From positions 992,001-1,056,000 of the forward strand of contig NC_011901.1 of NCBI RefSeq assembly GCF_000021985.1: DNA of 64,000 bases. The letters are read 5' to 3'. Below, in pieces: positions 1-64,000 of the stretch (position 1 is its first letter; every line of letters starts with the position of its first letter). The notes under the pieces are model-generated. The model was not told the origin of the DNA. It ran no database searches and worked only from the letters and a program-made list of their open reading frames with translations. The DNA comes from Thioalkalivibrio sulfidiphilus HL-EbGr7. GTDB lineage: Bacteria > Pseudomonadota > Gammaproteobacteria > Ectothiorhodospirales > Ectothiorhodospiraceae. The translations under genes were made by a program, and so were the position numbers.

Positions 1-296
1 TGGACATCAGCTTTGCTGAATCCGCGCTTCGGGATCTGGAAGAACTGCGCACCTGGTATCTCGAGCAAGGGGTGCCGGAGGTCGGAACGAGGCTGGTCGT
101 AGAGGTGTTCCAGCGGGTTCAGTCCCTGGCCGACCATCCCGATATGGGGCGAGTCGTGCCCGAATTCGATCAGGCTTTTCTCCGGGAGCTCATTCACCCG
201 CCACTGCGCATCGTTTATCGGCGTGATCCCGGGCGGGTGAGGATTGTCCGTGGCTGGCGCAGTGAGCGTCTCTTGAGTCTTCCTGCGGGGCGGTGA
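1..296 (+). CDS. ParE/RelE-family toxin, 5' end cut
   Basis: Partial gene. The frame is open from base 3 and bases 1-2 are TG, so the window appears to begin one base inside an NTG start codon; if so only one base is missing. The protein of about 98 residues begins DISFAESALRDLEELRTWY and ends with a basic strand (RIVRGWRSERLL), the pattern of ParE/RelE toxins of type II toxin-antitoxin modules. ParE members poison DNA gyrase and RelE members cleave mRNA on the ribosome; the sequence alone does not decide between them. The antitoxin would lie upstream, outside the window. Family assignment is by pattern recognition; no search was run. Confidence 0.72.
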   Translation, partial: DISFAESALRDLEELRTWYLEQGVPEVGTRLVVEVFQRVQSLADHPDMGRVVPEFDQAFLRELIHPPLRIVYRRDPGRVRIVRGWRSERLLSLPAGR

Positions 297-463
297 AGGG
301 CGGGAATAATGGCGCCCCTGCCCGGCGATCCCCGATCATCCTGCCCCTCGTGGCCGTGGGGAGAAGGCAATTCCGACGAGCAGGCGGTTGATTCGCATTG
401 CGCCCGATCACCCCAGCGGCTATGATTGTCGGCTTTTCCGGGCCCGGCCCGGGAAATCTCCTT

Positions 464-487
464 GCCTCACCGGATGGTCCGGGAGGC
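464..487 (+). promoter_or_regulatory. rpsF leader hairpin (candidate S6:S18 autoregulatory site)
   Basis: Immediately before the rpsF ribosome-binding site two 5-bp helices stack into a 10-bp stem: GCCTC (464-468) pairs with GAGGC (483-487) and CCGGA (470-474) with TCCGG (478-482). A469 is bulged and the loop is TGG. Bacterial rpsF leaders often contain a hairpin bound by the S6:S18 dimer that represses its own operon. Position and hairpin are seen; the regulatory role is inferred. A Shine-Dalgarno (TAAGGAG, 498-504) follows 8 nt before the ATG. The rest of 297-463 shows no gene, only a second GC-rich hairpin near 437-455. Confidence 0.4.
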
Positions 488-512
488 TTTATATCCGTAA
501 GGAGTTCTGGCA

Positions 513-929
513 ATGCGTCATTATGAAATCGTGTTCATGGTCCATCCGGACCAGAGCGAACAGGTCTCCGCCATGATCGAACGCTACCGCGGCCTCATCG
601 AGGGCGACGGCGGCAAGATCCACCGGCTGGAAGACTGGGGTCGCCGTCAGCTGGCTTACCCCATCAACAAGATCCACAAGGCCCACTACGTGCTCATGAA
701 CGTGGAGTGCGGCGAGGCTGCCCTGGCAGAACTGGTCAGCGCCTTCCGTTTCAACGACGCGGTGATCCGCCACATGGTGATGCTCATGGAGCGCGCCTTC
801 ACCGAGGCCTCCCCGCTCGCCAAGGGCCGCGAAGAGGACGACAGCGACTCCTCCGCCCGCCGTGCCCGGGATGACAGCGACGACGATGGCGATGACGACG
901 AAGACGATCGTCGCGCCTCCGCCGACTGA
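513..929 (+). CDS. rpsF: 30S ribosomal protein S6
   Basis: 138 residues. S6 binds 16S rRNA in the platform of the small subunit as a dimer with S18, whose gene follows. The first 100 residues are a standard S6 fold ([18 protein letters not shown] at the start, then [10 protein letters not shown] and [12 protein letters not shown]). The tail from about residue 105 is a run of Asp, Glu, Ser and Arg, like the acidic S6 tail that RimK extends with glutamates in E. coli; whether RimK exists here is not visible. The ATG has a strong ribosome-binding site. First gene of the rpsF-rpsR-DUF2232-rplI cluster. Confidence 0.97.
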
Positions 930-963
930 TCCCCTTCCACAGAATCCCCTAGAGGAATAAGCC

Positions 964-1188
964 ATGAGCCGTTTCTTCCGCCGCCGCAAGTACTGCCGGT
1001 TCACCGCCGAGGGTGTCGAGTTCATCGACTACAAGGATCTCAACACCCTGAAGAACTACATCACCGAGACGGGCAAGATCGTACCGAGCCGCATCACCGG
1101 CACCAGCGCGCGCTACCAGCGCCAGCTGGCCACCGCCGTGAAGCGTGCCCGCTACCTGGCCCTGTTGCCCTACTGCGACAACCATTGA
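964..1188 (+). CDS. rpsR: 30S ribosomal protein S18
   Basis: 74 residues, normal length for S18. The N-terminal RRRKYCRF and the C-terminal [22 protein letters not shown] are diagnostic; the protein joins S6 in the platform of the 30S subunit. The ATG at 964 follows AGAGGAATAAGCC, which contains a usable Shine-Dalgarno, 34 nt after the rpsF stop, so the two genes should be co-transcribed. A 12-bp GC hairpin follows directly after the gene. Confidence 0.97.
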
Positions 1189-1197
1189 TCCGCTGAT

Positions 1198-1229
1198 GCC
1201 CGCCCGCCCGTGAGGGTGGGCGGGCGGGC
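1198..1229 (+). promoter_or_regulatory. 12-bp GC hairpin between rpsR and the DUF2232 gene
   Basis: GCCCGCCCGCCC (1198-1209) pairs perfectly with GGGCGGGCGGGC (1218-1229) around an 8-nt loop. There is no T-tract, so it is not a classical intrinsic terminator. The next start codon is at 1235 and the 3' arm covers the place where its ribosome-binding site should be. It could attenuate transcription after the ribosomal genes or hide the initiation region of the membrane-protein gene; both are inference. Confidence 0.5.
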
Positions 1230-1234
1230 TGCCC

Positions 1235-2131
1235 ATGAAAGCGCTGGCATCGTTCATCATGCAGGGCCGGCTGCGGGCGGTGACGACCGTGGCCGGGTTT
1301 GGCGCCGCAGGTCTGATCATCCCGCCCATGGGGCTGGTGGCCAGCGCCGCGGTGGCCCTGGTCGCCCTGCGCCTGGGTACCCTGCAGGGTCTCTGGGTGC
1401 TGCTGATGGCCTCGGCCCTGTTGGCAGGCCTGGTGTGGGTGGGCGGCGTGCAGCCCGCGGTGGGCTTCATGCTCGGCGCGGTGCAGTGGCTGCCCATGCT
1501 GCTGCTGGCCCACCTGCTGCGCCAGACCGTGTCCTGGCCCGTGAGCCTGCTCGCAGGCGTGGCGGTGGCCTGCGGCGGCATCCTGCTGGTGCATGCCTCG
1601 GTGCCGGACGTGACCGAGATGTGGGTGCAGACCCTGCACCAGATCCTGGGCCCCGTGTTCCAGCAGTCGGGCACCTCGGCAGCGGAACTGGACGAGGCCC
1701 TGCGCCAGGCGGCGCCGCTCATGACCGGCATGCTGGCCGCGGCCCTGCTGATGAGCCTGGCCCTGGCCCTGGTGCTGGCGCGCTACTGGCAGGCGCAGCT
1801 GTACAACCCGGGCGGTTTCGCCGACGAGTTCCAGCGGCTGCAGCTGGGTCGGGTACCGGCCCTGGTGCTGGCGGGGCTGATGCTGGGGGCCTGGATGACC
1901 CAGTCCACCCTGCTGATCGAGCTGAGCCTGGTGTTCCTGGTGGTGTTCTTTCTCCAGGGCATTGCGCTGGTCCACGGCCTGACCCGGCAGCTGGAGATGC
2001 ATAAGTTCTGGCTGGTGGGCATGTACGTGCTGATGGTCATCGCCCTGCCGCAGGTGATGATCATGCTGTCGGCCTTCGGGGCCATCGACAGCGTGGCGGA
2101 TTTCCGCGCCCGCTTCGCCCGCAAGGCATGA
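1235..2131 (+). CDS. DUF2232 family integral membrane protein
   Basis: 298 residues, almost entirely hydrophobic with about eight probable membrane segments and short Gly/Ala-rich loops. I recognise it as the DUF2232-type membrane protein often encoded between rpsR and rplI in gammaproteobacteria; the position is the main support. The molecular function is unknown to me. The ATG at 1235 lies just after a strong hairpin that should weaken initiation, so output may be lower than that of the flanking ribosomal genes. The 61-nt gap to rplI suggests one transcript. Confidence 0.82.
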   Translation: MKALASFIMQGRLRAVTTVAGFGAAGLIIPPMGLVASAAVALVALRLGTLQGLWVLLMASALLAGLVWVGGVQPAVGFMLGAVQWLPMLLLAHLLRQTVSWPVSLLAGVAVACGGILLVHASVPDVTEMWVQTLHQILGPVFQQSGTSAAELDEALRQAAPLMTGMLAAALLMSLALALVLARYWQAQLYNPGGFADEFQRLQLGRVPALVLAGLMLGAWMTQSTLLIELSLVFLVVFFLQGIALVHGLTRQLEMHKFWLVGMYVLMVIALPQVMIMLSAFGAIDSVADFRARFARKA

Positions 2132-2192
2132 GCCGCCGGCGGACAGCGCATCGATAAACTTGAATCATCGTCAACGACGAAGGTAAACGAAG

Positions 2193-2645
2193 ATGGAAGT
2201 GATCCTGCTTACGAAGGTGGAAAACCTGGGCAACCTGGGCGACAAGGTGCGTGTGCGCGACGGTTATGCGCGTAACTACCTGGTACCCCAGGGCAAGGCC
2301 AAGTACGCCACCGCCGAAAACATCGCCGAGTTCGAGGCCCGCCGCGCGGAGCTCGAGAAGGCCGCCGCCGAGGCCCTGGCTGTTGCCGAGGCCCGCCGCG
2401 CCAAGCTCGAGGCCCTGGAGCCCGTGACCATCGCCTCCAAGTCCGGCGGTGAGGGCAAGCTGTTCGGCTCCGTGGGTACCCACGACATCGCCGAGGCCGT
2501 GACGGCCGCCGGCGTGGAAGTGGAGAAGCGCGAGGTGCGCATGCCCCTGGGTCCGATCCGCCAGACCGGCGAGTACGACATCGAGCTGCACCTGCACACC
2601 GACGTCAACGCCACCGTGAAGGTGGTGGTGGTCGCCGAGCAGTAA
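2193..2645 (+). CDS. rplI: 50S ribosomal protein L9
   Basis: 150 residues, the usual length for L9, which binds 23S rRNA at the base of the L1 stalk. The N-terminal RNA-binding domain is classical ([19 protein letters not shown], then [12 protein letters not shown]). An alpha-helical linker rich in Ala, Glu and Arg follows (about residues 45-75), then the C-terminal domain ([14 protein letters not shown]). Last ribosomal gene of the cluster; two GC hairpins follow the stop codon. Confidence 0.97.
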
Positions 2646-2653
2646 GCAGATCG

Positions 2654-2724
2654 CGCCCGGTCATGCCGGGCGTCTCCGCTCACTGGCGAAGCCCGTCCGG
2701 ACGCAGATCCGGGCGGGCTTCGCC
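2654..2724 (+). terminator. Two tandem GC hairpins after rplI
   Basis: CGCCCGG (2654-2660) pairs with CCGGGCG (2666-2672). Downstream GGCGAAGCCCG (2685-2695) pairs perfectly with CGGGCTTCGCC (2714-2724), with an inner CCGG/CCGG helix. Neither is followed by a clear T-run, so termination is likely but not classical. Confidence 0.5.
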
Positions 2725-2760
2725 GTGTGTGTTCGACCCGCCGGTTCGGCTTGATCCTGG

Positions 2761-2775
2761 CCCGCATATCTCACC
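2761..2775 (+). repeat. Solo end of the MITE-like element
   Basis: CCCGCATATCTCACC is identical to the core of the 21-bp terminal inverted repeats of the element at 36318-36579. Only one end is present here, about 90 nt before the dnaB start, so this looks like a degraded copy or a solo end. Fifteen exact matches in a 64-kb window is far beyond chance. Confidence 0.55.
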
Positions 2776-2866
2776 ACCCTTCTAGTGCGGCCGCTGACCT
2801 GCGCGCTAGATGCGGCGCCCGCCTGCCTGAGGCATACTGTGTTCCCCGCACAGCCGCTTCGATCCC

Positions 2867-4264
2867 ATGCCCGAAACACAGCGCAGTTCCGCCCCGCGAG
2901 GCAGTACCGAGTCCCTGAAGGTGCCCCCCCATTCCATGGAGGCCGAACAGGCGGTGCTGGGCGGTCTGATGCTGGACAACGAGGCCTGGGACGCGGTGGC
3001 CGACCGGCTCTGCGAGGCGGACTTCTACCGCCATGACCACCGCCTGATCTTCCGCGCCATCGGTGAACTGGCCGCGCGCAACAGCCCCTTCGACCTGGTG
3101 ACCCTGTCCGAGCGCCTGGAGTCCCGTGGAGAACTGGATGATGCCGGCGGGCTTGCCTACCTGGGCCTGCTGGCCAAGGACACGCCCAGCGCCGCCAACA
3201 TCCGTGCCTACGCGGACATCGTGCGCGAGCGCTCCGTGCTGCGCCAGCTGATCAGCGTGGGCACCGAGATCGCCGATTCCGGCTTCAACCCGGAGGGCCG
3301 CGAGAGCCGCGAACTGCTGGATACCGCCGAGCAGAAGGTGTTCGAGATCGCCGAGCAGGGCGCCCGCTCCCAGCAGGGTTTCCGCTCCATGCGTGTGCTG
3401 CTGCGCAACACCGTGGAGCACATCGAGATGCTCTACGAGCGGGACGACCCCATCACCGGCCTGCCCACCGGCTACAGCGAGTTCGACGAGATGACCTCCG
3501 GGCTGCAGGGCGGCGACCTGGTGATCGTGGCCGGGCGCCCGTCCATGGGCAAGACCAGTTTCGCCATGAACATCGCCGAGTACGCGGCCCTCAAGCAGCA
3601 GGCACCGGTGGCGGTGTTCAGCATGGAGATGCCCGGCGAGCAGCTGTCCATGCGTCTGCTCTCCTCCATGGGCCGCATCAACCAGCAGCGCCTGCGCACC
3701 GGGCGCCTGGAAGACGACGACTGGCCGCGTTTCACCAGCGCCGTGTCCATGCTCTCCGAGGCACAGCTCTACATCGACGACAGCCCGGCCCTGTCGCCCA
3801 CGGAAGTGCGCGCCCGCGCCCGGCGCCTGATGCGCGAGCACAAGAAGCTGGGCCTGATCGTGATTGACTACCTGCAGCTCATGCAGGTGCCTGGCAGCAA
3901 CGAGAACCGCACCACGGAGATCTCCGAGATCTCCCGGGGTCTGAAGGCCCTGGCCAAGGAACTGAGCGTGCCGGTGATCGCGCTGTCTCAGCTCAACCGC
4001 GGCCTGGAACAGCGTCCCAACAAGCGCCCGGTGATGTCCGACCTGCGCGAGTCCGGCGCCATCGAGCAGGACGCGGATCTCATCTGCTTCATCTACCGGG
4101 ACGAGGTCTACAACCCGGAGAGCCCCGACAAGGGCACCGCCGAGATCATCATCGCCAAGCAGCGTAACGGTCCCATCGGTACCGTGCGTCTCACCTTCCT
4201 GGGCCAGTACACCCGCTTCGAGAACTACGTGCCCGAGGTCTACTCCAGCGAGGCCTTCTCATGA
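2867..4264 (+). CDS. dnaB: Replicative DNA helicase DnaB
   Basis: 465 residues, typical for DnaB, the hexameric 5'-3' helicase at the replication fork. An N-terminal primase-interacting domain (about 20-120) is followed by a RecA-like ATPase domain with Walker A GRPSMGKTS, the Walker B region LIVIDYLQLM and the conserved ALSQLNRGLEQR and MSDLRESGAIEQDAD segments. No intein is present, although this gene is a frequent intein host in other bacteria. The start at 2867 has no clear Shine-Dalgarno. The stop overlaps the alr start as ATGA, indicating translational coupling. Confidence 0.97.
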   Translation: MPETQRSSAPRGSTESLKVPPHSMEAEQAVLGGLMLDNEAWDAVADRLCEADFYRHDHRLIFRAIGELAARNSPFDLVTLSERLESRGELDDAGGLAYLGLLAKDTPSAANIRAYADIVRERSVLRQLISVGTEIADSGFNPEGRESRELLDTAEQKVFEIAEQGARSQQGFRSMRVLLRNTVEHIEMLYERDDPITGLPTGYSEFDEMTSGLQGGDLVIVAGRPSMGKTSFAMNIAEYAALKQQAPVAVFSMEMPGEQLSMRLLSSMGRINQQRLRTGRLEDDDWPRFTSAVSMLSEAQLYIDDSPALSPTEVRARARRLMREHKKLGLIVIDYLQLMQVPGSNENRTTEISEISRGLKALAKELSVPVIALSQLNRGLEQRPNKRPVMSDLRESGAIEQDADLICFIYRDEVYNPESPDKGTAEIIIAKQRNGPIGTVRLTFLGQYTRFENYVPEVYSSEAFS

Positions 4265-5346
4265 GGCGAGCGGCCCGGGCCCGCATCGACCTGAACGCCC
4301 TGCGTCACAATCTCCGCACCGCCCGCCGGGCGGCCCCCCGCAGTCGTGTCATGGCGGTGATCAAGGCCGAGGCCTACGGTCATGGCATGCTTGCCGTGGC
4401 CCGGGCGCTCGCCGCCCAGGCCGACGCCTTCGCCATCTCCTGTATCGACGAGGCTCGCGTGTTGCGTGAGGCGGGCGTGACGCTGCCCCTGGTGGTGCTG
4501 CAGGGCTTTCGGGATGCGGCGCAGCTGATCGAGGTCGCCCGCCTGGGCGACGTGCAGCCGGTGATCCACAGCACCGGGCAGCTGGATGTGCTGGAATCGG
4601 CCGCGCTGCCCGCGCCGCTTCGGGTGTGGCTCAAGCTGGACACGGGCATGCACCGGCTGGGCCTGCCGCCCGGTGAGGCCGCCGTACTCCAGAATCGCAT
4701 CGCCGCGCTGCCCCAGGTGGCCGGCGTGCCCGGACTCATGACCCATCTCGCCTGCGCCGATGAGCCTGAGCGCCCCGAGACCGGCATCCAGTTGCAGGTC
4801 TTTGATGCCGCCACCGCGGATCTGCCCGGTGAGCGCAGTATCGCCAATTCCGCCGCAGTGCTGCGCACGCCTGCCGCCTGCCGGGACTGGGTGCGCCCGG
4901 GTATCATGCTCTATGGCGCCTCGCCCCTGGCGGGTGAGACGGCGCAATCCCTGGATCTCCAGCCCGTGATGACCGTGAGCGCTCCGGTGGTGGCGGTGAA
5001 GCGGCTCGCGGCCGGGGATGCGGTGGGCTACGGTGGCGGCTACGTGTGCCAGTCACCGCGCACCATGGCGGTGGTGGCCATGGGCTACGGCGACGGTTAT
5101 CCGCGCCATGCGCCGAGCGGCACGCCCGTGCGGGTGCACGGCCGGCGCTGCGCGCTCATGGGTCGCGTGTCCATGGACATGCTGTGCGTGGATGTGACGG
5201 AAGTGCCGGGCGTCGCGCCGGGGGATGACGTGACCCTGTGGGGCGAGGGCCTGCCCGTGGACGAGATCGCCGCCGCCGCCGGCACCATCAGCTACGAGCT
5301 GCTGTGCAGCGTGGGCGGTCGGCTTCGGTTGGAGTACGTGGGGTAA
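4261..5346 (+). CDS. alr: Alanine racemase
   Basis: 361 residues. This PLP enzyme converts L-alanine to D-alanine for peptidoglycan. The PLP lysine is K35 in MAVIKAEAYGHG; most relatives have KANAYGHG, so the Glu is a small variation. The C-terminal YGDGYPR and MGRVSMDM motifs mark the second domain that completes the active site of the dimer. The start codon overlaps the dnaB stop. The TAA stop is directly followed by the first word of a family-A inverted repeat. Confidence 0.96.
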   Translation: MRRAARARIDLNALRHNLRTARRAAPRSRVMAVIKAEAYGHGMLAVARALAAQADAFAISCIDEARVLREAGVTLPLVVLQGFRDAAQLIEVARLGDVQPVIHSTGQLDVLESAALPAPLRVWLKLDTGMHRLGLPPGEAAVLQNRIAALPQVAGVPGLMTHLACADEPERPETGIQLQVFDAATADLPGERSIANSAAVLRTPAACRDWVRPGIMLYGASPLAGETAQSLDLQPVMTVSAPVVAVKRLAAGDAVGYGGGYVCQSPRTMAVVAMGYGDGYPRHAPSGTPVRVHGRRCALMGRVSMDMLCVDVTEVPGVAPGDDVTLWGEGLPVDEIAAAAGTISYELLCSVGGRLRLEYVG

Positions 5347-5493
5347 ATTCAAAATTCAAGATTCAAAATTCAAAATTCAAAATTCAAAGGGAGGACGGCA
5401 ACCGCTGTTTCCACCTTTGAATTTTGAATTTTGAATTTTGAATTTTGAATTTTGAATTTTGAATTTTGAATTTTGAATTTTGAATTTTGAATC
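5344..5493. repeat. Family-A inverted repeat (A1), ATTCAAA words
   Basis: The left arm (about 5345-5388) is six copies of a 7-nt word, AAAATTC. The right arm (about 5415-5493) is ten full GAATTTT words plus a partial one. The arms are complementary and separated by a roughly 27-nt GC-rich loop. It fills the spacer between convergent alr and the MFS gene. The unequal copy number between arms suggests slippage. The T-rich 3' arm could terminate transcripts from either side. Confidence 0.9.
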
Positions 5494-5498
5494 TGTCC

Positions 5499-6746
5499 TC
5501 ACCCCTTCAGATCCAGTTCCGGCTCGATCTCGGCGCGCGGATCCATCTCCGCGGCGACCGCCGAGGTGCGGGTCACGGGCACGAACTCCCCCTGCTCCTC
5601 GGAAGACACCGGGCGGTCGCTGCGGATGCGCTGCTGCACGAACAGGGCCAGCAGCACCAGCAGCACGCCCATCACCAGGGGCCAAACCCGGGTGTCGGTG
5701 AAATGCAGCACCAGACCGGTGAGGATCGGGCCCAGGGTGGCGCCGATGCCGTTGAGCAGCAGCAGGCCACGGGTGGCATCCAGCACCTGGCCCACGTCCA
5801 CCCGGTCGTGGGTGTGGGCCACGCTCAGGGCATAGAGGGAGAAGGAGAAGCCGCCGTACAACACCGAGGCCACCAGCAGGCCGATCAGGGTGATGTCTGA
5901 TACGGCGAAGATGGCCGTGGCGGCAATGGTGCCCAGCAGGCATACCATCACCAGCACCACGCGCCGGTCCCGGTTGTCGGAGAAGTGGCCGATGGGCCAT
6001 TGCAGCAGGGCGCCGCCGAAGATCACCACGCTGATGAACAGCGCCACCCCCAGTGCGTCCAGCCCGATGGCGAGGGCATAGACCGCCGACAGACCCCAGA
6101 AGGTACCGGTGATCATGCCGGAAGTGAAGGAGCCCACGAAGCCCACAGGCGACTGGTGATAGAGGCGTACCAGGGGGAAGCGCGGCGTCTGCACCGGCAC
6201 CGGCTGGGAGACCGGCGTAAGCGCCACCGGCAGCAGGCCCAGGGAGAACAGCATGCCCACCAGCACGAAGCTCGCCAGGCTGGAGGGGCCATAGGCCAGG
6301 ATCAGGAACTGGCCCACGCCAAGGGCGACCAGGCTCACCATCATGTACACGGCGAACACCTGCCCGCGCTTGTGGCGCACCTGCTCGTTGAGCCAGCTCT
6401 CGATCACCATGTACAGGCCCAGCACCGAGATGCCGGTGATGACGCGCAGCACCCACCACACCACCGGATCCACCATCAGGCCGTGCAGCAGGGAGGCCAC
6501 CGAGGCGGTGGAGGCCAGGGCGGCGAAGGCGCGGATGTGGCCCACCCGGCGGATCAGGGGCGGGCACAGGAAAGAGCCGAGAATGTAGCCGAGGAAGAAG
6601 GCGGACATGATCACGCCGATCAGCAGCTCCGAATAGCCCTCCAGGCCCGCGCGCAGGCCCAGCAGGGTGCCCAGCAGGCCGGAGCCGGCCAGCAGGATGC
6701 CCATGCCGAGCAGGAGTGAGTAGATGGAGGCGACGGTGGCAAACAT
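5499..6746 (-). CDS. MFS transporter (YcaD-like)
   Basis: 415 residues from the chosen ATG at 6746. A longer frame to 6839 exists, but residue 32 of that frame begins the first membrane helix (MFATVASIYSLLLGMGILLAG), which fits an MFS start. About twelve membrane segments are visible with a charged central loop, and the first half resembles the YcaD subgroup (YSELLIGVIMSAFFLGYILG, then PPLIRRVGHIRAF). An acidic hydrophilic tail of about 45 residues ends the protein. Substrate unknown. The gene converges on alr across repeat A1. Confidence 0.85.
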   Translation of the reverse strand: MFATVASIYSLLLGMGILLAGSGLLGTLLGLRAGLEGYSELLIGVIMSAFFLGYILGSFLCPPLIRRVGHIRAFAALASTASVASLLHGLMVDPVVWWVLRVITGISVLGLYMVIESWLNEQVRHKRGQVFAVYMMVSLVALGVGQFLILAYGPSSLASFVLVGMLFSLGLLPVALTPVSQPVPVQTPRFPLVRLYHQSPVGFVGSFTSGMITGTFWGLSAVYALAIGLDALGVALFISVVIFGGALLQWPIGHFSDNRDRRVVLVMVCLLGTIAATAIFAVSDITLIGLLVASVLYGGFSFSLYALSVAHTHDRVDVGQVLDATRGLLLLNGIGATLGPILTGLVLHFTDTRVWPLVMGVLLVLLALFVQQRIRSDRPVSSEEQGEFVPVTRTSAVAAEMDPRAEIEPELDLKG

Positions 6747-6903
6747 GGCGGGTATTTCCGTGAACACAGGCGGCCGACGATCAAGGGCGCCATGGTAGTG
6801 GCTTGAAGACAGGACTGCGATGGCATTCGTCCCGCCCATTGGACCGGCGGTCTGTCATGAGTTCCCGCGCGGCGTCATTCCCTGCGTGACTGTTCGCTCG
6901 TGC

Positions 6904-6971
6904 CATAGGGCGGCCGTGCCCGCCGTTAGCCGCAGGTTCGCGGGCAGCAGGCGGCCATGGGCCGCCCTATG
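6904..6971. repeat. Nested inverted repeat upstream of metZ
   Basis: CATAGGGCGGCC (6904-6915) pairs perfectly with GGCCGCCCTATG (6960-6971). Inside, TGCCCGC (6917-6923) pairs with GCGGGCA (6940-6946). It lies 20 nt before the -35 box of the metZ promoter, between divergent genes, so it could act on DNA topology, as an operator, or as a small mobile remnant. None of these can be chosen from sequence alone. Confidence 0.55.
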
Positions 6972-6990
6972 CGCTGTTCGTCCGCTTTAT

Positions 6991-7019
6991 TTGACAGGCT
7001 TTCCCCCCTTACCTAGCAT
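6991..7019 (+). promoter_or_regulatory. Sigma70-type promoter of metZ
   Basis: TTGACA (6991-6996), a 17-nt spacer, then TAGCAT (7014-7019): a perfect -35 and a 4-of-6 -10. The predicted transcription start near 7026 leaves a leader of about 60 nt to the ATG at 7085, which is part of the reason for preferring that start. Confidence 0.7.
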
Positions 7020-7084
7020 CGCCCGTCTGTCCCCGAATGTCACCGCCCGGCCGTGAGGCCGCGCCCCCTGATATGGAAGCCGAG

Positions 7085-8266
7085 ATGAAAGATCCCCAGG
7101 ATTACGCCTTCGAGACCCGCGCCGTGCGGGCCGGTCAGCACCGCACCAACGAGGGTGAGCACTCGGAGGCCATCTTCCCCACCTCCAGCTTCGTGTTCGA
7201 GAGCGCGGCCCAGGCGGCGGCCCGCTTCGGCGGCCAGGAGCCGGGCAACATCTACTCGCGCTTCACCAACCCCACGGTGCGCACCTTCGAGCAGCGCCTC
7301 GCGGCCATGGAGGGGGGCGAGGCCTGCGTGGGCACCGCCTCGGGCATGGCGGCGATCCTCGCCACCTGCATGGCACTGCTCAAGGCGGGCGATCACATCG
7401 TCTCCTCCAAGGCGGTGTTCGGCACCACCACCTCGCTGTTCAACACCTACCTTACCCGTTTCGGCGTGGCGGTGAGCTTCGTGCCGCTCGCGGATCTCGC
7501 CGCCTGGGAGGCGGCCATCCGCCCCGAGACGCGCATGCTGTACGTGGAATCCCCGTCCAACCCGCTCACCGAGCTGGTGGACATCCGCGCCCTGGCGGAG
7601 CTGGCCCACGCCCGGGGTTGCCTGCTGGTGGTGGACAACTGTTTCTGCACCCCGGCCCTGCAGCAGCCCCTGGCCCTGGGCGCCGACATCGTGATCCATT
7701 CCGCCACCAAGTACCTGGACGGCCAGGGCCGCTGCGTGGGCGGCGCGGTGGTGGGCGACGCGGAGCGGGTGGGCAAGGAGGTGTTCGGTTTCCTGCGCAC
7801 CGCCGGCCCCACCATGAGCCCGTTCAACGCCTGGGTGTTCCTCAAGGGGCTCGAGACCCTGAGCCTGCGCATGCGCGCCCATTGCGAGAACGCCCTGGTG
7901 CTGGCCCGCTGGCTGGAATCCCTGCCCCAGGTGGAGCGGGTCTACTACCCGGGCCTGGAGAGCCATCCCCAGCACGATCTGGCCAAGCGCCAGCAGTCGG
8001 GCTTCGGCGGCATCGTCTCCTTCGAGGTCAAGGGCGGGCGCGAGGCGGCCTGGCGGGTGATCGACGCCACCGAGATGCTCTCCATCACCGCCAACCTGGG
8101 GGATGCCAAGACCACCATCACCCACCCGGCCACCACCACCCATGGCCGGCTGACGCCCGAGCAGCGGGAGGCCCAGGGCATCCGGGAGGGACTGATCCGG
8201 GTGGCGGTGGGCCTGGAAGCCATCGCGGACATCCAGAAGGATCTGGCTCGCGGCCTCGGCGGCTGA
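7085..8266 (+). CDS. metZ: O-succinylhomoserine sulfhydrylase
   Basis: 394 residues from the ATG at 7085. The frame opens at 7037, but GGAAG lies 5 nt before 7085 and the mapped promoter fits. It is a Cys/Met-metabolism PLP enzyme; the PLP lysine lies in SATKYLDGQGR, and AIFPTSSFVFESAAQA with YSRFTNPT is typical of MetZ. The reaction makes homocysteine directly from O-succinylhomoserine and sulfide, which would suit a sulfide-rich metabolism. Relatives such as MetB, MetC and MetY share the fold; MetZ is preferred on the N-terminal and GQGR signatures. Confidence 0.85.
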   Translation: MKDPQDYAFETRAVRAGQHRTNEGEHSEAIFPTSSFVFESAAQAAARFGGQEPGNIYSRFTNPTVRTFEQRLAAMEGGEACVGTASGMAAILATCMALLKAGDHIVSSKAVFGTTTSLFNTYLTRFGVAVSFVPLADLAAWEAAIRPETRMLYVESPSNPLTELVDIRALAELAHARGCLLVVDNCFCTPALQQPLALGADIVIHSATKYLDGQGRCVGGAVVGDAERVGKEVFGFLRTAGPTMSPFNAWVFLKGLETLSLRMRAHCENALVLARWLESLPQVERVYYPGLESHPQHDLAKRQQSGFGGIVSFEVKGGREAAWRVIDATEMLSITANLGDAKTTITHPATTTHGRLTPEQREAQGIREGLIRVAVGLEAIADIQKDLARGLGG

Positions 8267-8278
8267 CCGCCGCACGCC

Positions 8279-9541
8279 GTGATCCGGGCCGTCACCGCGC
8301 TGGACGACCCGCAGCTGCCGCTGGTGCTGCTGCGTGCGGCCCTGTCGGCGGTGGAGGGCCAGGCCGTGGTACGCCAGGCCCTGTCCGAGTCCCCGCCCGA
8401 GGGTCCCTGCCACGTCATCGCCCTGGGCAAGGCGGCCGCCGCCATGGCCCGGGGTGCCCGCTCGGTGCTGGACGGGGGGCTCGCCCGGGCCCTGGTGGTG
8501 AGCCGTCAGGGCCACCTGGATTTCACCCTGTGTTCCGATCCCCGCATCCGCTGCGTGGAGGCGGATCATCCCGTGCCGGGACCGCACAGCCTGGAGGCCG
8601 GCCGCCAGTTGCTGGCATTCATCGACTCGACCCCGGCCGATCAGTGCCTGCTGTTCCTGATCTCGGGGGGCACCTCGAGCCTGGTGGAGGTGCCGGTGTC
8701 CGGGGTGTGTGGCGAGCGCCTGGCGGCGCTCAACGACTGGCTCCTGGGGGCGGGCCTGGACATCGCCGTCATGAACCGGGTGCGCAGCGCCCTGTCCCGG
8801 ATCAAGGGCGGCCGCCTGGGCCAGCGCCTGGCGGGGCGCAGGCTGCGCGCCCTGCTGATCTCCGACGTGCCCGGTGACGACCCGGCGGTGATCGGTTCGG
8901 GTCTGCTGGCGGCCGGTACGGTGCTTGCGCCCTGGCCTGTCCTACCGGCACATCTCGAATGGGTGGGACGCTGCGCCCAGCAGCCGCTGTTGCCCGCCGA
9001 GGTGCCCCGGTTTCCCCTGCGTGTGGTGGCGAACCTGGAACGGGCCTGCGCGGCGGTGGAGGCGGCGGCCCGGGATCAGGGTCTGCCCGTGTTCCGGCAC
9101 CGGGAATTTCTCGAGGCCGAGGCGGCGGCCACCGGCGAGGCCCTGGCCCGGACGCTGCTGGATGCCGAGCCTGGCGTGCACATCTGGGGTGGCGAGACCC
9201 GGGTGACGCTCCCGCCCGAGCCCGGTCGCGGCGGGCGCAACCAGCACCTGGCCCTGGCGGCGGCACGGGTGCTGGCAGGCCATGACGGGGTGCGCCTGCT
9301 GGCCGCGGGCACCGACGGCTCCGACGGCAACAGCCTGGACGCCGGTGCCCTGGTGGATGGTGGCACAGTATCACGGGGCGAGGCAGTGGGGCTGGATGCC
9401 GCCGCCAGCCTGGAGAAGGCGGACTCCGGGCGTTTCCTGGGCGCCGCCGGTGACCTGATCCACACCGGCCCCACGGGCACCAACGTCATGGACCTGGTGA
9501 TCGGCGTGGTGGCCGCTTCGCGGCCTGGCCGGGCTGAGTGA
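8279..9541 (+). CDS. Glycerate 2-kinase (MOFRL/DUF4147 family)
   Basis: 420 residues, GTG start 12 nt after metZ, so probably one transcript. The family phosphorylates glycerate to 2-phosphoglycerate with ATP (GckA/TtuD-type). Visible signatures: FLISGGTSSLVE, LISDVPGDDPAVIGSG, WGGETRVT followed by GRGGRNQHLALAAA, and LAAGTDGSDGNSLDAGA in the C-terminal MOFRL domain. Very high GC and few Lys residues, like its neighbours. A functional link with MetZ is not obvious. Confidence 0.85.
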   Translation: MIRAVTALDDPQLPLVLLRAALSAVEGQAVVRQALSESPPEGPCHVIALGKAAAAMARGARSVLDGGLARALVVSRQGHLDFTLCSDPRIRCVEADHPVPGPHSLEAGRQLLAFIDSTPADQCLLFLISGGTSSLVEVPVSGVCGERLAALNDWLLGAGLDIAVMNRVRSALSRIKGGRLGQRLAGRRLRALLISDVPGDDPAVIGSGLLAAGTVLAPWPVLPAHLEWVGRCAQQPLLPAEVPRFPLRVVANLERACAAVEAAARDQGLPVFRHREFLEAEAAATGEALARTLLDAEPGVHIWGGETRVTLPPEPGRGGRNQHLALAAARVLAGHDGVRLLAAGTDGSDGNSLDAGALVDGGTVSRGEAVGLDAAASLEKADSGRFLGAAGDLIHTGPTGTNVMDLVIGVVAASRPGRAE

Positions 9542-9542
9542 C

Positions 9543-9630
9543 AGGACGCAAAGCGCGCAAAGACGCAGAGGTTCTTTATTCAAACCACTTTGCGTGCTCC
9601 GCGTCTCTGCGGCCTTCGCGTTGTCTCCAC
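9543..9630. repeat. Family-C inverted repeat (C1), ACGCAAAGACGCAGAG words
   Basis: Left arm 9543-9571 (GACGCAAAG, CGCAAAG, ACGCAGAG words), right arm 9588-9630 (CTTTGCGTG, CGCGTCTCTGCGG, TTCGCG). The left arm begins 1 nt after the glycerate-kinase stop. The repeat separates this gene from the following co-directional gene. Confidence 0.85.
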
Positions 9631-9657
9631 GAATCAAGATAAGACCGCATACCTGAC

Positions 9658-10488
9658 GTGAACGAAGCAACCGACAGAACCGAGCCCGTGGCCTGCGTGC
9701 ATACAGAGGCCTTCGCGGCGCTGATGCAGGCGGACCCGGCCACCAAGTGTCGTATGGCCATGGCCCTGCGCGCCCGCTGGCAGGCGGGGCGCGTGGCGCC
9801 GACACCGGATGCACCGGCACCCGGGCCGGTGCCGGTGCCCGGGCGTCCCGAACGCCCGCGCCTGGTGGACCCCATGGCCGTGCCCCGGCGCAAGCTCACC
9901 ACGCCCCGGGGCCAGGCGGCCCTGGTGCACGCCATCGCCCACATCGAGTTCAACGCCATTAACCTGGCCCTGGATGCCGTCTACCGTTTCCGCGCACTGC
10001 CCGCCGACTATTACGGCGACTGGCTGCAGGTGGCTGACGAGGAGGCCCGACATTTCCTGATGCTGCGCCGGCGCCTGGAGGGACTGGGTCATGGCTACGG
10101 GGACTTCGACGCCCACAACGGCCTCTGGGACATGGCGGTGAAGACCGCCCACGACCCCCTGCTGCGCATGGCCCTGGTGCCCCGGGTGCTGGAGGCCCGG
10201 GGCCTGGACGTGACGCCGGGCATGATGGAACGCCTGCGCGTGGCCGGGGACCTGGAGACCGTGGAGATCCTGGAGGTGATCCTGCGCGAGGAGGTGGGCC
10301 ACGTGGCCATCGGCACCCGCTGGTTCCGCTATCTCTGTGACCAGCGGGGCCTGGATGCGGACGCCACCTTCGGCGCGCTGATCGCCGAGTACATGCCCGG
10401 GCGCATCAAGCCGCCGTTTCACGAGGCGGCACGGCTGGAGGCGGGGTTTACGGAAGCGGAGATGGCGCTTTTGAAGGGCGAAGGGTGA
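9658..10488 (+). CDS. Ferritin-like DUF455 protein
   Basis: 276 residues. A ferritin-like helical bundle with the Glu/His ligands expected of a di-iron site is visible: HAIAHIEFNAINLALDA, ADEEARHFLML and ILREEVGHVAIGTRWF. This is the DUF455 family, distant from ferritins and MiaE-type hydroxylases; its reaction is unknown to me. Residues 45-70 form a Pro/Arg-rich linker. The start is uncertain: GTG at 9658 has no Shine-Dalgarno and comes soon after repeat C1. Confidence 0.8.
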   Translation: MNEATDRTEPVACVHTEAFAALMQADPATKCRMAMALRARWQAGRVAPTPDAPAPGPVPVPGRPERPRLVDPMAVPRRKLTTPRGQAALVHAIAHIEFNAINLALDAVYRFRALPADYYGDWLQVADEEARHFLMLRRRLEGLGHGYGDFDAHNGLWDMAVKTAHDPLLRMALVPRVLEARGLDVTPGMMERLRVAGDLETVEILEVILREEVGHVAIGTRWFRYLCDQRGLDADATFGALIAEYMPGRIKPPFHEAARLEAGFTEAEMALLKGEG

Positions 10489-10491
10489 ACT

Positions 10492-10587
10492 GAAGTGCGA
10501 AGTGTGAATTGGGAAGTGGGAAAGCGAAGTGGGAAGTGTGAATTGGGAAGTCGGAAGTACAACCCAGCCACAACTTCGCACTTCTAC
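10492..10587. repeat. Family-B inverted repeat (B1), GAAGTGGGAAGTGTGAATTGG words
   Basis: Left arm 10492-10559 holds several GAAGTG, GGAAGTGGGAA and GTGTGAATTGG words; the right arm 10571-10587 is short (ACTTCGCACTTCTACC). It begins 4 nt after the DUF455 stop, and the right arm runs over the lpxH stop codon. Convergent junction. Confidence 0.85.
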
Positions 10588-11315
10588 CCGACTGTTTCCA
10601 GTTTCATCCCTTCCGGCGTCACCCGCAACATCCCGCCGGTCTCATACCAGTCCGCAAGCACCACCCGTTGGCATTGCCGGCTGTCCACGGTGAGCACGTG
10701 GATGGCGGGGCGGTGGGTGTGGCCGTGGATGAGCAGGTCCACCCCGTGGCGGCGCAGGGCGTCTTCCACGGCGCGGGGGCTCACGTCGGTGATCTCCGGT
10801 GACTTCATGCGCCCGTTCTCGCGACTCTTGGCGCGCATGGCCTCGGCCTCGGCGCGGCGACTGGCCAGGGGACGGGCCAGGAAGGCCTGCTGCCAGGTGC
10901 CGTCGCGCACCATGTCCCGGAAGGCCATGTACTCGTGGTCGTCCAGGCACAGGTTGTCGCCGTGCATGAGCAGGGCGGGGCGGCCGTAGAGGTCCACCAC
11001 CGTCTCCTCGGCGAGAAGGCGCATGCCGGTACGCGCGGCGAAGTCCTCGCCCAGCAGGAAGTCGCGGTTGCCGTGGGCGAAGTACACCGGCACGCCGGCC
11101 TCGGTGAGGCTGCGCAGGGCGGCGGCGACGCCCCCCAGGTGAGGGGCGTCGTCGTCGTCACCGATCCAGTATTCGAACAGGTCGCCCAGGATGTAGAGGG
11201 CGTCGGCCTCCCGGGCCTGCTCGTGCAGGAAGCGTTCGAACAGGGCCAGGATCTGCGGACGTTCCCTGTCCAGGTGCAGGTCCGAGATGAACAGGGTCTG
11301 GGGCACGACCCGCAA
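10584..11315 (-). CDS. lpxH: UDP-2,3-diacylglucosamine diphosphatase LpxH
   Basis: 243 residues. LpxH is the Mn-dependent metallophosphoesterase that hydrolyses UDP-2,3-diacylglucosamine to lipid X in lipid A synthesis at the inner membrane. The metal-binding blocks are all present: FISDLHLD, LGDLFEYWIGDD, HGNRDFLLG, MHGDNLCLDD and IHGHTHRPAIH. The longest start is TTG at 11315, abutting the ppiA stop; GTG at 11306 is an alternative. Translation is likely coupled to the upstream cyclophilin gene. The stop lies in repeat B1. Confidence 0.94.
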   Translation of the reverse strand: MRVVPQTLFISDLHLDRERPQILALFERFLHEQAREADALYILGDLFEYWIGDDDDAPHLGGVAAALRSLTEAGVPVYFAHGNRDFLLGEDFAARTGMRLLAEETVVDLYGRPALLMHGDNLCLDDHEYMAFRDMVRDGTWQQAFLARPLASRRAEAEAMRAKSRENGRMKSPEITDVSPRAVEDALRRHGVDLLIHGHTHRPAIHVLTVDSRQCQRVVLADWYETGGMLRVTPEGMKLETVG

Positions 11316-11900
11316 TCAGTTCGCGGGGGCGACCCGGGTCATGACCACCGGCTCCACCGGCACGTCCTGGTGCATGCCGCGGTTGCCGGTGGCAACGCCC
11401 TCGATGGCCTTCACCACGTCCATGCCCTCGACCACCTTGCCGAACACCGCGTAGCCCCAGCCCTGCTGGGTCTCGGACTGGAAGTCCAGGAAGCGGTTGT
11501 GCTTGACGTTGATGAAGAACTGGGCGGTGGCGGAGTGGGGGTTGGGGGTGCGCGCCATGGCCAGGGTGCCCACCTCGTTGCTCAGCCCGTTGCTGGCCTC
11601 GTTCTTGATCGGGTCGCGGGTGGGCTTCTGGGACATGTCGGCGGTGAAGCCGCCGCCTTGGATCATGAAGCCGGGGATCACCCGGTGAAAGATGGTGCCG
11701 TCGAAGAAGCCGTCGTTCACGTACTGCATGAAGTTGGCCACGGTCTCGGGGGCCTTGTCGGCGAACAGTTCGACGACGATGGTGCCCTTGCTGGTTTCGA
11801 TGCTGACTTTGGGGTTGTGGTTATCGGCCATTGCGAGGCTTCCTAGGGTTACGGACAGCAGCAGGCCCAGGCTCAGGAGCTGTCGGATCAGGTTTTTCAT
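11316..11900 (-). CDS. ppiA: Periplasmic peptidyl-prolyl isomerase (cyclophilin, PpiA-type)
   Basis: 194 residues. The N-terminus is a signal peptide (Lys/Arg, a Leu-rich core, AMA cleavage site near residue 25), so the enzyme should act in the periplasm. The cyclophilin core follows: [37 protein letters not shown] and the [16 protein letters not shown] segment. It speeds cis-trans isomerisation of proline peptide bonds. PpiB would lack the signal sequence. Overlap-free but adjacent to lpxH. Confidence 0.92.
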
Positions 11901-12012
11901 GGGGTGGTATTCCGTGGGTTAACCGGAAGAGCCTGAATCATAGCCTCTGGAGAGAGGCGGCGAAACCTGCCGGCTTTGTTGTGTGACCGGGTTTTTCGCT
12001 ACCATTCGCGCC

Positions 12013-13435
12013 ATGTCAGCCACCCCCGTCAAGACCCGCTTCGCGCCGAGCCCCACCGGGCTCCTGCATCTGGGCAACCTGCGCACCGCACTGTTCAGCG
12101 CCCTGCTGGCCCGCCGGGAGGGCGGGATCTTCCTGCTGCGCATCGAGGATACGGATGCCGCCCGCAGCCGCGACGAGCACGTGGGCGACCTCATGGAGGA
12201 CCTGCGCTGGCTGGGCCTGCACTGGCAGGAGGGGCCGGAGGTGGGCGGCCCCCACGGCCCCTACGTGCAGTCCGAGCGCGCCGGGATCTATGCCGAGGAT
12301 TACCAGCGCCTGGAGACGGCCGGGCTGGCTTATCCCTGTTTCTGCAGCGAGGCGAGCCTCAAGCTCTCCCGCAAGGCCCAGCTGGCCGCCGGCCAGCCGC
12401 CCCGCTACCCGGGCACCTGTTCACACCTGTCACCGGACGAGGTGCAGGCCAGGCTGGCCCAGGGCCTCAAGCCCACCCTGCGCTTCCGGGTGCCCGCCGG
12501 GCGGCAGCTGCGCTTCGAGGACCTGGTGCGCGGCGAGCAGCGTTTCGACACCGACACCATCGGCGACTTCGTCATCCGTCGTTCCGACGGCACGCCGGCG
12601 TTCTTCTTCAGCAACGCCGTGGACGACGCCATGATGGGCGTGACCCACGTGCTGCGCGGCGAGGACCACCTGGCCAACACCCCGCGCCAGATGCTCATCC
12701 TGGAGGCCCTGAGCCTGCCCTTGCCCCGCTACGGCCATATCTCCCTGATCCTGGGCGAGGACGGCGGACCCCTGTCCAAGCGCCTGGGCGCGCTCAGCCT
12801 GCGGGAACTGCGTGCCCGGGGCTACCTGCCCCGGGCGGTGCTCAATCACCTGGCGCGCCTGGGCCACCACTATGAGGTCGACGGCCTCATGGACCTGGAC
12901 GCCCTGGCCCGGGACTTCGACACCGCGCGCCTGGGTCGGGCGCCGGCCCGCCACGACCCGGTGCAGCTGGATCACTGGCAGCATCTGGCGGTGCTGGCCC
13001 TGTCCGAGGCCGAGCTGGAGCGTTGGCTGGGAGAGGGCCTGGCGGACGTGGTGCCGGAGGGCGCCCGGGAGGCCTTCCTCAAGGTGTTGCGTGATAACAT
13101 CCGCTTCCCCGGCGAGGCCCGGGACTGGGCCCGGCGCCTGTTCGGTCATCCCCCCGAGGTCGATGCCCCCCGGGCGCGACGCCATGGAACTGGCCGGGCG
13201 CCGGTTCTTCACCGCCGCGCTCGCGGCCCTGGACCCTGCGCCGGCCGATTTCCGGGAACTGGCCCGGCGGGTGGGGGAGGCCACCGGCGCCAAGGGTCGG
13301 CACCTGTTCATGCCCCTGCGCGCGGCACTGACGGGTCTGAGTCACGGCCCGGAGATGCGCGACCTCTGGCCCCTGCTGGGTCCCGAGCGGGTGGCCGAGC
13401 GTTTCACCGCCGCCCGTGACTCACTGCCCCACTGA
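12013..13435 (+). CDS. gltX: Glutamyl-tRNA synthetase, interrupted by a +1 frameshift
   Basis: Start ATG at 12013. HIGH-type motif [12 protein letters not shown], the zinc-region Cys pairs ([12 protein letters not shown], later YPGTC) and a KMSKS equivalent [10 protein letters not shown] show a class I GluRS. The frame is intact to about 13165; the C-terminal anticodon-binding end ([20 protein letters not shown] to the stop at 13435) is in the next frame. One extra C in the six-C run at 13166-13171 explains it. Without it the protein would be 473 residues, normal length. As annotated, the first frame runs to 13419 with a nonsense C-terminus. Sequencing error, a second GluRS elsewhere, or a real mutation are all possible. 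Confidence 0.88.
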
Positions 13436-13443
13436 GATCCCCC

Positions 13444-14826
13444 ATGCTGCAGATCCACAACAGCCTGACCCGCCGCAAGGAAACCTTCACCCCCATGGAG
13501 CCCGGGCGCGTGCGCATGTACGTGTGCGGCATGACCGTCTACGACTACTGCCACCTGGGCCACGCCCGGGTGCTGGTGGTGTTCGACGTGGTCTACCGCT
13601 ACCTCAAGGCCCTGGGGTTTGATGTCACCTACATCCGCAACATCACCGACATCGACGACAAGATCATCCGGCGGGCGGCGGAAAACGGCGAGGACATCCG
13701 CGCGCTCACCGACCGTTTCATTGCGGCCATGCACGAGGACGCTGAAGCCCTGGGCGTGCTGCCGCCGAGCGCCGAGCCCCGGGCGACCGAGCACATCGAC
13801 GGCATGCTGGCCATGATCGGCACCCTGGTGGAGCGGGGCTATGCCTATGCCGGCGACAACGGCGACGTCTACTACGCAGTGGCGAAGTTCGAGCCCTACG
13901 GCCGGCTCTCCGGCAAGCGCCTCGAGGACCTGCGCGCCGGAGAGCGGGTGGCCCCCGACGAGGCCAAGCGCGACCCCCTGGACTTCGTGCTGTGGAAGGC
14001 CGCCAAGCCCGGCGAGCCCGCCTGGGACTCCCCCTGGGGGCCGGGCCGGCCTGGCTGGCACATCGAGTGCTCGGCCATGTCCACCCATTATCTGGGCAAT
14101 CACTTCGACATCCACGGCGGCGGCCAGGACCTGCAGTTCCCGCACCACGAGAACGAGATCGCCCAGAGCGAGGCGGCCACCTGCGAGCACTTCGTCAACT
14201 ACTGGATGCACAACGGCTTCGTGCGCGTGAACGAGGAGAAGATGTCCAAGTCCCTCGGCAACTTCTTCACCGTGCGCGAGGTGCTGGCCCGCTACCCGGC
14301 GGAGGTGGTGCGCTATTTCATCCTTTCCAGCCACTACCGCAGCCCGCTCAACTACTCCGACGAGCCCCTGGATGCGGCCCGCGCCGGCCTGACCCGGCTC
14401 TACACCGCCCTGCGGGGTGTGCAGGCCGTGGACCCGGCCGGGCAGGGCGAGGGCTACCGGCGCCGCTTCCAGGCGGCCATGGACGATGACTTCAACACCC
14501 CGGTGGCTATGGCCGTGCTGTTTGATATCGCCCGGGAGCTCAATCGCCTGCGGGACGAGGACCCGGCCGGGGCGGCGCCCCTGGCGGGGCTGCTGCGGGA
14601 GCTGGGTGGGATGCTCGGCCTGCTGGCGGGGGACCCGGAGGCCTTCCTCAAGGGCGGCGAGGCCGGTGATCTGGACGAGGCGGCCATCGAGGCCCTGATC
14701 GCCCAGCGCCTGGCGGCCAGGAAGGCGAAGGACTTCGCCGAGGCCGACCGCATCCGCGACGAACTGGCAGGACAGGGGGTCGTGCTGGAAGACGGCCCGG
14801 GCGGGACCACCTGGCGGCGGGGGTAA
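13444..14826 (+). CDS. cysS: Cysteinyl-tRNA synthetase
   Basis: 460 residues, normal length. Class I synthetase charging tRNA-Cys. Zinc ligands include C28 (YVCGMTVYD), the Cys of HIECSAMS and the HH of [18 protein letters not shown] is the HIGH motif and [10 protein letters not shown] the KMSKS loop. Starts 8 nt after the gltX frame ends, so the two synthetase genes are likely one unit. The C-terminal region keeps the DALR-type helices ([15 protein letters not shown]). Confidence 0.97.
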
Positions 14827-14844
14827 CGGGGCGGTACACCGGAG

Positions 14845-14990
14845 TCAACGCAGAGGACGCAGAGACGCAGAGAACGCAAAGGTTTGTGTGTTCAATACAC
14901 GCATGAAAAAAGGGCCCCGGGGGCCCTTTTTTCATGCGTATAAAGCGGTGGATCTCTGCGCCCTTTGCGTCTCTGCGCCCTCTGCGTTCC
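14845..14990. repeat. Family-C inverted repeat (C2) enclosing a terminator
   Basis: Left arm 14845-14882 (ACGCAGAGG, ACGCAGAG, AACGCAAAGG), right arm 14952-14990 (CTCTGCG, CCTTTGCG, TCTCTGCG, CCTCTGCG). The loop holds a strong intrinsic terminator at 14899-14939. Convergent cysS/folD junction. Confidence 0.9.
14899..14939. terminator. Bidirectional intrinsic terminator between cysS and folD
   Basis: A 19-bp perfect stem: the 5' arm holds six A then GGGCCC, the 3' arm GGGCCC then six T, loop CGG. The A and T runs give a U-tract on both strands, so it can serve cysS and folD. Confidence 0.92.
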
Positions 14991-15009
14991 CAGCCGCACC
15001 CTAGCAACA

Positions 15010-15867
15010 TCACCTGCCGAGACGCGACTCATACGACTGGATCGTGTTCTTCATGAGCATGGCCACGGTCATGGGCCCGACGCCGCCCGGGACCGGGGTG
15101 ATCCAGGCGGCGCGCTCGGCGGCGGCTGCGAAGCTCACGTCACCCACCAGGCGGCCGTCCTCCAGGCGGTTCATGCCCACGTCGATCACCGTGGCGCCGG
15201 GTTTGATCCACTCCCCGGGCACCAGGTCCGGCCGGCCCACGGCCACCACCACGATGTCGGCACGGGCCACGTGCTCGGCGGTGTCGGTGGTGAAGCGGTG
15301 GCACACGGTCACCGTGGCGCCGGCCAGCATCAGCTCCAGGGCCATGGGCCGGCCGACGATGTTGGAGGCGCCCACCACCACCGCGTTGCGGCCCTTGTAG
15401 ACCTCGCCCGTGCTGTCCAGCAGGCGCATCACCCCGTAGGGGGTGCAGGGGCGCAGGGTGGGCAGGCGCACCGCCAGGCGGCCCACGTTATAGGGGTGGA
15501 AGCCGTCCACGTCCTTGGCCGGATCGATGCGCTCGATTACCGTCTCGGTGTCGAAATGGGCGGGCAGGGGCAGCTGCACCAGGATGCCGTCCACGGCGGG
15601 GTCGGCGTTGAGTGCGTCGATGAGGTCCAGCAGGACCGACTGGGGCGTGTCGGCGGGCAGGTCGTGGGAACGGGATTCGATGCCCAGGGCCTCGCAGGTG
15701 CGCCGCTTGTTGCGCACGTAGACCTGGGAGGCGGGATTCTCGCCCACCAGCACCACCGCCAGTCCCGGCGCCCGCCGCCCCTGGGCGGTGTGCCGCTCGA
15801 CCGCCTGGCGGACTTCCTCGTGCACCTGTTGGGCCACCTGGCGTCCGTCGATCAGTCTGGCGGTCAT
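15010..15867 (-). CDS. folD: Bifunctional methylenetetrahydrofolate dehydrogenase/cyclohydrolase
   Basis: 285 residues from ATG 15867, which has AGGA 9 nt upstream; an in-frame TTG at 15876 is less likely. FolD oxidises 5,10-methylene-THF to methenyl-THF with NADP and hydrolyses it to 10-formyl-THF. The catalytic lysine is in [48 protein letters not shown] and [16 protein letters not shown] are the family signatures. Single gene, convergent with cysS. Confidence 0.96.
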
Positions 15868-15951
15868 AGGGTTCAATCCTGGTAAATTTGAGCGGGCGCA
15901 AATTCTCGCATGGCCCCCCTGTTTGCCACAAGAAACGAGGGGCTGAACGCG

Positions 15952-15981
15952 TTGACGGGGGCGGCGCTCGACGGGTATGAT
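15952..15981 (+). promoter_or_regulatory. Promoter of the tRNA cluster
   Basis: TTGACG (15952-15957), 18-nt spacer, TATGAT (15976-15981): five of six at each box. A start near 15988 would leave about 50 nt before tRNA-Pro, a usual leader for processed tRNA transcripts. Confidence 0.7.
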
Positions 15982-16039
15982 GCGCAGCTTCTCCGCAACG
16001 CAGGGCCGCTAGCTCGTGTGCGGCCAGCACTCGGTTTTC

Positions 16040-16116
16040 CGGGGTATAGCGCAGTCTGGTAGCGCGCCTGCTTTGGGAGCAGGATGTCGGGGGTTCGAAT
16101 CCCTCTACCCCGACCA
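16040..16116 (+). tRNA. tRNA-Pro (TGG)
   Basis: 77 nt including an encoded CCA. Acceptor CGGGGTA pairs with TACCCCG; the anticodon arm CCTGC/GCAGG presents TGG; the T-loop is GGTTCGAATCC. First gene of a Pro-Arg-His-Lys cluster. Confidence 0.96.
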
Positions 16117-16177
16117 TTAGCTCCAGGTCAGGGGCTCCAGGGCCGGGGGCTCCCGGGGCCCGTGGCGGAAACGAACT

Positions 16178-16254
16178 GCGCCCGTAGCTCAACCGGATAG
16201 AGCATCGGCCTTCTAAGCCGAGGGTTGCAGGTTCGAGTCCTGCCGGGCGCGCCA
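16178..16254 (+). tRNA. tRNA-Arg (TCT)
   Basis: 77 nt with encoded CCA. Acceptor GCGCCCG/CGGGCGC, anticodon stem CGGCC/GGCC-type with loop giving TCT, T-loop GGTTCGAGTCC. Decodes AGA/AGG. Confidence 0.96.
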
Positions 16255-16294
16255 TTCATGAGGGCCGGCTGGCGGGGTCAGGCGGTTCATTATG

Positions 16295-16370
16295 GTGGCT
16301 GTAGCTCAGGTGGTAGAGCCCCGGATTGTGATTCCGGTTGTCGTGGGTTCGAGTCCCATCAGCCACCCCA
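16295..16370 (+). tRNA. tRNA-His (GTG)
   Basis: 76 nt with encoded CCA. Acceptor GTGGCTG/CAGCCAC and anticodon GTG. The base before position 1 is G (16294) opposite discriminator C16367, giving the G-1 that histidyl-tRNA synthetase needs. Confidence 0.96.
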
Positions 16371-16424
16371 TATCCGTTATGCGGAACAACCACGCGATCC
16401 GTGTGGTCGTACCGGAAGGTTTCC

Positions 16425-16500
16425 GGGCCGTTAGCTCAATTGGTAGAGCAGTGGACTCTTAATCCATTGGTTGTAGGTTCAAGTCCTACACGGCCCACCA
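16425..16500 (+). tRNA. tRNA-Lys (CTT)
   Basis: 76 nt with encoded CCA. Acceptor GGGCCGT/ACGGCCC, anticodon loop CTCTTAA giving CTT. Last gene before the cluster terminator. Confidence 0.95.
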
Positions 16501-16508
16501 TTCCTGCG

Positions 16509-16538
16509 AAGGGCCCGGCGCGAAGGCGCCGGGCCCTT
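16509..16538 (+). terminator. Terminator of the Pro-Arg-His-Lys tRNA cluster
   Basis: AAGGGCCCGGCGC (16509-16521) pairs with GCGCCGGGCCCTT (16526-16538) around a GAAG loop and runs into TTTTGCGTTTT. Confidence 0.88.
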
Positions 16539-16642
16539 TTGCGTTTTGGGCAGCCGATGCTTACGCGTCGGCGGGGTATCGGGGTACAATTACCCGTTTA
16601 CTGCCGCCGCAACGGGTGCGCTCTGTGCGCGGGGTGGCCACA

Positions 16643-16727
16643 GCGAAAGTGGCGGAACTGGTAGACGCGCTGGATTTAGGTTCCAGTGGGGGAACCCGTG
16701 AGAGTTCGAGTCTCTCCTTTCGCACCA
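16643..16727 (+). tRNA. tRNA-Leu (TAG)
   Basis: 85 nt with a class II variable arm and encoded CCA. Acceptor GCGAAAG/CTTTCGC, anticodon loop TTTAGGT giving TAG. It follows the previous terminator; TACAAT (16585-16590) may be its -10 box, without a good -35. Confidence 0.95.
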
Positions 16728-16809
16728 GATTGACACACCGGGCGCGCGCCACGCGGGCGGGCCCGGTCACACAAGTTATTCAAGAGAATTTCCGAGAGGA
16801 ACCTTCGAC

Positions 16810-18120
16810 ATGCAAGTCTCAGTGGAAACCGTCAGCAACCTGCAGCGCCGAATGACCGTCCAGGTCCCCTCCGAGCGCATCGAGCAGGAGGTGGATCGTC
16901 GTCTCAAATCCCTCGCCAGGCGCGTCAAGATCGACGGCTTTCGCCCCGGCAAGGTACCCCTGAAGGTGGTGCAGCAGCGCTACGGCGCTGGCGTGTTCCA
17001 GGAAGTGGTGGGCGAGGTGCTGCAGAGCTCCTATCAGGAGGCGCTGCTGCAGGAGAAGCTCGAGCCCGCCGGCAGCCCCAGCATCGAGCCCAAGCCCCTG
17101 GAGCCGGGCAAGGGCCTGGAATATACCGCCACCTTCGATGTATTCCCCAAGGTGGAGATCGCTGATCTGAGCGACGTGGCCGTGGAGCGGCCCAGGGTGG
17201 AGGTCAGCGACGCCGATGTGGACAAGGTGATCGAGACCCTGCGCCGTCAGCGCAAGGAATTCGTCGCCGTGGATCGGGCCGCCCAGAAGGGCGACCAGGT
17301 GATCGTCGACTTTGACGGCAGCCTCGACGGCGAGGCCTTCGAGGGCGGCAAGGGCGAGGCCATGCCGGTGGAGCTGGGCGAGGGTCGCATGCTGGCCGCC
17401 TTCGAGGACCAGCTCAACGGCATGAAGCCCGGCGACGAGAAGACCATCGACGTGCCCTTCCCGGAGGATTACCCGGCGGAGAACCTCAAGGGCAAGACCG
17501 CCCAGTTCGCCATCAAGGTGCGCGAGGTGAAGGAGCCCACCCTGCCGGAAGTGGACGAGGCCTTCGCCAAGTCCTTCGGCATCGAGGAGGGCGGCGTCGA
17601 GAAGCTGCGCGAGGACGTGCGCGCCAACATGGAGCGCGAGGTGGCCCAGGCGCTGAAGGCCAAGGTCAAGGACCAGGTCATGCAGGCCCTGTTCAAGGCC
17701 CATCCCCTGGAGCTGCCCGAGGCCTTGGTGAAGGACGAGATCGAGCGTCTGCGCCAGCAGGCCCTGTCCCGCTTCGGCGGCCAGGTCAAGCCGGAGAACT
17801 TCCCCGACGAGGTGTTTCGCGAGGAGGCCGTGCGCCGCGTGTCCCTGGGCCTGATCATCCGTGAACTGGTCGCGAGCAAGGGCATGAAGGTGGACGCCGG
17901 CCGGGTCAAGGCGGAGCTGGAGGCCATGGCCGCCGGCTACGAGGACCCCAGGCAGGTGATAGACTATTATCGTAACAACCGTCAGGCCCAGAGCGGCCTG
18001 GAGGCCATGGTGCTGGAAGACCAGGTGGTGGACTTCGTGGTGGAGCAGGGCAAGGCCACCGACAAGCCCATGAGCTTCGACGAACTCATGAATCCCCGTA
18101 AGGAGGGTGCATCCGAATGA
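16810..18120 (+). CDS. tig: Trigger factor
   Basis: 436 residues. Ribosome-bound chaperone with prolyl isomerase activity that meets nascent chains at the exit tunnel. The N-terminal ribosome-docking signature is clear ([14 protein letters not shown]). The central FKBP-like domain covers about 150-245 ([20 protein letters not shown]), and the long helical C-terminal arms follow. GAGAGGAACC lies before the ATG. The stop overlaps the clpP start, the conserved tig-clpP-clpX-lon arrangement. Confidence 0.97.
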
Positions 18121-18767
18121 GCAATCAGGGCATTGGCGACCGCGGCGCACTGGACACCCGGGCGTTGAACCTGGTCCCCATGGTGGTCGAGCAGACCGCC
18201 CGGGGCGAGCGGGCCTATGACATCTACTCCCGGCTGCTCAAGGAGCGGGTGATCTTCGCCGTGGGTCCCGTGGAGGACTACATGGCCAACGTGATCGTGG
18301 CCCAGTTGTTATTCCTGGAGTCCGAGAACCCGGACAAGGACATCAGCCTGTACATCAACTCTCCCGGCGGCGCCGTGACCGCCGGCATGGCCATCTACGA
18401 CACCATGCAGTTCATCAAGCCGGACGTCTCCACCCTGTGCATCGGCCAGGCGGCCAGCATGGGCGCGGTGCTGCTGGCCGGTGGTGCCAAGGGCAAGCGT
18501 TTCTGCCTGCCCCATTCCCGGGTGATGATCCATCAGCCCCTGGGCGGTTTCCAGGGCCAGGCCACCGACATCGACATCCATGCCCGCGAGATCCTGAAGG
18601 TGCGTGCCGAACTGAACCGCATCCTGGCCCATCACACCGGCCAGAGCATCGAGCAGATCGAGCAGGACACGGAACGTGATCGGTTCCTCAATCCTGTCGA
18701 GGCTGCGGAGTACGGTCTGATCGACCAGGTGCTCTCCAGCCGTGAGATGGCGGAGCAGGCCGGCTGA
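18117..18767 (+). CDS. clpP: ATP-dependent Clp protease proteolytic subunit
   Basis: 216 residues. Catalytic triad visible as S114 (QAASMGA), H139 (MIHQP) and D188 (TERDRF); the N-terminal propeptide of about 17 residues precedes the mature start. Forms the 14-mer protease chamber served by ClpX, encoded next. ATG overlaps the tig TGA, so translation is coupled. Confidence 0.97.
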
Positions 18768-18887
18768 GCCGGCCCTGTCCTGGCAACAACACCGGTTGTC
18801 GGTGCACGCTAAAACCCTGTCTTTATCCGGCTTGCATCCCGGCGGGAAAAGTAGCAAGGTGGTTTCAAAGCATTTAGAGGCCTGCCG

Positions 18888-20165
<1,278 letters not shown>

Positions 20166-20171
20166 CCGCTG

Positions 20172-20196
20172 CGCCCCGTGGCCGAGCCACGGGGCG
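20172..20196 (+). terminator. GC hairpin after clpX
   Basis: CGCCCCGTGG (20172-20181) pairs with CCACGGGGCG (20187-20196), loop CCGAG. There is no T-run, so it may terminate weakly or only stabilise the clpX 3' end. Confidence 0.45.
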
Positions 20197-20258
20197 GGCC
20201 CGGACGCCCCGCAGCGGGGCGAGGTTCGGGCATGTGTCCCGACGGCCTGTCCGGGACC

Positions 20259-20287
20259 CTTGATTTCCTCCCCGACCTCCCCCATCA
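20259..20287 (+). promoter_or_regulatory. Sigma32-like heat-shock promoter of lon
   Basis: CTTGATT (20259-20265), 14-nt spacer, CCCCATCA (20280-20287), close to the RpoH consensus CTTGAAA/CCCCAT. It lies 85 nt before the lon ATG, and lon is a heat-shock gene in E. coli. Confidence 0.6.
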
Positions 20288-20371
20288 ATAGACCTGACCC
20301 CACTCCTTCGGAGCGGGTTCGGCCCGGCGACGCCCGGGTTCACCGCCCCGACTGACCAGAGAAAACATCCC

Positions 20372-22804
<2,433 letters not shown>

Positions 22805-22826
22805 TCCGCTTGCGGTTCATGACAGC

Positions 22827-22850
22827 GACGCGGGCCTTCGGGCCCGCGTC
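22827..22850 (+). terminator. Terminator of lon
   Basis: GACGCGGGCC (22827-22836) pairs with GGCCCGCGTC (22841-22850) around the very stable TTCG tetraloop, followed by TTGCTTG. 22 nt after the lon stop. Confidence 0.75.
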
Positions 22851-22948
22851 TTGCTTGATATTCACCACCATGGGGCGTTCCGGGGTTCCGCCTGCGTCAC
22901 ACTTTTCTGCTTGCCCCGCAAATACCGACGGATGGCGCCCGAGTCGTG

Positions 22949-22978
22949 TTGACAGCTTTTGAAGGCGCTTGGTATAAA
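22949..22978 (+). promoter_or_regulatory. Sigma70 promoter of hupB
   Basis: TTGACA (22949-22954), 18-nt spacer, TATAAA (22973-22978), among the best promoters in the window, as expected for an abundant protein. The leader to the hupB start is about 165 nt and contains no evident gene. Confidence 0.75.
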
Positions 22979-23148
22979 GTTCGCGATTCACACGTTTTCC
23001 TTATAACAAGATCCACCATTGGGGAATCCGCCAGCACTCTGCCAGCGCCCAGTTCCTGCGACACGGCGCGCGGAGTCCGTTATCTTCCCGCCTTGTCGAG
23101 CCCCGTGAAGCGGGGTTGCCCATTTGCTTAACCGAAAGGAATGCATGA

Positions 23149-23421
23149 ATGAATAAATCCGAACTCATTGACGCCATCGCCGCCTCCTCCGATCTGCCCA
23201 AGGCCCAGGCCGCCCGTGCCGTGGATGCCATGATCGACGTGATCTCCGGCGCCCTGAAGAACGGCGACCAGGTGACCATCGTGGGCTTCGGCACCTTCCT
23301 GGTGCGCGAGCGCGAGGCGCGTACCGGCCGCAATCCCCGCACCGGTGAAACCATCCAGATCGCTGCCTCCAAAATGCCCAGCTTCAAGGCTGGTAAAGGC
23401 CTGAAGGATGCAGTAAACTAG
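23149..23421 (+). CDS. hupB: DNA-binding protein HU-beta
   Basis: 90 residues, standard HU length. Small basic dimer that bends DNA in the nucleoid. Signature [23 protein letters not shown] covers the DNA-binding arm, and the N-terminus [13 protein letters not shown] is typical. AAAGGA lies before the start. Follows lon as in E. coli; ppiD, the next gene in that order, is displaced by tRNAs and two insertion sequences. Confidence 0.97.
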
Positions 23422-23433
23422 CGCGCCTTCAAC

Positions 23434-23509
23434 GGGTGCTTAGCTCAGCTGGTAGAGCGTCGCCCTTACAAGGCGAATGTCGGGGGTTCGATCCCCTCAG
23501 CACCCACCA
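23434..23509 (+). tRNA. tRNA-Val (TAC)
   Basis: 76 nt with encoded CCA. Acceptor GGGTGCT/AGCACCC, anticodon loop CTTACAA giving TAC. 12 nt after hupB, so it may share its transcript. Confidence 0.96.
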
Positions 23510-23537
23510 AGGTGCAAGGTTTTGTGTTTGAAGAAAT

Positions 23538-23614
23538 GGAGTGGTAGTTCAGCTGGTTAGAATACCGGCCTGTCACGCCGGGGGTCGCGGGTTCGAGTCC
23601 CGTCCACTCCGCCA
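23538..23614 (+). tRNA. tRNA-Asp (GTC)
   Basis: 77 nt with encoded CCA. Acceptor GGAGTGG/CCACTCC, anticodon loop CTGTCAC giving GTC. Followed immediately by an intrinsic terminator. Confidence 0.96.
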
Positions 23615-23619
23615 CGTTG

Positions 23620-23648
23620 AAAAGGGTGCCTCTGGCACCCTTTTTTTT
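23620..23648 (+). terminator. Intrinsic terminator after tRNA-Asp
   Basis: GGGTGCC pairs with GGCACCC around TCT, flanked by A4 and T8: a textbook terminator ending the hupB/tRNA unit. Confidence 0.92.
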
Positions 23649-23681
23649 GTCCTTCTCCCGAGAACTGGGTGTCGAAAGGCC

Positions 23682-23852
23682 AAGATTTCTCGCCAAGACG
23701 CGAAGACGCCAAGAAAACACCAATTAAATGTTCTCCCCGTGGCCCCGTGTCTCCGTGAGAGGACCGGTTGTATGGTTGGCTTACCAGAAACCCGATTCTC
23801 TCACGGAGACACGGGGCCACGGGTAAAGCCGATCAAAGTGTTTTCTTTGCGA
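23682..23852. repeat. Composite nested inverted repeat (C6), split by the IS110 pair
   Basis: Outer left arm 23682-23720 (CGCCAAGACGCGAAG, ACGCCAAGAAAACAC). Inside is a perfect 26-bp inverted repeat, 23736-23761 and 23798-23823 (CCCGTGGCC, CCGTGTCTCCGTGAGAG words). The outer right arm starts at 23839 (GTGTTTTCTTTGCGA) and resumes after the insertion sequences at 26655 with GCGAGAGAACC. Same modules as repeat C7. Confidence 0.85.
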
Positions 23853-23940
23853 TGAGATGGTCTCCTCCCTCTTTCTAGCTCGGCATCTGAGGTGCCACGA
23901 TGGAGACGTTAACAACCATCGAATGAAGAAGGAGGAGACC

Positions 23941-24957
23941 ATGTCAGAGATTACTACTGTAGGTCTGGATCTGGCAAAGAACGTGTTCCATGCGGTATGT
24001 CTGGATCGCCATGGGGGTGAGGTACGCAAGAAGGTGCTGCGCCGCGCCCGGGTTCTTGAATGGTTTGCCAATCTGACGCCCTGCCTGGTGGGCATGGAGG
24101 GCTGTGCGGGGTCGCATTACTGGGCCCGGGAGCTGCAGGCGCTGGGTCATGAGGTGAGGCTGATCCCGGCCCAGCACGTCAAGGCCTATGTGCGGGGTCA
24201 GAAGAACGACTACAACGATGCCCGGGCGATAGCCGAGGCGGTGGTGCGCCCGGGGATGCGTTTCGTGGCGATCAAGGAGCAGGTGCAGCAGGATGTGCAG
24301 GCGCTGCACCGGATGCGCGCGGGTGTGGTGAGCGAGCGCACGGCGCTGTGCAATCGGTTGCGCGGGCTGTTGACCGAGAACGGGATCGTGTTGAGCCAGG
24401 GGATAGGGCGGTTGCGCCGACACATCCCGGCGTTGCTGGAGGATGGCGAGAACGGGCTCAGTGGTCTGTTTCGGGAGTTGCTGGCGCGAGGTTACCGCCA
24501 GCTGTGTGAACTCGACGATCATATCGAGTACTACAACGGGCTGATCGAGCGGGGTGCGCGGGAGCGGGAGGCCGAGCGGCGGCTGCGCACGATCCCGGGG
24601 TTTGGGCCGGTGTTGGCCAGTGCGTTTCATGGCGCGGTGGGCGATGGGCAGGGCTATCGCCGGGGGCGGGATGTCTCGGCCTCGCTGGGCGTGGTGCCGC
24701 GTCAGCACTCCAGCGGTGGCAAGGCGGTGCTGCTGGGGATCAGCAAGCGTGGAGATGGGTATCTGCGCAGCCTGCTGGTGCACGGGGCGCGTTCGGTGGT
24801 GCTCAGAGCACCGGGCAAGGAGGACCGCCTGAGCCGCTGGGTGCAGCGCCTGGTGGCCGAGCGGGGGGTGAACAAGGCCACGGTGGCGCTGGCGAACAAG
24901 CTGGCACGCATCGGCTGGGCGGTGTTGCGCCATAACACGGTCTATCAACCGGCCTGA
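23941..24957 (+). CDS. IS110-family DEDD recombinase, copy 1
   Basis: 338 residues from the ATG at 23941, which has GGAGGAG just upstream; the frame opens earlier at 23857. The RuvC-like DEDD domain shows D10 (VGLDLAK), E53 (GMEGC), D90 and D93 (KNDYNDARA). The C-terminal Tnp_20 part has IPGFGPVLASAF and the candidate nucleophile serine at S257/S258 (RQHSSGGK). IS110 recombinases use an element-encoded bridge RNA to pair target and donor; that is established for the family, not shown here. Confidence 0.95.
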   Translation: MSEITTVGLDLAKNVFHAVCLDRHGGEVRKKVLRRARVLEWFANLTPCLVGMEGCAGSHYWARELQALGHEVRLIPAQHVKAYVRGQKNDYNDARAIAEAVVRPGMRFVAIKEQVQQDVQALHRMRAGVVSERTALCNRLRGLLTENGIVLSQGIGRLRRHIPALLEDGENGLSGLFRELLARGYRQLCELDDHIEYYNGLIERGAREREAERRLRTIPGFGPVLASAFHGAVGDGQGYRRGRDVSASLGVVPRQHSSGGKAVLLGISKRGDGYLRSLLVHGARSVVLRAPGKEDRLSRWVQRLVAERGVNKATVALANKLARIGWAVLRHNTVYQPA

Positions 24958-25255
24958 GCACGCCCCAAGGGCGCGCCCTGAATACGATGTTTGGAGGTTG
25001 ATCCTGCCGACGATTGCGAAGGCGATGTGAGAGAAGATGACAAACAGGTCAGACCGGCGTATCGAAAACCTGGCCAAGACGCGGGCCCCTCTGTGAGGCC
25101 GACTTAGCGATAAGGACGATACGCGCGCATTTCATCAAGGTCAGAAGGCAGGCGTGCCTTCATCAACAGGCCGGATATACGACCGCAATCCTGTCCCTGT
25201 CAGAACCGACCACAGAGCCTTGCAAAACGGGAGGAGACCATATACGTCTTGGCGA
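24958..25255 (+). ncRNA. Candidate bridge-RNA region, copy 1
   Basis: 298 nt downstream of the recombinase with no convincing ORF. IS1111-type elements carry their guide RNA on this side. Hairpins are visible, e.g. GAAGGCA (25144-25150) with TGCCTTC (25155-25161). TTGCGA (25014) and GGCGATG (25021) resemble the target (TTTGCGA) and the element junction (GGCGATGAG), as guide loops would. Exact ends are unknown. Confidence 0.35.
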
Positions 25256-25343
25256 TGAGATGGTCTCCTCCCTCTTTCTAGCTCGGCATCTGAGGTGCCA
25301 CGATGGAGACGTTAACAACCATCGAATGAAGAAGGAGGAGACC

Positions 25344-26360
25344 ATGTCAGAGATTACTACTGTAGGTCTGGATCTGGCAAAGAACGTGTTCCATGCGGTA
25401 TGTCTGGATCGCCATGGGGGTGAGGTACGCAAGAAGGTGCTGCGCCGCGCCCGGGTTCTTGAATGGTTTGCCAATCTGACGCCCTGCCTGGTGGGCATGG
25501 AGGGCTGTGCGGGGTCGCATTACTGGGCCCGGGAGCTGCAGGCGCTGGGTCATGAGGTGAGGCTGATCCCGGCCCAGCACGTCAAGGCCTATGTGCGGGG
25601 TCAGAAGAACGACTACAACGATGCCCGGGCGATAGCCGAGGCGGTGGTGCGCCCGGGGATGCGTTTCGTGGCGATCAAGGAGCAGGTGCAGCAGGATGTG
25701 CAGGCGCTGCACCGGATGCGCGCGGGTGTGGTGAGCGAGCGCACGGCGCTGTGCAATCGGTTGCGCGGGCTGTTGACCGAGAACGGGATCGTGTTGAGCC
25801 AGGGGATAGGGCGGTTGCGCCGACACATCCCGGCGTTGCTGGAGGATGGCGAGAACGGGCTCAGTGGTCTGTTTCGGGAGTTGCTGGCGCGAGGTTACCG
25901 CCAGCTGTGTGAACTCGACGATCATATCGAGTACTACAACGGGCTGATCGAGCGGGGTGCGCGGGAGCGGGAGGCCGAGCGGCGGCTGCGCACGATCCCG
26001 GGGTTTGGGCCGGTGTTGGCCAGTGCGTTTCATGGCGCGGTGGGCGATGGGCAGGGCTATCGCCGGGGGCGGGATGTCTCGGCCTCGCTGGGCGTGGTGC
26101 CGCGTCAGCACTCCAGCGGTGGCAAGGCGGTGCTGCTGGGGATCAGCAAGCGTGGAGATGGGTATCTGCGCAGCCTGCTGGTGCACGGGGCGCGTTCGGT
26201 GGTGCTCAGAGCACCGGGCAAGGAGGACCGCCTGAGCCGCTGGGTGCAGCGCCTGGTGGCCGAGCGGGGGGTGAACAAGGCCACGGTGGCGCTGGCGAAC
26301 AAGCTGGCACGCATCGGCTGGGCGGTGTTGCGCCATAACACGGTCTATCAACCGGCCTGA
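25344..26360 (+). CDS. IS110-family DEDD recombinase, copy 2
   Basis: 338 residues, identical in sequence to copy 1, with the same D10, E53, D90, D93 and S257/S258. Because it lies downstream of a reconstituted element junction it is the copy more likely to be expressed. Identity of the two frames implies recent tandem formation or gene conversion. Confidence 0.95.
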   Translation: MSEITTVGLDLAKNVFHAVCLDRHGGEVRKKVLRRARVLEWFANLTPCLVGMEGCAGSHYWARELQALGHEVRLIPAQHVKAYVRGQKNDYNDARAIAEAVVRPGMRFVAIKEQVQQDVQALHRMRAGVVSERTALCNRLRGLLTENGIVLSQGIGRLRRHIPALLEDGENGLSGLFRELLARGYRQLCELDDHIEYYNGLIERGAREREAERRLRTIPGFGPVLASAFHGAVGDGQGYRRGRDVSASLGVVPRQHSSGGKAVLLGISKRGDGYLRSLLVHGARSVVLRAPGKEDRLSRWVQRLVAERGVNKATVALANKLARIGWAVLRHNTVYQPA

Positions 26361-26658
26361 GCACGCCCCAAGGCCGCGCCCTGAATACGATGTTTGGAGG
26401 TTGATCCTGCCGACGATTGCGAAGGCGATGTGAGAGAAGATGACAAACAGGTCAGACCGGCGTATCGAAAACCTGGCCAAGACGCGGGCCCCTCTGTGAG
26501 GCCGACTTAGCGATAAGGACGATACGCGCGCATTTCATCAAGGTCAGAAGGCAGGCGTGCCTTCATCAACAGGCCGGATATACGACCGCAATCCTGTCCC
26601 TGTCAGAACCGACCACAGAGCCTTGCAAAACGGGAGGAGACCATATACGTCTTGGCGA
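26361..26658 (+). ncRNA. Candidate bridge-RNA region, copy 2
   Basis: Equivalent to 24958-25255. The only base that differs between the two elements falls here (C26374 against G24971), 14 nt after the recombinase stop, where it breaks the symmetry of GGGCGCGCCC. Functional effect unknown. Confidence 0.35.
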
Positions 26659-26766
26659 GAGAACCATCTTTTCAGGCTCGAGCGTCCCACGCATCCCCCG
26701 GCGGGCTCAAATTCGCTATCATGGGCGGATTGCACTGAATCCAACGTCAAAAGCGACCCCACAACC

Positions 26767-28668
26767 ATGCTGCAGAAGATCAGAGACAAGGCCACGGGCT
26801 GGATTGCCTACGTCATCGTCATCCTCATCAGTATCCCCTTCGCCCTCTGGGGCCTGAACGAATACTTCGGCGGCGCCCCTGCCCAGGTGGTGGCCGAGGT
26901 CAACGGCGTGGAGATCCCCGCCCGGGCCTACCAGCAGGAATTCCAGCAGCAGCGCCAGCAACTGGCGCAGATGTTCGGCGGCCGCATCCCCTCGGGGGCG
27001 GTGGACGAGAACATGATGCGGGAGAACGCCCTGCAGACCCTGATCCGGCGCGAACTGGTGGCGCAGATGGCCGAGGACAAGGGTTTCCGCATCAGCGCCT
27101 CGGCCGTGGCCAGCGAGATCCGCGCCGTGCCCGGTTTCCAGCGTGACGGCGTGTTCGACCCGGAACGCTATCGCCAGATCATGGAGTCACAGCGCCGCAG
27201 CCCGGCGGAGTTCGAGGCCCGGGTGGCCCAGGCCATGCTGCTGGAGCAGTTCCAGAGCGGCTACCAGCGCAGTGCCTTCCTGCCCGAGGCCATGGTGGAG
27301 GACTTCGTGCGCCTGCGCCACGAGCGCCGCCAGGTCAGCGTGCACCGCTTCCCGGCCGAGGCCTATGCCGAGCGGGTGCAGGTGAGCGAGGATGACATAG
27401 CCGCCTTCTACGCCGAGCACGGCGAGCAGTTCCAGACCCCGGAACGCCTGCGTCTCGCCTACCTGCTGCTGGACGACGCCACCCTGGCCGAACAGGTCAG
27501 CGTGACCGAGGATGATCTGCGCCGCGAGTACGAGCAACGCAGCGACCGCTTCACCCAGCCGGAGGAGCGCCGCGCCAGCCATATCCTGATCCGCGTCGAG
27601 CCGGGTGCGGATGCCGATACCGTGGCCGCCGCTGAGGCACGCGCCCGGGAAGCGCGGGCGCGCATCGAGGCCGGCGAGGACTTTGCCGAGGTGGCCCGTG
27701 CCGTGTCCGACGATCCCATGGCCGAGACGGCCGGTGGCGATCTGGGCTACATCGCCCGGGGCGATATCGATCCCACCCTGGAGGGCGTGCTGTTCACGAT
27801 GCGGGTGGGTGACGTGAGTCAGCCGGTGCGCACGGGTCTGGGCCTGCAGATCGTCAGGCTCACGGACATCGAGGCCGCCAGGCGCGAACCCTTCGAGGCG
27901 GTGCGCGACGAAGTGGAGGCGGAGTTCCGCAGCCGCCGCGTGGAAGGCCTGCACATCGAACTGACCGAGCGTCTGCTCACCGAGAGCTTCGAACAGCCCG
28001 GCACCCTGGAACCGGCCGCCGAGGCCACGGGGCTCTCCATTGCCTTCACCGACTGGTTCACCCGCCAGGGCGCTGACGAGGGCATTGCCTCGGAGCCCGA
28101 GGTGCTGCGGGTGGCCTTCAGCCAGGAGGTCCGTCAGGGCCGCAACAGCGACCTGATCGATCTGCCCGACGGGCGCGTGGTGGTGGTGCGCCTGCACGAG
28201 TACGAGCCCGCCGCGCCCCGGCCCCTGGAGGAGGTGGCCGAGGAGATCCGCCTGCAACTGGTGTGGGAGGAAAGCCGCAGGCTGGCCGAGGCCGACGGCG
28301 CCCGGGCGCTGGAGGCACTGCAGGCCGGCAGCGGCTGGGCGCAGAGCCTGGAGGGTCTGCCCGGTGAGAGCACCACGGAGCTGTGGGTCAGCCGGGATTC
28401 CGGTGAACTGCCGGGCGCCGTGACCAGCCGGGTGTTCACCCTGAACCGGCCCGCCGACGATCGGCCCGTTTTCTCCGGCCTGTCCCTGCGCGATGGCGAT
28501 TACGTGCTCGTCGCCCTGTACGCCAGCGAGCCCGGCGAGGTGCGCCCGGCGCGCATGAACGAGGCCCGGCAGCAGCTGGCCAATCTCTATGGCGGCCTGG
28601 AGTTCGAGGCCCTCTACCAGGCCCTGGAGGCGCAGGCGAAGATCCGCATCTTCAGGGAAAACCTGTGA
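26767..28668 (+). CDS. ppiD: Periplasmic folding chaperone PpiD
   Basis: 633 residues from ATG 26767; the frame opens at 26557 in insertion-sequence DNA, which is not part of the gene. One N-terminal membrane anchor (WIAYVIVILISIPFALWGL) places the rest in the periplasm. A SurA-like N domain, a parvulin domain (about 270-360, ASHILIRVEPGAD to GDLGYIARGDIDP) and a C-terminal helical region follow. It assists outer-membrane protein folding near the Sec translocon. The IS110 pair inserted upstream may have changed its promoter. Confidence 0.92.
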   Translation: MLQKIRDKATGWIAYVIVILISIPFALWGLNEYFGGAPAQVVAEVNGVEIPARAYQQEFQQQRQQLAQMFGGRIPSGAVDENMMRENALQTLIRRELVAQMAEDKGFRISASAVASEIRAVPGFQRDGVFDPERYRQIMESQRRSPAEFEARVAQAMLLEQFQSGYQRSAFLPEAMVEDFVRLRHERRQVSVHRFPAEAYAERVQVSEDDIAAFYAEHGEQFQTPERLRLAYLLLDDATLAEQVSVTEDDLRREYEQRSDRFTQPEERRASHILIRVEPGADADTVAAAEARAREARARIEAGEDFAEVARAVSDDPMAETAGGDLGYIARGDIDPTLEGVLFTMRVGDVSQPVRTGLGLQIVRLTDIEAARREPFEAVRDEVEAEFRSRRVEGLHIELTERLLTESFEQPGTLEPAAEATGLSIAFTDWFTRQGADEGIASEPEVLRVAFSQEVRQGRNSDLIDLPDGRVVVVRLHEYEPAAPRPLEEVAEEIRLQLVWEESRRLAEADGARALEALQAGSGWAQSLEGLPGESTTELWVSRDSGELPGAVTSRVFTLNRPADDRPVFSGLSLRDGDYVLVALYASEPGEVRPARMNEARQQLANLYGGLEFEALYQALEAQAKIRIFRENL

Positions 28669-28669
28669 T

Positions 28670-28792
28670 GAAGTGGGAAGGGTGAATCGGGAAGTGGGAA
28701 ATAAAAAAGGCGAGCCAATGGCTCGCCTTTTTCATGACTTCGTACTTCTCAATTCACCCTTCCAACTTCAATTCACACTTCCGCGGGCCCGA
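28670..28792. repeat. Family-B inverted repeat (B2) enclosing a terminator
   Basis: Left arm 28670-28701 (GAAGTGGGAAGGGTGAATCGG), right arm 28737-28792 (CTTCTCAATTCACCCTTCC, AATTCACACTTCC). It starts 1 nt after the ppiD stop; the fabI stop is itself the repeat word GAAGTGTGA. Convergent junction. Confidence 0.88.
28704..28732. terminator. Bidirectional terminator between ppiD and fabI
   Basis: A5 then GGCGAGCC (28704-28716) pairs with GGCTCGCC then T5 (28720-28732), loop AAT. It sits in the loop of repeat B2. Confidence 0.92.
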
Positions 28793-29561
28793 GCCCGATG
28801 ATGTTGTAGCCGGAATCCACGTACAGCACCTCGCCGGTGATGCCCGAGGACAGGTCGGAGGCCAGGAAGGCGCCGGTGTTGCCCACGTCCTCGATGGTGA
28901 CGTTGCGGCGCAGGGGTGCGTTCTTCTCCACGTGATCCAGGATCTTGCGGAAGTCGCCGATGCCGGCGGCGGCCAGGGTACGGATGGGGCCGGCGGAGAT
29001 GGCATTCACCCGGGTGCCCTCGGGGCCCAGGGTGTAGGCCAGGTAGCGCACGTTGGCCTCAAGGCTCGCCTTGGCCAGGCCCATGACGTTGTAGCTGGGC
29101 ATGGCACGCACCGCGCCCAGGTAGCTCAGGGTGATGATGGAGGCATTGCGGTCCTTCATCATGTGGCGTCCGGCCTTGGCGAGCGCCGCCAGGCTGTAGG
29201 AGCTGATGTCGTGGGCGATGCGGAAGCCGTCGCGGGTGATGTTGTCCAGGAAGTCGCCCTCCAACTCCTCCTTGGGCGCGAAGGCCACCGAGTGCACCAG
29301 CACGTCCAGGCTGTCCCAGTAGTTGTCCAGGTGCTCGAACACCGCTTCCACTTCCTGGTCGCTTTCCACGTTGCAGGGCACCACGATGTCGGAATCGAAT
29401 TCCGCGGCGAATTTCTCCACCCTCTCCTTGAGACGCTCGTTCTGGTAGGTGAAGGCCAGTTCGGCGCCTTCACGCTTCATGGCCTGGGCGATGCCGTAGG
29501 CGATGGATCGGTTGCTGGCCACGCCGACGATCAGGGCGCGCTTGCCGGTGAGAAAACCCAT
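28773..29561 (-). CDS. fabI: Enoyl-[acyl-carrier-protein] reductase (NADH)
   Basis: 262 residues from ATG 29561 with CAGGAG upstream; a longer frame reaches 29591. FabI reduces trans-2-enoyl-ACP in the last step of each fatty-acid elongation cycle. Rossmann start [20 protein letters not shown], catalytic Tyr/Lys pattern in [20 protein letters not shown], and [13 protein letters not shown] are typical. Target of triclosan-type inhibitors in other bacteria. The last two codons and the stop lie in the arm of repeat B2. Confidence 0.96.
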
Positions 29562-29884
29562 GTGATTCTCCTGTGCTTGGGTGCCGCGCATGTTCGGTCG
29601 CTGCGCGGTCGAATGAACCTGCTCACCGATGGGGAGTCTGAACGCAACGGATGGCCTCGAACGGCACGGGCTGCCACATCACCCATCGGGGATGGCCGCA
29701 TCATACTATCGCCCCGTGCCGGCGTTCCACTCCGCTGCTCGCAATCCGGTCCGCTGCCGCGCGGCGCGCGGGGCGGATGAAACGGACGCGGAATCCATCT
29801 ATAGTCGAGGCGACTTTGCATACGAACGAGCCGAGACGGCCTCCCTGGTGAGGCCGCAATCGGCCTGGATGGACACGGAGCCCC
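29562..29884. other. Non-coding spacer between divergent fabI and the peptide-transport operon
   Basis: 323 bp with no gene I can support. It must contain promoters for both directions. TATAGT at 29810-29815 could be a -10 box for the transporter operon, but no matching -35 is seen. GC-rich short palindromes occur near 29750-29775. Confidence 0.5.
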
Positions 29885-31753
29885 ATGGAAACACGTTTTG
29901 CCGCCAAAGACCTGACCCTGATCCTTGGCCTGGTCATCCTGGGCGTGATGCTGATCCTGCTCATGTACCAGGTGGACCGCCAGTGGAGCCGCATGAGCGA
30001 GATGCAGCGGGCCATGCAGGAGCAGTCCGACGATCTGCGTCGGCTGCGCGTGGCCCTGCAGTCCCTGGAGACCCGGGTGCGCAGCGGCGTGGCCGTGGGT
30101 GCAGGGGAGGGGGATCAGCTGGCCGATGTCCCGCCCGCCTTCCGGCGCGCGCAACAGGCCGCCGCCCAGCCCGACTTCGCCCCCGGCGACTGGCTGGTGC
30201 AGGCCTTCCCCACGGGGCTGAGCACCATCACCCCTCTGGTGTCCGCCGACGCCTATTCCCGGGAGGTGCAGAACTACGTGCTGGAGTCCCTGATCACCCG
30301 GGATCCGGACACCCTGGAATGGCAGGGCCTGATCGCCCGGGACTGGACCATCAGCGAGGACGGACTCACCATCACCTTCCGCATGCGCCCCGACGTGAAC
30401 TTCTCCGACGGCGTGCCGCTCACCGCCCACGACGTGGTGTTCACCTGGGCCTTCATCATGAACGAGGCCATCGCCGCGCCCCGTTCCCGGGCCTACCTGG
30501 AGAAGCTGGAGAAGGTGGAGGCCCTGGATGATCACACCGTGGCCTTCACCTTTGCCGAGCCCTACTTCAACAGCCTGTCCCTGGCCGGCGGCCTGGAGAT
30601 CATGCCGAGGCATTTCTACGCGCGTTTTCTGGACGATCCCGAGGCCTTCAACCGTTCCCGCGGCCTGCTGCTGGGTTCCGGCCCCTACCGGCTGTCCGAC
30701 CCCGAGGGCTGGACTCCGGACCAGGGCCTGGTGGAGCTGGTGCGCAATCCGCGCTACTGGGGGCCGGTGGATCCGCCCTTCAACCGGGTGCTCTGGCGTG
30801 TCATCGAGAACGACAGCGCCCGCCTGACCACCTTCCGCAACGGCGAGATCGACGCCTACGGCGCACGTCCCCGTGAGTACCAGCGCCTGCTGGAGGACGA
30901 ACAGTTGCGCAGCCGCACCCGGCACTTCGAGTACATGAGCCCCACCGCCGGCTACAACTACATCGGCTGGAACCAGGAGCGGGACGGGCGTGCAACCCGC
31001 TTCGCCGATCCTCGGGTGCGCCAGGCCATGAGCCACCTCACGCCGATCGAGCGCATCATCGACGAGATCATGCTGGGCTATGCGGAGCCGGCGGTCAGCC
31101 CCTTCAACCCCCGCAGCCCGCAGCACGACACGAGCCTCGAACCCTATGCCTTCGACATCGAGCGGGCCACGCAGCTGCTGCACGAGGCGGGCTACCGCAG
31201 CCGCAACCGTGACGGCATCCTGGTGGACGAACAGGGCAGGCCATTCGAGTTCGAGCTGGTGTTCTTCCAGGACAACGAGGACACCCGGCGCATCGTGCTG
31301 TTCCTGCGCGACATCTACGCCCGGGCCGGTATCCTGCTGCGTCCGCGGCCCACGGAGTGGTCGGTGATGCTGGACCTGCTCACCCGCAAGGACTTCGACG
31401 CCATCACCCTGGGCTGGACCAGCGGCGTGGAGACCGACATCTACCAGATGTTCCACTCCAGCCAGACCGTGGCCGGCGGCGACAACTTCATCAACTACCG
31501 CAACCCGGAACTGGACCGGCTCATCGACCAGGCCCGGGCCGAGGTGGACGAGGCCGCGCGCATGGCACTCTGGCAGCAGGTCGAGCGCATCCTGTACGAG
31601 GATCAGCCCTACACCTTCCTCATGCGCCGCCAGACGCTCGCCTTCATCGACCAGCGCCTGCACAACCTGCAGATCACCAATCTGGGCCTGAATCTCGGTG
31701 CGGTGCCCGTGGAGACCTATGTGCCAGCGGATATGCAGAGGTACACGAGATGA
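29885..31753 (+). CDS. Membrane-anchored peptide-binding protein of an ABC importer
   Basis: 622 residues. Family 5 extracellular solute-binding protein (OppA/DppA/YejA class): LVQAFPTGLSTITPLVS, SEDGLTITFRMRPDVNFSDG, LTAHDVVFTWAF and YNYIGWNQ are typical. Unusually, the N-terminus is not a cleaved signal or lipobox but one membrane helix (about 10-28) followed by a predicted coiled coil (about 32-70), so the binding domain would be tethered to the inner membrane. First gene of a four-gene set with two permeases and a fused ATPase. Ligand inferred to be oligopeptides. Confidence 0.88.
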   Translation: METRFAAKDLTLILGLVILGVMLILLMYQVDRQWSRMSEMQRAMQEQSDDLRRLRVALQSLETRVRSGVAVGAGEGDQLADVPPAFRRAQQAAAQPDFAPGDWLVQAFPTGLSTITPLVSADAYSREVQNYVLESLITRDPDTLEWQGLIARDWTISEDGLTITFRMRPDVNFSDGVPLTAHDVVFTWAFIMNEAIAAPRSRAYLEKLEKVEALDDHTVAFTFAEPYFNSLSLAGGLEIMPRHFYARFLDDPEAFNRSRGLLLGSGPYRLSDPEGWTPDQGLVELVRNPRYWGPVDPPFNRVLWRVIENDSARLTTFRNGEIDAYGARPREYQRLLEDEQLRSRTRHFEYMSPTAGYNYIGWNQERDGRATRFADPRVRQAMSHLTPIERIIDEIMLGYAEPAVSPFNPRSPQHDTSLEPYAFDIERATQLLHEAGYRSRNRDGILVDEQGRPFEFELVFFQDNEDTRRIVLFLRDIYARAGILLRPRPTEWSVMLDLLTRKDFDAITLGWTSGVETDIYQMFHSSQTVAGGDNFINYRNPELDRLIDQARAEVDEAARMALWQQVERILYEDQPYTFLMRRQTLAFIDQRLHNLQITNLGLNLGAVPVETYVPADMQRYTR

Positions 31754-31869
31754 TTCAGATTCAAAATTCAAAATTCAAAATTCAAAGTTTGATGGTGACG
31801 TTGCAATCTCGAGGTGTGCGCGATGGCCAGCAGCATGCCCTTTGAATCTTGAACTTTGAATCTTGAATT
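31753..31869. repeat. Family-A inverted repeat (A2)
   Basis: Left arm 31753-31788 (ATTCAGATTCAAAATTCAAA words), right arm 31840-31869 (TTTGAATCTTGAACTTTG words), loop about 51 nt. The left arm starts on the last base of the binding-protein stop codon. It splits an operon: the permease GTG at 31879 follows only 9 nt after the right arm and has no Shine-Dalgarno. Confidence 0.88.
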
Positions 31870-31878
31870 GCCTTTCCC

Positions 31879-33261
31879 GTGACCACCTATATCCTGCGTC
31901 GCCTGCTGCTCATGTTCCCCACCCTGCTGGGGATCACGCTCGTGGTGTTCGTGGTCATGGCCGCGGCCCCCGGCGGCATCAGTGCCCAGGCCCTGGTGGA
32001 CGGCCTGAACCTGGAGCCCCAGGCCAAGAAGGCCCTGGAGGACTACTACAATCGCCGCTACGGACTGGATCAGCCGGCGCCGGTGCAGTACCTGCGCTGG
32101 TTGAACAACGTCTCGCCGGTGGGTTTCCAGATCGACGAGACCACCGGCGAGCTGGGACGCTTCTCCTTCTTCAAGGGCTCTGACCTGGGCATGAGTTTTC
32201 GCTACGGGCGCCCGGTGATGGATCTGATCGCCGAGCGCCTGCCCATCACCCTGCTGCTCAACGTCGTCTCCATTCCCATCATCTACGTCATCGCCATCGC
32301 CGTGGGGGTGCATGCCGCCACCCGCCGGGGCAGCAGCTTCGATGTCAGTTCCAGCGTGGTGATGCTCGGGCTGTGGTCGGTGCCCACCATGCTGGCGGGC
32401 GTGCTGCTGATCGGTTTCTTCGCCTCGGACCAGTTCTGGCGCTGGTTCCCCACCGCCGGCATCAGCCGGCGCGAGGCCCTGGACATGCCCTTCCTGCCCC
32501 ACTGGGGCAGCCTGGGCGAGGTGTTGTTGCTGTTCCTGGCGGTGGGGCTTTGCGCCGCGCTGCTGGTGTGGCTCAGCCTGCGCGGCACGGCACGCCTGCG
32601 CATGGCGCTGCTCGGCGCGCTGGGCGCCGGGGCCGGCGTGGTCATGGCCGGGCAGGTGAGCGAGGGCTTCAGTGCGACTCAGGTCGTGCTGGCGCTGCTG
32701 GTGGGCGCCGCCTTCGCGGGCATCGGCTGGAGCGGTTTCCAGGCGCTGCGCACCGTCACCATGGGGCTCATCGGCGTGATCCTGGGCATCCTGCTGGTGG
32801 CGCAGTTCTTCCCCGGCGAGTTCGTGCGCGGCTTCCTGCTGGACCGGCTCTGGCACCTGGTGCTGCCGGTGATCTGCCTGTCCTACGGTGGCTTCGCCTT
32901 CCTGGCCAAGCTGACCCGCTCCTCGGTGCTGGAGAACCTGCTGGCCGACTATGCCCGCACCGCCCGGGCCAAGGGCGTATCGGAAAGCGATGTGTTGTGG
33001 AAGCACGTGTTTCGCAATTCCCTGCTGCCCCTGATCACCGTCTCCGCCACTCTCCTGCCCAGCCTGCTGGCGGGCTCGGTGATCGTGGAGACCATCTTCA
33101 GCATCGACGGCATGGGCAAGCTGGCGGTGGAGGCGGTGCGCGGCCGCGACCGGGAGCTGGTGCTCTCGGTGACGCTCATCAGCGGCCTGCTGACCCTGGC
33201 CGGCTACCTGCTGGCGGATCTCTGCTACGCCATCGTGGACCCGCGGGTGAGCTATGACTGA
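31879..33261 (+). CDS. Peptide ABC transporter permease, OppB/YejB type
   Basis: 460 residues, longer than the usual 310-360. N-terminal YILRRLLLMFPTLLGITLVVF is the OppB hallmark; the EAA-type loop ADYARTARAKGVSESDVLWKHVFRN near residue 365 contacts the ATPase. Extra hydrophobic segments at about 205-300 explain the length. GTG start; no ribosome-binding site is visible because repeat A2 occupies the leader. Overlaps the next permease gene by 8 nt. Confidence 0.9.
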   Translation: MTTYILRRLLLMFPTLLGITLVVFVVMAAAPGGISAQALVDGLNLEPQAKKALEDYYNRRYGLDQPAPVQYLRWLNNVSPVGFQIDETTGELGRFSFFKGSDLGMSFRYGRPVMDLIAERLPITLLLNVVSIPIIYVIAIAVGVHAATRRGSSFDVSSSVVMLGLWSVPTMLAGVLLIGFFASDQFWRWFPTAGISRREALDMPFLPHWGSLGEVLLLFLAVGLCAALLVWLSLRGTARLRMALLGALGAGAGVVMAGQVSEGFSATQVVLALLVGAAFAGIGWSGFQALRTVTMGLIGVILGILLVAQFFPGEFVRGFLLDRLWHLVLPVICLSYGGFAFLAKLTRSSVLENLLADYARTARAKGVSESDVLWKHVFRNSLLPLITVSATLLPSLLAGSVIVETIFSIDGMGKLAVEAVRGRDRELVLSVTLISGLLTLAGYLLADLCYAIVDPRVSYD

Positions 33262-34450
33262 GTCGCTCGCCACCGCCAAGCCCGCCTCTCTCGCGCCCCG
33301 GCGCAGCTACAGCGCTCAGGTGTTGCGCGAGGTGTTCCTGCGCTGGGGTGCCCGGGTGGGGCTCGCCTGGATCCTGGTGCTGGTGGGCGTGTCGGTGTTC
33401 GCGCCCTTCATCGCCACCAGTCATCCCCTGCTGCTCTCCGAGGGCGGGCGGCTCTTCAGCCCCGCCCTGCGCCACCTGACGCCGGCGGACGTCACCATCA
33501 TGGCGGTGTTCCTGGCGGCGGTGGCGGTGCTGTTCTGGCGGGTGGCGTTCCGCAAGCGCCTGGCAGTGGTCCTTGGCGTGCTGGCGCTGAGCGCGACGCT
33601 CAGCTACAGCCTGATCACGCCGCCCTCCCTGGTGATCTTCGAGCAGTACCGGGAGGCGGAGGCCGCCGGGCAGTATGACTGGGTGTGGCGTGCGCCGATT
33701 CCCTATTCCCCCAAGGACTACCTGCGTGATTTCGGCGACACCGGCCTCGAGGCCCCGCTCGAGAGTGCCGAGCGGCGCCACTGGCTGGGCACGGAGGAGA
33801 ACGGCGCAGACGTGCTCTCACGCATGATCCACGCCTCGCGCATCGCCCTGGCCATCGGCTTCATCGCCACGGGCATCGCGCTCGGCATCGGCGTGATCAT
33901 CGGCGGCCTGATGGGCTACTTCTCCGGCATCGTGGACATCATCGGCATGCGCCTGGTGGAGATCTTCGAGGCCATCCCCACGCTGTTCCTGCTGCTCACC
34001 TTCGTGGCCTTCTTCGGTCGCAGCCTGTACATGATGATGATCATCATCGGCATCACCTCCTGGTCGGGCTATGCCCGCTACGTGCGCGCCGAATTCCTCA
34101 AGCTGCGCCAGCAGGAATACGTACAGGCGGCGGTGGCCTGCGGCCTGCCGCTGCGCTCCATCCTGTTCCGCCACATGCTGCCCAACGGCGCCGCGCCCAT
34201 CCTGGTGGCGGCAAGCTTCGGTGTGGCCTCCGCCATCCTCGCCGAGGCGACGCTGAGCTTCCTGGGCCTGGGCCTGGTGGACGATCCCTCCTGGGGCCAG
34301 ATGCTCAACCAGGCAGTGCAGTCCTCCACCTTCAACTGGTGGATGGCGGCCTTCCCGGGCGGCGCCATCTTCCTCACGGTGTTCGCCTACAACCTGGTGG
34401 GCGAATCCCTGCGCGACGCGCTGGATCCGCATTTGAAGAAGAGCATCTAA
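33254..34450 (+). CDS. Peptide ABC transporter permease, OppC/YejE type
   Basis: 398 residues. The second permease: HWLGTEENGADVLSRMIHASRIAL and the EAA loop FLKLRQQEYVQAAVACGLP are typical of OppC/DppC. A large periplasmic insertion (about 55-170) with two extra hydrophobic stretches resembles YejE-type proteins. Starts inside the oppB-like gene, so the two are translationally coupled. Confidence 0.9.
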   Translation: MTESLATAKPASLAPRRSYSAQVLREVFLRWGARVGLAWILVLVGVSVFAPFIATSHPLLLSEGGRLFSPALRHLTPADVTIMAVFLAAVAVLFWRVAFRKRLAVVLGVLALSATLSYSLITPPSLVIFEQYREAEAAGQYDWVWRAPIPYSPKDYLRDFGDTGLEAPLESAERRHWLGTEENGADVLSRMIHASRIALAIGFIATGIALGIGVIIGGLMGYFSGIVDIIGMRLVEIFEAIPTLFLLLTFVAFFGRSLYMMMIIIGITSWSGYARYVRAEFLKLRQQEYVQAAVACGLPLRSILFRHMLPNGAAPILVAASFGVASAILAEATLSFLGLGLVDDPSWGQMLNQAVQSSTFNWWMAAFPGGAIFLTVFAYNLVGESLRDALDPHLKKSI

Positions 34451-34465
34451 ACAGTCAACCGTATT

Positions 34466-34622
34466 TGACGCAGAGCACGCAAAGACGCAGAGAACGCAAA
34501 AGACCACAGGCAATCATGCGGGATCATTGGAGTAGTCTTTACTCGACATGAGATAAACGATGAGGCTATGTATGACCGATCTTTCCTTTGCGCCCTCTGC
34601 GTCTCCGCGTACTCTGCGTTAA
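34466..34622. repeat. Family-C inverted repeat (C3)
   Basis: Left arm 34466-34502 (GACGCAGAGC, ACGCAAAG, ACGCAGAG, AACGCAAAA), right arm 34581-34622 (CCTTTGCG, CCTCTGCG, TCTCCGCG, TACTCTGCG). The roughly 78-nt loop has no gene. It lies between permease and ATPase genes of the same importer. Confidence 0.88.
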
Positions 34623-34652
34623 TGACATGGTATGTAGATCTAAGGCCCTTAC

Positions 34653-36368
34653 ATGCTGCTTGAAGTGAAAAATCTCCAGACCCATCTGCGTGCCGGCGGG
34701 GAGACCGTCAAGGCGGTGGATGACGTGAGCTTTCACATCGAGCGGGGCGAGACCTTCTGCCTGGTGGGGGAGTCGGGCAGCGGCAAGTCGGTCTCGGCCC
34801 TGTCGGTGATCCAGCTCCTGCCCCGGGACATCAGCAGCCATCCGGGCGGCGAGATCTGGTTCGAGGACCGTCAGCCCGACGGGCGCATCGAGCGGGTGGA
34901 CATGCTCAGGCTCTCCGAGGAGCGGCGCCGGCAGATCCGCGGCAGCCGCATCAGCATGATCTTCCAGGAGCCCATGACCTCGCTCAACCCGGTGTTCACC
35001 GTGGGCGACCAGATCGTCGAGGCCCTGCGGCTGCACCGTCCCGAGATGGGCGATGCCGAGGCCCGTGAGCGGGCCGTGGCGGCGCTCGCCCAGGTGCAGA
35101 TCCCCAAGCCGGACGAACGTTTCCACGAGTTTCCCCATCGCCTCTCCGGCGGCCAGCGCCAGCGGGTGATGATCGCCATGGCCATGGCCTGCGAGCCGGA
35201 CCTGCTCATCGCCGACGAGCCCACCACCGCCCTGGACGTGACCGTGCAGGCGGAGATCCTGCGCCTGATGCGCGAGCTGCAGGAGAAAAACGGCATGGGC
35301 ATCCTGTTCATCACCCACGACTTCGGCGTGGTGGCGCAGATGGCCCGTCGCCTGGCGGTGATGAAGCTGGGCAAGATCGTGGAGACCGGCGAGGTGAAGA
35401 AGGTGCTCACCGAACCGCAGCATCCCTATACCCGACAGCTGATCGAGGCACTGCCCGAGAACCTGCGCAAGCGTCGTGCGTCGACGGTGATCGAGTCTCC
35501 TGCCACGGTTGAGCCGCCGCGGATCGCCGAGGCGCCCCTGGTGGATCTGAACGATGTGCGTATCCACTTCCCGGTGCGCAAGGGTCTGATGCGCCGGGTG
35601 GTGGATCACGTGCGCGCCGTGGACGGCGTGACGCTCAGCATCCCGCAGGGCCAGGTGCTTGCCCTGGTGGGGGAGTCCGGCTGCGGCAAGACCACCCTGG
35701 GACGCGGCATCCTGCGGCTGCAGGACATCACCAGCGGTTCGGTACGTTTCGAAGGCGAGGACATCAGCACGCTCAGCCCCCGGGAGATGCGTCCCTTCCG
35801 CCGGCGCATGCAGATCATCTTCCAGGACCCGGCCTCGTCTCTGAATCCGCGCATGACCGTGGCCGGGGCGCTCACCGAACCCATGGCGGTGCACGGCATC
35901 GGCGGGTCCCTGGAGGAGCGCCTGCACCTGGCCCAGCAGGTGCTCGACCAGGTGCAGCTGCCCGCCGACAGCCTGTGGCGCTATCCCCACGAGTTCTCGG
36001 GCGGTCAGCGCCAGCGCATCGGCATCGCCCGGGCCCTGGTGCTCAACCCGAGCTTCATCGTCTGCGACGAGGTGACCAGCGCGCTGGACGTCTCGGTGCA
36101 GGCGGAGATCCTGCAGATCCTGCTGGCCCTGAAGGCGGAGCGCGGCCTCACGCTGCTGTTCATCACCCACAACATCGGCGTGGTGGAATACCTGGCCGAC
36201 ACCATGGCGGTGATGTATCAGGGGCGGGTGGTGGAGTACGGCCCGACGGAGCAGGTGAGCAACCGTCCCCGGGACGATTACACCCGCAAGCTGCTGGCGG
36301 CGGTGCCGAGGCTGGATCTAGCCCGCATATCTCACCGGTCGGACACCGGCGGACGCATAACAGCCTGA
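34653..36368 (+). CDS. Peptide ABC transporter ATPase, two fused domains (YejF-like)
   Basis: 571 residues with two complete nucleotide-binding domains: Walker A GESGSGKS and GESGCGKTT, signatures LSGGQRQRVMIAMA and FSGGQRQRIGIARA, Walker B LLIADEPTT and FIVCDEVTS. One fused ATPase with two permeases and a binding protein is the yejABEF layout, an importer of oligopeptides and microcin C in E. coli. The last 18 residues (LARISHRSDTGGRITA) are encoded inside the terminal repeat of a MITE-like element, so the natural C-terminus has been replaced. Confidence 0.93.
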   Translation: MLLEVKNLQTHLRAGGETVKAVDDVSFHIERGETFCLVGESGSGKSVSALSVIQLLPRDISSHPGGEIWFEDRQPDGRIERVDMLRLSEERRRQIRGSRISMIFQEPMTSLNPVFTVGDQIVEALRLHRPEMGDAEARERAVAALAQVQIPKPDERFHEFPHRLSGGQRQRVMIAMAMACEPDLLIADEPTTALDVTVQAEILRLMRELQEKNGMGILFITHDFGVVAQMARRLAVMKLGKIVETGEVKKVLTEPQHPYTRQLIEALPENLRKRRASTVIESPATVEPPRIAEAPLVDLNDVRIHFPVRKGLMRRVVDHVRAVDGVTLSIPQGQVLALVGESGCGKTTLGRGILRLQDITSGSVRFEGEDISTLSPREMRPFRRRMQIIFQDPASSLNPRMTVAGALTEPMAVHGIGGSLEERLHLAQQVLDQVQLPADSLWRYPHEFSGGQRQRIGIARALVLNPSFIVCDEVTSALDVSVQAEILQILLALKAERGLTLLFITHNIGVVEYLADTMAVMYQGRVVEYGPTEQVSNRPRDDYTRKLLAAVPRLDLARISHRSDTGGRITA

Positions 36369-36579
36369 AACGCAAGTGAAATACACCGAAATGTTCGGTG
36401 AACTCAGCATGACAGTTTGTTCCCGCCGGTATCCTATCGCGGTTCAGGCTCGTCTTCACGTCCGTAGGCTTGCTCTTCACTCAACCCATAGCTATTGCTA
36501 TGGGTTTCGCTCCAGAGCGGCGCCTACGAACGCGAATCCTTCGCCTGCCTCCGCGATCCCGGTGAGATATGCGGGCTAG
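36318..36579. mobile_element. 262-bp MITE-like element at the end of the ABC ATPase gene
   Basis: Perfect 21-bp terminal inverted repeats (36318-36338, 36559-36579) beginning CTAG, CCCGCATATCTCACCGG. No transposase inside. Interior hairpins: CACCGAA/TTCGGTG (near 36383-36399), AACCCATAGC/GCTATGGGTT (near 36482-36505) nested in CGTAGGC/GCCTACG. CTAG at both outer edges may be a 4-bp target duplication or part of the repeat. A solo end lies at 2761-2775. Parent insertion sequence not identified. Confidence 0.75.
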
Positions 36580-36584
36580 TGGCG

Positions 36585-36723
36585 TGAATGGAAGTTGGAA
36601 GTGTGAATCGGGAAGTGGGAAAGGAAGTTGGAAGTGTGAATTGGGAAGTGCGAAGTAGGGATTGGTTTACACTTCTCACTTCTTACTTCCCACGTCTTAC
36701 TTCCCGCTTCCCACTTCTTACTT
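36585..36723. repeat. Family-B inverted repeat (B3)
   Basis: Left arm 36585-36656 (GGAAGTTGGAAGTGTGAATCG words), right arm 36669-36723 (ACTTCTCACTTCTTACTTCCC words), short loop. It follows the MITE directly, and its right edge contains the FHA gene stop codon (TTACTT on the plus strand). Convergent junction. Confidence 0.88.
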
Positions 36724-37527
36724 GGTCACAAACTCCATCCGAATGCCCGCGATATCGATGATGTCGCCATGCTTGAGCAGGCGGGCCTGGTTGCCGATGG
36801 GCTGGTCGTTGACCTTGGGGGATTCGCCGCTGGCGCCGGCGTCCACGCGCACCAGCACGTAGCCCTGGGCGCGCTTGGTGATGGCGGCCACCTGCACGCC
36901 GGGTCGGCCCAGGGTGGTGAGGTTCTTCACCAGTTCCAGGCTGCGACCGGCGTTGGGGCCGGAGAGGATGCGCAGCGTGCCAGTGCCCGCGGTCGCAGGC
37001 TGCGGGGCAGGGGTTGCTGCGGCCGCGGACCGGGGGGCGTGATGGGGGGCAGGGGTTCCGGCCGGTTCCGGGCGGGTGCCGGTGCGGCGGGTTTCGCCCG
37101 CCGGGGCAGGGGTGGTCTCGATCTTGCGCACGGCCTTTTCCATGCCGGCATCGGCCTGGGTCTGGGGCAGGCCCAGGGCATCCATGCGCACGATCATGGT
37201 CTTTTCCAGGTTGTCGGGCGTCAGGGTCTTCACCGGGCCGGTCTGGTGGGTGAAGCGCAGGCGATAGTGATGGATGTTGATCTCGTCGCCTTCCTGCAGC
37301 GCCCGCTTGCGGATGCGCACGCCGTTGACCCAGGTGCCGTTGGTGCTGCCCAGGTCCTCGATGAAGCTGTCGTTGAGCAGGGTGATGACCTGGGCGTGAT
37401 AGCCGCTGACCGCGTGGTTGTCCAGATGGATGTCGTTGTCCGGCTTGCGACCGATGGTCAGGGTCTCCCGGCTGAGGGGGATGTCCTTCAGGAGCTGGTC
37501 GTTGAGCGTGAGGATGAGACGGGCCAT
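36718..37527 (-). CDS. Double FHA-domain protein
   Basis: 269 residues. N-terminal FHA domain (about 20-95) with the phosphothreonine-binding pattern IGRKPDNDI, SGYHA and STNGTWVNG; a Pro/Ala/Thr-rich linker (about 135-185); then a second, degenerate FHA-like domain (LRILSGPNAGRSLELV, NDQPIGNQARLLKHGDII) without the Ser/Arg pair in clear form. FHA domains read Thr phosphorylation. Located 7 nt downstream of a PP2C phosphatase gene, so the pair likely forms a phospho-signalling unit; no kinase gene is in the window. Confidence 0.88.
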   Translation of the reverse strand: MARLILTLNDQLLKDIPLSRETLTIGRKPDNDIHLDNHAVSGYHAQVITLLNDSFIEDLGSTNGTWVNGVRIRKRALQEGDEINIHHYRLRFTHQTGPVKTLTPDNLEKTMIVRMDALGLPQTQADAGMEKAVRKIETTPAPAGETRRTGTRPEPAGTPAPHHAPRSAAAATPAPQPATAGTGTLRILSGPNAGRSLELVKNLTTLGRPGVQVAAITKRAQGYVLVRVDAGASGESPKVNDQPIGNQARLLKHGDIIDIAGIRMEFVTK

Positions 37528-37534
37528 GGCTGTC

Positions 37535-38365
37535 CTAGCTGCGTTTTAGGATCTTCGTGATCCGTTTATACCACGGCAGATCCTTCGGGTGGGTGTCGAG
37601 CACCCGCGTCAGCACCACGGAGACGTTGTCCCGCCCGCCCGAGTTGAGCGCCCGCTCCACCAGCCGCTCGGCGGCGGCCTCGATGTCGGGCGCGGCCTCC
37701 AGCAGGGTGCGCTCGATGGTGCTGTCGTCGATCATGTCGTTCAGGCCGTCCGAACACAGCAGGTACACGTCGCCCGGCAGGGCCAGGCCTTCCAGCACAT
37801 CCACCGCCACGCTGGGTTCGATGCCGAGCGCGCGGGTCACCAGGTTCTTGTTCTGGGCGGTGCGCGCCTCTTCGCGATTGTAGTAACCGTGGTCCACCAG
37901 TTCCTGGATCAGGGTGTGGTCGGTGGTGAGCTGCTCCAGGCGCCGGTCCCGCATGCGATACAGGCGTGAGTCGCCCACGTGGGCGATGGTCACCTGGTTG
38001 CCGTGGAAGGCAGCCATCACCAGGGTGGTGCCCATGCCCGCGTGGCGGGTGTCCTGCTGGGCGGCCTGGTAGATCTTGTGGTTGGCCCGCAGGATGGCCT
38101 CGCGCACGGCCATGGTCTGGCGGGTGTAACCCAGTTCCGGGTCCAGCTCGCCCGGGTTCAGGCCGGGCAGCACCCGCTGCAGTTCGTCCAGGATGGTATT
38201 GACCGCAATCTGGCTGGCCACCTCGCCGCTGGAATAGCCGCCCATGCCGTCGGCCAGCACCACCACGCCCAGGTGCGGGTCGTTGCCGATGGCGTCCTCG
38301 TTGTGGCTGCGCACGTGGCCGGTGTCGGTGCGGCTGGCGACGAGAATCGGGGCCGTGTCGTTCAC
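37535..38365 (-). CDS. PP2C-family serine/threonine phosphatase
   Basis: 276 residues, Stp1-like length. Metal-binding motifs: RSHNEDA, LADGMGGYSSGEVAS, HVGDSRLYRMRDRRLEQLTTDH, CSDGLNDM and GGRDNVSVVLTRV. The short basic tail (WYKRITKILKRS) could touch the membrane. Hydrolyses phospho-Ser/Thr proteins, partner of the adjacent FHA protein. Transcribed with it and with the upstream lytic transglycosylase gene 22 nt away. Confidence 0.93.
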   Translation of the reverse strand: MNDTAPILVASRTDTGHVRSHNEDAIGNDPHLGVVVLADGMGGYSSGEVASQIAVNTILDELQRVLPGLNPGELDPELGYTRQTMAVREAILRANHKIYQAAQQDTRHAGMGTTLVMAAFHGNQVTIAHVGDSRLYRMRDRRLEQLTTDHTLIQELVDHGYYNREEARTAQNKNLVTRALGIEPSVAVDVLEGLALPGDVYLLCSDGLNDMIDDSTIERTLLEAAPDIEAAAERLVERALNSGGRDNVSVVLTRVLDTHPKDLPWYKRITKILKRS

Positions 38366-38387
38366 GTGCGCTCAGAGTCCTGGGGCG

Positions 38388-40058
38388 TCATGCCCCGCCG
38401 CCCTGGTTGGTGACGTCCACGTGCAGGGTCAGGGTCTGTCCGGGGCGGATCAGATTGCCGTTGCCCAGGTTGTTCCAGCGGCGGATGTCAGCCACGCTGA
38501 CCTGGAAGCGCTGGCCGATGCTTGCCAGGGAGTCCCCGGGGCGCACGGCATAGTTCACCGTCTGGCGCCGCGCGGCCGGGTTCTGCAACTGCGGCGGACC
38601 CGCCGAGGCCACCGGACCGGCGTCGCTGCTCAGCCACACGGACAGGCGCTGGCCCGGGCGCAGGGTGTCGCCGGGGGCCATGCCGTTCCAGCGGGCCAGT
38701 TCCTGCACCGAGACGTTGTAGCGCCGGGACAGGCCCCAGAAGGTGTCGCCCGCCTGGACCAGGTGCTGGTGCTGTACCCGGCCGGCCGGCCCGCGCGCCT
38801 GGGTCTGGGTGCGGCGCTGGTCGGCCGTCAGGGTGTAGGTGGAGGCCGGTTCGCTGGCGCTCGGCACCAGCAGGTACTGGCCTGCGCGGATGTTGCTGCC
38901 GCGGAGGTTGTTGGTGCTCTGCAGCATGGCCACGGTGGTGCGGTACTGGCGGGCGATCTGGATCAGGGTCTCGCCCTCCTGGATGCGGTGGCGGTTCCAG
39001 ACCACCCGCTCGGAGGCATCCAGCGCGGCCAGACCCTCGCGGAAGGCCGGTGTGCGGTCGCGGGGCAGCAGCAGGTGGTGGGGGCCTTCAGGATCGGTGG
39101 CCCAGCGGTTGAAGCCCGGGTTGAGCTGGTAGACCTCTTCCAGGTCCAGGTCCGCCAGGCGCGCCGCCACGGCGAGGTCCAGCTGGCCGTCCAGCTGCAC
39201 CAGTTCCAGGTAGGGCTCGTCGGGCACCGGCCAGAGTTCCACGTGGTAGGCCCAGGGGTCTTCCACCAGGCTGCGCAGGGCCAGCAGCTTGGGCACGTAC
39301 TGGCGGGTCTCCCGGGGCAGGTCCAGGCTCCAGAAGTCCGTGGGGCGGCCCAGGCGTTCGTTCCGCTGGATGGCCCGGGCCACGGTGCCCTGGCCGGCGT
39401 TGTAGGCGGCGAGCGCCAGCAGCCAGTCGCCGTCGAAGCGCTGGTTGAGCTGCTGCAGATAGTCCAGGGCGGCGGTGGTGGAGGCGTGAATATCGCGGCG
39501 CCCGTCATACCACCAGTTCTGCTTCAGGCCGAAGTGGCGCCCGGTGGAGGGGATGAACTGCCAGATGCCCGCCGCGCGGCCGTGGGAATAGGCGAAGGGC
39601 AGGTAGGCGCTTTCCACGATGGGCAGGAGCAACAGCTCCGTGGGCAGGTCCCGGGCCTCGATCTCTTCCAGGATGTAGTGCAGCAGGGGTTCCGCCCGGG
39701 CGGTCACCCGCTGGATGAAGTCGGGGCGGCACAGGTGCCACTGGATGTGGGGCTGGACGCTGGGGTGGTGGCGGTAATCGGGCATACCCATGCCGGCGCG
39801 CACCCGGCCCCAGATGTCCTCGCTGGGCGGGCTCTCGCCCACGGGGATGTCCCGGGAGGGGGTCAGGTCGGGGAAGGGGGTTGCTTCCTCCAGGCCGAGC
39901 AGGGTCTGCTCGGCGTCCGCCAGTCGTACGGTGTCGGTTTCTTCAGTGATTTCAACCCGTTCCGGTTCATCGGGTTGAGAGGGGAGGCTGCCGCAGGCGC
40001 TCAGCAAGAGGGCCGCGGGCAGCAGCGCGGCGATGACCATGAAACGGATGGGGTTCAT
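38388..40058 (-). CDS. mltD: LysM lytic transglycosylase, MltD type lipoprotein
   Basis: 556 residues from ATG 40058 (a longer frame exists). Lipoprotein signal with lipobox LLSAC, so it should sit in the outer membrane. An SLT domain (about 110-240) has the catalytic Glu in LLPIVESAYLPFAYS and the AAGIWQFIPSTGRHFGL block. Three LysM repeats follow (about 345, 420 and 500 onward: IQEGETLIQIARQY, VQAGDTFWGLSRRYN, VRPGDSLASIGQRF) for peptidoglycan binding. Cleaves glycan strands to 1,6-anhydro ends. Confidence 0.93.
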   Translation of the reverse strand: MNPIRFMVIAALLPAALLLSACGSLPSQPDEPERVEITEETDTVRLADAEQTLLGLEEATPFPDLTPSRDIPVGESPPSEDIWGRVRAGMGMPDYRHHPSVQPHIQWHLCRPDFIQRVTARAEPLLHYILEEIEARDLPTELLLLPIVESAYLPFAYSHGRAAGIWQFIPSTGRHFGLKQNWWYDGRRDIHASTTAALDYLQQLNQRFDGDWLLALAAYNAGQGTVARAIQRNERLGRPTDFWSLDLPRETRQYVPKLLALRSLVEDPWAYHVELWPVPDEPYLELVQLDGQLDLAVAARLADLDLEEVYQLNPGFNRWATDPEGPHHLLLPRDRTPAFREGLAALDASERVVWNRHRIQEGETLIQIARQYRTTVAMLQSTNNLRGSNIRAGQYLLVPSASEPASTYTLTADQRRTQTQARGPAGRVQHQHLVQAGDTFWGLSRRYNVSVQELARWNGMAPGDTLRPGQRLSVWLSSDAGPVASAGPPQLQNPAARRQTVNYAVRPGDSLASIGQRFQVSVADIRRWNNLGNGNLIRPGQTLTLHVDVTNQGGGA

Positions 40059-40197
40059 GGGTGCCAAGGATAGCGACCGGGGGGTACCCTCCACAACCCT
40101 GAACAGTGGCATCCATCGGGTCGTCTAGACGTCTGTCGGACGTCGCTGTGTACGGACCGTCATGGACTTGCCCGGCCCATGGGATATGCTGTCGGCC

Positions 40198-40944
40198 ATG
40201 AACCCCTCCGACGCCATCCGCGACCGACAGGACCTGCGTGCCTGGTACGCCACGCCGCCCGGCGAGGCGCTCAGGGCGGAACTGCGCCGCTATGCGGCCA
40301 GCGTGGTGCCCCAGCTGTTCGGCTACCATGCCCTGCAGGTGGGTGATCTGGGTGAATCCCTGGATATGCTGGAGGGCTCGCGCATCATCCACCAGGTAAG
40401 CCTGAGCCTTACCCCCCCGGCCCAGGTGCTGGCCCAGCCCCGGGCCCTGCCCGTGCAGTCCGACACCCTGGACGTGGTGGTCCTGGCCCATGTGCTGGAA
40501 TTCTGCTCGGATCCCCACCAGGTGCTGCGCGAGGTGGACCGCACCCTGGTGCCCGAGGGGCATCTGCTCATCGTCGGTTTCAATCCCTTCAGCCTCATGG
40601 GCCTGCGTCGCCTGTTCGCCGGGCGCGGGGGGATGGCCCCCTGGCGCGGGCGCTACTACAGCGTGTTTCGCATCAAGGACTGGCTGCGCCTGCTGGGTTT
40701 CGACCTGGTGGCCTGCGTGCCCGCCGGCTTCCGTCCGCCGCTGCGGGGCGCCGGGCTGTTGCGCCGCCTGCAGTTCATGGAGACACTGGGCGCCCGTTTC
40801 TGGCCGTACTTCGGAGGTGCCTACGTGATCCTTGCCCGCAAGCGTGTCGCCACGCTCACCCCCATGCGCCCCCGCTGGCGCCCGCGCCGCCGGCTCGCCG
40901 CCGGGCTGGCCAGTTCCGGGTTGCGGAGACAGGGTCGTGGCTGA
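40198..40944 (+). CDS. SAM-dependent methyltransferase (YafS-like)
   Basis: 248 residues from ATG 40198 (frame opens at 40162). Methyltransf_11 fold: [33 protein letters not shown] followed by [12 protein letters not shown]. The glycine-rich motif I is weak, as in YafS. In E. coli yafS lies beside rnhA and dnaQ, as here. Substrate unknown. An Arg-rich tail ends the protein, and rnhA starts within its last codons. Confidence 0.85.
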
Positions 40945-41389
40945 GTCCCAGCGGGTGGAGATCTACACCGACGGTGCCTGTCGCGGCAATCCCGGTCCCG
41001 GCGGCTGGGGCGCCGTGCTGCGTTTCAAGGGCAGGGAGCGCACCCTCAAGGGCGCCGAGGCCGAGACCACCAACAACCGCATGGAACTGACTGCCGCCAT
41101 CATGGCCCTGGAGACCCTGACCCGTCCCTGCGCCGTGGATCTGACCACCGACTCCCAGTACGTGAAGCAGGGCCTGACCCAGTGGATCCACGGCTGGAAG
41201 CGCAAGGGCTGGCGCACGGCCGACGGCAAGCCGGTGAAGAACCAGGACCTGTGGATGCGCCTGGACGCCGCCGCCGCCCGCCACGAGGTGGCCTGGCACT
41301 GGGTGCGCGGCCACACCGGCCACCCGGAAAACGAACTGGCCGACCAGCTGGCCAACGAGGCCATCGACGAGATGCTGGCAGGGGCCTGA
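40937..41389 (+). CDS. rnhA: Ribonuclease HI
   Basis: 150 residues from GTG 40937, which overlaps the upstream stop; the open frame extends further but only as a shadow. Cleaves RNA in RNA-DNA hybrids. The D-E-D-D site is visible: [29 protein letters not shown] and [10 protein letters not shown]; the basic handle is [20 protein letters not shown]. Precedes dnaQ, separated by composite repeat C7. Confidence 0.96.
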
Positions 41390-41394
41390 AGGCA

Positions 41395-41588
41395 AACGCG
41401 GCGCAAAGATGTGAAGAAAACCGTGATTGCTGATCAAATTCTGATTTCCCCGTGGCTCCGTGCCCCCGTGAGAGAACATGTGTTTGCCTGGCTTTAAGGA
41501 AACAGGCTTCTCTCACGGGGTCACTGGGACACGGGGAACCCAATTAGGTGTTTTCATGTTTCACGATTTTGCGTCTTCGCGTCGAAAT
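41395..41588. repeat. Composite nested inverted repeat (C7)
   Basis: Outer arms 41395-41422 (ACGCGGCGCAAAG, GTGAAGAAAACC) and about 41549-41588 (GTGTTTTCATG, TTTTGCGTCTTCGCGTCG). Inner arms about 41448-41475 (CCCGTGGCTCCGTGCCCCCG, TGAGAGAA) and 41508-41538. Same inner and outer modules as C6. Lies between rnhA and dnaQ. Confidence 0.85.
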
Positions 41589-41627
41589 CTTTTAATGTCT
41601 GTCCGTCACGCCTGAACCGAGAACCCC

Positions 41628-42353
41628 ATGAACAATCGCGTCGAGATGTCCGACAACAACCACCGCCAGGTGGTGCTGGATACGGAAACCACCGGTCTTG
41701 AGCCGGCCCAGGGTCATCGCATCATCGAGATCGGTTGCGTGGAGCTGGTGGGGCGACGCATCACCCGGCGCACTTTCCACCACTACCTGCAGCCGGACCG
41801 GGAGATCGACGAGGGCGCGCTGGCGGTACACGGCATCAGCAACGAGTTCCTGGCCGACAAGCCGCGCTTCGCCGACGTGGTGGACGAGTTCCTGGAGTTC
41901 ATCCGCGGCGCCGAGCTGGTGATCCACAATGCCCCCTTCGACGTGGGCTTCCTGGACCACGAGCTCAAGCTGCTGGACGCCGCCCGTGGCCAGGTGACCG
42001 ACTACTCGAGCATCCTGGACACCCTGGACCTGGCCCGGCGCATGCACCCGGGCCAGCGCAACAGCCTGGACGCCCTGTGCAAGCGCTACCAGATCGACAA
42101 CTCGGGGCGCGAGCTGCACGGCGCCCTGCTCGACGCCCGCATCCTGGCGGATGTCTATCTCGCCATGACCGGCGGCCAGACCACCCTCTCCCTGGGCGGC
42201 GAGGCTGCGGGCGTCAATGGCGAGGCACGCGCCGAGAGCATCCGGCGTCTGCCCGAAGCCCGCGCGCGCCTGCGGGTCATCCGCCCCTCGGAGGCGGAAT
42301 TGCAGGCCCACACCCGTCTGTTGGAAAAGCTCAATCCGCCGTCCCCCTGGTAG
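41628..42353 (+). CDS. dnaQ: DNA polymerase III epsilon subunit (proofreading exonuclease)
   Basis: 241 residues. DEDDh 3'-5' exonuclease: VVLDTETTGLE (D18, E20), VIHNAPFDVGFLDHEL and HGALLDARILADVYL with the catalytic His and Asp. The C-terminal part (LPEARARLRVIRPSEAELQAH) matches the alpha-subunit tether region. Start may be M1 or M7 (41646); neither has a strong ribosome site, because repeat C7 occupies the leader. Confidence 0.95.
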   Translation: MNNRVEMSDNNHRQVVLDTETTGLEPAQGHRIIEIGCVELVGRRITRRTFHHYLQPDREIDEGALAVHGISNEFLADKPRFADVVDEFLEFIRGAELVIHNAPFDVGFLDHELKLLDAARGQVTDYSSILDTLDLARRMHPGQRNSLDALCKRYQIDNSGRELHGALLDARILADVYLAMTGGQTTLSLGGEAAGVNGEARAESIRRLPEARARLRVIRPSEAELQAHTRLLEKLNPPSPW

Positions 42354-42444
42354 TCCCCGATCCCTGCGCCGCAGCGGGGCAGGGCAGTGAACAACAACCG
42401 ACAACAAGACACTGACAAGCAAGCAACCCGAAGGAGACTTTTAC

Positions 42445-42690
42445 ATGAGCAACTGCAAGCCCGAGATCGCCGCCAAGCAGCCCATCGCCGTGCAGCTGGA
42501 GGCGGGCAAGAAATACTTCTGGTGCGCGTGCGGCAAGTCCAAGAAGCAGCCCTTCTGCGACGGCTCCCACCAGGGCAGCGGTTGCGAGCCGGTGGCCTTC
42601 ACCGCCGAGAAGACCGGCGAGGCCTGGCTGTGTCAGTGCAAGCGCACGGGGAATGTGCCGTTCTGCGATGGTAGCCATAACAAGCTGTGA
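42445..42690 (+). CDS. CDGSH iron-sulfur protein with two CDGSH motifs
   Basis: 81 residues. Two copies of the C-x-C-x2-S/T-x3-P-F-C-D-G-S-H motif (WCACGKSKKQPFCDGSHQG and LCQCKRTGNVPFCDGSH), each binding a 2Fe-2S cluster through three Cys and one His. Related to mitoNEET. Good ribosome-binding site (GAAGGAGA). The role in bacteria is not settled; redox or iron handling is likely. Confidence 0.93.
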   Translation: MSNCKPEIAAKQPIAVQLEAGKKYFWCACGKSKKQPFCDGSHQGSGCEPVAFTAEKTGEAWLCQCKRTGNVPFCDGSHNKL

Positions 42691-42699
42691 GGGGGTGCT

Positions 42700-42921
42700 G
42701 AACAAGTCCAGGACGGACTTGCCAGTGCGTGCAGTACCCGGTACACGCCCTGACGCTGCTGCTCGAGTCAAATTTGTAGGTGTTCGATTCGCGGGCGGTT
42801 CGTCACTGACTGCGGAAACGCCGAGTTATTAAGCGTTTCCTAAGTATATTCAGGCCGTTGATGGTGAGGCTAGTTTTTAGGTGTGCTCATTTACATTTTC
42901 GATGCCGGGGTGGTTATTGTC
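42700..42921. other. Transition from core DNA to AT-rich islet
   Basis: No gene. An AAGTCC/GGACTT hairpin (42704-42720) and GTACCCGGTAC lie near the start, possibly the remnant of a mobile-element end. Base composition then falls sharply from about 42780 onward. Confidence 0.4.
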
Positions 42922-44241
42922 ATGTTTAGGTGGTCTATATTTGGATTTATTTTTGCATTAACTGCCGCTACAGTTAATGTACTAAGCGCTGAAGAAAAGA
43001 TAAATGGAGGTGCATATTTTTCATATTTTCCTAGTCATGATGTTGTGGTCATTGACGGTGAGATAGTTGAAGGTGATTACCAAAGATTTCTGGCCGCTTT
43101 GCTGTCATCAGGTTATGGGGCAAGTATTTTTATTTCATCGCCTGGAGGTGATCTGCATGAGGCAATGCGCATTGGCAGATTAATACGTAAAATAGGGTAT
43201 GTTACTGATATCCCTACTGCGCGACCGGATGCGAGTTGTACCCCTCTCTACAATATTCAGCACTGTACCTGCGATAGTGCATGTTTATTTATTTGGTTAG
43301 GAGGTATTAAGCGAGAGGGAGATTATATTACCGTTCACAGGCCATACATAGAGCCATCATCGCTCAGAGAAATCACCGCAGACGAGGCACGTGAGCATTC
43401 ATTGCTGATAGCAGAGTGGGTGGCTGACTATTTTCAAGAAATGGGCGCTCCTCGTGCGCTGTGGGATCGAATGTCGTCAGTATCCTATGACCGTGTCGAA
43501 AGGTTGAGTCAGTCCTATATTGAGAGGAATCTCTCTGGGGTTTCTAGAGATTATGAGGATTGGTCAATAGCGCGTTGTGGAAGGCTTGATGCTGGATCCT
43601 CGCGCGATACTTATATAAGTACATGGGCTTGTTTGAATGAGTTGTTTTATAGGCATCGAGAGTCGAGGTTTAATGAGGCTCTGGTTGGTGCTTTAGAAGA
43701 GCTTAGAATTGCCGGGCAGATAACCGATGAGCTTGCTGCGTATTTGCCGTTCATTGGTTCGGAGACAATCGTTAACAATTTGGTTGGTAAGTCCTATAAG
43801 CACGCCTCAAAGGTGTTGGGTTTACATGGCTTCGGGGATCCTGTGGCTTGGGTTGAGGATGTCGCTGGGAAGTGTGTGACTATTTCTTACTTGGGCGTGG
43901 TTTGCTTCGATGCCGATGGGATCGTAACACAAATTAGCATGCCTTATTACAGTGCTGATGGGGCAACGTTGTTTACTCCGACTAGGGCTTACAAAGGTAA
44001 GTCCTTGCATCCTTTCTACTATGGAGTTGCTAAGGGTGAAGTTGATAATTTTATAACTGCTTCGGAGGTTGCAAGTTACAGCGTGGTGGATACAGTATAT
44101 ACGTCTTTATATGTAGGTGAGAATGAGGATTATGTGGTGACTTATAATGCTGTAGACGACACTTTAAGGAATCTTCAAATAAATTATAAAGGATATGTCG
44201 CTGAGCTCTTGGGGCTTAGCGGTTCAGTCAATGAGCGGTGA
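42922..44241 (+). CDS. Secreted ClpP-like serine-protease-fold protein (COG3904-like)
   Basis: 439 residues from ATG 42922, where a signal peptide begins (hydrophobic core to about 22, cut near SA-EEK); GTG 42883 is a longer alternative. Residues 40-142 follow the ClpP fold: FISSPGGDLHEAMRIGRL matches the oxyanion strand, CDSACLFIWLGG holds the likely nucleophile S119, and ITVHRPY the His H139. Cysteines at 106, 115, 117 and 121 surround the active site and could form disulfides in the periplasm. The C-terminal 250 residues are unrecognised. Codon usage is AT-rich, unlike its neighbours: horizontal transfer is likely. Confidence 0.65.
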   Translation: MFRWSIFGFIFALTAATVNVLSAEEKINGGAYFSYFPSHDVVVIDGEIVEGDYQRFLAALLSSGYGASIFISSPGGDLHEAMRIGRLIRKIGYVTDIPTARPDASCTPLYNIQHCTCDSACLFIWLGGIKREGDYITVHRPYIEPSSLREITADEAREHSLLIAEWVADYFQEMGAPRALWDRMSSVSYDRVERLSQSYIERNLSGVSRDYEDWSIARCGRLDAGSSRDTYISTWACLNELFYRHRESRFNEALVGALEELRIAGQITDELAAYLPFIGSETIVNNLVGKSYKHASKVLGLHGFGDPVAWVEDVAGKCVTISYLGVVCFDADGIVTQISMPYYSADGATLFTPTRAYKGKSLHPFYYGVAKGEVDNFITASEVASYSVVDTVYTSLYVGENEDYVVTYNAVDDTLRNLQINYKGYVAELLGLSGSVNER

Positions 44242-44262
44242 AGTTTGCGCTTTGGCTTGATT

Positions 44263-44703
44263 ATGTACGAGATTGCTAGGATTGTTGCTGGTTTTGCTAC
44301 CGCTATTGGTGTTGCAATTGCTGCATGGCAAATATGGCGTACTGCTGAGCAATCAAAAACTACATTTGAGGATGCGCTTTCAAAAGAGTACAGAGAGTTG
44401 ATAAGGGCTGTTCCATATAAGGCTCTGATTGGGCAAGAATTGACTGACGACGAAATCTTAGGTTGTAAGGACGCAATCTTTAACTACCTCGATTTCTGCA
44501 ATCAACAAATTTATCTAAGATCGAAAAAAAGAATCCGCTGCGATACTTGGATGGAATGGCAGGATGGGATGAAGGTTAATATGACACTTCCTTTGTTCTC
44601 CGAGGTGGCGGCTGAAGTTTTTTCTCAACTTCCTGATGTTTTTGAGGGCTTGCGCAGGGTAATGCAAGAAGGTTTCAAGTCTGATCCAGCGCAGTGGTAT
44701 TAG
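44263..44703 (+). CDS. Small membrane-anchored protein of the AT-rich islet
   Basis: 146 residues from ATG 44263 (a TTG at 44245 is also open). One N-terminal membrane helix (IVAGFATAIGVAIAAWQIW) then a mostly helical cytoplasmic part with DDEILGCKDAIFNYLDFCNQQIYL. I do not recognise a named family with confidence. Only 21 nt after the ClpP-like gene, same low GC, so probably one transferred operon. Confidence 0.6.
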   Translation: MYEIARIVAGFATAIGVAIAAWQIWRTAEQSKTTFEDALSKEYRELIRAVPYKALIGQELTDDEILGCKDAIFNYLDFCNQQIYLRSKKRIRCDTWMEWQDGMKVNMTLPLFSEVAAEVFSQLPDVFEGLRRVMQEGFKSDPAQWY

Positions 44704-44733
44704 ACGTATCTTTATAGCGAGCCTTTTATCGCC

Positions 44734-46041
44734 TCACGCCACCCTGGGAATCGAGGACACCAGGTCCACCACGTGGGTGGCACCGCTGCGGATCTCATCC
44801 ACCAGGGTGCCTGCGGAGATGACCTGCTGACGACCCCTTTCCGCGGCCTCGCTGACGTTCTCGATGCGTGTGACGATCTCCGTGGTGTACTGGAGATTGC
44901 CCTGGAGTACGCGGGTGATTTCCTCCGTGGCGGTGCTGGTGCGGGCGGCCAGCTGGCGGACCTCGTCGGCCACCACGGCGAATCCGCGCCCATGCTCGCC
45001 GGCGCGGGCCGCCTCGATGGCGGCGTTGAGCGCCAGCAGGTTGGTCTGGGAGGCGACGCTGCTGATGGTGGCGACGATGGTCTCGATGTTCTTGGACTGG
45101 CTGTTGAGGTCGTGGATGGCGCGCTTGGCCTCATCGATGAGCGCGCGGATCTGTTCCGAGTTTTCCACAGAGGCGAGCAGGGACGTGTAGCCCCGTCCGG
45201 CGTTGTCGGCGGTCTGCTGTGCCGTGGAGTAGGCCACGGCGGATGCGTCGCGGATCTTGTTGGCGGCGTCGACGCTTTCGGTGATGTCGGTGGCGAATTT
45301 GATCACCTTCACGGTCCTGCCCTGTTCGTCCAGGATCGGGTTGTAGCTGGCCTCGAGCCAGAGCTCGCGGCCATCGGAACGCAGCCGGCGGAACTTGCCG
45401 GTCATCAATTCCCCGGCAGCAAGCTGTTCCCAGAAATGGGGGTGATCGCGGTAGAAGGCCTCGTCGCAGAACATGCGGTGATGTCGTCCGCGGACCTCGT
45501 CCAGCCGATAACCCACGGCATCCAGGAAGTTGCGATTGGCATCCAGGATCTGGCCTTCGGGGGTGAAGGAGATGACGGCCATGGACCGGTCCAGGGCCTG
45601 GAACACGGCCGCCTGATCGCGCAGCTGTTCCTGCTTGGCAGTCACGTCGGAGGCGATCTTGATCACCCGGGTGACCCTGCCCGAGGCGTCCCTGACGGGG
45701 AAATAGGTGGCTTCCAGCCAGAGGCGCCGGCCGTCCGCCCTGCGGCGGGGGAAGGTGCCTGCATGGGATTCGCCCCGGGCGAGCCGCTCCCAGAATTGCC
45801 TGTATTCGGTGGACTTGACGTAGGACGGGTCACAGAACAGGCGATGATGGGCGCCAAGCACGACCTCCCGGGTGTGGCCCGTGGCGGCCAGGAACTGCTC
45901 GTTCACATCCAGGATTTGTCCATCTGGCGTGAATTCAATGTAGGCCACCGAGGCCCGGATGGCATCGAATGCGAAGCGGGTCTCGGCCAGGGCCTGTCGA
46001 CATTCGGCCAGTTCGTTGTGCAAGCGCTTGTTCAGAATCAT
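44734..46041 (-). CDS. Soluble chemoreceptor-like protein with two PAS domains
   Basis: 435 residues from ATG 46041 with GGAGG 6 nt upstream; the longer frame to 46272 is unlikely. Two PAS domains with PAC motifs (about 20-135 and 140-260; [42 protein letters not shown]), then an MCP signalling hairpin (about 320-400) with [21 protein letters not shown] and [13 protein letters not shown]. No membrane segment, so an internal signal (redox, light or a ligand) is likely. Should couple to CheW/CheA, which are not in the window. Confidence 0.92.
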
Positions 46042-46609
46042 GAGGCCTCCCCGGAGTATTCGCGTGGCCACGGTGGCCACGGATATCTTATGCACAACAT
46101 ATACATTAATTGTACATGATTCCCGGGAATGCACCAGTGGGGTGCAAATAGCCGCCTGCCCTGATATCAGGCTGCGGTGTAATTCGACGAATAAACATAT
46201 AGATAGTGGTTTGTGGGTGCGCCTTCCGGGTGGCTGGTGGTGATTTCGGGGTGTACAGGTGGGGCAGATCATGCCACTAAGCGCCCAAGGGAAATCCGGG
46301 TCGCGGATGTGCGGAGAAAATGCCCCAGTCTGCGCAGAACCGGGTCAACCGGCTGGCTAAATTCTGATCAGGGTCTATGCTCCATTGTCATAAATGCGGC
46401 TTCAGGCAAGTTCCAGGCCTGAAAGCGGCACAATCAAGGGCTGATTCATACACACTGGGGGATCCATGGTGAACAGGCCATCCTGTCCGATGGTGCTCAC
46501 CGCTCGTTCCTGTCTTCTCGCAGGTCGTCCGGCCATGTCTGGCTGCGCGATCTGCGTGCCGTGCTTTCGCCCATCATCCTGTCGGCACTAGCCCCGGGAG
46601 CCTTTGATC
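46042..46609. other. 568-bp spacer without a supported gene
   Basis: Lies between the divergent chemoreceptor and acetyltransferase genes. The first 150 bp are AT-richer than the surroundings and contain a near-palindrome TGTACAATTAATGTAT (minus strand, near 46103-46118), a possible operator. TTCAGGC/GCCTGAA forms a small hairpin near 46402-46424. No repeat of families A-D is present. Confidence 0.4.
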
Positions 46610-47134
46610 ATGCAATGGCAGGGAAGCGAGGTGCAGGGGGGTGGCTGGACCATTCGCGAGTTCGAGGAGGAGGACCTGGACGCCGTTCTGCGGGTGTTCC
46701 AGGACGCGGTGCGCAAGGTGGCGGCCCGGGACTATATCCCCGAGCAGGTGGAGGCCTGGGCCCCCGATCCCCCGGATCAGCCTTCCTGGTGTCGGCGACT
46801 GGCCCGCTGCGCGGTGTTCGTCTACGTGGTGCAGGGGCAGGTGGTCGGGTTCATCGCCATGGAGGCCAACGGGCATGTGGACATGCTGTTCGTGGACCCC
46901 GGCCACCTGCGGCGTGGCATCGGCACCGCCCTGCTGGACCATGCCAGGGCCTGGGCCCTGGAGCGGGGCGTGCGCCGCCTGACCACCGATGCCAGCATCA
47001 CCGCACGACCCTTCTTCGAGCATGCCGGCTTCCGGCTGGTGGAGCATCGCATCGTGCCCCTGCGGGGCATGATGTTCCGCAACTTCCACATGTCGCTGGA
47101 TTGCCGGCCGGGGCCGGGTTCTGATACGGGTTGA
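46610..47134 (+). CDS. GNAT-family N-acetyltransferase
   Basis: 174 residues from ATG 46610 (TTG 46604 is also open). The acetyl-CoA-binding segment VDPGHLRRGIGTALLDHARA carries the R/Q-x-x-G-x-G/A signature, and TARPFFEHAGFRLVEHRIVPLRG is the typical GNAT C-terminal part. Closest in pattern to YafP/ElaA-type stand-alone acetyltransferases. Substrate unknown. Confidence 0.9.
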   Translation: MQWQGSEVQGGGWTIREFEEEDLDAVLRVFQDAVRKVAARDYIPEQVEAWAPDPPDQPSWCRRLARCAVFVYVVQGQVVGFIAMEANGHVDMLFVDPGHLRRGIGTALLDHARAWALERGVRRLTTDASITARPFFEHAGFRLVEHRIVPLRGMMFRNFHMSLDCRPGPGSDTG

Positions 47135-47145
47135 TTGAAAAAATC

Positions 47146-47335
<190 letters not shown>

Positions 47336-47363
47336 GGGTTTTCAGACATCAAGCGCAGATACA

Positions 47364-47397
47364 AAAAAGCCCGCACCTCTCTCGGTGCGGGCTTTTT
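47364..47397. terminator. Bidirectional terminator next to the PEP-CTERM gene
   Basis: A5 then GCCCGCACC (to 47377) pairs with GGTGCGGGC then T5 (from 47384), loop TCTCTC. It lies between repeat C5 and the PEP-CTERM stop. Confidence 0.92.
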
Positions 47398-47418
47398 CAT
47401 GCGCTGCGTTTCAGGCGA

Positions 47419-48126
47419 TCAGGCCGAGTGGCGGCGGCGCATGCCCATGGCCAGGGCCAGCAGGCCGATGCCCAGCAGGGCCAGGGCGCCCGGCTCGGGG
47501 ACGCCGATGGGCTTGGGCGTGATCACCAGCAGGTTCTGGGACCTGTCGGAGGTCAGCACGTACATGTGGAACTGCTCGACGGTCTCACCCAGATCATTCA
47601 GCCAGCCGTTGGCGATGCCCTGAGCGCTACCGAAGGCGTTGCTGCGGAAGCTGCCGTTGGAGAGGCTGGTGTTGCTGGTGGTCTCGTTGATGATCTCCCA
47701 CAGGCCCAGCTGGAAGGCCACGTTGGTGGCGGTGCTGCCCAGGCTAGTGTGGTTGTTGCCGTACAGGCTCTGAATCGCGCCCAGCTGGCTCGCAGAGAAG
47801 TAGTCGCCGGCATTGACCACGTTGTAGGTGACCGTGCTGCTGGTGTTCAGGGCAATCCCGGTCTCGATGCAGAAGGCCTCGACCCGGCCGCCCCACTCCA
47901 CATCACCACTGCTGCCCAGGACATTGAATCCGAACAGGCCGGCGTTCACGTTCAGACTGCCGCTGCCACCGATGAGGTTGCCGTTGGTGTCGTACAGGGT
48001 GCCGGTCGTGGAGCCGCCGACGAAGCCGGTGTACCGAAGGTCAACGGTGTTGGCGCTGGCACTGCCGAAGGCCAAAAGACCCAGCACCAGCAGCAGAACG
48101 GCAGATATCCTGTTAACGATTTTCAT
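47419..48126 (-). CDS. PEP-CTERM sorting-domain protein
   Basis: 235 residues from ATG 48126 (ribosome site CCAGGGAT). N-terminal signal peptide (cut near ASA-NT), a Ser/Thr/Asn/Gly-rich beta-type body, and a C-terminal PEP-CTERM tail: GVPEPG motif, hydrophobic helix, then RRRHSA. Such tails are recognised by exosortase/archaeosortase-type enzymes in exopolysaccharide-producing bacteria. The exosortase gene is not in this window. Likely an envelope or matrix protein; exact role unknown. Confidence 0.9.
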   Translation of the reverse strand: MKIVNRISAVLLLVLGLLAFGSASANTVDLRYTGFVGGSTTGTLYDTNGNLIGGSGSLNVNAGLFGFNVLGSSGDVEWGGRVEAFCIETGIALNTSSTVTYNVVNAGDYFSASQLGAIQSLYGNNHTSLGSTATNVAFQLGLWEIINETTSNTSLSNGSFRSNAFGSAQGIANGWLNDLGETVEQFHMYVLTSDRSQNLLVITPKPIGVPEPGALALLGIGLLALAMGMRRRHSA

Positions 48127-48325
48127 ATCCCTGGACCTCATTGTCGGTTTTTCTTGCACAACCGCCGTTGCAGTGTGCTCTAAGTCACAATGAAGCAGGA
48201 AGTGTGCCAGGGTTCTGGTAGCCTTATTTTGCTTGGCTTTTTGTGAGCCATGCCACGCGGACCGGGGAAGATTTGTAAGTTATTTCGACAGGATGGCGGT
48301 ATGAAAGAGGCCAGGGGCGGGGCTT

Positions 48326-48799
48326 TCAACCCTTCTTCAGCGCCCGTTCCTTCTCCCGCTGCCAGTCCCGGTCCTTGATGGTGGCGCGCTTGTCATGTTC
48401 CTTCTTGCCCTTGGCGAGGCCGATCTCCAGCTTAGCCCGGCCGCGCTTCCAGTAGAGCGCGAGCGGGGTCAGGGTGTAGCCCTTGCGCTCCACCTGGCCG
48501 ATGAGCTTGTTGAGTTCTTCCTTGTGCAGCAGCAGCTTGCGGCTGCGCATGGGGTCGGGGTGGATGTGGGTGGAGGCGGTGGGCAGGGGGCTGATGTGGG
48601 CGCCGAACAGCCAGGCCTCGCCGTCCTTGATGAGCACGTAGCTCTCGTTGAGCTGCACGCGCCCGTCTCGCAGGCTCTTGACCTCCCAGCCCTCCAGGGC
48701 GAGGCCCGCCTCGAAGCGTTCCTCGATGAAGTATTCGTGGCGCGCCTTCTTGTTGAGCGCAATGGTGCTGGTGCCCGCTTGTTTGGCCTGTTTCGACAT
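48326..48799 (-). CDS. smpB: SsrA-binding protein SmpB
   Basis: 157 residues. Partner of tmRNA in rescue of stalled ribosomes. The OB-fold start [20 protein letters not shown], the [19 protein letters not shown] block and the basic C-terminal tail ([19 protein letters not shown]) are all present. The tmRNA gene ssrA is not seen in the window. Divergent from the symporter gene. Confidence 0.96.
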
Positions 48800-48888
48800 G
48801 GGGCGGGATTATACGCGAAGGCGGGCGCGGTTGAGCGCCGGGTTGGTATTGCTCACAATAGCTGCGCCGATCAGGGAGACGCATAACG

Positions 48889-50247
48889 ATGAGAAAAGAA
48901 TCCTCCATCCACGGGCAGTGGTCGTCGAAACTGGTGTTCATCCTGGCGGCTACGGGTTCGGCCGTGGGCCTTGGCAACATCTGGCGCTTCCCCTACATCG
49001 CCGGCGAGCATGGCGGCGGGGCCTTCGTGCTGGTCTACCTGCTGTGCATCCTGCTCATCGGCCTGCCCATCATGATGGCGGAGATCCTCATCGGCCGGCG
49101 CGGGCGGCAGAGTCCCATCAACACCATGACCGCCCTGGCCCGCGAGGAGGGCCTGTCCCGAGGCTGGGGGCTGATGGGCTGGATGGGGGTGGTCGCCGGG
49201 TTCCTGATACTTTCTTATTACAGTGTGATCGCCGGCTGGGCGCTCTCCTACGTGTTCCGGGCCGGCACCGGCAGTTTCACGGGGCTGGACGCGCAGGGTG
49301 TCCAGGCCATGTTCGAGGGCCTGGTGGCGGATCCGGAGCGCCTGCTGGCCTGGCACACCGTCTTCATGTGCATGACCCTGATCGTGGTGGCCCGGGGGGT
49401 GCGCTCGGGTCTCGAACAGGCGGTGAAGTTCCTCATGCCCCTGCTGCTGCTCATGCTGGTGCTGCTGGTGGGCTATGCCATGGCCGAGGGGCATTTCATG
49501 GAGGGCCTGCGCTTCATGTTCACCCCGGACTTCAGCAAGCTGACCGGCAACGCGGTGCTGGTGGCCATGGGCCAGGCCTTCTTCACCCTGAGCCTGGGTA
49601 TGGGGGCTATCATGATCTACGGCTCCTACCTCAGTTCCCGGGCCTCCATCGCCAGGACCTCCGCCACGGTGGTGGGTGCCGACACCCTGGTGGCCATCCT
49701 GGCGGGCCTGGCCATCTTCCCCATCGTGTTCGCGGCGGGACTCGAGCCGAGCCAGGGGCCGGGGCTGATCTTCGTCAGCCTGCCGCTGGCCTTTGCCCAG
49801 ATGCCCGGCGGGGTGCTGTTCGGCACGGTGTTCTTCGTGCTGCTGGTGGTGGCGGCCTGGACCTCGTCCATCTCGCTCATGGAGCCGGCGGTGACCTACC
49901 TGGTGGAGAACCGGGGCATGACCCGGGTGAGCGCGGCCACGCTGGTGGCGGTGCTGTCCTGGCTGCTGGGCGTCGGCACGGTGCTGTCCTTCAACCACTG
50001 GTCCGGCTACACCCTGTTCGACATGACCTTCTTCGGCGCGGTGGATTACCTCACCTCCAACATCCTGCTGCCCCTGGGCGGTCTGCTCATCGCCCTGTTC
50101 GTGGGCTGGCGCATGACCGAACGCTCCGTGGCCTCGGAGCTGGACGTGCAGCGGCCGGCGCTGTTCCGCACATGGTATTATCTGCTGCGTTTCGTCGCGC
50201 CCATCGGCATCCTGCTGGTGTTCCTGCGCGCCATCAACGTCATCTGA
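48889..50247 (+). CDS. Sodium-dependent neurotransmitter-type symporter (NSS/SNF family)
   Basis: 452 residues, about twelve membrane segments. LeuT-like start GSAVGLGNIWRFPYIAGEHGGG forms the unwound helix 1 that binds Na+ and substrate; FFTLSLGMGAIMIYGSY is helix 6. Bacterial members import amino acids or similar compounds with Na+, which would suit a sodium-rich habitat. Substrate not predictable here. RatA follows 13 nt after the stop. Confidence 0.92.
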   Translation: MRKESSIHGQWSSKLVFILAATGSAVGLGNIWRFPYIAGEHGGGAFVLVYLLCILLIGLPIMMAEILIGRRGRQSPINTMTALAREEGLSRGWGLMGWMGVVAGFLILSYYSVIAGWALSYVFRAGTGSFTGLDAQGVQAMFEGLVADPERLLAWHTVFMCMTLIVVARGVRSGLEQAVKFLMPLLLLMLVLLVGYAMAEGHFMEGLRFMFTPDFSKLTGNAVLVAMGQAFFTLSLGMGAIMIYGSYLSSRASIARTSATVVGADTLVAILAGLAIFPIVFAAGLEPSQGPGLIFVSLPLAFAQMPGGVLFGTVFFVLLVVAAWTSSISLMEPAVTYLVENRGMTRVSAATLVAVLSWLLGVGTVLSFNHWSGYTLFDMTFFGAVDYLTSNILLPLGGLLIALFVGWRMTERSVASELDVQRPALFRTWYYLLRFVAPIGILLVFLRAINVI

Positions 50248-50260
50248 TCTGCCCGTCACT

Positions 50261-50698
50261 ATGCCTTCCATCAGCCGCAGCGCCCTGGTGCCCTACAGTC
50301 CCGCCCAGATGTACGACCTGGTGAACGACATCGAGTCCTACCCGCGCTTCCTGCCCGGCTGCCGCAGCGCCAGGGTGCATGCCCGGGACGAGGACACCAT
50401 CAAGGCGAGCCTGGAACTGGCCAAGGGGGCGGTGAGCAAGTCCTTCACCACCTGCAACCGCCTGCAGAAGAACAAGATGATCGAGGTGCGCCTGGTGGAG
50501 GGGCCGTTCCGGCACCTGGAGGGCTTCTGGCGCTTCGACGCCCTGGAGAGTGGCGCCAGCCGCGTGTCCCTGGACCTGGAGTTCGAGTTCTCCAGCCGCC
50601 TGGTGGGCCTGGCCATCGGCCCGGTGTTCAACCAGATCGCCAATACCCTGGTGGATTCCTTCGTGCGCCGGGCCCGGGAAGTCTATGGCGTCCGCTGA
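50261..50698 (+). CDS. ratA: Ribosome association toxin RatA / START-domain protein
   Basis: 145 residues. Coq10/START-like fold: SRSALVPYSPAQMYDLVNDIESYPRFLPGC is the family hallmark. E. coli RatA blocks 50S-30S association; homologues also resemble Coq10 ubiquinone-binding proteins. Followed by rnfH in overlap, next to smpB, bamE and fur: the conserved smpB-ratA-rnfH-bamE neighbourhood. Confidence 0.92.
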   Translation: MPSISRSALVPYSPAQMYDLVNDIESYPRFLPGCRSARVHARDEDTIKASLELAKGAVSKSFTTCNRLQKNKMIEVRLVEGPFRHLEGFWRFDALESGASRVSLDLEFEFSSRLVGLAIGPVFNQIANTLVDSFVRRAREVYGVR

Positions 50699-51038
50699 AG
50701 CCGGTGCCCGCGAGGGCATGACCGTCGAGGTGGCCTACGCCCGGCCCGACACCCAGCTGATCCTGGAGGTCATCGTCCCCGAGGGGGCGACGGTGGAGGA
50801 CGCCCTGCGCGCCTCGGGCATCGAAGCGCGTTTCCCGGAGATCGATCTGGAGTCGGCCAAGGTGGGTATCTTCGGCAAGCTCACCAAGCGCGACACGGTG
50901 CTCAAGCCCCGGGATCGGGTGGAGATCTACCGGCCGCTCATCGCCGACCCGAAGGAGGTGCGCAAGCAGCGCGCCGCGGCGGGCAAGCGCATGAAGAAGG
51001 GTGGTGGGGATATAGAGGAGACAGAGACAAGTGAATAG
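50685..51038 (+). CDS. rnfH: RnfH family protein (RatB)
   Basis: 117 residues from ATG 50685, overlapping ratA by 14 nt; M12 (50718) is a possible shorter start. Ubiquitin-like beta-grasp protein: VEVAYARPDTQLILEVIVPEGATVEDALRASGI and RDRVEIYRPLIADPKEVRKQRA are diagnostic. Precise function unsettled. The last residues (EETETSE) and the stop are encoded in the left arm of repeat D1. Confidence 0.92.
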   Translation: MASAEAGAREGMTVEVAYARPDTQLILEVIVPEGATVEDALRASGIEARFPEIDLESAKVGIFGKLTKRDTVLKPRDRVEIYRPLIADPKEVRKQRAAAGKRMKKGGGDIEETETSE

Positions 51039-51102
51039 AGGCAAGAGACAAGAAAGATCAAAAGCTGTAACTCTCTTGTCACTTGCCTCTGCGTCTTACT
51101 TC
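51020..51102. repeat. Family-D inverted repeat (D1), GAGGCAAGAGACAAG words
   Basis: Left arm 51020-51057 (GACAGAGACAAGTGAATAG, GGCAAGAGACAAG), right arm 51072-51102 (CTCTTGTCACTTGCCTCTGCG, TCTTACTTC). It contains both the rnfH stop (51036) and the bamE stop (51096). Convergent junction. Confidence 0.88.
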
Positions 51103-51428
51103 AGTCCACTGTCCTCGATGCTGGAGACCCGGTAGGCCCCGTCGAACAGGATGGTCAGGCGGCGGCGCTGCGCCTGTCCGTCGCCGGGCTTGAGGTAGTA
51201 GACGTACTCCCAGCGCCGGTCCCCGTGGAAGGGGTCACGCAGCACCGGCTCGCCGAGCAGGAAGCGCACCTGTTCCGGGCTCATGCCCGTCTCCAGCTGG
51301 GCGATGCGTTCATCGTCCAGGTGATTGCCCTGTTGAATGTCGGGGCGGAACACGGAGAACAGCCCGGAGCCGCAACCCTGGAGCAGCAGGCTTGCAATGA
51401 GCACGAGTCCGGTGAGAATCTTTCCCAT
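51096..51428 (-). CDS. bamE: Outer membrane assembly lipoprotein BamE
   Basis: 110 residues from ATG 51428 (51449 also open). Lipobox LLLQGC gives a lipid anchor. SmpA/OmlA fold with GMSPEQVRFLLGEPVLRDPF and RWEYVYYLKPG. Part of the BAM complex that inserts outer-membrane barrels. Divergent from fur with about 100 nt between starts, an arrangement conserved in many gammaproteobacteria. Confidence 0.95.
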   Translation of the reverse strand: MGKILTGLVLIASLLLQGCGSGLFSVFRPDIQQGNHLDDERIAQLETGMSPEQVRFLLGEPVLRDPFHGDRRWEYVYYLKPGDGQAQRRRLTILFDGAYRVSSIEDSGLK

Positions 51429-51529
51429 GTGAGATCGGTTATCCTTCATTGGGCCACCCGGGTTGTGTCCGGGGCGCCGGTGAGTGTGGCCGGATTGTAC
51501 ATCGATTCAGGGCCCGAACGGAGGACCCC

Positions 51530-51958
51530 TTGGAAAGCCAGGATCTGAAAAAGGCCGGATTGAAGGTGACCTTGCCCAGGATGAAGATCCTGGAATTGCT
51601 GGAAAATTCCGATGACCGGCATCTGAGTGCCGAGACCATCTATCGCCAGCTGCTGGAAGGCGGCGAGGAGATTGGCCTGGCCACCGTCTACCGGGTGCTG
51701 ACCCAGTTTGAGCAGGCAGGCCTGGTGAATCGCCACCACTTCGAGGGCAACCAGGCGGTGTTCGAGCTGGAGCGGGGCCGGCATCACGACCACATCATCT
51801 GCGTGAACTGCGGCCGGGTGGACGAATTCATGGACAGCGTCATCGAGGAACGCCAGAAGGCCATCGCTGAGAAGTTCGGCTACACCATCAAGGATCACGC
51901 GCTCACCCTCTACGGGGAGTGCAACAAGCCGGATTGCCCGAATCGGGAGAAGGCGTAA
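51530..51958 (+). CDS. fur: Ferric uptake regulator
   Basis: 142 residues from TTG 51530, chosen because GGAGG lies 5 nt upstream and the protein then starts LESQDLKKAGLKVTLPRMKI like other Fur proteins. Winged-helix DNA-binding domain (to about 85), then the metal site GRHHDHIICVNCGRVDEF and a second pair CNKPDC. Represses iron-uptake genes with Fe(II). The final codons E-K-A and the stop lie in the palindrome of repeat A3. Confidence 0.95.
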   Translation: MESQDLKKAGLKVTLPRMKILELLENSDDRHLSAETIYRQLLEGGEEIGLATVYRVLTQFEQAGLVNRHHFEGNQAVFELERGRHHDHIICVNCGRVDEFMDSVIEERQKAIAEKFGYTIKDHALTLYGECNKPDCPNREKA

Positions 51959-52080
51959 AGACAATTCAATATTTAAGATTCAAGATTCAATGAAGACGCT
52001 GCGGCTGCACATTCAGCCGGCGTCGGGTGTCACCCCTTTGAACCTTGAATATTGAATCTTGAATTGTCTTTCGCCTTCTC
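51947..52080. repeat. Family-A inverted repeat (A3) reaching into both flanking genes
   Basis: Left arm 51947-51990, right arm 52037-52080. The outermost 22 bp are a palindrome that is not word-like: GAGAAGGCG, one extra T, AAAGACAATTCAA against its complement. It covers the last three codons of fur and about 14 codons of recN. The inner part is ATTCAAG-type words around a 46-nt loop. Confidence 0.88.
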
Positions 52081-53733
52081 AACCATCTCCCGCGCATGGG
52101 CCACGGTCTGCTCGGTGAGGTCCACGCCGCCCAGCATGCGAGCCACTTCCTGGATGCGGCTGTCGGCGTCCAGCACCTGGATGCGGGTGCGGGTGTCGGC
52201 CTTGCCCTTGTGCTTGCTCACCTGCAGGTGATGGTGGGCCTGGGCGGCCACCTGGGGCAGGTGAGTGACGCACAACACCTGGCGGTGCTCGCCCAGGCTG
52301 CGCAGCTGCCGGCCCACCACCTCCGCCACCGCCCCGCCGATGCCGGAATCCACTTCGTCGAAGATGAGCGTCGGGATGGGCAGGGCCTTGGCGGCAATCA
52401 TCTGGATGGCCAGGCTGATGCGCGACAGTTCGCCGCCGGAGGCCACCCTGGTCAGCGCTTGCAGGGGCTGACCAGGGTTGGCGGTGACCAGGAACTCGAT
52501 GCGGTCCAGGCCATGGGCGGCGGGGCGGGTCTCCGGGTCGCTGTCCACGGCCACCTGGAACTTGCCGCCCTCCATGCCCAGGCCCTGCATGGCCTCGCTC
52601 ACCTGCTTGCCCAGTTTCTTCGCCGCCGCCTGCCGTGATCGGGACAGGGCCGCCGCCGCGTCCCGGTATTTCGTTTCGGCCGCCTCGGCCTTGCGGCTCA
52701 GGGCGTCCAGGTCCTCGTCGTCGCTTTCCAGCTGTGCCAGTTCCTCCAGGAGTTCGCGCGCCAGCCGGGGCAGGTCCTCGGGGGGCACCCGGTGCTTGCG
52801 CGCGAGGTCGTGGATGTCGGAGAGGCGCTGTTCCACGAAGCTCAGCCGCCCCGGGTCCAGTTCCACCCGGTCGGCGTAGTGGCGCAGGGCATCGGCCGCC
52901 TCGCGGATCTGGATCTGGGCGCTGGCGATGAGCTCCAGCGGCTCTTTCAGGGACGGGTCCAGGCGGGTGACTTCCTCCAGCAGGTGGTGCAGCTGGCCCA
53001 GCTGGGTGTCGACGCTCTGGTCGTCGGCGTACAGGCCCTGGTGCACTGATTCGGCCACTTCCAGCAGGCGCCCCGCATGGGCCAGGCGACGGTGCTCCTC
53101 GTCCAGTTGCGCGACCTCGTCGTCGCCCAGCTCCAGGGCCTTGAGCTCGCCGGTCTGAAAGCGCAGCAGGTCACGTCGGGCGCTGCGGGCCTCGTCGTCA
53201 CCGGCGGCCCGGTCCAGGCGTTCCTGGATCTCCCGCCAGGCCTGGAAGTGGCTGCGGGCCTCGTCCAGCAGTTTCGGGTGGTCGGCGAACTCGTCCAGGA
53301 TGCGGCGCTGCACCTCGCGGCGGGTGAGGGACTGGTGGGCGTGCTGGCCGTGAATGTCCACCAGCATCTCGCCCAGGGTCTTGAGGTTCTGCAGGGTGGT
53401 GGGGGTGCCGTTGATCCAGGCGCGGCTTTTGCCATCGGCGCCCACCACGCGCCGCAGCAGGCAGTCATGGCCGGTCTCCAGGGCCTGCTCCTGCAGCCAG
53501 ATCAGGGCATCGGCGTCGTCGGAGAGGTCGAAGCCGACGCTGATCTCCGCCCGTTCCGCCCCGGCACGAACCGCGGTGCTGTCCGCCCGGTCCCCCAGCG
53601 CCAGCCCCAGGGCATCCACCAGGATCGACTTGCCGGCGCCGGTCTCCCCGGTCAGCGCGCTCATGCCCGAGCCGAGTTCCAGGCTCAGTTCGTCGATGAT
53701 GGCGAAGTCGCGGATGTGGATGGAGGTGATCAT
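52030..53733 (-). CDS. recN: DNA repair protein RecN
   Basis: 567 residues. SMC-like ATPase for double-strand-break repair: Walker A GETGAGKSILVDAL, coiled-coil arms (about 160-360), signature ASGGELSRISLAIQMI and Walker B TLIFDEVDSGIGG. The last residues (KDNSRFNIQGSKG) are encoded by repeat A3, an extension unlike other RecN ends. The ATG has no Shine-Dalgarno; the arm of repeat B4 starts 6 nt upstream. Confidence 0.95.
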   Translation of the reverse strand: MITSIHIRDFAIIDELSLELGSGMSALTGETGAGKSILVDALGLALGDRADSTAVRAGAERAEISVGFDLSDDADALIWLQEQALETGHDCLLRRVVGADGKSRAWINGTPTTLQNLKTLGEMLVDIHGQHAHQSLTRREVQRRILDEFADHPKLLDEARSHFQAWREIQERLDRAAGDDEARSARRDLLRFQTGELKALELGDDEVAQLDEEHRRLAHAGRLLEVAESVHQGLYADDQSVDTQLGQLHHLLEEVTRLDPSLKEPLELIASAQIQIREAADALRHYADRVELDPGRLSFVEQRLSDIHDLARKHRVPPEDLPRLARELLEELAQLESDDEDLDALSRKAEAAETKYRDAAAALSRSRQAAAKKLGKQVSEAMQGLGMEGGKFQVAVDSDPETRPAAHGLDRIEFLVTANPGQPLQALTRVASGGELSRISLAIQMIAAKALPIPTLIFDEVDSGIGGAVAEVVGRQLRSLGEHRQVLCVTHLPQVAAQAHHHLQVSKHKGKADTRTRIQVLDADSRIQEVARMLGGVDLTEQTVAHAREMVEKAKDNSRFNIQGSKG

Positions 53734-53738
53734 GGTTA

Positions 53739-54073
53739 GGAAGTGCGAAGGGTGAATTGGGAAGTTGGAACGGAAGGGAGAGGTGTGAATTGGGAAGTTG
53801 GAAGTGAAACCACCCTCACCCCGGCCCTCAAATTCCGGGCATCCTGCCCTCCACCCTTCGGGCCAGCCTGTCGGCTGATCACAAATCTGTCTGGAACGGA
53901 TTTGATCGTCCGATAGGACGACCCGGAGGGTGGAGGACAGGATGTCCGGAATAAATCCGCTCCTGGCGGATTTGTCCTGAGGGAGAGGGAGGCGAGCGGC
54001 CTGAGGGAGAGGGCGATCAGCGAGGCATGGTGGCTGCTACTTCCCACTTCCCAATTCACACTTCCCACTTCCA
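53739..54073. repeat. Large family-B inverted repeat (B4) with nested inner repeats
   Basis: Outer arms 53739-53809 (GGAAGTGCGAAGGGTGAATTG words) and 54039-54073 (CTTCCCACTTCCCAATTCAC). The roughly 230-bp interior holds an imperfect 30-bp inverted repeat (53831-53862 with 53921-53951, GGGCATCCTGCCCTCCACCC type), TCGTCC/GGACGA, and AAATCCGC/GCGGATTT (53954-53973). No gene. Lies between nadK and recN, which share direction. Confidence 0.85.
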
Positions 54074-54074
54074 T

Positions 54075-54959
54075 TTACGGCTGCTCCCCCCACCCCAGCT
54101 TCGCCCGCAGGATCTGCAGGTAGTCGTAGCCCACCGGGTGGATCAGGCGCAGGCAGGTCTTCTTGCGGCGCACGATGAGGCGGTCGCCGGGTTCGAGGAA
54201 GGTGCTGGCCTGGCCGTCGAAGGCGGCCTGGGCGTTGCTGCGGTTCTGTTCGCAGACGCGGATTTCCACCTCGCTGTCCCCGTGGACCACCAGGGGGCGG
54301 TTGGACAGCCCGTGGGGACAGATGGGCACCAGCACCAGGGCGTCCAGGCTCGGGGCCAGGATGGGGCCGCCACCGGACAGGGCGTAGGCGGTGGAACCGG
54401 TGGGGGTGGCCACCACGATGCCGTCGGCCCGCTGGGTGTTGACGTGGCGGCCGTCGATGCGGGTCTCGAACTCGATCATGCGTACCACGTCGCGGATGTG
54501 CAGCACCACGTCGTTGAGGGACAGTTGCTCTACGGCCTCGCCGTTCTGGCTCACCACCCGGGTGGCCAGCAGACTGCGGTAGTCCTCGTCGTATTCACCG
54601 GCCAGGATCTCGTCCAGGCGGCTCTGCATCTCGTGGGGGGAGACGTCCACCAGGAAACCCAGGCGTCCCACGTTGATGCCCAGGAGCGGCACCTGGTGAT
54701 CCACCATGGCCCGCCCGGCGGCCAGGAAGGTGCCGTCGCCGCCGATGACGATGGCCAGATCTGCCGCCTGCCCCATGGCGTCCAGGTCTGCGGTCTCGCA
54801 GCCCAGGTCATCCTCCAGCCACTGGCATGCGCTTTCGTGCAGCAGCACGCGGCAGCCGTGACCCAGGAGGTGTCCCACCAGGGTCTTCAATATGTGTACC
54901 AGGCGCTCGTCACTGGTCTTGGTGATGATGCCGATGGTCTGGAAATGGGGCTTGGACAT
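54075..54959 (-). CDS. nadK: NAD kinase
   Basis: 294 residues. Phosphorylates NAD to NADP. Motifs: IVIGGDGTFLAAGR, INVGRLGFLVDV, SLNDVVLHI and the ATP-site ATPTGSTAYALSGGGP. Standard gammaproteobacterial length. Divergent from hrcA, as in many relatives, with repeat D2 between them. Confidence 0.96.
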   Translation of the reverse strand: MSKPHFQTIGIITKTSDERLVHILKTLVGHLLGHGCRVLLHESACQWLEDDLGCETADLDAMGQAADLAIVIGGDGTFLAAGRAMVDHQVPLLGINVGRLGFLVDVSPHEMQSRLDEILAGEYDEDYRSLLATRVVSQNGEAVEQLSLNDVVLHIRDVVRMIEFETRIDGRHVNTQRADGIVVATPTGSTAYALSGGGPILAPSLDALVLVPICPHGLSNRPLVVHGDSEVEIRVCEQNRSNAQAAFDGQASTFLEPGDRLIVRRKKTCLRLIHPVGYDYLQILRAKLGWGEQP

Positions 54960-55000
54960 GGTTGGGCATTATCGGCAAAAGACGGGGCTGATGTATATGA

Positions 55001-55120
55001 GGGCGCAGAGGCAAGAGGCAAGTTGCAAGAGGCAAGTAATGATCTCAGGTCATGCCCCTGCACACACGGTAATCTCAAAATCCTTGTCTCTAGTAACTTG
55101 CCTCTTGTCTCTGCGCCTTA
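55001..55120. repeat. Family-D inverted repeat (D2)
   Basis: Left arm 55001-55040 (GGGCGCAGAGGCAAGAGGCAAG words), right arm 55081-55120 (CTTGTCTCTAGTAACTTGCC, TCTTGTCTCTGCGCC). The only array between divergent genes. Its right arm ends 1-2 nt before the -35 box of the hrcA promoter. Confidence 0.85.
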
Positions 55121-55121
55121 C

Positions 55122-55149
55122 TTGACTCCTGACCCCGCGCCTATACTAT
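55122..55149 (+). promoter_or_regulatory. Sigma70-type promoter of hrcA
   Basis: TTGACT (55122-55127), 16-nt spacer, TACTAT (55144-55149). The predicted start falls at the CIRCE operator, so HrcA bound there would block it. Confidence 0.6.
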
Positions 55150-55153
55150 GGGA

Positions 55154-55182
55154 TTTGGCACTCATGACTTGAGAGTGCCAAA
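55154..55182 (+). promoter_or_regulatory. CIRCE operator
   Basis: TTTGGCACTC, nine bases, GAGTGCCAAA: the HrcA-binding inverted repeat (consensus TTAGCACTC-N9-GAGTGCTAA) with symmetric A-to-G and T-to-C changes in each arm. 29 nt before the hrcA ATG, so hrcA should repress itself and any co-transcribed genes. Confidence 0.93.
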
Positions 55183-55211
55183 TTCCGGACTCCCTGCACA
55201 CCCGAGCTGCC

Positions 55212-56264
55212 ATGACCGATACGCCGCCCATCACCGACCTCAGCGACCGCGCCCAGCGGCTGCTGCGCACCCTGGTGGAGAGCTACATCCGGGAAGGCCA
55301 GCCCGTGGGTTCGCGCACCCTGTCGCGCACCGCCGGCCTGGACCTGAGTGCGGCCTCCATCCGCAACGTGATGGCGGACCTGGAGGAGATGAGGCTGGTC
55401 AGCTCCCCGCACACCTCCGCCGGGCGCATCCCCACCGCCGCCGGTTATCGCCTGTTCGTGGACAGCCTGCTGGAGGTCAAGCCCCTGGACAGCCGCGAGG
55501 TGCAGACCCTGCGCGAGCGGCTGAGCCCGGAGCTGGAGACCAAGGCCCTGGTGGAGTCCGCCTCGGGGCTGCTGTCGGCGGTTACCCAGATGGCGGGCAT
55601 GGTGCGGGTGCCGCGCCGCGAGCACGCCTCCCTGCGCCAGATCGAGTTCATGAAGCTCTCCGAGCGCCGGGTGCTGGTGATCCTGGTGATGAACAAGAAC
55701 GAGGTGCAGAACCGCATCCTGGAGCTGGACCGGGACTACTCGGCCGGCGAGCTGCAGCAGATGGCCAACTACCTCAATGACCGGGTGGTGGGCCGGGACC
55801 TGGCCACGGTGCGTCAGCAGCTCCTGCGGGAGATGAAGGCGGTGCGCGAGCACATGAATTCCCTGATGCTGGCCGCCATCGAGCTGGGCGAGCAGGCGGT
55901 GGCCGCCGACCAGGGCGCCGACGACGTGGTGCTGGCCGGACAGTTCCACCTGCTGGATTACGCCGAGCTGACCAGCGTCGAGAAGCTGCGCCAGCTGTTC
56001 GAGGCCTTCAACGAGAAGCGCGAGATCCTGGGTCTGCTGGACCAGTGCATCCATGCCCAGGGGGTGCAGATCTTCATCGGTCAGGAGTCCGGGCACCGGA
56101 TCCTGGACGACTGCAGCGTGGTGACCGCCCCCTACGAGGTGGGCGGCCACGTGGTGGGGGTGCTGGGGGTCATCGGCCCCACCCGCATGCCCTATGACCG
56201 GGTGATCCCCATCGTGGATATCACCGCCCGCCTGCTGGGCGCGGCCTTGAATTCCCGGCTCTGA
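55212..56264 (+). CDS. hrcA: Heat-inducible transcription repressor HrcA
   Basis: 350 residues. Winged-helix N-terminus (SDRAQRLLRTLVESYIREGQ, SAASIRNVMADLEEMRLV, SSPHTSAGRIPTAAGYRLFV) and the GAF-like dimerisation domain with IFIGQESGHRILDDCSVV. Binds CIRCE when GroEL is available; released on heat shock. Followed by grpE, dnaK and dnaJ. Confidence 0.96.
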   Translation: MTDTPPITDLSDRAQRLLRTLVESYIREGQPVGSRTLSRTAGLDLSAASIRNVMADLEEMRLVSSPHTSAGRIPTAAGYRLFVDSLLEVKPLDSREVQTLRERLSPELETKALVESASGLLSAVTQMAGMVRVPRREHASLRQIEFMKLSERRVLVILVMNKNEVQNRILELDRDYSAGELQQMANYLNDRVVGRDLATVRQQLLREMKAVREHMNSLMLAAIELGEQAVAADQGADDVVLAGQFHLLDYAELTSVEKLRQLFEAFNEKREILGLLDQCIHAQGVQIFIGQESGHRILDDCSVVTAPYEVGGHVVGVLGVIGPTRMPYDRVIPIVDITARLLGAALNSRL

Positions 56265-56353
56265 ATCCCACATTGAAACCAGTTGCTCTCGGGACACGCT
56301 CGCCCGTGGCCCGGAATTGCCTTTAGATTCAAGACCCTGAAGGGAGATGACCC

Positions 56354-56917
56354 ATGTCCAACGAGGAACAGCAGCAGCCCAATCCCGCCGCGCAGGCGCC
56401 CGAGGGCGCGGTCACCGAAGGCGCGGCCCCGGAGTTCAATCCCGCCGTCCTGCTCAAGCAGCTGGAGGAGGCCCAGGCCCAGGCCCAGGAGCACTTCGAC
56501 AAGGCGCTGCGCACCCAGGCGGAGATGGAGAACCTGCGCAAGCGCACCGCCCGGGACGTGGAGAACGCCCGCAAGTTCGCCCTGGAGAAGTTCGCCGGCG
56601 AACTGCTGGCGGTACGCGACAGCCTGGAGATGGGCCTGGACGCCGCCCGGGGTGAGACCGACGTGGAGAAGATCCGCGAGGGCACCGAGCTGACCCTCAA
56701 GATGCTGGCCCAGGTGATGGAGAAGTTCGGCGTCGAGGCCGTGGATCCTCAGGGCCAGCGCTTCGATCCCGACAGGCATCAGGCCATGTCCATGCAGCCC
56801 AACGCGGAACTGGAACCCAACACCGTGATGGCGGTGCTGCAGAAGGGCTACCTGCTCAACGACCGCCTGCTGCGCCCGGCCATGGTGGTGGTCAGCAAGG
56901 CGCCCGAAGGGGAATAG
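56354..56917 (+). CDS. grpE: Nucleotide exchange factor GrpE
   Basis: 187 residues. Releases ADP from DnaK. Disordered Pro/Glu/Ala-rich N-terminus, a long helix (about 35-80, LLKQLEEAQAQAQEHFDKAL), four-helix region with NLRKRTARDVENARKFALEKFA, and the beta-domain ending NTVMAVLQKGYLLNDRLLRPAMVVVSK. AAGGGAGATG before the ATG. Confidence 0.96.
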   Translation: MSNEEQQQPNPAAQAPEGAVTEGAAPEFNPAVLLKQLEEAQAQAQEHFDKALRTQAEMENLRKRTARDVENARKFALEKFAGELLAVRDSLEMGLDAARGETDVEKIREGTELTLKMLAQVMEKFGVEAVDPQGQRFDPDRHQAMSMQPNAELEPNTVMAVLQKGYLLNDRLLRPAMVVVSKAPEGE

Positions 56918-56938
56918 GCTGTTTTGCCGTCGGAAACC

Positions 56939-56967
56939 CTTGAAATCCCCCGGATTGCCCCAAATCT
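56939..56967 (+). promoter_or_regulatory. Sigma32-like heat-shock promoter of dnaK
   Basis: CTTGAAA (56939-56945) is a perfect RpoH -35; CCCCAAATCT begins at 56958 after 12 nt, close to CCCCATNT. It lies 54 nt before the dnaK start, so dnaK can be induced separately from hrcA-grpE. Confidence 0.65.
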
Positions 56968-57020
56968 AGCGGGTAACCGGAACATTCCACACAGAATTCA
57001 GACATTTTTGGAGACACACC

Positions 57021-58946
<1,926 letters not shown>

Positions 58947-58976
58947 GCGCGGCGCTATCCCTGAGCGCCGGCGGAT

Positions 58977-59070
58977 CACGCAGAGGACGCAAAGACGCGG
59001 AGGTCGCAGAGAGTTTCCCATCAGAAATTTTCTCTGCGCCCTCTGCGTCTTCTTTGCGCCCTCTGCGTTC
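58977..59070. repeat. Family-C inverted repeat (C4)
   Basis: Left arm 58977-59013 (CACGCAGAGG, ACGCAAAGACGCGGAGG), right arm 59030-59070 (TCTCTGCGCCCTCTGCG, TCTTCTTTGCGCCCTCTGCG), short loop. Lies inside the dnaK-dnaJ operon and may tune DnaJ level relative to DnaK. Confidence 0.88.
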
Positions 59071-59113
59071 CGGCTTTTGACTTTCCAGACATCAATACGG
59101 ACCGAACGACTTC

Positions 59114-60247
59114 ATGGCAAAGCGTGACTACTACGAGATCCTCGGCGTGGCGAAGAACGCCAGCGAGGCGGAACTGAAAAAGGCGTTCCGGCGCCTGGCC
59201 ATGAAGCACCACCCGGACCGCAATCCCGGCGACAAGGAGTCCGAGGAGAAATTCAAGGAGGCCAAGGAGGCCTACGAGATCCTCACCGACCCCCAGAAGC
59301 GGGCCGCCTATGACCAGTTCGGCCATGCCGGCGTGGATCCCTCCGCGGGCGGCGGCGCCCGGGGCGGGGCGAGCTTCAGCGACATCTTCGAGGACATCTT
59401 CGGCGACATCTTCGGCGGCGGCCGGGGTGGCGGCAGCCGGGTCTACCGGGGCTCCGACCTGCAGTACAACCTGGAGCTGACCCTGGAAGAGGCGGTGTTC
59501 GGTACCGAGGTGAAGATCCGCGTGCCGAGCCTGGTGGAGTGCGGCGAGTGCCACGGCAGCGGCGCCGAGAAGGGCACCACGCCCGAGACCTGCGGCACCT
59601 GCGGCGGTGTCGGCCAGGTGCGCATGCAGCAGGGTTTCTTCTCCGTGCAGCAGACCTGCCCCCGCTGCCACGGCACCGGCAAGATGATCACCCACCCCTG
59701 CAAGGCCTGTCATGGCCAGGGTCGCGTCGAGGAACACAAGACCCTGTCCGTGAAGGTGCCGGCCGGCGTGGACAGCGGCGACCGCATCCGGCTCTCCGGC
59801 GAGGGCGAGGCGGGCATCAACGGCGGCCCGCCCGGGGATCTCTATGTGCAGATCCACGTCAAGGCCCACAAGCTGTTCACCCGCAAGGGCAACGACCTCA
59901 TGTGCGAGGTGCCCATCAGCTTCGCCACCGCGGCGCTGGGCGGGGAGCTTGAGATCCCTACCCTGGATGGCCGGGTCAACCTCAAGATCCCCGAGGAGAC
60001 CCAGAGCGGCCGCCTGTTCCGCCTGCGTGCCAAGGGCGTGAAATCGGTGCACGGCGGTGCCCAGGGCGACCTGATCTGCCGGGTCAGCGTGGAGACCCCG
60101 GTCAACCTCACCAAGCGTCAGAAGGAACTGCTCAAGGAACTGGACGAGACCATGAAGGCCGGCGGCACCCGCCACAGTCCCCAGGAGGAGGGCTGGCTGG
60201 ACGGGGTGAAGGGCTTCTTCGAGGATCTGAAGTTCTGGAATAAGTAA
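59114..60247 (+). CDS. dnaJ: Chaperone protein DnaJ
   Basis: 377 residues. J domain with H33-P34-D35, a Gly/Phe-rich segment (about 75-115), four CxxCxGxG zinc repeats ([32 protein letters not shown]) and the C-terminal peptide-binding domains. Stimulates DnaK ATP hydrolysis and delivers substrates. Normal length. Confidence 0.97.
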
Positions 60248-60260
60248 GCGCGCCGGTGGC

Positions 60261-60341
60261 GCGCAGAGGCAAGTGGCAAGAGACAAGAGGCAAGTGAAAG
60301 CGGTTTGTCTTGTCTCTTGCCTCTTGTATCTTGTCTCTAGT
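60261..60341. repeat. Family-D inverted repeat (D3)
   Basis: Left arm 60261-60299 (CGCAGAGGCAAGTGGCAAG, AGACAAGAGGCAAG), right arm 60304-60341 (TTGTCTTGTCTCTTGCCTC, TTGTATCTTGTCTC), loop only a few nt. Between dnaJ and dapB. Confidence 0.9.
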
Positions 60342-60397
60342 CCACGGGGCTTTCGAAGCCGTGCCATTCAAATTCAAAACCACACCCAGAAGAATAA

Positions 60398-61204
<807 letters not shown>

Positions 61205-61267
61205 TTTTCCCGCCTTGCAAGGGGTGCGTCCGGGCCGCGCCTTCGGCCCCCGGCCGGCCCCGGGTCA

Positions 61268-61287
61268 GGCGCCCCGCGACGGGCGCC
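61268..61287 (+). terminator. GC hairpin after dapB
   Basis: GGCGCCC (61268-61274) pairs with GGGCGCC (61281-61287), loop CGCGAC; no T-run. It lies directly before the carA -35 box and may separate the two units weakly. Confidence 0.35.
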
Positions 61288-61290
61288 GAT

Positions 61291-61320
61291 TGGACAAAAC
61301 CCCCGCAAATCGCGTAAAAT
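61291..61320 (+). promoter_or_regulatory. Promoter of carA
   Basis: TGGACA (61291-61296), 18-nt spacer, TAAAAT (61315-61320): five of six at both boxes. Leader of about 85 nt to the carA start. Confidence 0.6.
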
Positions 61321-61413
61321 TCAACACATTAAATCCCCCATACATTCGATCCCCGGCGGGAGTGCTGTCCCGATCATCGTCCCGCTCGTCCCAAGCACGC
61401 CGGAGGTTTTCCC

Positions 61414-62553
61414 TTGAATTTCACACCTGCCCTGCTGGCACTGGAAGACGGCAGCCTGTTCCATGGCATCTCCATCGGTGCCCCGGGTCAGACCGTCGGC
61501 GAGGTGGTGTTCAACACCGCCATGACCGGTTACCAGGAGATCCTGACCGACCCGTCCTACGCCCGTCAGATCGTCACCCTGACCTATCCCCACATCGGCA
61601 ATACCGGTGTGAATCCGGAGGACGAGGAATCTGCCGGTGTGCACGCGGCCGGCCTGGTGATTCGTGACCTGCCACCCCTGGTGAGCAGCTGGCGCAGCCG
61701 CGAGTCCCTGCCCGACTACCTGACCCGCTTCGGGGTGGTGGCCATCGCCAACATCGATACCCGGCGCCTGACCCGCATCCTGCGGGAGAAGGGCGCCCAG
61801 AACGGCTGCATCATGGCCGGCGAGATCGACGAGCAGGCAGCCCTTGCGGCGGCCCGGGGCTTCCCCGGCCTCAAGGGCATGGATCTGGCCAAGGAGGTCA
61901 GCACCGCCGAGATCTATGACTGGACAGAGGGCACCTGGCAGCTGGGCAGCGGCCATGCCCCGGCGCCGGCCAGCAGTCCCTACAAGGTGGTGGCCTACGA
62001 TTTCGGCGTGAAGCGCAACATCCTGCGCATGCTGGTGGATCGCGGCTGCCAGGTCACCGTGGTGCCCGCCCAGACCCCCGCCGCCCAGGTGCTTGCCATG
62101 CAGCCCGATGGCGTGTTCCTGTCCAACGGCCCCGGCGATCCGGAGCCCTGCGATTACGCCATCTCCGCCATCCGCGAGATCGTCGACACCGGCATCCCCA
62201 CCTACGGTATCTGCCTGGGCCACCAGCTGCTGGGCCTGGCCAGCGGCGCGCGTACGGTGAAGATGAAGTTCGGTCATCACGGTGCCAACCACCCGGTGCA
62301 GGATCTGGACAGCAAGCGGGTGATGATCTCCAGCCAGAACCACGGTTTCGCCGTGGACGAGAACACCCTGCCCGGTAACGTGAAGGCCACGCACCGCTCT
62401 CTGTTCGACGGCACCCTGCAGGGCATCGCCCGCACCGACCGTCCGGCCTTCAGCTTCCAGGGTCACCCCGAGGCGAGCCCCGGCCCCCACGACGTGGCGC
62501 CCTTGTTCGACCGTTTCATCGAGTTGATGAAACCGCAGGGAGTCCGCAAATAA
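61414..62553 (+). CDS. carA: Carbamoyl-phosphate synthase small subunit
   Basis: 379 residues. TTG start at 61414 with GGAGG 7-8 nt upstream. The glutaminase subunit supplies ammonia to CarB for arginine and pyrimidine synthesis. Catalytic Cys in [12 protein letters not shown], His/Glu in [12 protein letters not shown]-terminal domain [13 protein letters not shown] is typical. The last codons (V-R-K-stop) lie inside the left 30-bp inverted repeat that flanks the next gene. Confidence 0.96.
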
Positions 62554-62570
62554 ACGCGAATGGACGCAAA
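62541..62570. repeat. Left inverted repeat around the GxxExxY gene
   Basis: 30-bp arm made of AGTCCGCAAA, TAAACGCGAA and TGGACGCAAA; it matches the complement of 62961-62990 with one mismatch. It contains the carA stop (62551) and the GxxExxY start (62560). The word ACGCAAAG is shared with family C. Confidence 0.93.
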
Positions 62571-62952
62571 GAGGAAAAGGATTTCCGAACGGGTGATCGG
62601 CTGCGCATTCGAGGTCAGTAATACCTTGGGGGCCGGTTTCCTGGAAAACGTTTATGAGAACGCGCTGGCAGTGGAGTTCGCGCGTGCGGGAATGGATTTT
62701 GACAGGCAAGCCGTGCTGCCTGTCAGTTACAAGGGTGAGCTCATCGGTCAATACGTGGCCGATTTCGTGGTCGAGCAGCGCTTGATTGTCGAGATCAAAG
62801 CGTTGTCGCGATTGGTGCTGGAGCATGAGGCTCAAGTCATGAACTACCTCAAAGCGACAGGGCTGACGGTAGGCTTGTTGTTGAATTTCGGGACTCCGCG
62901 TCTGGGTGTGCGGCGCATCGTCTGGGGTCACGATGACAATCAAGCGCTTTGA
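62560..62952 (+). CDS. GxxExxY protein, PD-(D/E)XK-type nuclease fold
   Basis: 130 residues. The naming motif is G26-F-L-E29-N-V-Y32. ADFVVEQRLIVEIKA gives D68, E78 and K80 in the spacing of a PD-(D/E)XK nuclease core, so DNA or RNA cleavage is plausible; activity of the family is not established to my knowledge. It sits between carA and carB, normally adjacent or tightly coupled, and is enclosed by a 30-bp inverted repeat. Its ATG is within the left arm. No Shine-Dalgarno; may be translated by coupling from carA. Confidence 0.88.
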   Translation: MDAKRKRISERVIGCAFEVSNTLGAGFLENVYENALAVEFARAGMDFDRQAVLPVSYKGELIGQYVADFVVEQRLIVEIKALSRLVLEHEAQVMNYLKATGLTVGLLLNFGTPRLGVRRIVWGHDDNQAL

Positions 62953-62960
62953 GGATTTTA

Positions 62961-62990
62961 TTTGCGTCCATTCGCGTTCATTTGCGGACT
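62961..62990. repeat. Right inverted repeat around the GxxExxY gene
   Basis: TTTGCGTCCA, TTCGCGTTCA, TTTGCGGACT: complement of 62541-62570 with one mismatch. Ends 14 nt before the carB ATG and occupies its leader, so carB has no visible ribosome-binding site. Confidence 0.93.
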
Positions 62991-63004
62991 AAAGATTTAA
63001 CAAT

Positions 63005-64000
63005 ATGCCTAAGCGTACAGACATCAACAGCATCCTCATCATCGGCGCCGGCCCGATCATCATCGGCCAGGCCTGTGAGTTCGACTACTCCGGCGCCCAG
63101 GCCTGCAAGGCGCTGCGCGAGGAGGGCTACCGGGTCATCCTGGTGAACTCCAACCCGGCCACCATCATGACCGACCCGGAGATGGCGGACGCCGTCTACA
63201 TCGAGCCGGTGGAATGGAAGACCGTGGCGCGCATCATCGAGCGTGAGAAGCCGGATGCCATCCTGCCCACCATGGGCGGACAGACGGCGCTCAACTGCGC
63301 CCTGGATCTGGCGAAGCACGGCGTGCTCAAGAAGCACAACGTGGAGCTGATCGGCGCCAGCGAGGACGCCATCGACATGGCCGAGGACCGGGAGCGCTTC
63401 CGCGACGCCATGACCGAGATCGGTCTCGAGTCGCCCATGGCCTTCGTGGTCAACACCTGGGATGAGGCCCAGGAGGTGCAGCCGAAGATCGGCTTCCCGG
63501 TGATCATCCGCCCGTCCTTCACCATGGGCGGCAGCGGCGGCGGCATCGCCTACAACCGCGACGAGTACGAGGAGATCGTCAAGCGCGGCCTGGACCTCTC
63601 GCCCACCAACGAGGTGCAGGTGGAGGAGTCCGTGCTGGGCTGGAAGGAATACGAGATGGAGGTGGTGCGCGACAAGGCGGACAACTGCATCATCATCTGC
63701 TCCATCGAGAACCTGGACCCCATGGGCATCCACACCGGTGACTCCATTACCGTGGCCCCGGCCCAGACGCTCACCGACAAGGAATACCAGATCATGCGCA
63801 ACGCCTCCATCGCGGTGCTGCGCAAGATCGGCGTGGATACCGGCGGTTCCAACGTGCAGTTCGCCGTGAACCCGGACGACGGCCGCCTGGTGATCATCGA
63901 GATGAACCCGCGTGTGTCGCGCTCCTCGGCCCTGGCCTCCAAGGCCACCGGCTTCCCCATCGCCAAGGTGGCGGCCAAGCTGGCCGTGGGCTACACCCTG
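63005..64000 (+). CDS. carB: Carbamoyl-phosphate synthase large subunit, 3' end outside window
   Basis: The first 332 codons only (full family length is about 1070). ATP-grasp domain start: [70 protein letters not shown] and [18 protein letters not shown]. Makes carbamoyl phosphate with CarA. Start chosen by homology pattern; no Shine-Dalgarno because the inserted element lies directly upstream. Confidence 0.97.

Follow-up and report, generated by a model that had tools for sequence, protein, structure and literature searches.

A two-gene islet in Thioalkalivibrio sulfidiphilus HL-EbGr7 is best explained, with moderate confidence, as acquired cargo in which gene 1 would encode an exported ClpP-fold serine hydrolase that works without an ATPase, and gene 2 a separate membrane protein. 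This explanation is preferred because of the ClpP fold matches of gene 1, the alignment of its Ser and His with those of ClpP, the conservation of its active-site motif, the variable slot in which the islet lies, and the lack of co-occurrence with gene 2. The window analysed is the whole stretch of 64,000 nucleotides at positions 992,001 to 1,056,000 of contig NC_011901.1, and coordinates are those of the window unless a locus is named. The features discussed below are as follows.

42695..44730, no strand: the islet (BLASTN alignment break points against the closest relative G004, alternative insert sequence, composition)
42922..44241, + strand: gene 1, 439 aa from the ATG (protein P0001), an exported-looking ClpP-fold protein (translation, model, fold searches, profile alignment)
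42922..42990, + strand: hydrophobic N-terminus of gene 1, residues 1-23, a probable signal peptide (read from the translation)
43027..43542, + strand: predicted ClpP-fold core of gene 1, residues 36-207 (VIA-align range; pLDDT mostly >85)
43276..43278, + strand: S119 codon, on the catalytic Ser of ClpP and flanked by C117 and C121 (profile alignment, relative loci)
43336..43338, + strand: H139 codon, on the catalytic His of ClpP (profile alignment, relative loci)
43582..44238, + strand: C-terminal part of gene 1, 219 residues, no recognised family (Pfam, plasmid and phage searches)
44263..44703, + strand: gene 2, 146 aa (protein P0002), predicted all-helical with one hydrophobic stretch (translation, model, profile searches)

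The islet and its variable slot

The GC content of the islet is 44.6%, against a window mean of 65.2% (sd 4.0 over 2-kb stretches), and the lowest-GC 2-kb stretch of the window lies within it. GC3 is 39% and 40% in the two islet genes versus 90% and 91% in two left-hand neighbours, a dnaQ-like and a CDGSH-like gene, in agreement with the initial annotation, which had described an AT-rich islet unlike its neighbours. The islet that it placed at 42780-44703 is real, but extends further, the alignment with G004 breaking at 42695 and ~44730. Genes 1 and 2 lie on one strand with 21 bases between them, and 27 bases separate the gene-2 stop from the right break point.

The site between the two convergent genes is a slot with variable cargo. 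The dnaQ-CDGSH stretch to the left is found in all five searched genomes of the genus (the window's genome counted). In G004, alignment of the left flank (96.3% identical) ends at 42694 and that of the right flank (94.7% identical) starts again at 44731; the slot between them holds 1153 bases of other DNA versus 2036 in the window. In the G004 insert (GC 59.7%), one gene (L027 2954-3850) encodes an intramembrane-protease domain of the Rce1-like (CPBP) type (E 3e-22) and is split by one in-frame stop codon. In three other genomes of the genus the alignment covers the left-hand genes and goes no further; different genes come next. Each of the two break points against G004 is no more than four bases from the stop codon of one of the two convergent genes, so the cargo differs while both neighbours are left intact. 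The composition and the alignment break against the relative support the islet being foreign, horizontally acquired DNA.

A tRNA- or repeat-bounded island was considered and rejected: the nearest tRNA is 19 kb off, no Rfam match occurs in 40000-48500, the repeats at the islet are all short and chance-like, and promoter-like sites (3, versus 3.5 in shuffles) and terminator-like sites (2, versus 1.8) are about as frequent as in shuffled sequence. The islet DNA was not found in plasmid records. Elsewhere in the window, a gene at 47419-48159 (- strand) encodes a protein that ends, as read by eye, in a PEP-CTERM-like sorting signal.

Fold and active site of the gene-1 protein

The structure model and profile alignment support a ClpP-type fold for the gene-1 protein, with S119 and H139 at the predicted catalytic Ser and His positions, as the initial annotation had proposed. 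The model, for which P0001 was aligned with 25 relatives (alignment A6), is of high confidence over most of residues 31-200. In Foldseek, ClpP chains head its match list, the best at E 6.6e-5, and 150 chains reach E ≤ 0.001; VIA-align superposes it on ClpP with Z 15.0 and an rmsd of 2.6 over 148 residues (36-207). A PDB search with the family profile also returns ClpP (best chain E 7.8e-7), while P0001 alone matches no PDB sequence up to E 10, and plain BLASTP of its core against the host's own ClpP (encoded at 18117-18767) gives just E 0.22.

ClpP carries a catalytic serine and a catalytic histidine. When the family profile is aligned with the host ClpP profile (probability 94.2, E 1.1e-7), S119 falls on the former and H139 on the latter. 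The conservation of these residues was counted, without a motif filter, in 29 relative loci, the best-scoring matches of a profile search of Pseudomonadota. The S119 column is Ser in 25 of the 29 and Gly in four (C-Q-G-S-C), and C117, C121, H139 and the SxGG turn are each present in all 29. The family members with Gly at the nucleophile column are L049, L050, L054 and L058. The third member of the triad is unsettled, since in the profile alignment D190 misses the ClpP Asp by two positions, and its column is Asp in only 13/29 relatives (Glu in 5/29).

Alignment A6 consists of P0001, four rows from a contig pattern scan and 21 loci that passed a C.S.C filter (eight of the 29 being dropped), so the conservation of C-x-S-x-C within it is partly due to selection. 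The structure model, the profile alignment with host ClpP and the family searches of Pfam, PDB, NCBIfam and PADLOC all used this alignment. Four cysteines do cluster near S119 in P0001 (C106, C115, C117 and C121), as noted initially, but conservation is confined to C117 and C121; C106 and C115 sit in an insertion that, at those columns, is missing from 28 of the 29 relative loci.

Outside the core, the hydrophobic N-terminus coincides with a modelled helix at residues 2-27, and the model has pLDDT <50 at residues 342-439. The description of the C-terminus as unrecognised is borne out: the C-terminal 219 residues have no Pfam match up to E 10 and nothing in plasmid or phage records (limit E 1), and the last 214 residues are matched in none of the 21 relatives compared. 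The search of this part against the PDB gave one match, at E 0.87. Two identities were considered for it and rejected. A BamE-like domain was suggested by eye, but BLASTP against the window's BamE-like protein gives E 0.8 and Pfam gives no match. A second ClpP copy was suggested by a 29-residue BLASTP match (E 0.003, a single comparison), which was taken as chance; the core itself gave E 0.22 in the same comparison.

Distribution of the gene-1 family

P0001 has no sequence match in 95 relatives or in 320 other genomes of the class. Plasmids yield 161 matching records, all at <60% identity and none over 80% of the protein; phage records yield one relative, in Agrobacterium phage Atu_ph07 (two records), and viral contigs no match for either the gene-1 or the gene-2 protein. 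With a 10-row gene-1 profile, 158 of the 378 Pseudomonadota genomes searched have a match at E ≤ 0.001, a count that overstates the family, as its weakest matches are probably ordinary ClpP. A pattern scan of genome contigs returned 129 matches, three of which encode gene-1 relatives. Proteins of this exported-looking, ClpP-like kind with C-x-S-x-C are widespread in Pseudomonadota. In a beta-proteobacterial metagenome contig (L014 5890-7915), a resolvase-like gene comes after a tandem pair of ClpP-like gene-1 relatives.

Searched alone, P0001 has no match in Pfam (limit E 10) or NCBIfam (limit E 1). Among the 26 family members, the Pfam Clp protease family (PF00574) is matched by 9 at E ≤ 0.01, and the NCBIfam ClpP-related head-maturation protease by 16 at E ≤ 0.001; weak matches are found to NfeD1b_N (2/26), SppA_dom (2/26) and the PADLOC model CARF_TM (1/26, E 0.00075). 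The C-terminal parts vary between relatives, with, for example, an LprI match in 2/26. A PF00574 search of the window's genome to E 1 returns the host ClpP only.

The gene-2 protein and its relatives

The gene-2 protein is probably a single-helix membrane protein. Its model, made from an alignment of three sequences (mean pLDDT 83.8), is all helical, with the first helix at residues 2-48. The fold search recommended in the initial annotation for both proteins, which returned ClpP for gene 1, gave no significant match for gene 2 (best Foldseek E 1.0). In Pfam, P0002 has no match up to E 1; the best signal from its family is Aca2_YdiL (2 of 10 members, best E 0.00043), and its matches among PDB sequences are weak, led by a ribonucleotide reductase beta subunit (E 0.012).

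By sequence, gene 2 is absent from the 95 relatives and from phage records, while two other genomes among 321 of the class and three others among 378 of the phylum contain relatives. One is G450, in whose genus 2 of 118 genomes (G450 counted) have a relative. Relatives also occur in four plasmid records, including the haloarchaeal Natrinema plasmid pJ7-1 and a record of Streptomyces canus (H23). On pJ7-1 (L006 4890-5369), the relative shows 44.4% identity (tblastn, 80% of the query covered) and sits on the opposite strand, with annotated BREX-5 genes on both sides.

Both gene-2 copies of G450 are flanked by repeats; their two arrays count 20 left ends over 15.0 kb and 21 over 14.0 kb, each of them on the same strand. 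In G772 (L073 2911-4208) the neighbour of the gene-2 copy is a half-length, divergently oriented ORF. It matches TIGR02249, an integron-integrase model, over the model's first half, with E 1.6e-59 and 201.9 bits, short of the curated cut-off (265). The gene-2 copy is followed by a repeat of the G450 kind and is probably the first cassette of its array. We take the repeats in G450 and G772 to be attC sites, from their arrangement and from their likeness to such arrays. The gene-2 relatives in G300 and G188 have no such repeats. Gene 2 thus belongs to a mobile, partly cassette-borne family, whose sampled loci lack gene 1.

The window islet was considered as an integron cassette, and this was rejected: the search for attC-like pairs in 42301-45000 came up empty, and repeats like those of G450 were not found anywhere in the window. 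The generic attC test is a weak one: of the G450 loci L065 and L066, which both contain real arrays, it picked out a single site in the former (shuffle mean 1.0) and nothing in the latter.

Relationship between the two genes

The initial annotation had suggested a conserved module of the two genes, and had named in advance their failure to co-occur elsewhere as evidence against it. In the samples searched they do not co-occur. At E ≤ 0.1, the gene-2 profile finds no gene 2 near members of the gene-1 family (0/37 loci), and two gene-1 profiles find no gene 1 near members of the gene-2 family (0/9 distinct loci). The flanks covered were ~1.5 kb for the 29 genome loci, L062 and L063, and several kb for most others. 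The gene-2 test took in the three plasmid records other than that of Streptomyces canus, and the G772 locus L073 was judged separately, from its ORF list alone. Both families are present in only 2 of 378 Pseudomonadota genomes, namely the window's genome and G450, and in G450 they lie on different contigs.

Recurrence of the pair in other genomes, which the initial annotation had asked to check, was not found at these loci, and no PADLOC model matches the gene-1 or the gene-2 protein (limit E 1). The links to defence come by way of gene 2 and are indirect: one of its relatives lies in a BREX-5 locus and three are in cassette arrays. The spacing of the two genes (21 bases, one strand) would also fit an operon. 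Most simply, gene 2 is a neighbour and unrelated accessory cargo rather than a conserved partner of gene 1. The islet as a whole resembles exchangeable accessory cargo more than an established two-part system.

Proposed function and alternative explanations

In the preferred explanation, the islet would have been acquired horizontally as accessory cargo in a variable slot between convergent genes. The gene-1 protein would be exported to the periplasm, where it may cut short peptides or protein tails in the envelope in an ATPase-free manner, with S119 as the putative nucleophile and H139 as the putative base. A probable C117-C121 disulfide would brace the active-site turn, and the extra C-terminal part may target or gate the enzyme. 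Gene 2 would encode a separate protein of a mobile, partly cassette-borne family, presumably placed in the membrane by its single helix.

Several findings count against this explanation, namely the Gly at S119 in 4/29 relatives, the unsettled third triad residue, the lack of a Pfam or PDB match for P0001, the BLASTP E of 0.22 between its core and ClpP, and the 21-base spacing of the genes, which an operon would also explain. The first two would be expected if gene 1 were an inactive ClpP-fold scaffold, which keeps the disulfide-bound turn and binds peptides or envelope proteins without cutting them; we regard this as unlikely though credible, as S119 is kept in 25/29 relatives and H139 in 29/29, both on catalytic positions. 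We give still less weight to the idea that the islet is what is left of a larger element, now decaying and without a function. The short, chance-like repeats and the absence of a tRNA within 19 kb are compatible with decay, as is the alternative gene in the G004 slot, broken by an in-frame stop, but in the islet both reading frames are open and the core residues are kept.

The two genes could also be read as a module for envelope stress or defence, with the membrane protein as sensor or signaller and the exported ClpP-like protein as the acting part. This reading draws on their single strand, 21-base spacing and shared foreign composition, and on the gene-2 relatives in the BREX-5 locus and cassette arrays. 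Set against the lack of co-occurrence at the 37 and 9 loci and of a PADLOC match for either protein, it is very improbable. A variant of this idea, which we consider equally improbable, would make the two genes a novel device for envelope defence or stress: a single-pass membrane protein of a mobile, partly cassette-borne family would here have newly joined an exported, disulfide-braced ClpP-fold protease, and the C-terminal part of gene 1 would recognise the trigger or target.

Whether the ClpP-like proteins with C-x-S-x-C are active periplasmic peptidases that need no ATPase can be tested in a straightforward way. Gene 2 is a reasonable candidate for testing as a stand-alone phage-defence gene, since its family has no Pfam model and is found in cassette arrays, in plasmids and in a haloarchaeal BREX-5 locus.

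Comparison with known systems

Three of the gene-2 relatives (two in G450, one in G772) resemble integron gene cassettes in that they lie in attC-type arrays, whereas no such repeat was found at the window islet.

For gene 1, the closest likeness is to the exported ClpP-like proteins of Pseudomonadota, presumably those with the label COG3904. Like P0001, these have the ClpP fold, the SxGG turn, C-x-S-x-C and a His ~20 residues further on, as well as, in many, a hydrophobic N-terminus (by eye) and differing C-terminal parts. P0001 differs from them in its two extra cysteines (C106 and C115) and in a C-terminal part unlike those of the 21 compared. A literature search, covering listings, the starts of abstracts and few subscription journals, found no recognisable study of exported-looking ClpP-like proteins with C-x-S-x-C. 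Another secreted ClpP-like protein is the subject of PMC12419801, to judge from part of that article.

ClpP itself (PF00574, the ATP-dependent Clp protease subunit) shares the fold and the Ser and His positions with P0001, which differs in its predicted export, its C-x-S-x-C motif and the lack of a PF00574 match. ClpP proper forms heptameric rings in the cytosol, where they dock onto a Clp ATPase. The membrane-associated ClpP-fold peptidases SppA, NfeD and 1510-N combine a ClpP-like fold with an envelope setting, as is predicted for gene 1; 1510-N is among the Foldseek matches of the gene-1 model (rank 50), while P0001 itself matches neither NfeD1b_N nor SppA_dom. The ClpP core of gene 1 is of a kind already known, and what is unusual about the gene is its unmatched C-terminus and the company that it keeps in a swappable slot.
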